This document shows, piece after piece, positions 1 through 64,000 of a stretch of 64,000 nucleotides of DNA; within the stretch, counting starts at the first letter, position 1; each line of letters begins with the position of its first letter. The stretch spans positions 7,929,424-7,993,423 of the forward strand of contig OY987231.1 in the NCBI GenBank assembly GCA_963920705.1, in the 5' to 3' direction. Both the position numbers and the translations under genes were made by a program. Source of the stretch: Odiellus spinosus (taxonomy: Eukaryota > Arthropoda > Arachnida > Opiliones > Phalangiidae). The notes under the pieces were generated by a model. That model saw nothing but the letters and a program-made list of their open reading frames with translations, did no database searches and was not told the origin of the DNA.

Positions 1-620
1 GTTCATTGGATTTATTTTTATTTTATTTTTTTAATTAATATTTCATATAATAATTGTCGAGAATTTGTAGTAACACCAATAATTTTACTACTTTTTCCAC
101 AAAATGTGTATCGATATTATCTGATATTACCAGGATTATATAAGAACCTCCTTTGTGAGAAGTATCTTATTGAAAATGGATTACACACTTTATTCGCGTT
201 AAAATAGTGAGGCGGGCGAGTTTGACACGGGAAAAAGCAGAATACAGAATTTAGTACAAAAAATTGTAAACTTCGTTTGCCAGACTATATAGCGGAAAAA
301 TTTGGTTATTCTAGAGTTTTGATGTTGATAATATGGGCACTATGATACGTCCCACAAAAAGGGAATTTAGATACTTCTGGCATTACCAATTTTTAAAAAC
401 CTTTTGTTTCCTCACCTGGCCCAGGCGAAATTAACCAAATAAAGTAATTAATATATTCATCTTATTCGCTTTCCTGACTGAAATTCATAAGAGGCGTCGG
501 TTAACGATACTTATAACTATAATCATTGAACATTTAAGAGAAAGTTTTTGCGCGTGCAATAGCGAAATATTCAAATGTATATAGTAATCGAGAAATTTAA
601 TTTAAAAAAATCATGCTAAA
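1..620. other. AT-rich 5' intergenic stretch
   Basis: I see no coding exon, RNA gene or clear repeat here. The last 100 bases before position 621 should contain the promoter of secreted gene A, but no convincing TATA box or initiator stands out from the AT-rich background. Confidence 0.4.
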
Positions 621-2150
621 ATGATTCGTATTTCGTTTTGCACTTGCGTCATTTGTTTAATTATGGGTTTCCACTTTGGGCAAGGTGAGATTTTAATTAC
701 TTATTCGCGGTTGATACTGCTTTGTTGTGATTTGATTTTCGAGGTAATTACAAAGGCTAATCAAATCAAGTTACTCATGAAGGAAAATGTTGTAAATTTT
801 GGTCTTCTAGCCCATACCCACGAGACGTAAATCTTTAGAAAGTCTGAAACTCTTTCTACTGATCCATGTGCTAACTTTAATTGCTGATGGAGGGCTCCTA
901 AATAACTATTTTCAAGCTTAAAGGGAGAATGCAACCTAATTACTAGTGATTTTTTTTTATCGATTCCTTGTCGTTTAAATAGGCCTAATCCACCGATAAA
1001 AAGTTTACAATACAAATATTAAACTAGAAATAAATTTAAAACTTACCCTGAAAATAGGCTTAGCGGGATTCATGGAGATCCTGAATTGCGTCCGGGTAAG
1101 GTCTAGCGACCAATGAGTAAAGGCCCGTCGCTCACGCGAGATCTCCACGAGACTTACAGTCGCGTGCGATTGGTCGCTAGACCTTACACGCGAGGAAATC
1201 AGGACCTCCATAAATCCCGATAAGCCTATTTTCAGGGTAAGTTTTAAATTTATTTTTAGTTTAATATTTGTCTGTAAATATTTTCAGTAGTGGATTAGGC
1301 CTATTTAAACAATAAGGAATCGATAAAAAAATCACTTGTTGTTAGGTTGCATTCTCCCTTTAAGACCTTTCTGCTAGAGCTGTTGTAAATTCATTAGATT
1401 GAGAAACGCTATAAGCGAGCTTCTCCGTGAGTTCAATCATTTCTACAGAAGGTTATAATTGTCCCTGTAGAAGTGTTACAATTGTCGCACACTTCTCATA
1501 TCATAGAGACTAAACACAAAGGATTGCCGAATATAATTAAAATTTTCTCTCCCCCCTCCGAGATTGAGAAAGAGTAATAACGCGTTGTTTGTCAATAGCA
1601 AGCTCTGGTTTATATCATTACTTTCCGTTTCACCCAAGTTAAGTGACGATGCTTGCGGAAAAGGTGTTGATGTAATTAAATGTTAAGTAGGATATCATTC
1701 AACTGGACACTGTTTTTAGGTGCTCGCGTTCAAGAAGCTAGCAATACAACTACGTGGTTAACTCTAAACCGAACTAAACGAGCCACTAGCAACGTTCTTT
1801 CATGGCGTATTATCTACAGTTTCACCATAAAACTATCCAAGATAGCTGGGGACGATGTTCTACTGAAGAACTTGATCCAAATGATATCTACCAAGACTGG
1901 TGATGTTTCCAAGGCATCAATATACGGTTATTACGGCTATAGCGTTCCCTACGCCTACGTCGCGGCCAGGCCCATTATCTATTACGTCCCCGTTCAAACC
2001 CAACAGTACGCTTTGGTTCCCATTTCGACCATAAACGGCTTGACTTCGAATTTTGGAAATACCGTGAGCAACTCGGAACTTTTGGAACAACTGATTCAAC
2101 TGATACAACAAGCTTTGGACGAATCTTACGATAGTACCGATTCGGCCTAA
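621..2150 (+). CDS. Small secreted protein, gene A of a three-gene family (unknown function)
   Basis: Two exons, 621..684 and 1720..2150, give 164 residues. Exon 1 ends one base into a codon at a GTGAGA donor; exon 2 follows TTTTTAG and restores the frame. Exon 1 encodes little but a hydrophobic signal peptide (residues 1 to about 21). A basic Lys-Arg site at 41-42 suggests proprotein processing. The rest has a conserved block (ATS..W..IY....K.SK..G...LL.N....I.T..G..SKA), a Tyr/Pro/Val-rich middle ending in IIYYVPVQTQQ, and an acidic amphipathic end of the form FGN.VSN.ELLEQLIQLIQ. Genes B and C downstream share this architecture and splice phase. AATAAA lies at about 2260. A 438-bp TTAA-flanked MITE sits in the intron. 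I do not recognise the family; secreted effector, cuticle/silk-like or antimicrobial roles are all guesses. Confidence 0.75.
918..1363. mobile_element. TTAA-flanked MITE in the intron of gene A
   Basis: TTAA at 918-921 and 1360-1363 brackets a body of 438 bp. The ends are inverted copies (AGGGAGAATGCAACCTAA at the left, its complement at the right), and the inverted arms run about 170 bp on each side through TCGATTCCTT, TTTAAATAGGCCTAAT and CTGAAAATAGGCTTA. The centre is a second palindrome built around GGTCTAGCGACCAAT. There is no coding capacity. A related, more diverged copy lies at about 34968-35401, and an expanded relative at about 15284-16405. TTAA target duplication is typical of the piggyBac and Kolobok superfamilies; which applies is an inference. 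Confidence 0.8.
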
Positions 2151-2550
2151 TTTATTCTTTTCTCGCAAGGTCGCGATCTAAAAAAGAACTGAAATTATTG
2201 TTCTAAAGACGTTTTTGGTGGATTTTAAGTCTGTAGTACAGATTTTTTGATAATTGCGCAATAAATTTGAAAATTTAATATCCGGCACGTATTATTCGAC
2301 CTTGGCCTAAAGTAGATATTTTAATTAACTTCAGACGAATTCCAAATATTAACTTGTTTTTTTTCAGTCTTGTATTGTGGATTCCGTCATCAACTACGTA
2401 AGAGTTGCTATTGGTCTTTCATAATTTAAATAGTAAGCCTAATGATTTGTAGGGCGTTTTATAGCTAGGCATATTAATGTGTACTCAGTTGAAACCATGT
2501 CGAAACAATTCTTTAACGTATGGGTTTTTCCCTTCTCTCGTTAATCTCAC

Positions 2551-2663
2551 TGACGTCGGGGGACGTAGACGACTTCATTTGTTTTATTTTTTAAAGCAAA
2601 GACTTGATTTCTTAGCCAATTCGCGTTTTTCAAAGTACTCATCAGATTGCTCTAGCGAATGCC
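2551..2663 (+). promoter_or_regulatory. Conserved proximal promoter and 5' leader of gene B
   Basis: About 110 bp upstream of the gene B start codon are kept at 6212-6326 upstream of gene C. Shared elements are TGACGTCGGGG.ACGTA (a CRE-like TGACGTC core followed by a second ACGT), a TTTGTTTTATTTTTT run, CCAATTCGCG (containing a CCAAT box) and CTCATCAGATTGCTCTAGCGAATG just before the ATG, in which TCATCAG may be an initiator. The two copies are recent duplicates, so conservation alone does not prove function. Confidence 0.4.
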
Positions 2664-4420
2664 ATGTCTAGCGGACGTTTTTTTTCGTGTCTGCTTCTTG
2701 TTGTAATTTTGGTGATAGAACTTACCCATGGTGAGTCTTCTTCGTTTTAAAGTTACAACAACGTTTAGTTTACTATAAATTGTTAAAATATATTCTTTCT
2801 ACTGTCTTAAAGGGACTATCTGCCCCCTTTAAAGTCGCCTTTTAGTGCTTATCAGACTTCGTTGACCTTAAGAAATTGTACAGACAAAACTAGGGTGTGT
2901 ACTTAATTTAAAGGGGCAAATTCTCGAGCAGGTAGGGCTTTTAAAGGCCCTATCTACTCTGAAACATGCCCCTTTAAAATGCTCTTCCCTTACGCACGCA
3001 GCCTAACTTTGACTGTACAATTTATTTTGTACAACGTCGTCTGCTAAGCTAGAAAAGAAGGAGACTTTAAAGGTGATTTGAAAATCGTAGATAGTCCCTT
3101 TAAGGCCAATAAAACATTGGGAATAAGAAAGCAAGGAATATGAGTAATAACCATATTAAACCCATGTTAAAAATAGATCCCCTTCATGTGTCTACGTCTA
3201 GTACTTGTAGACCTATATAAGATATGAAAATCCCCAAAAGGAGACGACGCGCACTACCCATTAGTTTGGCCATGGCAACTGAAAACGTTTTTTTTGCCAT
3301 TAAGCAACCTTCGTCGAACAAAAGAAATTTCTTTTCCCTATTTTTCCCAAAAATCGTACCAATTTTAGCCCAACAAAGAAGAATTTTACCTAGATATGAA
3401 CCATACCCATTTAACAATTTCGAAACAATTTGAAAATTTTGAAAAGGGTTTCACAGTGAAATCGAGAAAATCCCATGGAGATTTTTTCGATTGAAATGGC
3501 CAAAAACGTTTTCGGTTGCCATGGCCAAACTAATGGGTAGTGCGTCGTTCCCTTTTGGGGATTTTCCTATCTTGTGTAGAGATATGGACAAAATCGGCGA
3601 TAAACACCTCGGGTACTCTCCTTGTTAGTTCATCTTACTTCCCATTTGGTTGTTGATGGCAAAAGAATCTCTTTTCCTGTTGGAAATCTATCTGTTATCG
3701 AAATGACGTGGATGACCAACAGGGAAAAAGAGATCCTTCTACAGCAGATACTTTTAAGTCACGGGAGTTTGGGTTAGTCAATCGGTCTTAGTGGTAATGC
3801 GAGAGTATGGTCGTACTGAATAGACGATGGAAATCCACAGTATTGTGACATTTTTATTTAGTATCAAGGACAGGTTTAATCAGAACCAAGGTTGTTGTTG
3901 AAATCCACGAGAACAGCCCAGTTTTTCCAATACATACGAACGTAGTCGTTTACCAAATACCAAATCTCCCTCAGTTAAGGTGAATGGACTAAGATCCAAT
4001 CGTACCAGAAGACAAAGTCGAACGAAAGCTACCTCAACGGGCGCCATTCTAATGTGGCAAAGCATATATGTCATGTCTGTGAAGATGTCAAAAGCCTTTG
4101 GAAATAATGCGTTATTGGCCAACATGAACGACATGATCACGACCGAAATAGGTCAAACATCCAAGGCATATTGTGGTGGTGGTGGAGGAGGTTACCGAGG
4201 TGGGTACGGGGGATATAGTTACTCCCAACCACCTATAGTATATTACGTGCAAGAGCAGCAACCCGTCTATTTTGATACTGGTATCACCGATTTCACCAGC
4301 GGGTTTGGAGACGTCGTTAGCAACAACGCCTTGATCGAACAGTTGATTGCTTTGATACAGACTGCAATTGATGATTCCTACACGTACTACTACCAAAGTG
4401 ATACAACTGCTAAGAAATGA
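2664..4420 (+). CDS. Small secreted protein, gene B (Gly/Tyr-rich, unknown function)
   Basis: Two exons, 2664..2730 and 3975..4420, give 170 residues. The start ATG opens a classic signal peptide (MSSGRFF then SCLLLVVILVIEL). The donor is GTGAGT in phase 1; the acceptor CTCCCTCAG is at 3974. After cleavage there is a strongly basic stretch (RSNRTRRQSRTK, residues 29-40), a likely proprotein-convertase site. Then comes the block shared with gene A, beginning ATSTGAILMWQSIY. A Cys followed by a Gly/Tyr segment (CGGGGGG then YRGGYGGYSYSQPP) replaces the gene A middle, and the acidic amphipathic C-terminus (FGDVVSNNALIEQLIALIQ) is kept. AATAAA is at 4448-4453. The 1.2-kb intron contains two MITE-like insertions that the sister gene C lacks. 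It belongs to no family I know. Confidence 0.8.
2807..3103. mobile_element. 289-bp TTAA MITE in the gene B intron, with an empty site in gene C
   Basis: TTAA at 2807-2810 and 3100-3103 flanks a body starting AGGGACTATCTGCC and ending GATAGTCCCT. The two halves are inverted relatives (TTTAAAGTC, CGTTG, TTGTACAG and GGGGCA motifs recur in mirror order). The corresponding place in the gene C intron, about 6462-6485, reads CTATCTTAAAGCCAAT with a single TTAA and no insert, while gene B reads CTGTCTTAA[insert]TTAAGGCCAAT. That is a direct filled/empty comparison and fixes the boundaries. Confidence 0.85.
3205..3600. mobile_element. Palindromic MITE-like insertion in the gene B intron
   Basis: The left arm (GATATGAAAATCCCCAAAAGG, then CCCATTAGTTTGGCCATGGC) is the near-perfect inverse of the right arm (GCCATGGCCAAACTAATGGG, then CCCTTTTGGGGATTTTCC), with about 100-bp arms and a 200-bp unrelated centre. 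The gene C intron lacks it. Unlike the TTAA element, the surrounding sequence is not cleanly alignable (about 90 bp present in gene C is missing here), so the exact ends and target duplication are unclear. Confidence 0.65.
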
Positions 4421-4494
4421 ATTGTATACCACACAAAATTTATTTGTAATAAATGTGTTCCTTGTCTTTCTTTAGCTTGCTTAAATATAATTCT

Positions 4495-4640
4495 TTAGAA
4501 CCAAAGTTGCCCAAGCAACGTTTTCAAGGAAGATTTTTTGGGAAAAAAGGAGCTTTTTCGTTTTAACTAAGGTAAATTTCCATAGTTACGACGAAAAAGT
4601 TGCATTTTTGGGCTAAAATATCTTCCTTTGAAACGCGCCT
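4495..4640. repeat. Short palindromic repeat downstream of gene B
   Basis: A stem is formed by CTTTTTCGTTTTAACTAAGG and, after AAATTTCC, its imperfect complement TAGTTACGACGAAAAAG. Outer parts (AAAGTTGCCCAAGCAACG) add further self-complementarity. A related copy with CAACTTTTTCGTCGTAACTAA lies at about 53620-53765. It looks like a small MITE family; target duplications are not resolvable. Confidence 0.45.
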
Positions 4641-5275
4641 TTACAGTGGTCCGTTCTAGTGAGTCCTTGAACAGATGAGATTATTGATACTACTCGTGGT
4701 GGTATTTCTATCGACAATCGTTCTAGCGACTTGCTAAGATGGGAACGTTTCACAACACTTTTTCGCGAAACTTTGAATGACCCAGGTGTGAAATGGTCGC
4801 GTCATAAAATGTCCAATCTAGTCCATAGCGGAAGCGGAGCAAAAACCCGTAATAGTTGTGTAATATTATTTTTCTGCATTCTTGCGGATTTTGACCGCCA
4901 GACAACGCTAATAATCGCCCGCGACGGAAGTTAGCCAAGGAATCTGTTGACACTAGAAAGAGAAGATTAAAGTCTTTCAATAGAGATTTTTTTCAAATCA
5001 AGACATTTTCTTTTCGATAAAAATGCCTGCCACCTCTCAACGACATAACGAATTAACGAAAAGTTATGTAGTTAGGTCGTTGAGTGGAAGAGCTTTGGAA
5101 AATATTTTTTATGCACCCATGGAACCGAGGGTTTAACCATAAAATAAGTTAAAGGGAGTATCAAAATAAAATATTGTTTACTAAACACACGGCACTGTTT
5201 GTTACTTAAACGTAACCAGCGCCAGCTTTAGGACGCGGTTTCAGCTATAGTGGTACTTTGTTGATTCATGCAAAA

Positions 5276-5560
5276 AGTGGGCCTTTATGCTCCCTTCAAA
5301 GGCCATATCTGCTCTTAAATCTGCCCCTTGAAAATAAACATCCCATTTGCCGGCAACCTAGCGTTGATTGTACACCAACGTCTTTTTCTATGCAAGAGGC
5401 GACTTTAAAGAGACTATCGGCAATCTTCAAAATCTCGTTAATTTCGCCTTCTTTTCTTGCTTAGTTAGTCAACATTAACCAAAACAAACTGTACATTCAA
5501 AGCTAGGTTGTGTGCATAAGGATAGGTTCTGTAAAGGGGCTTTAAATTTCTTATACTCTT
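5276..5560. repeat. Rearranged copy of the gene B intron MITE family
   Basis: This stretch resembles the 2807-3103 element with its two halves in the opposite order: the segment with GGCC.TATCTGCTC, CTGCCCCTT, CCTAGCGTTGATTGTAC and GACTTTAAAG comes first, then the half with AGACTATCGGCAATC, TAGTTAGTCAAC and ACATTCAAAGCTAGGTTGTG. The same permuted arrangement occurs at 7838-8115 in the other duplication copy, so it predates the duplication. Confidence 0.5.
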
Positions 5561-5654
5561 GATAATGCCTTTAAAGAGTTACAGCATTATCTGGAAAGGT
5601 TTGGATAAGCAGACGAATTTTAATAATGGATTTTTCTCTAATAACCTTGTGTTC

Positions 5655-5777
5655 GGTACCCATTTCGACCATAAACGAATTTTGGAAATACCGTGAACAA
5701 CTCGGAACTTGGATAACTCGGAACAACTGATTCAACAAGCTTTAGACGAATTTTACGATGGTAACGATTCGGCCTGA
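5655..5777 (+). pseudogene. Decayed 3' fragment of secreted gene A
   Basis: The piece matches positions 2017-2150 of gene A: CCCATTTCGACCATAAACG, then AATTTTGGAAATACCGTGA and ACAACTGATTCAACAAGCTT, ending GATTCGGCCTGA. It has a deletion of about ten bases after ATAAACG and an added partial repeat (AACTCGGAACTTGGATAACTCGG), which break the frame. The downstream 3' flank (CTAAAGACGTTTTTGGTG, TTTAATATCCGG.ACGTATT) is also retained. It has no signal-peptide exon or promoter of its own, as expected for a gene cut by a duplication breakpoint. Confidence 0.8.
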
Positions 5778-6326
5778 TTGATTCATTTCTCGAAGGGTTG
5801 CGATGTAAAAAAAAAAACTGAAATTATCCTTCTAAAGACGTTTTTGGTGTGTTAAGTACTCGTATTCTTAGTCTGTAGTACAGATTTTTTTTTGATAATT
5901 CCGCAATAGATTTCAAAATTTAATATCCGGAACGTATTATTCGACCTTGGCCCTCAGTTGATATGTCAATTAACGTCAGACGAATTCCAAATAGTAACTT
6001 GTTTTTATCAGTCCAGTATCATGGATTCCGTCATTAACTACGTTGGTTTATCAACATTTAAATAAAAAGCCTAATGATTTGTGGAGCGTTCTATAGTTAG
6101 GCCTATTAATGTGTACTCAGTTGAAACCATGTCGAAATCCTTCGCGTGCCGGATGCTATTGTACAATTCGAAAACTATACGTTTTTTCCTTCTCTCGTTA
6201 ACTTCACTGAGCAAATCATGACGTCGGGGAACGTAAACGACTTTATTTGTTTTATTTTTTGAAAGCAAAACTATATCCTTGAATTCTTAACCAATTCGCG
6301 CTCATCAGATTGCTCTAGCGAATGTC

Positions 6327-7421
6327 ATGTCTAGCGGACGGTTTTTTTCCTGTCTGCTTCTGGTTGTAATTTTGGTAGTAGAACTTAACCATGGTGAGTC
6401 TTCTTCGTTTCACAGTTACAACCACGTTAGTTTACTATAAGAGGTTAAAATATATTCTGCTCACTATCTTAAAGCCAATATAAACATTGGAAATAAGTAA
6501 GCAAGAAATATGAGTAATAACCATCATCGCCCGTATTTCTTTCCTTCTACCTCTGCCACTTAAAGGTTTCCTGTTGGTTGGTCTACGTTGCCTACTTCAT
6601 CCGACTTCCCATTTGTCTGTTGTTGTCAAAAGAACTTCATCTATTTTTCCAGTTGGAAGTCTGCTCTCTGTTTTAAGTCACCGGAAGACCAATGAAAGGC
6701 GAGATCAAATAAAACAGACGTGAATGACCAACCAACAGGGAAGAAGAAATTCTTTCTAAAGCAGATACATTTAAGTCAAGGGTTTTTGGGTTAGTCGATC
6801 GATCTTAGTGTCATTGCGAGATTATAGTCGTGCTTTTAATAGACGATGGAAATCCACAGTTTTGGGACATTTTTATTTAGTATCAAAGACAGATTTAATC
6901 GTTGAAGTCCAAGAGAACAGTCCATTTTTTTCAATACCTACGAACGTAGTCGTTTACCAATTACCAAATCTTCCTCAGTTAAAGTGAATGGTCTAAGGTC
7001 CAATCGTACCAGGAGACAAAGTCGAACGAAAGCTACCTCAACGGGTGCCGTCCTAATGTGGCAACGCATATATGCCATGTCTTTGAAGATGTCGAAAGCC
7101 TTTGGAAACAATGCCTTATTGGCTAACCTGAACGACATGATCACGACTGAAATAGGGAAAACCTCCAGGGCCTACTGTGGTGGTGGTGGTGGAGGAGGAG
7201 GGTACCGAGGTGGGTACGGGGGTTATAGTTACTCCCAACCACCTATAGTATATTACGTTCAACAGCCGCAGCAGACATTTACTTTTGATACTGGTGTCAC
7301 CGATTTCACCAGTGGATTTGGAGACGCCGTTAGCAACGACGCCTTGCTCGAGCAGTTGATTACGTTGATACAGGCTGCCATTGATGATTCCTACACGTAC
7401 TACCAAAGTGAGGGAACCTAA
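6327..7421 (+). CDS. Small secreted protein, gene C (close paralogue of gene B)
   Basis: Two exons, 6327..6393 and 6979..7421, give 169 residues. The signal peptide exon differs from that of gene B by only a few residues, with the same phase-1 GTGAGT donor and a TTCCTCAG acceptor. The basic site (RSNRTRRQSRTK), the ATSTGAVLMWQ.IY block, a single Cys before an eight-glycine run, YRGGYGGYSYSQPPIVYYVQ and the FGDAVSNDALLEQLITLIQ end are all present. Codons and protein are intact, so the gene probably still functions after duplication. AATAAA is at 7456-7461. The intron is 585 bp, half that of gene B, and keeps the empty TTAA site. Confidence 0.8.
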
Positions 7422-7837
7422 GAAATAAATTGTATACAACTCAAAATTTATTTGTAATAAATTTATTAACGTACCATTGGAATCCATGGTAGAGTAATAT
7501 TTAAAAATATATATATAAAAAGAATAAATAAATTGGTTCATTATGTTTCTTTCGATTGATTTAATGAAAAGTTATATAGTTGGGTAGTTGAGTTGAAGAG
7601 CTTTGGAAAATGTTATTTATGCACCCAAATTGGAGCCCAGGATTTAACCATAAAATAAGTTAAAGGGAGTAACAAACCCAAAAATTGTCAACTAAACCCA
7701 CGCGACGGCTTGTTACTTAACGTAACCAGCACAAACTTTAGAAGGCGTTTAGGTATCATGGTGTCAGCATAAGTTATAAACTTATGGTGTTAGTTATAGC
7801 GGTAATTTGGTGATCCATCCAAAAAGTGGATATACTC

Positions 7838-8115
7838 TCTTCAAAGGCCCTATCTGCTCCTAAATCTACCCCTTGAAAATAAACATCGAATTTGCAGACA
7901 GCCTAGCGTTGATTGTACAATTTGTTATTCCCACCGTCTTCTGCTAGGCAAGAGGAGACTTTAAAGGGACTATCTGCGATTTTTTAAACCCCATTAAAGC
8001 CCTCTTCTTCACTTGTTTAGCAGACGACGTTGACCATAACAAATTTTACAGTTAAAGTTAAGAAAGATGGTTTTAAAGGGGCAAATTCTAGATCAGATAG
8101 GACCTTTAAAGGGGC
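7838..8115. repeat. Second permuted copy of the TTAA MITE family
   Basis: The order of halves is the same as at 5276-5560: AAGGCCCTATCTGCTCC, AGCCTAGCGTTGATTGTAC and GAGACTTTAAAGGGACTATC, then TTTAGCAGACGACGTTGACC, TTTACAGTTAAAG and TTTAAAGGGGCAAATTCTAG. Internal TTTAAAGGGACTATCTGC at about 7960 equals a terminus of the 2807-3103 element, so here two termini lie back to back in the middle. Confidence 0.5.
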
Positions 8116-8539
8116 TCTAAAACTCGCCTATAGTACCAGCTTACCAATATACTATATACTCTTGATAATACCTTTAAGAGTTACGCCATTATCGTGTAAA
8201 GTTTGGCTAAGTGGAGGAATTTTAATAAAGGATTTTTCTCTGATAATCTTGTGCTCGTATGAACTGAACCGAATCGAATCTAATGATTTTTGGGAAACCA
8301 GTCAGGGAGTCAGCCTTATGATCCTGGGTCATAAGGTCATAAGATCCAAAACCCTTTACTCATGCGTGCCTTTCCATCCCCCCTCCTTGTTTATCCAAAA
8401 TCCAAGTTTCTAGTCATTGAGCGTTTTTCATATAAAATGCGCTCAAGTTCGGTCTGAATAAAAGCTCTCGTACCCTGAATTTATTATTTTTATCTCTTTT
8501 AAATTTAACTAAGTTTTTTCACCTCTTTGAATCTTAAGA

Positions 8540-8651
8540 TAGCAAAACCTTGAATCCTATTGGTCTGTGTCGAATGACGTCACAAATACGGATGTTATAT
8601 GTTAAGCAAAAAGTTATCCGCGCGCGAGTTTATGCTAGTTAGATTTTCAAA
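8540..8651 (+). promoter_or_regulatory. Putative RanBP9/10 promoter with CRE palindrome
   Basis: The stretch before the start codon contains ATTGG (an inverted CCAAT box) near 8558, a perfect CRE palindrome TGACGTCA at 8575-8582, and GCGCGCGAG near 8620. The spacing (about 70 bp from CRE to ATG) is typical of a TATA-less housekeeping promoter. No start-site data are available, so this is an inference from motifs. Confidence 0.45.
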
Positions 8652-14927
<6,276 letters not shown>

Positions 14928-15283
14928 AATAGGTTAAGTTCTTTTTGAGACCAACACTCTCAAAGAGACAAAGAATCCCCCCCCCCCTTTTTTTTTCAAG
15001 TTTTGAGAATTATTTGTTTATTTTTAACGAGAGTTCGGTGTTAACGCAACTAGCTCAGCCAATTTATGAGAAAAAAACCAACAAAATGATATAGAATTAA
15101 ACAAAATACCATAAAAATTATAGGTGAATTTTAAAAGTTTAATAAAAACGTGGGGAAATTTAAACAATTCAACCGTAAAACCAAAAATTATTCTTAATTT
15201 CACTTCAGTTATCTTTTCCATAATATTTCCATTCAAATAATGATACACGAGTAATATGGGGCTTTTAATTCAATTCTGTAACT
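14928..15283. other. RanBP9/10 3' UTR and flank
   Basis: It carries the poly(A) signal AATAAA at 15141-15146, a C9/T9 homopolymer near 14980-14997 and otherwise AT-rich sequence. I see no other gene. Confidence 0.5.
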
Positions 15284-16405
15284 CGGAGTGAATGCAACTC
15301 GACGATCGTTTAAATAGCCCTAATTTACTAGTAAAAAACAATTATAAATCAATATTTAGCTAAAAATTTTATTTTTGGACTTGCTCTGAAAATAGGTTTA
15401 ACAAGGATCATTTAAGGTACAATCAACTAGCTCTATTTCGCGGACACGTTCAAACTTACTAAAAATTTAGAGCTAGAAATGTTTTATGAAAGTAGGCTTA
15501 ACAAGGATCTATAGAGATCCAGTCAGCTAGCAAAAGCATGAACCTCTTAAGACTAGTTTGAAACATTGTACCATCAGTAAAAATCTCACGCTTCTAAAGC
15601 TATTTGTCAAAGACTTGTTAATGACGAGATATCAAAATGATCTCCATGGATCCTTGTTAAGCCTATTTTAAACATGATTTTTAACTAAAAGTGAAAAAAA
15701 TTAGAGCCAATGTTAAGCTAGAAATCTCGTTTTAAACTTACTTGGAAATAGGCTTAACAAGGATTCATGAAGATAGTTCCTTAACTACATAAAACTCTTA
15801 CCTCTTAAGCCTAGTTTGAAACGTTTTCTTGTTAGAATAAGTAACGCGAAAGACTCGTTAACGATGAAATACCCTTCCTTTTTAAGGCCTTTTTGTAAGT
15901 TAAAAATTGATTTGTAACTTGCTACAAATATTAAGGTAGAAATTAATTCAACTTACTTGAAAAAAAAAAGCTTAACAAGGCTCAATGGAGGTAGGATGAT
16001 ATCTCAATGATATAACTCCTTGGTTCCTTGGTAAGCCTACTTTGTAAGTTAAGCATTTCAAACTTCTAGTTATAAAATCAAGAAACATGCTTGAAATTAA
16101 TTCATAATTTAGAAATTAGGCTTAGCAAGGATCCACAGATAGTTTATATCTCGTCTGTAATGAGTAGCCAGCTCTGAAATTTGACCAAAACCTTTGAAAC
16201 TAAGCTTAAATGTAAGTTACGCTCATTGGTCGAAGACTCTTCATGAATCCTTGTTAAGCCTACTTTCCAAATAAGTTAAAAATTAATTTCTATCTTTATT
16301 TATATTTTTGATAATGAATTAGGCCTATTTAAACGATATGTATTTTACGCTAGTAAATAATTAGTTGTTGGGCAATTGCATTCTTCCTTTGAGATAATAA
16401 CCGAT
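15284..16405. mobile_element. Expanded, internally reiterated relative of the TTAA MITE
   Basis: The outer ends resemble the 918-1363 element (GAGTGAATGCAACTCGA and CGTTTAAATAGCCCTAAT at the left; AGGCCTATTTAAACGAT and GCAATTGCATTCTTCCTTTGAG at the right). The inside holds alternating forward and inverted units of about 100-130 bp, each around AGGCTTAACAAGGATC or GGATCCTTGTTAAGCCTA with CATGGAGAT/GATCT spacers, roughly eight in all. This looks like a MITE whose subterminal palindrome was amplified. No coding capacity. Confidence 0.6.
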
Positions 16406-17839
16406 AAATGATTTGAATTATTTATTAGAGAAAATTACGTATTTGCCAAAATGAAATTCTAAACTATTTTTAAGCGTATTTTTATTACTAATATTTTTAA
16501 TAATAGTTTTAATATCCAAATTATAGTCTGTTTTTTTGTACTTTTAATTTATTATACTAAAGGCAAAAGTATGTAGGAAAATTCTTGAGTTTGATTTTGA
16601 ATATTTAAATAAGTTTTGAACGATTGCGTAGAAAATTTTAAGATCAAAAAGTTAAAAAAAAACTGAAAGGTAAGAATTCAAGATCTTTTTTTAATTTAAG
16701 TATGATTATAAAGTTAAAAAAGCGTATATAGTCAGGTTTGGGGCGGTTTTTTTAAATTGTTAAACTGTGGACGCTGTGGCAGACGAGTTTTCAGATTTTT
16801 GGGCCAAAAATTTAATAGGTAATAGACACCCTCTTTAGATCAAGGTCATTACGTTACATGCGCGCTTAGTTTATGGCCTTGACCTTTCAAGGTCAAATCT
16901 GATATCTAGAAAATTGGCAAAAATATCTCTAAAATTTTTGCATTTGGTAGAGTGCTGAATAGTTATGTAATGGCTAAAATTAGTTCTGATGTTACTGAAA
17001 AACGTAGGTCATGGGAAAGATAGCAAAAAAAACTTGTGAAGCAAAAGGTTTAAAAATTAATTTTAAAACACGTGAATGCTAGTGTGTTTCACAAGTTCAC
17101 AACGGCAAACGAAAAACATCTCCGTAAACTTAAAGGGTTATCAATAGGTTGGTTAACCATTTTTTTACTAAATATAAAATTTTGATTTATAAAACGTCGA
17201 AACCAAATATTAATGTTCGCGTTTTTTTTTTTTTTTTTTTTTTTTAATATGAGCATTTTGAAGGGGGTCCCTTTTGAATTTACAAAACTCCAAAAATTGG
17301 GTAATTTGAAAAGCCTTTTTTGTGGGTATCAGGGCTCGGATTCAAAGTGTCAAGCGAGTAACCGCACACACAATTGTTATCGGCTTTAAACCAGTAAAAT
17401 AAAATTAGTTTGGTACATTCCCACCATGGTGACTGCTTGTCAATATTTCCCCAATCCAATTTTACATTTTATTCAAGTGTTCTAGTGGAAAAATAGTAAA
17501 ACATCACTTAATTTTGGCAAAGACTTCATTCTGGTTCAAGTCTTTTCGTTTCACTAAAATGAATTACTTCTTGAATTGGCAGTATTGGCAAAACTTAGCT
17601 AGCTAGGCTATCCTGTATCTCTGATTTGCTTAGAGACGACATGTATAGTTTAACTCTTGTGTACTGTCAATTCAAGATGGAATTGATCATTAAGTTTTTT
17701 GTCATCGCAAAGTATTTTGGTTTCGACATAGCTTTATAAATATAAATTTTAAAAATACTTGTTTATCAACTGATACCAGCTTGTTTTACTGTTGGGTTTA
17801 TGAAAGGGGTTTTTGAGGAAATAAGCTTGGAAACTTGAC
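16406..17839. other. Non-coding AT-rich stretch
   Basis: No gene is evident. A 24-base poly-T run lies at 17222-17245, and a local direct repeat AAGGTCATTACG/AAGGTCAAATC occurs near 16843-16900. Confidence 0.4.
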
Positions 17840-18623
17840 CAGGGTGACCAAATTCCTACTTTTTCCATGCCTTCCTTTAGATTCTCGTATATTCGACTGT
17901 ATTTCCTATTATTTCGTCCAACTGTTGTTATCCTCAAGTCTTTTGAAACTCTCATCAAAACCCCAGAAAAAAAATCTAAAAATAATAATTTTCCTATACA
18001 AAGTTCATTTAGTGAAGCTAGAAAATCAAAGGTGTGATCCCTTACCAAAAAAAAAAAAAAAAAAAAGTCTTAAGAGGTCTTGGGGAAGTCTTTCGGGTGT
18101 CTTATGTAGTCTTAAGAGGTCTTGAGGAAGTCTTTCATTATGCCAAGAAGTCTTAAAGACTTTTGTAGTGTTCTTGAAGACCTCTTCTTAAGCGCAGTAC
18201 AAAAAGTCTGACATTTGGGAGAATTTTCCCAATTTATAGGACAGATTTTGGGATTTCGATGTTAATTATTAATATAGACGAAATTGGAAGTTTTTCTGTA
18301 ACAAGAAGGTTACATTATTTTTCCTATAAAATTGCTATTATCCTATGTTATCCTAATATTACCCAAGGGTCAGACACTTACCAAAATCCCATACATTTAA
18401 TTTGACCCAAATCAAAAGTCCCTAAACATTCTATTCTTTATGTAAAATTAATATTGAAATCTCAAAAGCTGCTTTGAAACATCAAAATCTCTTGAAAATT
18501 CTGAAATCCCATACATAAAACAGCAAATATCCGACCCCTCGAATATAACACTCCTATATTTTCCTATAATTTATGTACATTTTTTCTTCATAAATCGTTG
18601 AGGGCATTTCTATGGTCACCCTG
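17840..18623. mobile_element. hAT-like non-autonomous element (CAGGGTGACCA ends)
   Basis: It starts CAGGGTGACCAAATTCCTAC and ends TATGGTCACCCTG, giving inverted 10-11 bp termini. The flanks CTTGAC at 17834-17839 and 18624-18629 form a target duplication of at least 6 bp. The CAGGG terminus is typical of hAT elements, whose duplications are usually 8 bp, so assignment is tentative. A second element (18041-18190) is nested inside. Subterminal TTTTCCTATA motifs recur near the right half. No transposase frame is visible. Confidence 0.65.
18041..18190. mobile_element. Truncated CCCTTAC-family MITE nested in the hAT-like element
   Basis: CCCTTACC is followed by a run of about 20 A instead of the usual seven, then AGTCTTAAGAGGTCTTGGGG units as in 9696-9885. 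The right terminus is lost: the sequence stops after GAAGACCTCTTCTTAAG with no GTAAGGG. Confidence 0.6.
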
Positions 18624-20091
18624 CTTGACTCGGTTTACCCCATTTTTAATACCTTGGAGGGGAGAACACTAGGTGTAATTATTAGTACAATGCCTTGCTG
18701 TAACCTCTCTGATTTTATGCTATTGGCAAAGAGTTTCGCCACCTCTGAACCTCTTGGGGAAAAAAAAAACACTTGACACTCTCTCTGGTCTGCCCCTTTA
18801 TCATTCAGAACATTCTGATGAAGTTTGGTCTCCGTTAAGACTATTCCCAACAATTAGGCAACATTCTCTCATAAAAAATGTGAGAAGGCTCTCCTGGGAA
18901 AGAGGGGACACAACTCCATTTCTATCACCCCTCAGTTAGGATGGTCTCAATTTATTCAGTCAAATATTTTTTCTTGGTGGTAGTCTTCTATCCTCCAAGG
19001 TTTTACGCAGTATTTCATACTCTAAAAACAAAAGGTTGTTTTGAAAAACATTGTTTAAAAAAATGGTTTTCTAACCAGGGACGGCAATAAGAGCAGGACA
19101 TTGTCCGATAAATTTTTCTATGAATTGGACATTGTCTGATAAGGAAAGTACTGGAAATCTGACCATATTTTAAATTCTTCTTTTTCAAATGTCTGATAAC
19201 TTTGAATTTGTGAAGGGGTTACTGAACAATTGTCCAATAGGAAACTATTCTTATTTCTGTCTAACCACCTGATCCCCTCTAATCAAAATGGTATAATGGG
19301 TAGATATATAATCAGAGGTGGAACTTAATCGAAGCACTTCGCGAAGCACTACCAATGTAGATGCTTGGGAAAAACCTTTAAGCGAAGTGCTTCGATAGCT
19401 TTCCACTGTATTACAGTCCCACCACTGTATATAACATAACTATCTCCACTTGTTTATTTGACGTCACTACTTACATCACCTGCCTTTTACTAGTGACAAT
19501 TCTGCTAAACTCAACAAGTTGAACAAGCCAAAAACCTAATTTATATATTTACCTATTGTTCCTTTGTAAGAATACTCCTTACACTTACAATATTTTCTTC
19601 TTTTAAAATAAAATATCAACTAGTTCATACAAAAAGTCTCATAATCCCCAGTGACTGAACAAAATTAAAATTCATTTTAGATTTAGATTTAGTAAAAAAA
19701 AAAAAAAAATTATATCCATTCTAAATATTTTAAGAACAAACAAAGTAACATTTTATAAATTCGAAATAATTATTTCACCGACTGCTTTTATTTAAAACAA
19801 ACAAAACAAATCAATAATATTAAAAAAATATTAATAATCTTATGTAAATAATGAAGAATGAATTAATTATTATAATAAGCTGGGTGTTATAAAAAAAAAA
19901 AAATACAAAAATTAAAATAAGCAAACGTTATATACCAAAATAATTCACTCAGAAAAATTTGGTGGTTATTATTGTTCAGATTGATGTAGAGGGCAAAATA
20001 ATTTGTAAATATTAAAGAAAATGAAATTAAGAATCGTATTAATTTGGTTTTCAAATATCGAACGAAGAAAAAAACCTATTTTTATTCGTTT
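18624..20091. other. Non-coding stretch upstream of the QNG1 3' end
   Basis: No gene is seen. Two poly-A runs lie near 19696-19709 and 19891-19903. A local inverted pair GCGAAGCACT/AGTGCTTCG occurs near 19345-19395. Confidence 0.4.
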
Positions 20092-23000
20092 TTAGTAAAA
20101 AATTGAACGTGTTTTATGATAAGGAATACATTCTAATTCTTCGCTGTGAATTCTACGATAATCCCATAGATAAAAATCTATTAGAATTGAATTTAATTTC
20201 GTCTCCATCTTCCGAAGTTCTTGGTTTACTAACTAATAAAATACAATGATGTGTTAGTGATAGGAATTTAAAAGAAAACTAACGTAAAGTTTTTTGATAA
20301 ATGGTAATGAGAAATCCCGACATGGAACTAATCAATTAGTTCCATGATCCCGATAAGTTCTATCGATTTGTTATTCAGGGTTGCCACAGGTCAGGGAAAA
20401 GTCAGGGAATTTGAAAATGAACCAAAAAAATAAGGGAAAAGTCAGGGAATTTGAAAATGAACCAAAAAAATAAGGGAAAAGTCAGGGAATTTGAAAATGA
20501 ACCAAAAAAATCAGGGAAAAGTCAAGGAATTTGAAAATGAACCAAAAAGTCGAGGAATTTGAATCTCAAAAAACTGGCAACCCTGTTATTGTTAAATATC
20601 CCATATTTGTCAGTAAACAAAAATATTCTGACAAATATTGAACTGGGAATCAATTTTGAAAGTTTGAAACATCTCTTTTCAAATCCATGTTTTTCAACTT
20701 CATCAATAGCTTGCGAGACTAATATAGAAAACTAAGATTGTTTTTTTGTCCCGTTTCAACACTTGATATTGTTGCGTTTGTGCTAAGTTTCTCTTATATA
20801 GGTATTTATGCCGAATGTGCAATATAGGAAATATAGCTTTTCAATATTAAAAAAGCTAAAAATATAATTTAAATATGACGACAGGGTCACTTTAAATTCT
20901 TTTAATCGTATCATTGAACGTGTACATAGAGTTCACCTATCCAAGTATAGATGTAATTTTAAAGAATTAACTTATCAGGGCGTTTTATTGGTGGAAAGAA
21001 ACCAACGAAATGACAAAATAGATCTCCTTTTAACAATAAATGAACTGTTTTTCCAAAACAGTCCACCAACTTGAATAACTTTTAACTATCTCTTACTATC
21101 AAATCTGAAATCTCGCTAATAGATTAGTAGACAATGTAATTTAGTGTTGACAAAAATACGTATAGAAATTGTTAGCCCTTATGTTAGGATATTTCTGGGT
21201 AACTAAATCTTTTCCTCGTTTAAGACGTTTATTCGTATTCCTATAACTTTCCCTGAATACACCACTTTGCTCTTCCACTGTGCGCATGCCCGCGCTCGAA
21301 ACGCTTGCTAGTGGCGGGAAAAAAACGTTCGCTCTATGAGGCGCTTATAGTACCCCGCGTATTACCCCATGCAGGTTTTTTTCCCTGCCATTTTCACCAA
21401 GCGAAAGTTCGCCCTATGCCGCTATAGCGCCCCAAGTAATGGCTAAATGGTGTATTAACATAAAAACAAATTACCTCAACTGTCCATATCGTTACACCTC
21501 GAATTTCCACTTCCTCTCTAGATCCATTTTGAAGCATTTCTCCTAGTAATTCGGGAAAAAACTTTTCAAGCAACACTAACACGTTCAGTTGACTTCCATT
21601 TATAAAATACTAATACAATTAACTGGAAGCCTTTGATTGATCGTATTTACCATTTTGTAATTTTTCCATTAATTCTGTAGAGTACGTCATGGCCCCCATA
21701 TAGACTAGTACTTGCGGTACTCGGTAATCGGGAAACATGGTTAAATATTCAATATCCCGAAATTCGCCCAATCCTTGTCCTTCGAAACATGACCATATAT
21801 CAGCTATTACAATTTGGGCCCTTTTGTATAGGCTGACTGTTAACAAAAAAAAAAAAAAAAAAAAAAGTATACCAAACCATGTATAAGCCTAATTATCCTA
21901 AATACCTTTTACACCATCGTAGGTAGCTTCGTCTCTGTAGGAAGGAAAATTTTCCACTATAATTTGTAAAAGTCGTTTGGCAGAACCATTCGCTTCCTCA
22001 ATGCAGTTTGCGAAAGTACCACCGTACTTCTGTAAAAGGTTATTTAACTCGGATAAAAAGTTGATAACATATTCTAGGAAAGTAATTAACGTCCATCTGT
22101 AGCATATCGCTCTAAGAGCCGATTGATTTCGAGACACTAGCGGCTGCAGTCGGCGTAAAGTTAGGGGTGTAAGCAAGTGTTCGTGAATGCTTAGCTCACG
22201 TGTAGTGCTGAAGTTGGAAACAACTTCTCGCCCCTGAGAAATCAAATAAGTTTTCATGTTGTCGTGCTCATGAATCTGCTCGATCAATCGGGAAAAGTGC
22301 GATAGTTGGCATTATCTTCTAGCGAACTTGCGAACAATCGGGCGAAAATTGGTTTTAAAAATCAGTTACAACCACGCGGTTTCGGCTTAATTTTATTTTA
22401 GATTTCTCGCGTGCTTGTGAACGTGTCTTTAGGAGAGATTCTGGAGTAGAAAGGGAAGACAATATAGCCTGTATTCTCTCCCTCGAGGAAGAGTCTATAT
22501 AATCGAAGCGTAACAGGGGTGGTAGCTAGTATTTATCTCTCGCTTCAAGCTTGGTTAGCTATGATGAGCCGTGTGTTTAGATCGTTACGTTACTAAGCGT
22601 TAATTAACTTTTGCTTGGATTGTGTGGTCTTTCAAATTTGGATATTCTCCAAAAAACTTACTCGTAACAGTATCGTCCCAGTTTCGTTGAGGACTCTTTG
22701 TCGTTCCTCGAGAAGTGGTATCTCTGTCTCGGTGGCTGATTTAAATATTTTAGACACGTCATCCGACGTAATTGTTGAGTAATATGACGCTTCACATATC
22801 GGGATAACATCCTGGTAAAGGAGAATGTTCAAATTTGGTTACTTTTGTGGGCTGAAAGCGAAAAACTAATTCCCATCTTATAAAACGAACTATAGGGCGC
22901 CATAGGGCGCAAGGTGCGATACCAATGGGAAGTTAGGGATAGTATTATTGGAAACAAAAGCGGTGAAAATTAAGTGTTTCTATAAGCCCGTATGAAAAAC

Positions 23001-24524
23001 AGTTCCAAATCGTTGTTGAATCACTTACAAATTATTTTACGCCTCTGTAAAAATGAAAAAAAAAAAAAAAAAAGCTACAACCTTCGTTGTTCAGGGTGAA
23101 ACTCACACTTACAATTATTTTCTTATGTAACCACTTGAATTGCCGCGCCCTTAAGGATTATACCTCAGTGAAAATTTTCACGCTTATGGAAGTGGACGTG
23201 ACGTATATTTTAAGGTATATGCCTTTGTAGTATAAAACAGGTAGCATCCCTTCATATCTTCATTTGGATTAAACTATTTTGAAAACCACTACTATAGTAT
23301 AAACGGATGAATGTTTAACCTAAAAGCCCCGCGAAATTGCGCTACACTTTAGGCACGTTTTCAATCAAATTTTTTTGGCCAAGAATCGAGTTTTTGAGTC
23401 AAATCAAGCTTTTCCTTTAACCCACGTTATCAGGCTTCAAGTGACAGAAAAGAGGATATATAAATGAATTTGTTATAAGCTACTCTTGAAAAAGCGAAAG
23501 CAGACGCTTGAAAAAAATGATTAAAGTTACCGTAATTTAGGAAATTGGAAAATAACGGGGTAATATACTGTCTCACGGTAATATGCCGGTATTCGCAAAA
23601 TTATTTAATAGAATTTCTGTTATTTTTAAATAAGGAATTCCTCTTTCAAACGCTGCAAAATTCATATTTCTAACTAAACAGCCACTATACACTCGTGAGA
23701 AATGCAACGTTTTTTTTTTTGATACGCTTGGCTATTTGACTCTGCATTGATAGGAAAAATTTCATTAACGTCTCTTTAACGAGGTCAAACACGAATAACT
23801 AATCAAAAAACAAACTTGTATTATAAGACAAGTTAAACATGACCTCTTTTTACAATTTGTTCATTTTTAACCCAATTAGTTTTAAATTAGAAGTGACAGT
23901 TTTCGTAATTAAACCACAGACAACCGTAAATTACAATTAACTTGGTAATTACTAGAGACAATCGTAAATTACCATTAACTTGGGTAATTTACCGCTTAAA
24001 TTACCGATTTGGAACTCTAGCTACACGATATGCAATACATTTCTGAGTTTATCGACTAGTGTGTCTTCCCTGGTAAACCCTGGGCGTTTGTATTACTTGG
24101 AAAATTTGCTAAGCCTAAAACTAAGCGTATTACTCTTTGAGCTCTATTGATCGCTGCGCAGAGGGCCCAGTATCCTCCGTGAAGTTCCCCGTCAAAGTCC
24201 ACTCGATATTTGGGACTACTGTCCTCGGTCCAAAATGAGAAGTTGAGCGTATCAACGAGGAAAATCCAATCGATGGCTTGACGATTCGCTTCCTTGGGGT
24301 GAAGCTTGTGAGATTTCCAAGTTGCTACGCTGAATTCCTCTCTTTCGACGCTCTCTCCAATCTGACCCAAAAAATCATTATATATCAATATCCCTTTACA
24401 AAGTACTCGTTTTAACGATGGCTCGAACCATTTTAGCAACTTTTCGGACCCCTTCGTGATTGATCTTAACATCCTTAGCGTTTTCCGCTATGAATTTACC
24501 AGATTGTCGTGGCGGTAGAGCCAT
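20092..24524 (-). CDS. QNG1: Queuosine 5'-phosphate N-glycosylase/hydrolase (DUF2419)
   Basis: Seven exons on the - strand, 5' to 3': 24524..about 24400, 24361..24134, 22811..22662, 22029..21906, 21836..21651, 21542..21475, 20232..20092. QNG1 (C9orf64 in human) releases queuine from queuosine 5'-phosphate so that it can be reused for tRNA wobble modification. Family signatures: an N-terminal SGKFIAENAKDV; DWIFLVDTLNFSFW and GGYWALCAAINRA in exon 2; ASYYSTIT and LLEERQRVLNETG in exon 3; YGGTFANCI and VENFPSYRDE in exon 4; YKRAQIVIADIW and TMFPDYRVPQVLVYMGA in exon 5; EEVEIRGVTIWTVE in exon 6; LNSILIDFYLWDYRR and the terminal IPYHKTRSIFY in exon 7. Phases agree at every junction except exon 1/2, where several GT/AG pairs are possible and none is clearly best. 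AATAAA follows the stop within 10 bp. A hAT-like MITE lies in the last intron. Confidence 0.9.
20376..20585. mobile_element. hAT-like MITE with internal tandem repeat in QNG1 intron 6
   Basis: It starts CAGGGTTGCCA and ends TGGCAACCCTG, exact 11-bp inverted termini, flanked by TTATT on both sides. The interior is about four tandem units of about 41 bp (GTCAGGGAATTTGAAAATGA, then ACCAAAAAAATAAGGGAAAA). Confidence 0.75.
21280..21425. repeat. Short direct and inverted repeats in QNG1 intron 6
   Basis: GTTCGCTCTATGAGGCGCTT and GTTCGCCCTATGCCGCTATA are diverged direct copies about 80 bp apart, each followed by a C-rich CCCC step. GGCGGGAAAAAAA and TTTTTTTCCCTGCC are an inverted pair between them. 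A similar CTATAGGGCGCC motif recurs near 22890. Origin unknown. Confidence 0.35.
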
Positions 24525-27500
24525 AATATCTCGTTTTTATTTGTCGAATCTAAAGATTAATAGACATAGCAAAATTTTACTCGATAAATAGTTACGAATA
24601 CGGCATAAATCGCGATTAAATGTTAATGACGCCGACGAAACAGCTATATAAATTAGCTATAGGAGTGCGGCTGTGAGAGACGCATGTTTATCTATAGGCC
24701 GGTTGAGTAGCGTTTCAAGGATTTTAGAGATACATACTCTTTCACACTTTCCGTATGAGGTTTTAGCCTTCTTTATCAATCTGCTCAGCTGTGGCCAATT
24801 TATAATCTATTTTGTACTTTAGCAATGTTACTTTATATTTTATTCTTCTGTGCTGACATGTTCATTCGCAAACGGCCATATTCTTTCACTCGCCCCTTCT
24901 AGGGCAGTCACCCCCAAAACCGGTTTTTCTGGAATTTTTTGATTTGTGGAAAACTGGGTGGTTCATTGTATTTTAATCTCATTTTTAGTTTAAGAAATAA
25001 GGTTTTATTTGTAACGGTCCATTCAATACGAATTAAATTATGTAATGCAACAACTTATGTATTAACCCTCAGCTTGTTGTATACTAAACATGTCTTACAA
25101 TCTTAGATTAGGGTTTATGTATAATTGAGATGGGATTCACGCAGTCACAGTTTTAATTTGTTGATCATTTGATAATGTAAGTTCTTACATGATCTATTAA
25201 ATCCTTTTCAAGTGAATCCCGTCGGATTTTTACTGTATTTCTATTTTCACACCAGTCCATCTTAGGTTTTATGTAATTGAAAACTAAACACAATGAGATA
25301 GGGTTATGTTTTTTTGCTTTGGGAGGGGCAAAATGAGCGTCATTACTTTTGTCATTTAAAGGCAAAAAGTACTGGAAATTCCTGAAAAACTAACCACTGG
25401 ATTGATAAAATACAGTTTCCCCTTTAACCCTGAATACAATTTTCTGTATAGCTCCAATGATATTTAGACTTTTTGTGTTCATTTCTAAACTTCCCATTCC
25501 TCATCACAACTTTGATAGATGAAAAACCGGTTTGGCACTTAGGACTCTAAGGACTAGATTTCCATGGCGCTCGAACTCGAAGCACAGTAAGGACAGGGAA
25601 ATCAGGAGTACGCTGGAATATCCTACTCCTAGGGCGAATGAGAGATTGAGGAAAACCCCACAGCCACAATTTTCTTACGCCCCAAAGTATTTTCAACGGT
25701 TTCAAACCCACTTCGTCTCTACAAAGTACAAATTGGACGGTAGTTAGAAGTTCATTGTGGGCTGTTACTTACATAACGCTATGAAGGTTATATTCCCTTT
25801 AAGTAGTGTCATAAATAAATTTAGGAGCTTGAATAACGAACCCGATGGCCAATGGTTAGTGGGATTAAAGGGACTCAAGTTCGAGCTGCGGACTTCATTT
25901 TTGAAACGTCACACCCACGTCAGTATTACGTCATGTATGTTGATGTGAGGGAACTACGTAGCACCCGTTGTGTCCAAAGAGCGAAATCGACGTAGTACTC
26001 TCAATCAAACTACAGGTGACGTTTTTCAAACTGGGTCCGCCGTGCTACCTGGTGCCCCTTTAATAGCTTAATATGATTACTATCTTTATTACGTGTATTT
26101 AATTTCCTTATCGAAAACGTGGGTGAATGTTATATGAGTACGTTTCGCTCAATTGACAAATACAGTTTGTTAAACAAAACGCTAAAGGGCCTCTGGCTTA
26201 TTGGCTTCATCATACCACTATCATTCTTATTTATATAGTAATGTCATCGAAATGATCTGAGATGTGTATGGGAATCTATGAGAATATAACGGGATGCGCT
26301 TATCACCAGTAATAGGATCTAACTCAATTAGTCTTAAGATTGTCCCTACCACCTCCGCCACCAACCCGAGTAGGTGTACACCTGGTCTTGGCTTCATTCC
26401 AGGATGTTATTCTCTAGCTTTCTAGCTCTTTGACGATGCTAACTCTCAGAATTCTCGATTTGTGCCTCCCTCCCTTTCGGCGACGCAGGCGCGTTCGTTC
26501 TCAACCACTTTTCTCGCGTGTTTCCTACTCTACTCTTGGAAAGACTTTGTGTAAGTGTTCCTCCTCCACCGTCCGGTTATCTTGGTATCCAAGCGTAGCC
26601 CCCCTAGTTGCCTATCGGTTTCCATGCCCCTTTTCACTACTTAACTTGGCATTTCGAAACCGGGCTCTTGGCATATATTGTAGAAACAGGAAACTATTTT
26701 TTGGACAAGGTGTCCCCAATTTCTTTCCTTCTTTATCAAATTCATTCCATCGTAGAAAGCTAGCTTACACGTCCTCCATTACGCATTCATGTAAATGAGC
26801 CATAGAGTTGGGGAAGTAGCTATAATGGCCGTTATTTCATATGGATAGACAAGAAACTGACGTCACGCCTGAAGGTCTTTTGAGCTAGCGTTCTGAAATT
26901 TTATAGTTGTAATTTAGTTGTAAATATTTTCCCATCAAGCATTTTGTGGTTGAATTTTGGATTTCATGGAATATGTTTTTCTAAATACCCTTGGCAGTAC
27001 AGAATTCGTGGGTAAATTTAAGAAAAAGATTTAAAAGGACCCAAAAGCTGTTACAAAGCAGACGACCAAAATGGAATGTATATTGTTAAATAAATGGGAC
27101 TAATAGTCTAAACTCAAGGTCTTACAATGTCAGATTCTTCTATCTCTCACCTCGGTTGAATCCCTTTAGAAGAGGAATTAGGGTATTCTTCCCCACCCAG
27201 GGGGGTTACGTAATCTAAGGTGTTATTCCCCCCTTGGCCATTTTAATTCCCTACATAAGTCTATTTAATGCCTTTGTTCGAATTTAACGATCCCCATTGA
27301 TTTGTAAAATAAGCCATGCCGATGTACATTTTCCCCTCTCATATATGCCTATATAGTTATTTTTACTTTCTTTCCATGCCTAATGGTTGCACCCACAATT
27401 TAGCGCCAAAAAGGTCAATACTATTCAATGCATTGATCAATGCATTTTAGTTGCAGTTGGCGTACTCTTCAGCGCAAGCGTGTTACAGAAATAAAATAGA

Positions 27501-28184
27501 TATAGGCCAAGTTGTGATATAAATTTGATAATCCGTAGTAAAATAGCAATATCCAACGAACCGTTCATTACGTAGTAGTACCATTAGGATTTAGATTGAA
27601 TCATACTTAGTTTCCCAAAATTGTAGTTATATTTTAGATTTTATTCGCCTGGAAGACCTCCTTACTCTTTAATGTTAATTGCTCTACGATTTATATCTCC
27701 TTGTAATTCAAGATGCCGACAGCCCCAAATAAACAACACTGAGTGTATTATTTATAAGATATTACAAAAACCATGGAATAATCTTATCAAAGATTTGGTG
27801 GATATCAAAACGCGTTTTCTCTCGCATGCGTACTTCTACCCTCTGTTAAGAACCTTTTCTATCCCCCCTTACGTTCCATGCCTTAGCGTTAAGAATTCCC
27901 GTTCTTTACGATGTTGGTTGCGTGGCTTTGGAAAACTGAAAGGGAAAATCTTTTACGAAATAGCCCCTTTTCTTCGAGCCAAAGAAACCCGCTATTCCGG
28001 CTTCCAAATGTAATATATTTCACCATAAACGGCTGCTTGAAAAATATTTTGCGTAAAAAAATCATGATCGATTAAAGATAAAAGTTAATTAACATGTTTT
28101 AATTACTAATAGCATTTTAAAATTAATTGCGAGCCTTATTTCAGTTAGTTTAATTAAATCCCTGGGGTCAAATTAATTATAACG
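24525..28184. other. Long non-coding stretch upstream of QNG1
   Basis: No exon, RNA gene or clear TE terminus found. The first 150 bp should contain the QNG1 promoter, but no decisive motif is seen. Open frames at about 26430-26798 and 27672-28013 have no recognisable domain, no biased codon use and no supporting splice context, so I treat them as chance. Confidence 0.35.
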
Positions 28185-28202
28185 ATATATATATATATAT
28201 AC
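28185..28202. repeat. (TA)n microsatellite
   Basis: A short pure AT dinucleotide run is followed by ACATGTATAT. Confidence 0.8.
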
Positions 28203-30719
28203 ATGTATATTGAAGGGATGTTCGGGGAAAGTGAAATAAGCGGATGTTAGTGACACGATGAAACCACACCCCTTGCCTCTAGGTGTTAAATCAATTGTAG
28301 ATCCTAGAACACTATTGACTGAACTATAACCCTTATGTTTTGAGGAATCTAGAATTTAGAAAGTAACGGATAGTGGTGTTCAAAAATTTTAAACCTATTA
28401 TATTAAGGTTAAGATGAACTGTCGAGTTCAGGTCGCTTGAGCTCAAAATACACCATATATTTAAGATGTTTCCAACTAACCCAATTGGGGGTTGGTTAGT
28501 CTATATCTGACCTCCTTGTTAAATTATGCATTAACAAAAGCTTGTTTGTAAAAAGCACTTGAACGAGTTACTAGGTTTTGCGTGACGTCAGTACCTCTTG
28601 CCTTTGGACGGGCAGCAGCGGCCCTTAGGTTTAACTCTTTATTATCTCAGGGTAAGAATATAAATGTCAGGTGGTGCTCTAAAACTCTAGTTAAGCAGAA
28701 GCTAAAGGGCGCCTAGCTCCATCTGGATTGGCCTGTTGAAAATTCTATTCTTAACCAAGATGGACGGCGTGCCCCTTAGAACGCGATTCTCTGTATGCAA
28801 TTTATGAATCTGTCTATAGAAAAAGGTTTATAGAGTTAATTGGTTGCTTAACTTCCATAAATTTTTCAAAACGGAACTCTGTACGTAAGACTTCAACAAA
28901 GGCCAAAAAAGGTCCAACCCCAAATGTTTTTTTTTTATCGCGCTTGAAAGGTTTTACACAGTCAGTGGAGTCTATAGAGGTAAAATAGCTCGTTCGGATT
29001 TCGTCTTTTCCCGTGTCTATCTTCGTATTTAATCACCTTATTGTCCCTAGTTTCCACTGTCTATAAAGTTGACAGCAGCTGTATATCTAATATAGCTATA
29101 GCTTATATATTAGGAACTTGATGGTATAAACTACGTCTACAATCCAGAAACGGTTTTCGATAAGAATGGATTAGATATAGAGAATTGGCCTCGTGTCTAT
29201 ATACTCATCGACTTGTTTTTTTTTTTTTTTTTTTTTTAGTTATTCACTTTCTTAATTGTCTTCTAAAAAATAGACCATTGTCAGTCGCTTTAAATTACGT
29301 ACGTACGTGGTTTTAGGTTATCTACTTGTTGTAAGAGGACTTTGGAACGTCATTTGAAGTTTTTAACAACGGGAAAACACTAAGGTCATCAACTAATAAT
29401 ATTCTGAAGAGAGGAAAGAATTTAGTTTTTCTTCCCTCCTCGTCATTTTGACTAAGAGGGCGTGCAACGTATCTTGAAAATTGGTTCTGGAAAAAGTTGC
29501 TTTCGTGGGCCTCGTTTCGTCGTTTAATAGACAAAAAAGACAAAGGTCTTTTGCAAACGGAAATTTTACTCGTTAGACGGACTGTTCCCACTACGCGAAT
29601 TAAGGGTAGTAGGGGGTATTCCGGTATCGATGTCCGATTGCGACGCGACGTTACATCCCGGAAATGACGTCATCGATGAAAAAACTGATACTATAACGTT
29701 TTCACGTTGATATTTTTCAGAATTAAATAAACTTTACCCAAAAATGTATGTCGAGGCGAGATATACCAATCTAAGAACTCAATAAACCGTAAACATTTTT
29801 GCGGAAATTTCTTTAGTAAATGTACCCAGTACCGTCGATGTTTTTTTTAATCTATACTCCTAATACTTAATGATTAGTATTATTATGGCCAGATTTAAAT
29901 TTAATAAAGTCATTTTGGGTCTTTATACAAAAAGTGGTGGTGAAACATTGACTTATAGCAAAAATAAGACCCCTTATTGAACCCCTTTTGAATGTTAGAA
30001 ACTTGTTTAATAAAAACAAACGTGGGTATTTTCATTTAATAGATGGTCCAACTAACGTAATGAACTTCATTGATAGTAATTAGGACTAAATACTTATTTT
30101 AAAAGAGTTCCACAATGATTTTTTGTCACATACAAAGTATTTGTCCATAAGGTTGAAATTAAAATACGGTTAAGTTTAAATTTATATGTGTCCAGGTCCT
30201 TGTAAGGGTTAAATCTTAATTTGTGTCAAAGGTCCACGCTATAGTTTAGTTTTATAGGGTTCAAAGGTCCTTGTTAAGCCTATATGTAAGCATGTTTACC
30301 ATGTCCTAATTAGGCCTAAATTTAGCGTTCTCGTTAGGGTCAAATTAAAAACTGATTAACCATGTCCCCCTTAGGGTCACGTTGAAAACTTAACCATGTC
30401 CGCATTAGGGTTAAATTAAAAAGTCCACTTGGTGGTAAATTTTAATATGGCTCCAATGTCCGTTTTACCTTGTTAAGGCTAAATTCAAATTTAGTCCCAT
30501 TGCATTCGTCATGGTTAAATTTAAATCTGGTTTAAATGCCCTCGTTAGGATCAAATTTAAATCTGGTCTTCTGGGTCTTCCGTTGTAAATTAAGCTTTTT
30601 TTGCCCTCCCGACCCCACCCAGTTAGCCCTAGCTGGGATCATCGTTCTGGCCACGTTGATGGGGGGATGGCTCTTTCTCTTCAGCCAGCGGGGTAGAATG
30701 GTCCGACCAGACCTTTGAA
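28203..30719. other. Non-coding stretch before the CpG-rich island
   Basis: It holds a 22-24 base poly-T run near 29216-29239. Between about 30200 and 30560 there is a diffuse series of similar short segments (TTAGGGTCAAATTAAAAA, TTAGGGTTAAATTAAAAAG, TTAGGATCAAATTTAAATC) at irregular spacing, probably a decayed tandem repeat. No gene seen. Confidence 0.4.
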
Positions 30720-31145
30720 TCACGTGATTCATTTCCCCCTCTGTCTCCTTGAGCGACGGCGCGTTCTCTTTGCCTTCTCGTAGCGGGCTGCGGGCAGCAG
30801 CTACTAAACTCTAGCTAGTCTCTCTCTTTCTCAACCCGCGCCACTCTCCCTGCGTTGCTGTTGGTTCAGTCACCGTTGTTCCGGATTGTCGGCCTCGGCT
30901 GCGAGTATCTGTCGGTCTTCGCCTCTCTCCCGTTTCTGGCTCTGGTGGTAAGTAGGCGATACGTCGACATTTTCTCCCCTCGGCCGCCGCGTTGCCCCGC
31001 GTTTTCCTCAACACAAACCCGCCATTATCGACTCTGGATCCAAGCCACGCTCAACCGGCAATGGGCTGGTTCCTCGTGCTAAGCCTAATCACCCCGTTTC
31101 TCGGCCGTTTTACCCGATTTTGGCGCTTTAACACGATGTTTCGGT
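30720..31145 (+). promoter_or_regulatory. CpG-rich island, possible promoter and 5' exon of the zinc-finger gene
   Basis: Base composition changes sharply from AT-rich to GC- and CpG-rich (GAGCGACGGCGCG, CCTCGGCCGCCGCGTTGCCC). It contains pyrimidine tracts (CTCTCTCTTTCTC) and ends at a good splice donor, TTTCG|GTAAGATG, at about 31145. The next downstream + strand acceptor followed by a coding start is TTTTTATTTCAG at 36634, 160 bp before the zinc-finger ATG. A non-coding first exon spliced over about 5.5 kb would fit, but transcript evidence is needed. It could also belong to a different gene. Confidence 0.4.
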
Positions 31146-32486
31146 AAGATGTTTTCTTAAATTATATTTATTTCAGATCGGATTTATTAAGGTAACTTAC
31201 CTTAGTGTTGTTTTTTAACAGTTCTTTCAGGTTTAAACCTAGTCATTTACAATGTTACCATAATGTCGGAGACACGAAATATTTCGAGGCTGTAGTTCAC
31301 CCCCATTTCACCCCCCACTCGTGTTTTTATTTAAAAGGTCGTACCGGCGAATTTTCTTGACTCGTGCGTTTTTGCAGGAGCTTTAAATTTCATTGTTAGG
31401 GTTATTTTAATTGAAGATAATTGTCAACAATAAAGAATTGGGTATTAATTTACATCGCCATTCAAATTTAGGTAATTTATTAAATATTAAACCTGTTCTA
31501 AGAGTAAATTTCGGGTTATGGTGTAAGTTTCGGATTACCAACTCGTTGAATTATTTACATAATAACAAGATAATAATTAATGGTAATTAAAGAGGTTTTA
31601 AACACGCTTTTAAGCCATATTTTACCGTTGACAAGAATTTGTCTTGGCAATAACATTATCAAATTGTTAAGTACATTACTAGTTCGCGTTCGTGGCTTAA
31701 AAAATCATCGTTGAAAAGATGTTTTTTTTTACCATTAGATAGAGGCATCATTCGAGGGCCTAAAGTTCAACCACTGTTAAAGCAACGTTTTATCTCTCAA
31801 GTTCTTTGATTGGACTCTTCTCTTCGGCGGTATAGTTATGTTCTCCCTATACGTGGTTTCCCTTCGGCCTCGGAAGAATGTTTCGATCTTAACTTTCTCG
31901 GGTTCTCGTGTTGGTGGCACCATCTAGTCCGCGCGCATTTGGTCATCTCGCGTTTTGACGTTTAATTTAAATTTAATTTAACTTTTCCGAGTTAGACTTA
32001 AGACTCGCAATGTTTAATGGAAGTTTTCTTTATTTTAGATGTGAACCGTTGAACACCAACATGTTTTTTTAACCTTCCGGATTTACTGGATTTATTTTTT
32101 TGAAAGGTAGGTGGTTCTAAGTAGTTTTTCGCGTGTACTGGTAATTTCCAATATTTTCGGTGTAATTTAATATGAATTTTGATAAGAGCATGGAACGTTT
32201 ATAGTGTTTTTTTAATGGAATGTTTAGTGTTTTTAATTAAATTTAATGAAGCAGACGCACGTTAGTTTTCACTACCAAAATTTACTAAAAAGCTAAGGAT
32301 TATTCCAATATTATTTCACTTCACTGTTAGCTTTATTTCTGTGAGAGCCTAGATTATTTTCGTAATAGAGTATTGTTACCCATGATCATCTTAGGATCTA
32401 AGTTGCCAGCGTGGAACAAGTCGTATAGTGGATTTGTTATCCCGAGGCAATTAAATCTGTGCTCTTATTAGCGTTTAGGTAACTGA

Positions 32487-32590
32487 TTCCAGTAGCCTTT
32501 GTTATTGCTAAATACGTACTCAGTTACGTAATTATTTTAGTACAGTCAAAGCTACACGCTTGTACACCGATTTCGTGTCAGAGTGATCAT
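32487..32590. repeat. Dispersed repeat, inverted copy at 58262-58360
   Basis: CAGTAGCCTTTGTTATTGCT, AAATACGTACTCAGTTACGT and TTAGTACAGTCAAAGCT match, in reverse complement, AGCTTTAACTGTACTAAAGC, ACGTAACTGAGAACGTATTT and ATTATCGAAGGCTACTG in the 58-kb region. Both also contain a palindromic TTACGTAA. Probably a degenerate transposon family. Confidence 0.5.
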
Positions 32591-33356
32591 CCTTATGACC
32601 TAGCCTGCCTAGCTGGAATTAATGGATCCAACCATCCAGAAATATTGTTGAGGTTGGGCAAAATAGGATAGTTTAGGACTTCCTCCGATTGTTAAGAGTT
32701 TAATCGTTTCGGGCAGTAAATGGGGTGGGGAACACGATGACGTCAAAGTTTTCTCCGCCATTTATTTTTCATATATTTTTTCCACCAAATATCCATGCTA
32801 AAATTCCATACGCATGCGCCATTTAACCTACCACATTTTGACAGCAATGCCGTTTTAGGTTGGGCATATGGGATTTTATCATGAAAATTTGAGGTAACAA
32901 AACCATTTCCTGCGAAAACCTTTGACGGTATCGTGTTCCCCTTCCCATTTACTGCCAGAAATGACTAAACAAATCAGAGGAGGTCCCAATCATCCAAATA
33001 GACCAAATAAGAGATAATTTAAACTCCCGCGAACATGGTTGCCAGTTACTAGATAAAATGTGTTTGCTTCCGGTAGCACCCTACCTTTATCTGTATTAAA
33101 TCGAATGAGGAAATAACACGGGAACTGACCCCTTTAAATTTGTTTATGTTTGATTCGTTTCCGGTGCGCGACAAGGATGTTTGAAACAAATACAGTATTT
33201 AACCTGCAAAGTCATCGCCGTAGAGTTGATTGAATTAGCCATTGGATTTATAAAGCTTAGCCGGGCATAAATATAGAGTTCAGTAGGTTCAAGACTCCGC
33301 CTAGATGTGGGATGAAACCAGTGACGTCTAGTCACGTGGTAAACGGCACAACTCTA

Positions 33357-33541
33357 TAGCCGCGTTCATAATACATACTTTGAAACCGTTTTAAACCGAT
33401 TTGGAAAGGTCAAATTATAAAATTTTGGGGTCATCATATAGAATTTTGATCGAGAAACGAAATTAATACCTTGAAAAGACGATTTGTTAATTGGAAACGG
33501 TTTGAAAACGGTTCCAAAGTGTTTAGTGTGAACGAAGCTTA
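33357..33541. mobile_element. GTTCACAC-ended MITE copy 1
   Basis: Termini TAGCCGCGTTCATAATAC and its inverse GTGTGAACGAAGCTTA enclose about 185 bp. Inner inverted arms are CTTTGAAACCGTTTTAAACC and GGAAACGGTTTGAAAACGG. Family members: 35511-35694 and the paired copies at 61711-63341. Confidence 0.65.
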
Positions 33542-34164
33542 TTGAAAATAGATATTCGTGAGGGTTTTCATATACTCTTGATGTTGATGTGGCTACAGTG
33601 AACCACATCCTAAAATCTTTGTAGGGATATACCCCGCAAATCAAAAAAGTTACTACTTAGTCGCCTGTTTCATTTAGGCTTTAATTCAGTGACTTGTTAT
33701 TTTTAAATGATTAAGTAAATACGAAATGCGAACTCAGGCCTGTTACAAAATGTGCTATTTAATAACCTTACGTAACTAACGCTTATACCAACACTAATAC
33801 GAATTAAAACTAACACCAAGAGTGAATAAAAGACCGGGTTTTGTGTTCGGCGCGCGTCTACCTACGCCCCCTGGTGAGTGATAATATATTGACGCGAAAC
33901 GTTCAATCACTCATAAATGAACCTCCTGCTAACATTCTAACATTCCATTTAAATAATAATTGTTTCACACAATCATTTTGATATTTAAGCACTGAAAAAG
34001 CATGGTCACCTTCTGTCATTTAAAGGATAGTACCACGATCTCCTTGAAATTTAAATTGGGAAGACAAAAGGAACAATAAATTATACGGTTGCCCCGCAAA
34101 ATCAACCGCGAAGATTTTGATGCAGTGTTCATTCAAACATGGAAATATCAGTAAATTTAAATGA

Positions 34165-34855
34165 TGTCAAATATCAGGGAATTTTAATCATGTCAAATAT
34201 CAGGGAATTTTAATCGTGTCAAATATCAGGGAATTTTAATCGTGTCAAATATCAGGGAATTTTAATCGTGTCAAATATCAGGGAATTTTAATCGTGTCAA
34301 ATATCAGGGAATTTTAATCGTGTCAAATATCAGGGAATTTTAATCGTGTCAAATATCAGGGAATTTTAATCGTGTCAAATATCAGGGAATTTTAATCGTG
34401 TCAAATATCAGGGAATTTTGATCGTGTCAAATATCAGGGAATTTTGATCGTGTCAAATATCAGGGAATTTTAATCGTGTCAAATATCAGGGAATTTTAAT
34501 CGTGTCAAATATCAGGGAATTTTAATCGTGTCAAATATCAGGGAATTTTAATCGTGTCAAATATCAGGGAATTTTAATCGTGTGAAATATCAGGGAATTT
34601 TAATCGTGTGAAATATCAGGGAATTTTAATCGTGTCAAATATCAGGGAATTTTAATCGTGTCAAATATCAGGGAATTTTAATCGTGTCAAATATCAGGGA
34701 ATTTTAATCGTGTCAAATATCAGGGAATTTTAATCGTGTCAAATATCAGGGAATTTTAATCGTGTCAAATATCAGGGAATTTTAATCGTGTCAAATATCA
34801 GGGAATTTTAATCGTGTCAAATATCAGGGAATTTTAATCGTGTCAAATATCAGGT
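34165..34855. repeat. 26-bp satellite array, about 26 copies
   Basis: The unit TGTCAAATATCAGGGAATTT plus TAATCG is repeated head to tail with almost no divergence: a few units have TTGATCG instead of TTAATCG, and two have TGTGAAAT instead of TGTCAAAT. The first units carry CATG instead of CGTG. High uniformity implies recent expansion or gene conversion. The core TCAGGGAATTT also occurs in the internal repeats of the hAT-like MITE at 20376-20585. Confidence 0.95.
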
Positions 34856-34967
34856 AAACTCTTAAAAATTGGGGCAAAAATCAAGAAATTGGTTTGTATG
34901 ACGTCACCAGTTTCTCAATCAAAACCTAAGCACTGAATAAATAATTATTTTTGTTATTCTCCCTTCA

Positions 34968-35401
34968 TTAAAGGGAGAATGCAATCTAACAACAGGTGAT
35001 TTTTTTATCGATTCCTTATCGTTTAAATAGGCCTAATTTACAAAGGAATATTAAACTAGAAATAAATTTAAAACTTACCCGGAAATTAGGCTTAGCTGGA
35101 ATTACGTGAAGATCCTGAATTTCTTCGCTTTGATGAGTCAGCAGTGACCAATAGAATGTTATTGGACGTTTGATGAAGGTGTCGAATTAACACGGGCCTT
35201 TGTGCATTGGTCGGTGACCCATTAATGCTAAGAAATTCATGAACTCCATTAATCCAGCTAAGCCTATTTTCCAGGTAACTTTTGAATTTTTGTTTAATAT
35301 TTGTTTGTAATTTTTGTTACTGGTGGGTTAGGCCTTTTTAAACGATAAGTTTAGCTTCGTGATTTTTGTCGATTAGGAAACAGACCCTTAAAACAAAATC
35401 C
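34968..35401. mobile_element. Diverged TTAA MITE, same family as 918-1363
   Basis: TTAA at 34968-34971, then AGGGAGAATGCAATCTAAC, TTATCGATTCCTTATCGTTT and AAATAGGCCTAATTT, match the left arm of the 918-1363 element; TAAGCCTATTTTCCAGGTAA and GTGGGTTAGGCCTTTTTAAA match the right arm. The right terminus has decayed; a TTAA at 35398-35401 is the likely end. The centre is unrelated to the other copy. Confidence 0.7.
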
Positions 35402-35510
35402 CCTACAGGTTTGCTATCCACCAGTAGTACTTGTTTTTTCTAGGAATAAGGAGCCAAAAATAAGGGAGGTCTAGGTATCTGCATTAATCAAGATTGTTTT
35501 CTCGAAACTA

Positions 35511-35694
35511 AAGCTACGTTCACACTTGAGACTCGAAACCAATTTCAAACCGTTTAGAATATTCAAATCAACGTTTCAAGATAATAATTACATATTTTTA
35601 GAAATGACCTTTAAAGTTAATCTCAAAATTTTACGATTTGACCTTTCTGAAAAGGTTAAATACGCGTTCAAAGTCTCTTGTGTTAACGCGGCTT
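35511..35694. mobile_element. GTTCACAC-ended MITE copy 2
   Basis: Left end AAGCTACGTTCACACTTGAG; right end AAGTCTCTTGTGTTAACGCGGCTTA (inverted, imperfect). Inner AACCAATTTCAAACCGTTT matches the family arm motif. Length is about 184 bp, like copy 1. Confidence 0.6.
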
Positions 35695-36794
35695 AAATCT
35701 CCCTTAGTTATTGCTCCATATTCCGTTCTGTTCCGCTATCCACCAATAGAGGAAGGGGCAGAAATGACGCTAAAAGCCTTAAGTTCGTCGCATTTTAATT
35801 TTTTCTTCGTTAATTATGACCTAAATAAATTTGGATAATTTTCAAGTTAAACTGTATGTTGCCATTATATTACAAAATATTAAATTTCGAGTCTCGAACG
35901 AAATGCCAATATCGTTCAAAATTTCAGAATGCTACGACACTCCCAATAGTTGGTATTATAAAACTTCACTTTGTCCCGACCTTGAAAAAAAGGGCAACCT
36001 TTTGAAATAGGTTCTATTTTAAGGCTTTTTTGGTTGGTTTCAAAGTTGAGTGAAGTATAGATATATCCATATACTTTTTTCCAACCATGAAAAAAAGACA
36101 GCATTTACTTTAGAAACAAGTTCTTTTAACGGCTCTTTTTGTTTTCATCTTGCGACTGAATAGGTATTTTCGATTGTAATTTTGGCAGTTTAAAATTTTG
36201 ACCGAAAAGCAAACCTGAGGGGAATAATTTTAAAAGTTGAAAGAAACGTGAATTTTGTGGGATAACCGTAGTTTATCTTGATCCTTGGTTTATCCCCTAC
36301 AAGTTCTAGTTATAATAAAAACAATAACGTTCCGAAAATCGTTTATTACTATAACTTTAATAAGAGTATAAGCTAGAACGAAAAGTCGTCTTCTAAGGTA
36401 GATGGTAAAGCTTCATTTTCTAGCCACCAAGCTATTTGATGAATTTTCGGGAAGGTTTCTATTCTTATTTAACTAAAAAGAAGGTACAACGGTTGGGTCT
36501 ATGCGTGCTGAAATATTAAAGTGATTGTAACGTTGGTAAGATCCCTTTGAATCCCGTAATACGCATCATTTTAAGCATGCTGACACCCCACTATTTTACT
36601 CAAGAAACCTGTTTTTTTATTTTTTTTATTTCAGCTCTTTATTTTGTGCATGAATTCTGTCTTTCGCTCTAAAAACAAACCAAAGAACTGTCTCTATTAT
36701 TTTCCGCGATCCGTCTTTATTTATTTTCTTCTCAAAATACAAATTTTTACTTGGAATGATTTTGAAATACGTATGCAAACAACGATAAAAAAGC

Positions 36795-39700
36795 ATGTCG
36801 TCGAATGTTGAAAATGCCGACACTACCACTACTAGTTCAACCTTTAGTTGTTCGAAATGCGATTACGTATGCGGTAGTAAGCGCGTCCTGGCGGCTCACG
36901 ATTCCGCCGCGCATTCGGACAAAGTGTATCAATGTCCGCATTGTCCTTTTGTTTCCCGTTACCAGGCTAACTTTTATCGACATCGTCGCGTCGTACACAA
37001 GATCGGACGGACCACTTGCAACGTTTGCAATCTCGATTGCGAATCGATTGACGCCTTAATTCAACACAAGGAATTGGATCACGGCCAAGGCTTAGAGGAA
37101 GTTTTGCAACGTTACGAAAAGGATAAAGAGACCGCCGTCAACGATAAAAAACGAGAAGAATCGCGCGATGATTACGTCAATTTCGACGTCGAAGAACGTG
37201 AAAGATTGAAGAAAGCCGAAGACCTTTATTTCAGCGGATACGGTTACCAAGCCTTGCAACAACAAAGCGAAGAACCGATAAATTATTCGACCAAAGATGG
37301 GCAAAACGAGGAAGCTTTAGAGCCGGACTACGAACAGGCTTCGACCTCGACGCAACCGACAAGTCAGCAACCGGTTCAACAAACGTATAACGCGGACATG
37401 GCCCAAAGAAGCCCGTTAAAAGTGAAAAGACACTATACCTGCAAGGACTGTTCTATGCAGACCTTAGACCCTAGAGAGTTTCTCTACCATCGCAAAGAAG
37501 TTCACAGCGATCGTATTACCGTTCAAGAATGCCCTTATTGCATTTACGCGACGAAACACTTCCAAAAACTACAACGACATTGTGGTTTGGTACACAAGAA
37601 TTACCCGAAACTCACAATCAAACCTTCGGAAGGGGGCTCGTATCAACCCACCCAAGCGGTGAAAACGGCGCGAAAATCGGCACCCAATCGAACATCGCCG
37701 GTCAAAACCCCCGCTCGACCATCAACGTCTCTCGCCACGCCGAAAGTAGCGCCAAAGTTACCGATACGGCGATCGTCTACCTCTAATTCCGCGACGTCAT
37801 CTATCGTGTCTAAACTCGTTAACCCTGTCATAAAATGTACCAGGTGTGATTTCCAATGCAAAAGTCGCATTCTAATGAACCAACATGAAAAAACGGTCCA
37901 TTTAAGAAGACGCTTTTTCCGCTGTTTACAATGCGGTTACGTCACGAACGAACGAGGACGCTACACGAAACACGTGAAATATCATTCCTTACCCAAGGTC
38001 AAATGCGAAGAATGCGACTTTTACACGACTTACAAGTGGAATTTGGACAGGCACATGAAGAGTCACGAAATGGAAGGTCCGTATAAATGTACCAGATGTT
38101 CGTTTTCGGCAAATAACCGCCAGTCTTTAAGTTTTCATTTGGCCAAGCATCACGACGGAGGCAATCCCAACCAGACTGAGCAGGAAGAGGAGGAAGAGAT
38201 TGACCCCATGATGGAAGACGACGAATTAGAACCCGGCAGTAACGACGAGTTTGAAGAGGAAGACGCGCCGGAATTCGAGGAAGACGACGACCAGGAAATA
38301 TTAAATGAAAATTCTTTGGAAGATTTTTTGGGGTCTGACTCTCATCTAACCTGCCGATTCTGTTCCTTCAAAACGTATTCCAAATCTACTCTAGCCACGC
38401 ACGAAGAGTCGCATGGAAGCTCTAAACGCTATCCTTGCCCCCTTTGCGGCATTAGTTTCGATCACGTGGCTTGGTTAGCCAAACACTTAACTCAGAAACA
38501 CGGCGAAGCTACGGACTCCAAAGACATCACGAGAGCGCACAAAGAAGCCAAGAGAAGAAGTCAACAACAGCCGCCTAATTTAGAAGGGGAAAGTTCCGGC
38601 TTGGGGTTATCTCGACTCTCGACCCCTCCATCTTCACCGCCAGTTTTAAAAATGAACAAGGTCAGCAAAACATCTCTCCTCTCGTCTCCTAAAGATCAAA
38701 AATTGACCATCGGTCCTAGAGCCAAAAAATCAATGCCCAAGAAATCTGAACCAGAAGCTTCGACCTCAGATTCCGCGACCGAAGTTCCCAGGACGCCGAA
38801 ATTGCAACATTCCTGCACCGTTTGCAGTTTCAAAAGTAGATGGTTGTCCGAGATAGAGAAACACGTCAGGGTGCATTCTTTGGAGCGACCATTTGGATGT
38901 CCCAGCTGCAAATATCGCTGCAAATGGAAAGGCGATTTGAAACGTCACGTAATGAAATACCATGACGAGGGTTTAGTGGAATTGGTTGAAAAAATGAAGA
39001 CTCCTATACCGGACGGTTCCGTCGGGTACACCACTAGGGAAATAGAAAAAACGCGAAGCGAAATAATCGAGGAAAAGAAAAACGAGAGTTTGAAAATTAA
39101 ATTAGCGGCGACGAAGCCACCCGAAAAGGCAGTCATACCGGCCAGGAGCATCTTAAAACCGGTTAAATTACGAAATTTACTGACAAGAGGAAGAGACGAC
39201 ACCGACTGTAGGAAGTCATTGCGAAACGTACCTCGCAGAGGTTACGATTCCGAAGACACCGAAGTGTCTGTCGTCGGAAACGAATCTGACCAAGGAGATT
39301 TGGTAATTGACGAGTCTTACGGTGCCTCCGGATACGAACCTAACGTCGTTTATAATCGCAAACGTGAACGCGTGCGCGAAAAGACGCCACCTTCGCCTCC
39401 CTCCGCTAAGAAAGCGAAACTGTCGGAACTCCAAAGTGATAAAGGTAGCAATAACCAACCCCCCTTGGCAAACAAGAAATATAAATGTACATTTTGCCCT
39501 TTTATGAGCCGCACCGCCTCGCGTTTCCACGTTCACATCGTTCAACACTTGAACAAAAAACCGTTTATGTGTTCGACGTGCTTCTATAGGTCCAATTGGG
39601 AATGGGACATCACGAAACACATTAAGATTAAGTCGGTCAGGGATGAAGCTCACAGGCACGCCAGCATGTTGGTGACCGACGAATCTGGTCGGAAAAATTA

Positions 39701-42700
39701 CGAAAAATACAATCGCTTTCTGGTTGATGCCGAAGATTCGGGCGCGGAGGATGACGCCGTAGAAACCATCGAAGACGAAGAGGAAGCTATGAGAACGCCC
39801 GAAGTTGACGTAGAAGTGAATGAACAACTAGATTATGACATATCCCCGGATGACGTCGAAAATATCGTTGTGACCCCTGACCTCGGAGATGACAAGGAGG
39901 AAGATCAAGTCGAAAGTATTGAACTAGATTTATCTCGGTATTTCAACTCTCTAGGCGCGAGCCCGGAGAAGGTGCCAGAAAAAACTCACACCCCGTCGTC
40001 TAAACTGTATTACTGCCGCCATTGTTCCTTCAAAAACGCCGAGAAAAAGTCCGTAGTTGGTCATTTGAGCGTTCACACCGGAACCAAACCCTACCAATGT
40101 CGTATATGCGGTATGGTCTCCAATTGGAAGCACGTCATCTTACGCCACGTAAAAATGCGTCACGGTGGTGGCCTCGATGACGTCAAGAACAGGCTAAACT
40201 ATGTCGAGAACAACAGCGTTATCGAACTTACTGGTTACCCTGAGTTAGCCAGCGTCAGACCGACGAAAGACCCTCCCAAATTGAAAAAGGTTACGCCAGT
40301 CAGCACTCCGAAAACCGACAACCTATTTACTTGCGAAATGTGTCCCTACACTTGCGAGAAGCTATGCTACATGCATTTCCATATTAAGCAACACAAGCCC
40401 AGGGAAGGAGCCAACGTTAAATGCCCGTATTGCGATTATTGGGTCAATTTTAAGAAGACTTTGAATCGCCATTTGAAAGTACACCAAGAGAAGACCGAGG
40501 AGTTCCCGCAAGAAGAGACTCTTATACCGGACGTCACTTTTAACGAAGGCGAAAACGAATACCAAGAAGGTGAAGAATTCATGCAAGTTCAATTGCCCCC
40601 TCCGAAAAAGAATGGGCAGAAGAAATTTAAATGTGATTTTTGTCCTTATACGACCGAAAAAAAGCGCCACAAATTGTACCATACTCAGTTCCACCGCCCC
40701 AACAAAGCCGCGCCTTTTAAGTGCGACTACTGCAGTTACTGGGCTATGCATAGTCACCTCATTACTCAACACAGAAAGAAATGTCACCCGGATGATAACA
40801 ATGGATTACCCACGTTTACAAACCCGACTGAAGAAAGAATACCCCCCGCGGTGGAAATCTTCCTACCATCAAAATCACTATTAAATCAACAACCACAGCT
40901 TGAAACCGAACCCGTGGTGAACTTAACCGAAAACGAAGTTGTGGTGACTGAGCATAATGGCAAGAAAATTCGAATGATAAAATGTCGTTACTGCCCTATG
41001 ATGAACCGACGTCGATCTAATGTCAGGGCCCATGAAGAGATGCATTCCGAAATAAAAAACTCCAAGTTTCCTTGTACGGTATGCAATTACCAATGCAATA
41101 GTCAGGGCGTACTTACCAGTCACTTTAAACTTCACACGGCCGAAGAGGAAAAACTGCAACTAGAAGCGGGAGCCGGAAGCACCATCGACTTTGATTTCTT
41201 GAATCAGGCTACTTACGTTCCAAAAACTCCTCCCTCTTCTTCAGTTCCTAAATCACCAGGAGGCCGATTCACGTATTTCTGTCCTAGTTGCCCAGCCATG
41301 TTCAAGAGTCGATCCGATTACCAAACTCATTCGTCATTCCACGGATCCAGCTTCCCATTCGCCTGCGATCGGTGTAATTACAGGGCTAGGCATAAGCCTC
41401 ACCTTCATAAACATTTCCTCGTGCATTCCGATGGATATACTGCCAGACGCGAGGCAGCTCAACCTTCTTCCGGTCAAGCGACTCCTGTAACAGCTCAGAG
41501 TCCCAAAGGTCCCGCGTCCTCTGATGAAGGACAACTTCAGCCAGATGATAGCGGAAATTCCAGTACACAAATGAGCAGCGTCAATCAAATGCTGTTATTG
41601 GAAGAACGAGAAACCTCCATGTTTCTGGAAAAAGGTTTTGGCAAGCAGACACCCAAGGTCAACCAATGCCCCAACTGTCCGGCCACCTTCCAAAAACCAT
41701 CTGTTCTAACCTTTCATAAATACTTACACGGAGTAAATGGAAAATATTACTGCCCCCATTGCGACTACTCGGTCAACGAAATTAAAAACCTAAAAACCCA
41801 TCAAAAATTACATCCAGTCAAAGCTTCGACCGTCAGGACAGTCTTAAAAATATTCTCGTGTAATAAATGCCCCGCCGTTTTTACGAAAAACAACCGATAC
41901 GTCAAACACATAGAATATCACGGCAAGGACAATAAGTTTACGTGCGAGCGGTGCGATTTTTCCGTCAATCTCTTAATTTCGTTGGTTAAGCACCGCAGCG
42001 TTCACAAAAAAGAAATGGCTACCGAACAGAAGGGGGTGGCAGCCATCGCGTCTCCTAATTCCTCCTCGGTCATGCCAACAGTTTCGGAAGAACCAACCCC
42101 GGAACTTGATGCCGAGAAACAACCGGACGTCGCCAAACCGGATATCAAAGAGAAAGTAACCTATTGCTGTAATCGATGCCCTTACTTCCACGTCAGGCGC
42201 GACGCCATGATGAACCATCATAAACGGCACACGGCTAACGCCGCCATTCATTGTCCTCATTGCGACTATAGCACCGTACAAGCATCCTTTCTCAGGGATC
42301 ATATCAAATGGCATTTCCAACCGCAGAAGCTGATTAAACCCAATTCTTTCATGAAATATTCGGAGCTGGAAGTCTGGTCCGTAAAGGACGAGAAGCGCTT
42401 AATGCTGTTTAAAGATCACGGCGAGGATAAAGAAAACGAAAGATTTAATTCGCCCATGATGGACGATTCGGACAATGAAATTATAGAAGTCCCAACGCCG
42501 CTTAAGCCACCGGCCTTGGAAATTACTATCGACGATAACCCGGATTTAGCCCAATCCGCGCTTCAGAAAAGCAATCAATTGGAAGTATTATTAACCGACG
42601 TTTTCAAACCTAGCGTTCGCAAACTAATGGACAGTCCCGAAACTCCGGCAGCCAAAAAACGAAAACTCGAAGATTCCCAAACCGAAGATTCTGACGCGGA

Positions 42701-45700
42701 AAAGCTCGTCATTGACCACGAGTATATCTCCAAAGAACTGCGAAGCCCTACTCCTCGATGCGAAAACGGTTACCTTTCGACTTCTATCATTGAAGAAGAG
42801 GTTGAAGAAGAGTACGAACACCGAGAATACGTTCCCGATGACCCGCCAGCACCGCCACCTGTCGTAATAGAGCCTGCCAAACCTACAAAGATCACTTGCG
42901 AAATCTGTCCCTACACTACCGACCAACTATGTACCATGCAGATTCACAAAACACGACATGAACCCCGAGAAGGTGCCAAATTCAAGTGCCCGAGATGCAA
43001 TTACTGGACTAGTGACATTAAAAGCATGAAAAGACATTTAAAGCTTCACAATCAAAAGGAAGCTGAAGAGGAAGACGATACGTCAGCAAAGAACGCCGCG
43101 GAAGACGATACGTCAGCAAAGAACGCCGCGGAAGACGATACGTCAGCAAAGAACGCCGCGGAAGACGATACGTCAGCAAAGAACGCCGCGGAAGACGATA
43201 CGTCAGCAAAGAACGCCGCGGAAGACGATACGTCAGCTAAAAACGCCGCGGAAGACGATACGTCAGCTAAAAACGCCGCGGAAGACGATACGTCAGCTAA
43301 AAACGCCGCGGAAGACGATACGTCTTCTAAAAACGACGCGGAAGCCGATACGTCTGCCAAGAACACGGAAATCGATATGTCATCCAAGAACGCCGCGGAA
43401 GGCGATGCGTCAGCCAAGAACGCCGCGGAAGCCGATACGTCAGCCAAGATCGCCTCGGAAGTCGACTCGTCAGTCGATATCGCCGCGGAAGTCGACTCGT
43501 CAGTCGATATCGCCGCGGAAGTCGACTCGTCAGTCGATATCGCCGCGGAAGTCGAAACATCAGCCAAGAACATCGCGGAAGTAGATACGTCAGGCAAGAG
43601 CGCAGCGGGAGTCAAAACATCAGTCAAGAACACAGCGGAAGTAGATACGTCAGGCAAGAGCGCAGCGGGAGTCAAAACATCAGTCAAGAACACAGCGGAA
43701 GTAGATACGTCAGGCAAGAACGCAGCGGATGATCTAAGGAAACCTGCGGAAGTTGACCAATTGGAGACTCAGAATATAGATGAAGCTAGAAACGCCATCG
43801 ATGACCAAGAAGTTATCGACGCGGTCGAAAATATGCTACAAGAAACCCGTTTCGACGATGAAATGGACTTAACGTCCTCGGTTCACGATCAAGACGACGT
43901 TCTAGAGCGAGTCGAAATGAACTATAGAGATTTGGACGAAGTGAAGGAAAACGATCAAAACAAAACACCACCGACCAGTCGGCTCAACGAAGACGAAGAG
44001 ATGGAGGTAAACACGCTCGAAGAAGATAGTAGTGAAATTAATCATACCTACGCCGAGTTCGAAGGTTCGCCGGAAGCAACAGGTGAAGATTGCAAGATCG
44101 ATGGGAAAGCTACAATGGAACCTATTAATTTTATCAATTATAATAAATCGGCTGCGCCAGCGCCGGTTTCTTCGGAGAAACGTCACCAAGAAATGGTCAA
44201 ACTGACTCCAGCAGGATCTTCGGAAAATAGCCCAAAAACAGTTTTTGAATGCAAAACCCTAGAAAATATTGCAGTGTTGACAGAAAAAAACCAAGAAATT
44301 GGTTCTGACTCTAACCCAATATCTTCTGACCTACATAACATTAAGAAAACAGCGGAAAATGCCCAAACTTCTTCAGAAAATAGTCAAGCTGATATAGTAG
44401 ATTCGCCTGAAAACAACACGAAAGAAATATGTGTACTTACTCCAGCAGTTTCGCCGGATAATAGACTACAAGAAATAAATGAACTAACACCAGATGAATC
44501 GCCAGAAAATAGCCCACAGAGTGAATGCGAATCTACTCAATTATCCTCGGAAAGTAACCCAAAAGAACCAGACACAATTCCAGAAGTGTCAGAAAATAAA
44601 TTTCAAGAAATCTCTGAGCCAGCACCCGAAGTGTCTTCACCGAATGCTTTGTCACCCGGTATTACGCTAGTTACGGAATCCACCGAAAATACACGGAAAG
44701 AAAGCGAACCAGCTGTAAGCTCCGCTAAACACAACCCAGAACAAAAATTGGATGGGATCCCCTCAACATCCATTGAAAACGAATTACCTCTATCACCCAT
44801 ATCTAGCGAAGATATTCAAGAAGAATGTTTTTCGGAACCGGAAGTCGAAGAAAAGGACAAAATTGAAGAATTAGCCATACCATCTCCAGTATCCATCGAA
44901 GACAACTCTGACCTGGAGCCAAAATTGCAAGAAAGGGCTAATGAAAACATACTTGTACCTGCAAGTAGTAATAAGGACCAGAAGCCCGTAACGTCACCGG
45001 AATCAAATCAAAATAGTCAAGGTCAGAAGCCAAATGACGAATCCATTGTAGATTCTGAAAATCTTCAAGCTTCCAAAGAAATAACTTTACTACCCTCACC
45101 AATAACCCCTGAAACACCTCCCCAAGATGATAAAAATGATCGGGATGAAGATAACAGTTCGAGTTCACCCCTTGATGAAGATGAAACCAAAGAAGTTGCG
45201 AAACAAACGCCTGAAAACATTATCGAAAACGAAAACTTAGAAACACTCAAATTGGCCCGCGGCGAAGACGATCCAGAAATATTGGACGAAGGACATCAAG
45301 GCGTAGTTACACCGGAAGATTCGAGTTTTGAAAATGTAGACGCCAAAGAACCTGATAATGTAATTCAGTCCCAACTTCTGAAAGCGTACTTCTCGTCCGA
45401 TGTCACTTTCCCTCGGGAGGACACGAGTTCTCAAGAAAATGATACTAAAAGTTCAATGGATGACGATTCCGTCGCGGAAAGCAAATCTGCTTCGGAAATT
45501 CAATCGCCAGTTGATATGGAAACGTCGGAAAAACCAGTCGAAACTTCAGTAAACCACGAACCGTCGTCTTCGATCAAAGATAGCATCAAAATTCTATCTT
45601 TCGAGGACCTATCTCCGGAAGCGGCCTCTCTTCACGCGGAACCTAGTCCAGCTCCTTCAATTGCCAACGAAGATGCTCCTGTTTCGTCCGTAGATATGGA

Positions 45701-46793
45701 TAACATTGAAGATGATATGGAGCAAGATGAGGCGGACTTATCCCAAAGCGAAATTGACATGTCGGATATGATTATCCACGAAGAATCTGAGTCGAATCCT
45801 TCTCAAGTCGAATCTAAGGATGAACTTAACTTTAAAGGTATACTCCAGGATAAACTTTTTTAACATTCTAAAATAAAAAAGCTCATTTGAAAACACACAA
45901 AACCGATATCATTTTTTCTAAATTACGTCATGTAGATCAATCAATTGAATATTTTGGATAGTAACATTTTAAATATTTAACGAAAAATGCAAAGCTGAAT
46001 GTTTTTTGTTTTAAAATATGCAGCTGTCGTTATAAACTAGAATTCTTTTAAAAGGGATGGTGAAGATGTAATGATCTTTTATTGATTCTGCTTATAAATA
46101 TAGAACATATTTGCATAGGAAAACATTAGTAATTGTCTTCGGAAACTTTCAGATTTTGGTTTACAATTAAAGTAGAAACTAATAAAAAGACGCCCCTGTA
46201 CCTTTTCTTAATAAAAATCCCCGAGACACTTGCCGCGGCACACTCTCTGAATAGCCCTAAACCTCGTTCTTGATTAGTATTGCACCTTCAAGAGCGCGTG
46301 TCGCGGTAATTTTACGAACCCAAAGGTGCCAGTGTCTTTTTAATTAGTCGAAGGTTTTTCTTTTAATTCAGTGCTAAAGTCTGAATCTTTCCTATTTTTT
46401 CTGCGCAATTCTGACAAGTACATTTCTCGAATGTTTAAATTTAATAGTAGAATCGATAAAAAAATCATTTCATTTTCTTTTGCACCCCCTCTTTAATTGT
46501 CGATCTTTTTCCTTTAACCAATGAATTTCCCCACAGTGGACGATAATTCCGCTAACGATTTTAACGAACAACCAGTAAACGCGGCGGACCAGGAAGCCAG
46601 CGATATTTTACTGAATATGGCGTCGGAGTTTTTTTCCAACGGTAGCACCAGGACTTCCACGAACAATCTCAATTCTCAGGACGGTACCGTCGAATGGCCA
46701 GCGGAAATACCCAATAAGAACGATGTTTTGGCTAATCTTCTAATGAACGCTGGTGTGTATTCAGACGACGAGAACTCTAATCCCTTACTATAA
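36795..46793 (+). CDS. Giant poly-C2H2 zinc-finger protein with acidic repeat tail
   Basis: Exon 36795..45837 (over 9 kb, 3014 codons and one base) is joined to 46537..46793: donor AAAG|GTATAC, acceptor TTTCCCCACAG. The total is about 3,100 residues. I count about 33 C2H2 fingers (C..C.12.H.3-5.H) between residues 17 and 2080, mostly as adjacent pairs separated by long acidic or Ser/Pro linkers, for example CSKCDYVCGSKRVLAAH and CPHCPFVSRYQANFYRH at the start and CEICPYTTDQLCTMQIH near the end. At least one (FMCSTCFYRSNWEWDITKH) lacks a normal final His. Basic PAKKRK and SAKKAK stretches are likely nuclear signals. The C-terminal third is acidic and disordered, with a 10-residue repeat array. 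The family suggests a nuclear DNA/chromatin-binding regulator, but I cannot name an orthologue. The ATG follows a probable 5' UTR acceptor at 36634. An unspliced form would end at 45863, next to AATAAA at 45872. Confidence 0.9.
43071..43730 (+). repeat. In-frame 30-bp (10-residue) repeat inside the zinc-finger gene
   Basis: About 22 units encode variants of EDDTSAKNAA. The first five are identical in DNA (GAAGACGATACGTCAGCAAA, then GAACGCCGCG), the next three share synonymous GCTAAA, and later units diverge (EVDSSVDIAA three times, EVDTSGKSAA/GVKTSVKNTA alternating). One unit is a codon shorter. Identity at synonymous sites points to recent slippage or unequal exchange rather than protein-level selection. 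Copy number is probably polymorphic. Confidence 0.95.
45864..46536 (+). other. Last intron of the zinc-finger gene / alternative 3' end
   Basis: Intron 45838-46536 has a stop codon 24 bp in and AATAAA at 45872-45877, so reading through the donor would give a short alternative tail (GILQDKLF) and could be polyadenylated at once. Near 46450 a degraded TTAA-MITE end (AATCGATAAAAAAATCATTT, then CTTTAA) is visible. Confidence 0.45.
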
Positions 46794-46817
46794 GGGAAAT
46801 AATATTGTAAATTCTTT

Positions 46818-46958
46818 AGTATGAACTGCGGATTGTTTCCAATTCCGAATGACCAACTTCCGTCTTCCGCTTGATCTTCGGCAGTTTATCCAAAAAGTCT
46901 TCAAAACTCTTATCTTTGCCAAAGTAGAAGTTATACGAAGCGGTCGGTGGAAGAACGT
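46818..46958 (-). other. Orphan putative terminal coding exon (- strand)
   Basis: Read on the - strand after the acceptor ATTAATTTAG there are about 46 codons of plausible protein, containing WYRIPDDVLPPTASYNFYFG and KDKSFEDFLDKLPKIKRKT and ending at a stop at 46818, only 25 bp from the convergent zinc-finger stop. Codon use resembles the real genes here. The exon needs a preceding exon ending in phase 1. The cytochrome b5 gene upstream ends its exon 2 in phase 0 and has its own terminal exon and AATAAA before this point, so I cannot attach it. The product is not recognised; it may be the last exon of a larger, unseen - strand gene or a fragment. Confidence 0.4.
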
Positions 46959-47331
46959 CATCCGGAATACGGTACCAATCTTCTAAATTAATTACCCACG
47001 ATAAATGGGTGATTGTTGTTAATATTTAAATATATATATATTTTTCCAGTTTCCTAAAATAGGAAACCTTAAAAATTTATTTCCTATGTAAAAAGATTAA
47101 CCTCGCGAAGTTTAAGTGTATTAAAATTCAACAAGTTCTTGTAATTAATTTTTATTTATAACAAAAACACTTTTTTTTTTCATTAATTTGTTGAAAAATA
47201 CTTGCAATTGAAATACTTGTATAATAGCGCGTAATTTAATTATTCCTACGCTCTTACGTTGATTACATTTAGGTTCGTAATTCATTTAAAATAGTTATGT
47301 TTTTTAAATATTTTTTTCTTCATTTTCAATG

Positions 47332-50300
47332 TCAATTCATTGATAATGTTGATAGTATCGAAGATGATCGCCATATATGAAGATTCAATCGTTCACTCTG
47401 AAAAATCAAATTCATGATAAGTATTTAAGTACCGTACAATTTTATGTAAAGAAGTAGTAGACGAGAAATCATTTATTTCTTCTTTAGAGTTTAGAGATCT
47501 TAAAAGGGAGCCTGAAGGAAAAATCAAAAGCTCTATTTCTAAAGTTTAAATTCGCGAGCTCTGACAAGGATTGGCTGAATCGACTCGGGTGTCGATAGGT
47601 GGTGGACACTTTTCATTACTGATCGCGTGGAAGACCGCTGATAGTATTTATGAATGGTAAGTATCGAACCTCAATTAATACTCCTATGCAATATTTTTCC
47701 ATTTCTTCTTTGGCTTCGTTACTGTGGCCAACTCCTCGAAATGAGAATGTGGCATCAGTTCCAGCATTCTCCATTATGATTTCGTCACCTCCAGGATGCT
47801 ACAAAAATTTATTTAAAAAAATTAAGATTTAAAAGTAGTTCTTTAGTTCTAATGATACAAGCTTGTTGATAAGTTAGTTTTCACAAAAGGAGGTAAATGC
47901 CTTTCCTACAATATTGCCAACCACTTGTGATCGCAAACTGAAGCGGAGATAAAAGCAGAGCTTCCAGAGTACCTATAAATACCTATAATTCCCAGGTGGT
48001 CCTATAAAAACCTATAATTCGTAAATTTATCCTATAAATACCTATTTTTTTGGTAACGTTGATTAAAATGCACTGAGAAAGTAAAAAAAAAAACTTATGT
48101 ATGTTAATTTTGTTTCGTTTAAGCTCGGTTAAAAGATACGTTCAACATTAGTTTTAAAGATTTCAATAAAAAAACCTCCGGATTTATCAAAATGTCAGAG
48201 AATTTAAATATTGTCCGTTAGAAACCGTATTCTAAAATTTTCCATCAATTTTAAATCCGTCACGAGTCCAGCTACACAATTCGGCAATTTTGCGTCGTCT
48301 GCTTGTTCTTGTAAGTTCTTCACTCTCGGCAAGAAGGATCAGATAAGGAGAGGAAAAGTGGGAACGGCGCGGCTCCTACTGCGTCGGCCTAAACTCCCAC
48401 TCTGGGAGAACGGGGGACATACGGGGGTAGAGATGCTTCGTGGTAAATTGTTGTCACGTGGGTAAAACGAATCCTTTATGAGACGCCCTAGCTAGCGACC
48501 ACGTGACAACAGTTTACCTCGAGAATTTCCTATCCCCCCTTTCCACCCGAGTGGGAGGTTGGCTCTTCTCTCTCTAACTCAGCCCCACTTTTCCTCTCCT
48601 TATCTGATCCTTCTTGCTCTCGGTCAACGGATGTATAGTCCGGTTTTCGAAGTGTTTCTCGCGGTCTTAAAGTCTTATTTTACGATAATCGGTAATATTT
48701 AGCGTAAGTTGCATCATTTTATTGCAGTTTTGGTCTTAACATATCGCGAAATTATCGAAATAAGTTTAAATCGAATCTACGCGTTCTTGACGAGTCATTG
48801 AATCGGCCGTTTAGCGCTATTGTTCCCGTGGAATTTTGAAAAGCTACCGATGTCCCTAGCTCTATTTGGTGAGTGAAATTTAATTTAAACATTATGCATT
48901 CGATTTTCGAGTGACTAGCGTTATCAATTTCCATTGTTTAAATTAGTCGGAAATTAGGCTTAACAAGGGTACGTAGAGATCGTGTGATTTGATAGCTCAT
49001 CGTTATCTCCAAGAAACGTTTTTAAAATTGTTGGATTCTATACCTAGACACAATTTTTCTACATGTTAGTTAATTTAGGACCCATACACTTTCTAGAAAT
49101 TCGGAGCCCCTGTCAAATTTTCCAAATAGACTACAGCTTACTTAGCCCGAGTGTGGCGTAGCCACTACTCTTGAATATATAATCTCCTTCTTATAAAACT
49201 CCAATATTTTATTTATTATATTACAACTAATATGACGTAATTTTGAACCCATAAAGATCCTATAAATCTCCTATAATTTTGAACCTATAATACCTATTAC
49301 CAGAAATAGATGAACCGAAATTATCAACGAGAGCTTAGATTGGGAAATGCATTTTATTTGGAGTGAATGGGGAGGGTAAGCACTGGGGGAATGGGCTTCC
49401 TCGGCCTCAATGAAATACCGAGGAGGATCTTGGGAAACTGATCGCCCCACGTAGCGACGGCTGCAAACCAAGCCAGGTGGCGCATTCAACGTTTCTCGGC
49501 TAGGCGAAATTCCGCGGGGGAGGGGGCTACAACTGTCGTCTAAGAGAGGGGAAACGGAGAACTTGCCTGTGGCGTTAGAGGAATAGCTCGTTGATAATTT
49601 CGGTTCATCTATTTCTGCTATTACTTTTTGTGAACTTTGTACTGGGAGCCATGTAAAAGCTAGCAGTTCATTTTAAGGACTGATATTTTCTTGACAGAGC
49701 TCGCAAGTCAGTATTTCGAATTGCAGTCAAGGTATAGCCTAATTTATAAAAACCATGGGCTATAGAAAATTTCACTCTTTCTTTCCCAGTTACTTTTATT
49801 GCGGGTTTGCCAGTACCTTGGCGAGTTAAATTTAGTTTGAATTAGGATAATTCCCAAAGCTGAACCATTAAGCCCGAGGTTAAGCCATTCTCTCTACCAA
49901 GAAGGATCAGATAAGGAGAGGAAAAGTGGGGCTGCGTTGAGTTAGAGAGAGAAGAGCCAACCTCCCACTCGGGTGGAAAGGGGGATAGGAAATTCTCGAG
50001 GTAAACTGTTGTCACGTGGTCGCTAGCTAGGGCGTCTCATAAAGGATTCGTTTTACCCACGTGACAACAATTTACCACGAAGCATCTCTACCCCCGTCTG
50101 TCCCCCGTTCTCCCAGAGTGGGAGTTTAGGCCGACGCAGTAGGAGCCGCGCCGTTCCCACTTTTCCTCTCCTTATCTGATCCTTCTTGTCTCTACTTCAT
50201 GTTTCGATTCTCAAGTTAACGAAAATCATGTTTGAAGCCAATATCCTCCTTTTTTTTTAAATCATTGTAAGATGTCCAGAGGGGCTATTCACAATTGATA

Positions 50301-50729
50301 GATTTTTAAAAAGGATCAAAACATTTTTTAACCATTCCTAACTGATCGATTTTTAAAAAAATCGAAATGGTTTAGGGAAGGTTAGGATTAGTTTTTTTTT
50401 GCATAGTCCATTTCCCTGGATCTTTTGGACCTAAAGCGTCCAAAGTCCAGACTCACCAATTTTAAAAACTTGGTGACGTCATATATTCTATCTCTGACGA
50501 CAATCCAACAATCATTTGGCGAACTATGATCGCTGACTTCTGATAAGGTGTAAAACGGTAGACATTTTTCGTCTAATCTCTCCTGGCTGTCAATTGATGG
50601 CATGCTTTTATTTTGAATCTCCTGACAATCGCTGCTGTCAGACTCGGAACACCTATCAATAGTTTCCAATTTATTTATTTCTTCCATGCCGTCAAGACTG
50701 CAATCTCGTGTTTCGGGTAATTCACGCAT
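47332..50729 (-). CDS. Cytochrome b5 haem-binding domain protein
   Basis: Three exons on the - strand: 50729..50457, 47798..47670, 47397..47332, all joined in phase 0, give 155 residues. Residues 1-57 are an acidic, Ser-rich leader with no signal peptide. From about 58 the cytochrome b5 fold follows: FYTLSEVSDHSSPNDCWIVV, then RIYDVTKFLKL; exon 2 opens with HPGGDEIIMENAGTDATFSF and RGVGHSNEAKEEMEKYCIG. The two axial haem ligands are the His of HPGG and the His of VGHS, both present. Exon 3 (SERLNLHIWRSSSILSTLSM) follows a good TTTTTCAG acceptor but is not conserved in families I know, so the C-terminus is less sure. No clear membrane anchor is seen, suggesting a soluble electron carrier. AATAAA lies at 47156-47151. 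The 2.7-kb first intron contains three MITEs. Confidence 0.85.
48330..48616 (+). mobile_element. MITE with 7-bp target duplication, copy 1 (cytochrome b5 intron 1)
   Basis: The 287-bp body starts CAAGAAGGATCAGATAAGG and ends CCTTATCTGATCCTTCTTG, with inverted termini of about 35 bp (on to AGAGGAAAAGTGGG). CTCTCGG flanks it at 48323-48329 and 48617-48623. It is GC-rich relative to its surroundings and contains CACGTG twice in inverted context (GTTGTCACGTGG and CCACGTGACAAC). No coding capacity. Confidence 0.85.
49301..49617. mobile_element. Second MITE family with 7-bp target duplication (cytochrome b5 intron 1)
   Basis: It starts CAGAAATAGATGAACCGAAA and ends TTTCGGTTCATCTATTTCTG. The inverted termini extend at least 30 bp to TTATCAACGAG/CTCGTTGATAA. 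CTATTAC is duplicated exactly at 49294-49300 and 49618-49624. The 317-bp body is non-coding and unrelated to the copies at 48330 and 49898. Confidence 0.85.
49898..50188 (-). mobile_element. MITE with 7-bp target duplication, copy 2, inverted relative to copy 1
   Basis: The 291-bp body is nearly the exact reverse complement of 48330-48616, including GTAAACTGTTGTCACGTGG and the GGCCGACGCAGTAGGAGCCG segment. TCTCTAC is duplicated at 49891-49897 and 50189-50195. Independent target duplications show two separate insertions, and the low divergence suggests recent activity. Confidence 0.85.
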
Positions 50730-50887
50730 GGTTTATGATACGTCTGCAAAAGTCATTAAAATCAAAATTAATTCAGTCTCTACGTCTGTCAGTGGGAGCG
50801 CTAAAAGATACACGCAAAGCTAAATCATGAACTTCGTTGCAAATTCCGGTTGAACTTGAAGTTTTATTTCAAATCAAGCGGTGAGTG

Positions 50888-50922
<35 letters not shown>

Positions 50923-51755
50923 CACGCTCTAAATTTCGAATTATTTCGCACGTAGATTAAGAAAGTAAGAGAAATGCCATTAATTCTAATATATTACGTA
51001 TATGATTATGCTGCACATGACCAATAATTAATTGATATTAAATTATTAAATGGTAATGGCAGTTAGTTTGAACAGAATCAAGGATCAAAAAACTGCTATT
51101 CAATTTAAGCACTAGTTAGCATGTTTGTAATATTTTTCTTTAGGGAAGTGTTTCACCAGTTTAGTTGTCGCACGAATATATCGAAAATTAGTGCCATACA
51201 GGCTGCAGTGTTGTTCAACCAGTTATCAACAAAGCTCGATCATTTAAAGGTTAAGCCTAACTAAATATTAACATGGATTAAAATGTCAGAAATATGGAGC
51301 TAATCAATCGTCCATCGAACTATCTTTTTAAGCCCCCGGAAATGTAATTAGACTTCGGTCTTGAATTTCAATTTCATTTGATTAACTTTTAAGAAAAGGA
51401 GAAACGTTTGGTGATTTTTAACGAGTTTTTTATGCATATTTTAATATAAATATTACGATTTGGCTACGTGTGCGTAGTTTAATAAAAAATTCAACGGTAT
51501 TTATCATATTTTAACTCTTCTAGTCGATTAAAAATATCTAGGGATGTGCGGGTACACGCCCCCGATATCCGATAACGCATTTTTTAATTACCCGAAATAA
51601 CTCAGGTTGTAAAAAGTTGCATTCCATTATCCATGAGAAACTGAAACTGGTTACTCGATTATTCTCGAGATATTTAAAACGAAACGTAAACCTGATTTTA
51701 GGCATTTTTCTGTTAGACTTTATTTTCCCAAAATCCAAACCATAGTTTACCGAAC
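50730..51755. other. Upstream flank of the cytochrome b5 gene
   Basis: It contains a pure 32-base poly-T run at 50891-50922, about 160 bp upstream of the - strand start codon. On the - strand this is poly(dA), which could exclude nucleosomes near the promoter. No gene is seen. Confidence 0.4.
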
Positions 51756-51772
51756 TTAAAGAGAGGCTGTCA

Positions 51773-51805
<33 letters not shown>

Positions 51806-52154
51806 CGAATACCTATGGATTATATTTTTAGTTTTATCATACTATATATTCAAAATTTTATAACTCTGGGTTGACGAGTTCTGAAGAAAATTCAAAATTA
51901 AAATATCAAAAATATATATGTAATTTTTTTGACTGGATTAAGTACTTCACGAAAAAGACTTATCAAGCGCGAGATTAACTGAATAGTCATAGTGATGACG
52001 TAATATTGAGGGGAAATTTATTTTATTCTCGAAAATGGCGATTATAAAATCTGTGTCTTTACTGTTATGTTAATTTTTTTAACGATCTTTTTCTAAAATA
52101 GTACTCAATTTCCATTTAAGAGTTCATGAAAAATCTCTGACAGCCTCACTTTAA
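51756..52154. mobile_element. TTAA MITE of another family, containing a 30-base poly-T
   Basis: TTAA at 51756-51759 and 52151-52154. Termini are AGAGAGGCTGTCACCA and, inverted, TCTGACAGCCTCACT. A 30-base T run (51776-51805) lies right after the left terminus. The 391-bp interior is AT-rich and non-coding. A similar end (TTACAGCCTCACTTTAAAAA) appears near 54725. Confidence 0.7.
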
Positions 52155-53619
52155 CAAAGGGTCTTGAAGAAAAATTGTTATTTAGTTATTTGCTAATATA
52201 TTCAGTACATTTGAGAGCCTAGGATAATTCTTCTCAGTATGTAGGTATAATAACGCTTTATAAAACAGCCTAACCAAAAGGGCGTTTAAACCAAAAAAGC
52301 GAGTTATCAAGACCGATTTTGATGTAGTTGATCTAATTTTGAAGTTCATATTGAGCTCTAATAGATTATATAATTATTATAAAGTTCCCATTTAAAATTT
52401 ACAGATAAAAATGGTTATCAAACCACTTGAGTTTATATTTAAATCTTCCCAAAACGCGAATAAATCTTAATTATACGTGCAAAAAAAAATGAAAGTATAA
52501 AACACTTAGCGTATAAAGTCACATGACGACCATACCGTACTTACGTAAATTAGTTTTTATGCCATAGTTCTTTCCTTTTCCGTGGCTAGCGAATAAATGA
52601 TAGATCTTACGCGAGACATTTCAATTTTTTTCCTTTTTAAAAACACTGTTACGTAATCTCGGTTTTTAAGAATCCCCCTAAAAACGTTTAGTATATTCTA
52701 AGACGGAAATGCGAAATTTTACTTTCGATAGCCAATCATAAGCGAATAAGAAATTTGTCGTCTTAGATATTAGGAGAAAATTCCTTCTCCGACTATAATT
52801 GCTATTGAAGGACATTTGGGGCTTGTGGCCGGCTTCGTCAGAGGGATAGAGATAGCCAGTGTATGTATCTGTCTGCCCGAGTTATGGTAAAACTAAAGCG
52901 AAGACTGACGAAAGTGCGTCCCCTATTTAGAATTTTAAAGGAACATTCCGAGATAATACAAAAATAATTAAGACCCCCTTTTTCGTAAAAACAAGCAACA
53001 CCTCTAACCTTTAAAATTATGTATATATTTTTAATGTACGTCACTTGTAGTCGAATTGCTCATTGGCCCCAGAAAAGTACTATACATTTTTATAGGACAA
53101 GTCAAGAGGGCGATATGCTCGCGTAACTTTTTCAAACTATTGAACAGGGCGTAACAAAATAGGATGTTTGCTTATCACTGAGAAAAAAGTGTCTAAACTG
53201 GTGCCCTTTTTGGCTTAAAACTGTAGTGTGTGGTTATAATTAATGCCGTCTCAATCAATACGGTACATCATACTTATCCTACTCAGTTGTCAATAGAAAT
53301 TAAAAAGGCCACGCTCTGCAAATCAAGCCCGAATTCCAAAGTTTCACGTGGGTTGGCCTAACCTGTGTCTTTACTAACCTTGCTTAACCCGGCCCTTCTG
53401 TTGAACTTCTTCGTTACTTACATCCAGGACAGTTAATAATTGATATCACCTATCTCTATAAGTTTAGATTGCCCGCACTGTTTTAGGACGTTAGAGCTGG
53501 GACGCTAATGAACGCCAGGTTATGTTATCCATGTCTTTATCTATTAATAATCCTAGCTTATATAATAAAATCTTAAATAATTAACGTAAAATGAAAAACA
53601 GAACGGTTTATTAGGTTAA
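52155..53619. other. Non-coding AT-rich stretch
   Basis: I see no gene, RNA or clear mobile-element terminus in this interval. Confidence 0.35.
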
Positions 53620-53765
53620 GAGTTAAGTACCGTTCACAATCAAGATTTTTTTTGGCCTAAAAAGCAACTTTTTCGTCGTAACTAAAGAAATTTACCTTAG
53701 TTATGATGAAAACGTTTTTGCTAATAAAAGTTCTTGATTGAAAACGCGTATTTACGTAATTATTT
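53620..53765. repeat. Short palindromic repeat, relative of 4495-4640
   Basis: CAATCAAGA at the left pairs with TCTTGATTG at the right. Inner CAACTTTTTCGTCGTAACTAA and TTAGTTATGATGAAAACG pair across AAATTTACC, as in the 4.5-kb copy. Confidence 0.5.
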
Positions 53766-54367
53766 TTTGAATAGGTTATACCTTTAAATTTTCATTTGGG
53801 AAATGTTCTAAAAAGAGTCTTATACCCTTCGTAAGTTAATCCTTAGCCATATACTATTGTATGTTGTTTGAACCAGTATATGGCTTCCTAGTTGTACCAC
53901 AGTTGAGGCGCGATACCAAATACTTAGCATTCTAAACGCGTTGTGGGGCCTCTCTATACCTCGCATTTTATAATCTTAGCATTTTCACTTACTATATAGG
54001 TATATCATGTTTCTACCACTTTTATAGATTTTTTAAGCCCTTCTTATAGCCGAATTTTTTAGCTTGAAAATTGTACGCTAGGTTTCAGTCTTTCCGGCGT
54101 GTCTATCTTACCAATAAACTAGAATTCAAGGAACTATTTTATCTAAGTTTAAAGGATAGGTCTCGTAAAAATTCAAGATTTTGCTTAGCATGATATTGAA
54201 TTCGCCGAAAACTATAAAAACGATACCACAAACTCGAAATTTAAGAAATTACTAAGTCATTAAAGTACTTAATACAGAAAATCCTACATTTCGTATGAAA
54301 ATTATCGTTAATTACGTTCCAGCAATAAACTAGGTCATATATCGGAAAAACAATTGCCTATATATAC

Positions 54368-54740
54368 AGGATGTTTAGAAAATGGTGGTAGGACCTAGCT
54401 ATAGTGGGTTCTATGGGTCGTATAAAGACGAAAATGTTCTATGACGTTTTGTCATACGGGGCGCCGTTTAAGAGTTACGAAATGAATCGTGCGCGGATGA
54501 CTCCTTAAAGTACATTAAAAAACTTATGCTCAATGCTAAAATCAAATTAATATCAAGCGCATGTTTTTATAAAAAAACCAGCTTAATAATTAAACGTAGT
54601 TTATCATTGAGTATACGTTTATTAATGTACCTTAAGGGGTCATCCGCGCATGATTCATTTCGTAACTCTTAAACGGCGCCCCGTTAGGCAAAAATATAAT
54701 CCATATGGATTCGAAAAAAAATGGTTACAGCCTCACTTTA
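54368..54740. mobile_element. Long inverted-repeat MITE, copy of 11790-12235
   Basis: Left arm: GTGGGTTCTATGGGTC, AAAATGTTCTATGACGTTTT and CCGTTTAAGAGTTACGAAAT. Right arm: ATGTACCTTAAGGGGTCATC, CGCATGATTCATTTCGTAAC and TCTTAAACGGCGCCCCGT. The left terminus CAGGATGTTTAGAAAATGG corresponds loosely to the CAGGGTGACCACATC end of the 12-kb copy. The right side runs into another repeat end (ACAGCCTCACTTTAA). Confidence 0.6.
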
Positions 54741-55604
54741 AAAATCTTTGTAAATTATTAGACGTTTTGCCAAAAAGTTTAAATAGAAAAAAAAAAAAAA
54801 AAAAAAATAAGCGGGAAGTAATATATCCATTAATTTCATTATCTCACTAAAACATCCCTACGCTCGTTAAAAAAAATACGAAAAGTTATTTGACGTGTTT
54901 GACGCTAAAGACCATGATTTGTCTTTCAAAAAAGAAGTGAAAGAAAGGGTTGAAAAAGAAAAATTCAATTCTCAGATGTTTTAAGGTTGTCGTTCAAATC
55001 CCGGTACTGTGTCCCTCACAAATCGCGCTATACGGTGTACTAGAATCACCCGGAAAACTGCAACGCTTACAAACCTATCAGCGAATGGTATATTACCTCC
55101 TATTAAACAAATTACGTACCAAGAACAACATATTACGTGCTGTAAAATAAGCCTAGTTATCACCGTGGTTCCTCGCTTTCCGGAGAGTTTGGAAGAAGTG
55201 TCTATTTTTGGTTCAAGGACGATCGTCGTCACAACCATCTGAGAGATGATACGGAAGCGGGAAAAGGAAAAGCAAAATTTTTGAGAACGAATCTGGAGCA
55301 ACCTTTCCCCTGATACTTGGCAGCGAATACCGAATTTAATTAAGGCTCTTTGTCGTTTTATGTCAATGGAAGAGTAAGGTTGTTTAAAGGTATACTTCGA
55401 TTGTTCCTTGGCATTTTTTTCATAAGGGTCGCGATCGTAGCGCCGCCGAGTTGCTTTTACGGCGACCTGTTGAGTCGTAACTTATCGTTCGCCCATTCCC
55501 CGCAGACGCCTGGTTTCCTTCAGAGTTCCGCCGAAATTTTTCAATAAAACCCCGTCAAATAGTATCTATTTTTTTTAAAACATTATCTCGCGGTTAATCG
55601 GAAA
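54741..55604. other. Upstream region of the 55.6-kb gene
   Basis: It has a poly-A run near 54787-54806, some open but unsupported frames, and a GTAGCGCCGCCGAGTTGCTT CpG-containing segment near 55440. The region just before 55605 should hold promoter and 5' UTR elements, but no decisive motif was found. Confidence 0.35.
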
Positions 55605-56356
55605 ATGGCTCCTAGATCGTGGAAACGACCTTTGACTCTGATTTACGACAATAACTACCGTTATGGAACGAATCTCTACAGCGGAGCTATTGACGATATC
55701 GAAAGGAAGTACTTGTCCGCCATGTCGAGGACCCACCTTCCCGTCGATCGTCCCGACGTTAGCATGTCTACCTTCGCCGGATCGTCGTTGACCTCGGGTC
55801 AGAGAGCGGAAGCTAACGTGACTTCCAGCTCTAACATCCAGGAGTCGTCCAGTTACGATCTGAGAAAGGTCAAATCCGTGTCCGATTTCGACCTGTACCG
55901 TTCTCTCCACGACTGGACCCCGACATTGGGTCCCATCCCGTCCCGTTCGTCCTACATGTCGAACATCGATTCGACCGTGACGGCCGCTCACGAGGCGGAG
56001 GAACGACGATCGCGCAGAAGGCGTAGGAGGAGGGCCGAAGACATGGACCGTTTGGACATGCACGCCATCACCACGACGCCCGCTTATTCTTCCTACGCCG
56101 ATAGAGCGTCCGAGAAAATGGACACTTCCTTCTGGATGGACAAGTGGTGAGTCTGAACGCGTTAAACATATTTATACGTCTCAGATTCTATCTTATCTTT
56201 GGTTCAATTTGTACTCCAAGGGACATTTATTATTAAGGGTGTTTAGGCCTAATCCGGGTGAAACTTGTCTGTTGGTTTAGGTGTTTGAACTTGGGATACT
56301 GGCGTGCTCCAAGTCAAACTTATCGTACAGTTAGGAGATGGTACACCATGTACTAA
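55605..56356 (+). CDS. Basic/aromatic 205-residue protein, possibly muscle-associated
   Basis: Two exons, 55605..56146 and 56281..56356. Exon 1 could be read to a TGA at 56148-56150, but that overlaps a perfect GTGAGT donor (AAGTG|GTGAGT). Splicing to the acceptor GTTGGTTTAG at 56280 keeps the frame (Trp at the junction) and adds CLNLGYWRAPSQTYRTVRRW and a stop. The codons are strongly C-ending, as for an abundant protein. Features: an N-terminal aromatic block with LIYDNNYRYGTNLYSGAIDD and ERK; a Ser-rich middle; SVSDFDLYRSLHDW; an eight-Arg-type basic cluster (RRSRRRRRRRAED) at about 134-146; and a Trp/Tyr-rich end. The NYR.G.N.Y...IDDIE pattern recalls the aromatic WYR-type region of arthropod thick-filament accessory proteins (flightin/myofilin), but this is a weak resemblance. 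No signal peptide or membrane segment. A possible AATAAA is at 57124. Confidence 0.7.
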
Positions 56357-57275
56357 TCTTCTCGTAAGTTGGTTCATACTTTACTTACATAAGATATCAT
56401 ACGCAGTTGAAAGCCAAAATTTACCATTAGTATTGATCATTTATACTAACACAATTTCAATTAGTTTGCCCTAAGTTGATCTATTTTTAACATTATAGTT
56501 TAAATTACTACAAATGCTTTAGTCAAAAAATTTCAAAATAGACATATTCTAATTATCTTGGCACCCTTCGAAATTTTTTACTCGAATTGAAAATGTACAA
56601 AATTATTCAGGGCTATTTCTAATTAAGGTTGATCCCCTTAAAGAAGAACATTCTAATTATAGGATCCACTAAATAGTTTCCTGAAATTCTTTTTGTTGTT
56701 AGCTCGTTCGTTCGTTCGTATATTCCTTATAACCTTTCAAATCCCCCCTTTTATTTTTGCAACGACCTAGAAACGCGCGCTTAGAGAAAATTTTTGCATT
56801 TTAGCCAAGCGAGCTTTATTTTGTTTTTGCAGAAGTACACGATACGTGAACGAGGTTTTTAACAGATGGCGCTAATTTTGTTTTCAAGTGTGCCGTTAGG
56901 GATTAAATCAAAATATCTAAATACCGGCTTTAAACAACAATACAAAACCTAACCTATTTTTTTTCCAATATTTCAAACTCCTTTCCGAAACTCCAAACTC
57001 AAAGTGTTCGCAACGATAACCAAACCATTCCTTTTATTTGCCAAAACATATCCCAATTTTAAATCAACGCGCTTTTAAACAATAGACTAAACGAAAAACT
57101 CTTTCTTTATTGTGTTTTGGACTAATAAAAGAATGATAATTTTTCTTAAATTACGAACACTTTGTCGTTTATTTTTTTCCCCCTCCTTGTGTCGATATAT
57201 ATTTTAACGAAATGTTGTATATAGTGAAGTTAACTTGTTTCTTTAATGATCAAAGTGTTATTTTCATTTGATCGA
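56357..57275. other. 3' flank of the 55.6-kb gene
   Basis: AT-rich; it has TTCGTTCGTTCGT near 56705 and AATAAA at 57124-57129. No other gene seen. Confidence 0.4.
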
Positions 57276-58105
57276 CTTCCTAGTGTCCCAGCCCTCCCCC
57301 TTCCTAGTGTCCCAGCCCTCCCCCTTCCTAGTGTCCCAGCCCTCCCCCTTCCTAGTGTCCCAGCCCTCCCCCTTCCTAGTGTCCCAGCCCTCCCCCTTCC
57401 TAGTGTCCCAGCCCTCCCCCTTCCTAGTGTCCCAGCCCTCCCCCTTCCTAGTGTCCCAGCCCTCCCCCTTCCTAGTGTCCCAGCCCTCCCCCTTCCTAGT
57501 GTCCCAGCCCTCCCCCTTCCTAGTGTCCCAGCCCTCCCCCTTCCTAGTGTCCCAGCCCTCCCCCTTCCTAGTGTCCCAGCCCTCCCCCTTCCTAGTGTCC
57601 CAGCCCTCCCCCTTCCTAGTGTCCCAGCCCTCCCCCTTCCTAGTGTCCCAGCCCTCCCCCTTCCTAGTGTCCCAGCCCTCCCCCTTCCTAGTGTCCCAGC
57701 CCTCCCCCTTCCTAGTGTCCCAGCCCTCCCCCTTCCTAGTGTCCCAGCCCTCCCCCTTCCTAGTGTCCCAGCCCTCCCCCTTCCTAGTGTCCCAGCCCTC
57801 CCCCTTCCTAGTGTCCCAGCCCTCCCCCTTCCTAGTGTCCCAGCCCTCCCCCTTCCTAGTGTCCCAGCCCTCCCCCTTCCTAGTGTCCCAGCCCTCCCCC
57901 TTCCTAGTGTCCCAGCCCTCCCCCTTCCTAGTGTCCCAGCCCTCCCCCTTCCTAGTGTCCCAGCCCTCCCCCTTCCTAGTGTCCCAGCCCTCCCCCTCCC
58001 CCTTCCTAGTGTCCCAGCCCTCCCCCTCCCCCTTCCTAGTGCCCCAGCCCTCCCCCTCCCCCTTCCTAGTGCCCCAGCCCTCCCCCTTCCTAGTTTCCCA
58101 GCCCA
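57276..58105. repeat. 24-bp minisatellite, about 34 copies, G-quadruplex-prone
   Basis: The unit is CCTAGTGTCCCAGCCCTCCC plus CCTT, 29 units being perfect. The last units have a 6-bp CTCCCC expansion (30-bp form), a GTGCC variant and then decay. Each - strand unit holds GGGGGAGGGCTGGG, so the array can form many G-quadruplexes (i-motifs on the + strand). Because 24 is divisible by 3 and the unit lacks stops in several frames, long open frames result (PSVPALPL, SQPSPFLV, and TRKGEGWD on the - strand). I do not regard them as genes. Confidence 0.95.
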
Positions 58106-60380
58106 GCACCTCCTAGCGTTTTGAATTTTGGCTTAGTAATTTTTCTCCTTTTTCCGTGTGCCATAGAGGAGCTATGGCCTACTCACAAGCCGAAAATAGT
58201 AGAAGAAATCTATGTTCTTGTTAGCCATATTCCGAGTAGCTAATCTTAGGGGTTGATCACTCTCTCACCTAATCGGAGTACAATCCAGCAGCTTTAACTG
58301 TACTAAAGCGATTACGTAACTGAGAACGTATTTAGAATTATCGAAGGCTACTGTAATCACGTAGTTACGTAATCGTTTAATCGGTGTACTGATTATACGG
58401 AAGTGGTTAACATCTAGAGGTAGTCTTAATGTCGGACGAGAGTAGGTCGAAAAATAGTGAAAGGTAAGGCGAATTTAAAATTTAAGTCATGATTCACTAT
58501 TGTGACTAATAATCAAATTCAAGTTGCCTTAATAAATACTTATCACGCGCTGTTTGAAATCAAGATTGAAATAGTGAACCGTTAGAATTTTAATTTACTT
58601 ATTATCACGGATTTTTTTTTTTTTTCATGTAAACGGTATCTTGCTTAGAAAAAAACCTCGGATTTATTCAAGGTAATCTGTTAAATCTCCTTCACGGCTT
58701 TTTAACTTCGCAAATAATTTAATAAAGCCGTGTTCAAAAAGAGTTGGCAAGGATTACATTTTTTCATATCAGATATAACATTGCGTATCTCTACGCCTTA
58801 GCTTTTTCCATTTTGAAAATCAGTGTAGACACGTTTTTTAAATCACTTTGGCTTCTTTCCACAAGTGAGTCTTAGTTATTTCGTATATATACAATAAACA
58901 GGGCTAGAAGTGCATTGATTCATGCCAGAACTATTAAAACGGACATACATCTTAAAAGAAAAATATTAATAGCGAAACCTGGAGTTAAAATCGTCCACTA
59001 AGGGTTCAAACAGTCCAGGCAAAAGTAGAAACTAGCTTAGAGACTAGGCAGACACGGTCATCAATTCGGGAGCCTATAGCGATTAAGTTAATTAAATCTT
59101 AATTAAAAACGTCGCCAGATATCGATCTCAAGTAAAGTGGCTTCAAAATTATGATAAATTTGTACTATTGAAGGCTGGAGTAGTTCTGATTGATTGGTTT
59201 TTTTCTCTTAGCGTAATTCATACTTAAAGGAACAGTAATATATAATTTTTAGGCACATTTGTTTGCCAATTTTGATGTGAAGGGGCGCTTCAAAGTTCCC
59301 GAAAATATGTTATCTCGCATCAAATTTCCGATTTTTATTTATTTTAAAGACGTTATAGCATTGTCACTTGCCAAAACTCTAAACTGCTTTCATGTCTAAA
59401 ATACATCTCTTCGCTATTCAGCTCTTGTTTTGACTGACAAGATCGTGACGTCATAGCATTGTGGGAGTTTTCCAAAGATATTTGAGGTTGATTTCAAGGG
59501 AAAGTAGAGGATAAGACCGTGCACAATGCAAGTACGAATTAAAATCGTGTTACTATTTATAAATTGATTAAACACCAAAATTTTCGGTTGCATTTTTCAA
59601 AATGCTGATTCTGAAATTAACTGCAGTTCATACATAACTTCTACTACATTTTAAGTTAACATGAAGAGTTAGGAATTTGAAAAATAATAAATTCGTATAT
59701 TAATTATTAACAAAGTCTTTGAAGCAGAAAGTAATTATTTACGATATTATCTTTTTTAAATCTTCAGTTTTTTAGTTCCAGATAATGTTTTTTTCTTTAT
59801 TTTTTTGATTAAATTCTGTGGTTTTCTAAAAGACGCGCTGGCGACAACTCGATAGCAGACGCTTCGAAGGTCATTTTGTTTGTTGTATTTGGGCTTATCG
59901 ATAGTTAATTCTAAAGTTGTTTTTATTAGGCTTAGCTCTCAATAACAAGTGTGCCTCGAGGGTTAGCCAATTGACGTCATAACAATTAATATTTTACCCT
60001 TTTTATATTGAATGGTTGAATCATCAACTTTTTAAAAATTAACTCTTTAAAAATTCTTCAGAATCAGGGTCTAGACACTGAGCTGCAAAGATGAATACTA
60101 ATGTTTCTAAGAAAGGATAGAACTAACACTTAAAATTCTTATAGGTCCCGATTTGGCTGCTTTTAGCTTTCAAGTATGAGAGTGGCTTGCAAACGTTTTT
60201 AAACGTCATCGACGACGATCAGTCCCCGTCTTCCCGACCGGCCGTTATTTTAAATTATACCCGCTCGTAGTGGCCAAGGCTTAACGAAAAATAACTTGAT
60301 TGAGGCAAATAATGGATTTATTTTTACTCTATTTACGTTTTTAGACCTTTCATTCTTTAATCTATCCAATAATAAATGAT
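58106..60380. other. Non-coding stretch with dispersed repeat
   Basis: It contains the inverted partner (58262-58360) of the 32.5-kb repeat, with self-complementary TACGTAA segments, and a 13-base poly-T near 58613. No coding exon recognised. Confidence 0.4.
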
Positions 60381-60520
60381 TTATCTTTTCTCGCGATCGA
60401 GAAAGTATTCAAAACCTAAAGAATTAACGTATCGCAAATTTTGACAAATATCTCGATCGTCTTGGATTGAAAACAACCAATCACGAAACTGACCTGTTTG
60501 ACGGATTAAACATGACAGAT

Positions 60521-60861
60521 CTAGTAATACCAAGAATTCATTCAGGTTCCATAAGAATATGGGAGGGCCGCGATTCAATAACCATCCTCCCAAATTTTGT
60601 AGCAAAAGATCGTCCGCTTCGAATCGATTTTTCAAGTAAATCGCTCCTGACATATATTATTAACCCGCGCCACTAACGACCTTGACATAATATTTTGGGT
60701 AATAAAAATGGAGCCGACCGAAAAAAGATCTAAGCGTACAAATGTTGCGAAAATTGCGGACGAACTTTTGTTACAAAGTTTGGGAGAATGGTACCAGAGG
60801 CTAAAGCTATGCTCCTATATTCTTATGGAACCTGAATGGATTCTTGGTAATACTAAAGAAT
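60521..60861. repeat. Imperfect inverted duplication with similar open frames in both arms
   Basis: Arms about 60521-60627 and 60757-60861 are inverted copies: the right arm has GCGGACGAACTTTTGTTACA, AAGTTTGGGAGAATGG and ATATTCTTATGGAACCTGAA; the left arm, on the - strand, has GCGGACGATCTTTTGCTACA and the same later segments. Both read outward as similar peptides (ADDLLLQNLGGW and ADELLLQSLGEW). The right arm follows an ATG at 60709. Either a hairpin-like transposon or an inverted duplication of a small exon; not recognised. Confidence 0.55.
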
Positions 60862-61710
60862 CCACATATATTTTTCGGTAAAATCATCCTATAAAGGGAG
60901 ATATGGGTGCATAAGAATGTAAAGTATAGCTTCTATATCCTTTCTTGATACGAATATTCATAAATATTAAAATTCCGGTCCATGGTGCCGGACTTAAATG
61001 ATTAGAAATTAATCAAATTAGATTAGATACTTCCATGAAGTATCTGATTTCATTTTATTAATTTTAAATATACCAGTATATACATCTTTTCCGGAACACG
61101 AAGTTACAAATAACCTTCATATAATAATAGGTCTACATTTCACAAAAAAATAGTCTCAAAAATCCAACAAAACTGATCTTTATCTATACGAAAACTCTAA
61201 ATATTTCTTTCTAACTTTTAATATTTCAAGATATTTTTGACACTTGTCAGGGTATAAAAACATCTTTCTTTTAGATGACGTAGTTTTATGAAAAATCTAT
61301 TTTTATAAAGAACTTTCGCATGGTCCTAAAAGTACTGAAAGATTTTTGGTAGAGTTTTGAGTTCCGAGTCTGTTTTTCTAAAAATTAGCTATCGGGATGA
61401 GTTTTTTGGGCCCGATTCCAAGTGACTATATAGAAATCTTAAGAAAACCGTGAAATTCTGGAATTTTATAACAGTTAAACGGAGGTTTTCGTTTTTTCAA
61501 GTTTATCGCGTTGATAACAGTTAATATCATGACGCCATCGTCAGGATATATTACTTTACGTAATTATGTTAATTAGGGAGGCACAGACAACGAATATAAC
61601 TCGAGACTAAAGTATTTATGCTAAATAACCCGACAGAGATCCTTGCCAAATATTTTTAAAGGGGTGATGAAGACGACTAACGCGTTGTTTCGAATCGATT
61701 TGAAGCATTA

Positions 61711-63341
61711 AAATAGCTACGTTCACACTATCGTATTCTAATCGATTTTAATCGATAAAATCAAACCGATATTAAAATTGCTCGGAATAGTTTTAAGCAC
61801 CATATGTTGCAGTATCATCTTCATAAATTGATTTATTATAGTTTCATCTATGGGATGTTGAAGTTGAATCGGTTTAAAACTGGTTCCCGAAGCAGTTTCG
61901 AGAAATCGATTCGAGAGAAAAACGGTTTCCATATTGTTTTTTTTTTTTTTTTTTTCTGATCTATTTTTTTGGATTCAGTGGCGATCTGATGTCGCTAAAG
62001 CATTATCAGGCGAGCCTCCTTATTTAGCAAAATAGTCAGAATCCAAAATATGACCGTTTTCAAATAAATTATTCATAACGTAGTCATAAGTTTTTAACGC
62101 GTAATAATTTATGTTAATTCCTCCCGTTAAGTTCAAGCGGATAAGAAAAGATTAAGGTTTCACTATGATTCCTATGCGAGTGATATAAATTCATGGTTCT
62201 ATTTTATAAAAAATTATAAGATTTTCGCTCGAAGCTAAAAAACTATTTCATTGGAATTTAACACAAATTCTCTTTTAACAAGTTCATTATTTTACATTAG
62301 GTATATAGGTAATGTTACAAGAGGTTTTCATTTATAGTTCATTTGTCTAACAACTTCAATCTAGCGAGAAATTTAGCTTCGTAGACCTAGTTGGCATTGA
62401 TTCAACAAGTTCTAGTTCGAGACCCAATTTTGTATCTCTTAATTCCCTGGTCTTGATTCTCATCCAAAGAGTTAACGATTGTTTTACTTTGGTTTTCTTC
62501 TTTGGTTGCAGTCTTTTGAAAATGAATGGAATAACCTCTAGTGATTTAACCTTGTAGTGTTGAACTTAAAGGTGTCATGTATAAACCAAGCGGGAAATGA
62601 TTCCTTATCGTTTAAATATGCTTAACCACTAGTAAAAAGAAATTAAAGTCCAATATTAAGCCAGAAATATCCATTTCTTATTCGAGTTAACGTATCTGAA
62701 TGTATTAAGGCAAACTTTTTATTTGTACTCATTGTTATAGGAAATTGATACGATATACGAGTTATTCATTCATTTTAAACTAGTTTCTACGCAAATTTTA
62801 ACCCAAATTTAGATCTCGAAGCTAGAATGCAGTAATTTAGTTGTTCCTTTCAATTAGATTAAAATTTTTTTTATTTCATTCTACACTAATTTCGAGAAAG
62901 GTCATATTTTTATCTTCCCATTATCCGTTTTATTAAACTCATAATTTGTTTATAAATCAAGTTTAAAATTTTATCTTCGGATAATTCGTATCCATTTGAT
63001 ACGTCTGTTTATATAATTTGTGGTTTTATATTAACAAACAATTTATCGGAGATTGTAATATCCGAAAAAAGCCTAGTTATCAATGGATATCCGAAGTTAT
63101 TCGTTTTCCGCGCTCTAACTCGGAATGCTTAACAATCGACTTCCCTAAACTGCTTCGGGAACCAGTTTCAAACCGATTCGGCTTCAACAACCTACAAATT
63201 AAAGTGCAATAAATTGGTTTATGAAGGTTATAAGAGAACAGAAATGCCGGCGCTTAAAAAGATTCCGAGCGATTTAAATATCTGTTTGATTTTATTGATT
63301 AAAATCGATTTGGATACGATCTAGTGTGAACGTAGCTTATT
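61711..63341. mobile_element. Paired inverted GTTCACAC-ended elements, possibly one 1.6-kb element
   Basis: Left end TAGCTACGTTCACACTATCG and right end CGATCTAGTGTGAACGTAGCTTA are inverted. Inner arms also pair: GAATCGGTTTAAAACTGGTTCCCGAAGCAGTTT at the left (61868-61900) against CTGCTTCGGGAACCAGTTTCAAACCGATTC at the right (63150-63180). The 1.1-kb centre has no recognisable coding frame and contains a fragment like the 918-1363 family at 62600-62670. It may be one long non-autonomous element or two solo copies in opposite orientation. Confidence 0.5.
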
Positions 63342-64000
63342 TGCCGTCAGCCACATTCTCTCTTTAAAATAAATGACGTAACAAACTTCATTCTGTCGTT
63401 ACTTCTTCTATTGGCCTAAGGATCTAAATCAATTTTAATTCCATTACCGGTTTTATTTATGATCCAGCAATACCTACTAAAGATTGAGTTATATTTTTTG
63501 TAAGAAAGAGTTAGGGTTTTCATTAGGAACTTGGGTAAATGTACGAGCAATACCAATCAATATTCGTAAAAGGAAAAGATTTAAAGGGAGACTGAAGGAA
63601 ATCGTGTGTAATATGCGATAACTTATTTTTCAGTAGAAAAGATATTCAAAATAGTTAAATTGTGAAAAAAGGTATTTTAAAATTTCGAAGATATAGGTTC
63701 ACCATCATATTGAAACCTGCTCTGAGAGAAGGGGATACAAGTAAATCAAATTTCGAATTTTTATTCTAATTTTATATGTACTAGCAGCAAGCCCCCAAAA
63801 GGTGGCGCTATATTTCACACAAAAATCGATATAAATTAAACAAAATCACGTTTTTCGGAACCACGCTGGGAGACTGTGGTGCTATCTAACAAAACACGTA
63901 ATAATATTTCCGAATGTAAAATTCTGATTGGCTGGTATCCCCATTCTACTTTTTAAACTTTAATTTTGGAGTAATGGACTTTTTAATGAACAAAATAGGG
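63342..64000. other. Right edge, non-coding with a TTAA-MITE-like end
   Basis: TTTAAAGGGAGACTGAAGGAAAT near 63580 resembles the end TTAAAAGGGAGCCTGAAGGAA at about 47503, suggesting another TTAA-flanked family. The partner terminus may lie beyond the window. No gene seen. Confidence 0.4.

Follow-up and report, generated by a model that had tools for sequence, protein, structure and literature searches.

What kind of protein is encoded by three adjacent, similar genes at the beginning of the window, a 64,000-nucleotide stretch of the Odiellus spinosus genome (C7:7929424-7993423)? An earlier note, made from the DNA letters, placed two-exon genes at 621-2150 (g1), 2664-4420 (g2) and 6327-7421 (g3), and spliced frames together with tblastn located all three there, on the forward strand. 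Exon 1 lies at 621-684 in g1, 2664-2730 in g2 and 6327-6393 in g3, and exon 2, including the stop codon, at 1720-2150 (spliced frame, tblastn), 3975-4420 and 6979-7421 (both spliced frame and substitution pattern), giving proteins of 164, 170 and 169 amino acids, respectively. The introns are all GT-AG and in phase 1, and an AATAAA follows each gene on its 3' side, at 2260, 4448 and 7456. A tblastn comparison gave E-values of 7e-21 for g1 and 1.7e-68 for g2 against the g3 exon, so the likeness of the three is above chance.

As the note had proposed, exon 1 of each gene encodes a hydrophobic leader only, with a best 10-residue Kyte-Doolittle mean of 2.85, 3.93 and 3.90 for g1, g2 and g3. Leader-like phase-1 exons in the remaining window (111,400 bases, both strands) numbered one at a threshold of 2.4 and five at 2.0. 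The five leaders identified in the family, including those of two further members described below (g0 and C2), score 2.56-3.93, and are far above the chance rate; hydrophobicity alone was used to assign these signal peptides. An earlier start of exon 2 in g2 and g3 was considered and rejected: mismatches between the two second exons fall 14/7/25 by codon position (chi-square p 0.005), whereas in 3902-3974, an open frame that immediately precedes the acceptor used here, they fall 3/4/1, small counts with no third-position excess and no coding-type substitution pattern. The intron of g1 also holds an inverted repeat of ~450 bp (917-1364), self-complementary at 82.8% and similar to MITE-type elements, with related copies at 34968-35349 and 16238-16394 of the window.

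To find further members, the genome (443 Mb, 286 contigs) was searched with g2, g1, C1b and single conserved blocks, all of which returned the same set; counts for large families in such searches are lower bounds. Nine family genes are present: g0, g1-g3, C7a (C7:6.50 Mb), C7b (C7:6.748-6.751 Mb), C1a and C1b, which lie 88 kb apart on contig C1, and C2. The leader exon and phase-1 intron were identified in g0, g1, g2, g3 and C2; C1a, C1b and C7b have no more than candidate first exons, 1.4-5.6 kb upstream, and none was found for C7a. In a tree of the eight proteins other than g0, g2/g3 (100/99) and C7a/C7b (96/94) are supported pairs, and C1a and C1b pair at 91/92. A copy of C7b on contig C149, about 98% identical, was taken for its other haplotype. 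A simple pseudogene was considered for C7b and rejected, since the two halves can be connected in phase 1 through a GT-AG interruption, a putative intron whose donor is weak. The presumed intron carries a 32-bp tandem array, with 74.7 copies on C7 (locus 3759-6147) and 41.7 on C149 (locus 3843-5175). A match on contig C6 (E 2.19) was dismissed as chance because its frame is read as that of an unrelated Snf7/CHMP4-like protein.

The three genes in the window appear to have arisen in part by local duplication. The segment 2012-2812 is repeated at 5652-6474 on the forward strand (77.8%), 3705-4454 at 6717-7462 (85.1%) and 5050-5655 at 7558-8257 (70.2%). This is read as a tandem duplication of ~2012-5655 with its left edge within g1 exon 2, which would have produced g3 and left behind the broken g1-like fragment seen at 5675-5774. 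Between g2 and g3, dN is 0.080 and dS 0.367 over 166 codons (dN/dS ~0.22), and the two genes are under purifying selection. Silent sites between g1 and either g2 or g3 are saturated, and no dS value was returned.

The basic cleavage-like site claimed earlier is present in the translations as RTKR in g1 (1770-1781) and as RTRRQSR in g2 (4001-4021) and g3 (7005-7025). Among the eight aligned proteins, seven carry R-x-[KR]-R ahead of the mature part and C1a has KR alone; no basic site is present in g0. Together with the signal peptides of g0-g3 and C2, this is what is expected of a secreted, convertase-processed protein, the actual cleavage being putative. Downstream lies a linker, Tyr-rich in g1 (1920-2021) and Gly/Tyr-rich in g2 (4172-4273) and g3 (7176-7286) by composition and translation, which is 43-73 residues long across the eight proteins and holds a PIxYYV-like element. 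Its Tyr content is 12-24% in all eight and its Gly content 23-31% in seven, the exception being g1 at 7%; no tandem array was called at g1, g2 or g3. The fast-changing middle described by the note thus holds for length among the paralogues, but not for the DNA of g2 and g3, where the middle has an identity of 0.900 and the rest of exon 2 0.887-0.929. The mature chains have a pI of 4.5-5.2 in six of the eight proteins (6.7 in C1a and 8.8 in C7a) and a net charge of -10 to +2, and each protein contains 0-3 cysteines.

The linker is flanked by two conserved blocks, which the note had taken as separate. Profile comparison with hhalign instead points to one module in diverged copies. The N blocks of the eight proteins, taken as 39 columns starting at W..IY, aligned with the eight C blocks over 33 ungapped columns with a probability of 83.5%, an E-value of 8.2e-6 and a score of 25.5. 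None of 300 shuffles of the C-block columns came up to that score (best score 15.8, best probability 10.7%), the reversed C block scored 8.9, and of 3000 shuffles one attained the ungapped N-C profile score, figures that are not strict probabilities, since the block limits were chosen by hand and the eight sequences are mutually related. The hydrophobicity of the two blocks correlates at 0.56 over the 33 columns. In single sequences the repeat signal is weak: N and C are 18-27% identical within a protein, and the domain E-values of N/C cross-matches run from 10 to 690 for six distinct matches, each of them in the register expected, with one more at 1. On the evidence of the profiles, a single module of ~33 residues is present at both conserved ends in diverged form, and a module-linker-module layout describes the family best. 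By alignment and hhalign, the N modules (39 residues) lie at 1803-1919 in g1, 4055-4171 in g2 and 7059-7175 in g3, and the C modules, placed by hhalign, at 2022-2138, 4274-4390 and 7287-7403. The ATS..W..IY block of the note survives in the eight paralogues as W..IY plus invariant G and L residues at scattered positions; the ATS is common only to g1-g3. In all eight proteins the 39-residue modules differ in the sign of their net charge, which is +1 to +5 for N and -4 to -7 for C. Helical periodicity was clear in one of four stretches (reached by 4 of 2000 shuffles, compared with 118, 465 and 165 of 2000 for the others), and the modules are perhaps helical hairpins.

A divergent member upstream of the trio lends separate support to the internal repeat. 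This gene, g0 (C7:7928245-7928810), came to light when the eight proteins were compared by tblastn with the DNA preceding the window (E about 0.01), and ends 1,233 bases before g1. Its leader exon is followed by a 56-base phase-1 intron, the protein has five cysteines, and the Gly/Tyr stretch is absent; used as a genome query, g0 matched nothing besides itself. With g0 held out, the profile of the eight N blocks finds it with an E-value of 8.9e-9 among 6441 open frames, some of them repeated in overlapping loci, and matches it twice, the second time where the other members carry the C block. Each half of g0 beats 1000 of 1000 shuffles with the N profile, whereas with the C profile the scores of the halves are reached by 50 and 236 of 1000 shuffles, which indicates that the second g0 module is closer to the N type than to the C type. 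The protein thus contains two N-type copies. Overall, we judge both the family and the repeat within its proteins to be very probably real.

Comparison with known families leaves the note's statement that none could be named intact for the libraries searched: Pfam, NCBIfam and PDB returned no significant match. In Pfam, nothing matched g1, g2 or g0 up to E 10, and a search with the eight exon-2 proteins gave three weak matches, each to one member, namely Keratin_2_head (E 0.018), DUF2268 (E 0.29) and the folded gastrulation domain FOG_N (PF15888; E 0.32), the last to g1 only; it scored 12 bits, below the one cut-off given for the three, 27. Three proteins searched against NCBIfam gave no match, and neither did g1 and g0 against PDB, where the best profile E-values were 0.4 and 0.72. 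In viral contigs, 127 stretches fit a pattern and none is a relative. Among the papers listed by literature searches, none dealt with such a family, and no paper contained any of six family strings of 7-10 residues. Uncharacterised relatives may well exist in UniProt; the family is an unnamed one, in which secreted proteins of a familiar kind show a new arrangement.

Spidroins combine conserved termini with a changeable middle rich in Gly and Tyr, and the present proteins share with them secretion and this general layout. They differ in having a short middle, a basic processing site and two ends that are versions of a single module, and Spidroin_N (PF16763) matches neither the family proteins nor, at E<=1, anything else in the genome; the linker, at the length given above and with no array called, does not form the long iterated core repeats of the spidroin type. 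Gly/Tyr-rich, low-complexity proteins of cuticle, cement and defence occur in arthropods and nematodes. These resemble the family in linker composition, small size and secretion, but here there are paired conserved modules, the mature chains are mostly acidic, and a Pfam cuticle domain is absent, with no match to Chitin_bind_4 (the Rebers-Riddiford cuticle domain) among the eight members or g0. A third comparison is with the cuticle collagens of Caenorhabditis elegans, which are cut by BLI-4 at an N-terminal dibasic site before assembly (PMC10538796). The matrix proteins trimmed in this way share with the family an N-terminal furin-like cleavage site in a secreted protein, which in our case is predicted. 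Unlike those collagens, the family has no collagen match, and its place in a matrix is hypothetical.

The arrangement of modules around a Tyr/Gly linker suggests, but does not prove, an extracellular material, and we tentatively favour a structural role, as a building or glue material, over the other readings considered. In such a scheme, a furin-type convertase would remove a short propeptide during secretion, as suggested by the basic site. The opposite charge on the two module copies invites pairing, so the N and C modules could associate within a chain or between chains, in the latter case head to tail. The Tyr/Gly linker could supply cohesion or cross-links, for example dityrosine bonds, and the product might be a cuticle or egg coat, a glandular glue or a silk-like secretion. 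Several findings speak against this reading. The g1 linker is poor in Gly, no member has long iterated repeats like those of classical silk, helical periodicity is clear in just one of the four stretches, and the repeat is weak in single sequences. In addition, g0 has neither the basic site nor the linker, and its modules have charges of -2 and -6; both being negative, they speak against opposite charge as a rule for the whole family. A stronger version, in which internal duplication created charge-complementary ends and the chains polymerise head to tail after the convertase cut, forming a self-assembling fibre or glue that evolved in a chelicerate or myriapod independently of spidroins and insect fibroins, is in our estimate a long shot.

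We consider it unlikely, though less so than the remaining rivals, that the genes encode a secreted glandular effector of saliva, venom or seminal fluid, freed from its propeptide, with the modules as scaffold and the variable middle as interaction surface. Tandem and dispersed duplication, the propeptide-like basic site and the variable length of the middle would all be expected of such a protein, but cysteines are few, g2 and g3 are under purifying selection at a dN/dS of about 0.22, and their middle evolves no faster than the rest. A Gly/Tyr-rich defence protein activated by cleavage is improbable: the Gly/Tyr-rich stretch, the basic cleavage site and the multigene family agree with it, but the mature part is long with two conserved modules, and the predominantly low pI and the range of net charge reported above are not those of a cationic antimicrobial peptide, for which a net positive mature chain is expected. 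The pI of 4.5-5.2 in six of eight mature chains puts a cationic defence peptide last among the three functions suggested in the note, of which the structural and effector roles remain candidates. Least probable of all is a signalling protein or peptide hormone precursor, for which the Q directly after the basic site in five of the eight proteins (g2, g3, C1a, C1b and C2) could form pyroglutamate, but which is at odds with the single processing region, the long mature chain with a low-complexity linker, and a sole signalling-family match that is the sub-threshold one of FOG_N to g1.

Should the favoured material role be true, the family would represent a compact design for a secreted material, two oppositely charged copies of one module joined by a Tyr/Gly linker, and would show the origin of such a protein by internal duplication. 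In that case the natural comparison would be with g0, which lacks the Gly/Tyr linker and whose two modules are alike, whether it is ancestral or derived. Should the function differ, this would still be an unnamed, conserved arthropod gene family.

The trio shares the window with SPRY and LisH exons, read as those of a RanBP9/10-like gene, and with queuosine-salvage and cytochrome-b5 exons. A single open frame of 3024 amino acids at 36789-45863 encodes C2H2 zinc fingers, among them a single weak match of ZNF462 type that stays under the cut-off; a 30-bp repeat array lies within the frame at 43070-43729. Two further tandem arrays, both with a 98% match, are a 24-bp array of 33.8 copies at 57276-58104, open in four of the six frames listed, and a 26-bp array of 27.4 copies at 34143-34854.

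Elsewhere in the genome, contig C286 is mitochondrial, and four cox1-like matches on C17, 67-70% identical to the query, resemble nuclear copies. In the mitochondrial sequence, cox1 abuts cox2 with no trnL2 between them; trnL2 in this position is the hexapod and crustacean state (PMC1636051), and judged by this gene order the host is probably a chelicerate or myriapod. The trnQ and trnI genes were called beyond the large rRNA gene, a placement that matched no group among the arrangements described in parts of PMC2231378 and PMC4368715. An Orco query of the genome gave only matches of 22-25% identity, and at C15:11.73 Mb there is a cluster of open frames of ~390-400 amino acids distantly like insect odorant receptors (22-25%), which is read from these similarities as gustatory-receptor-like.
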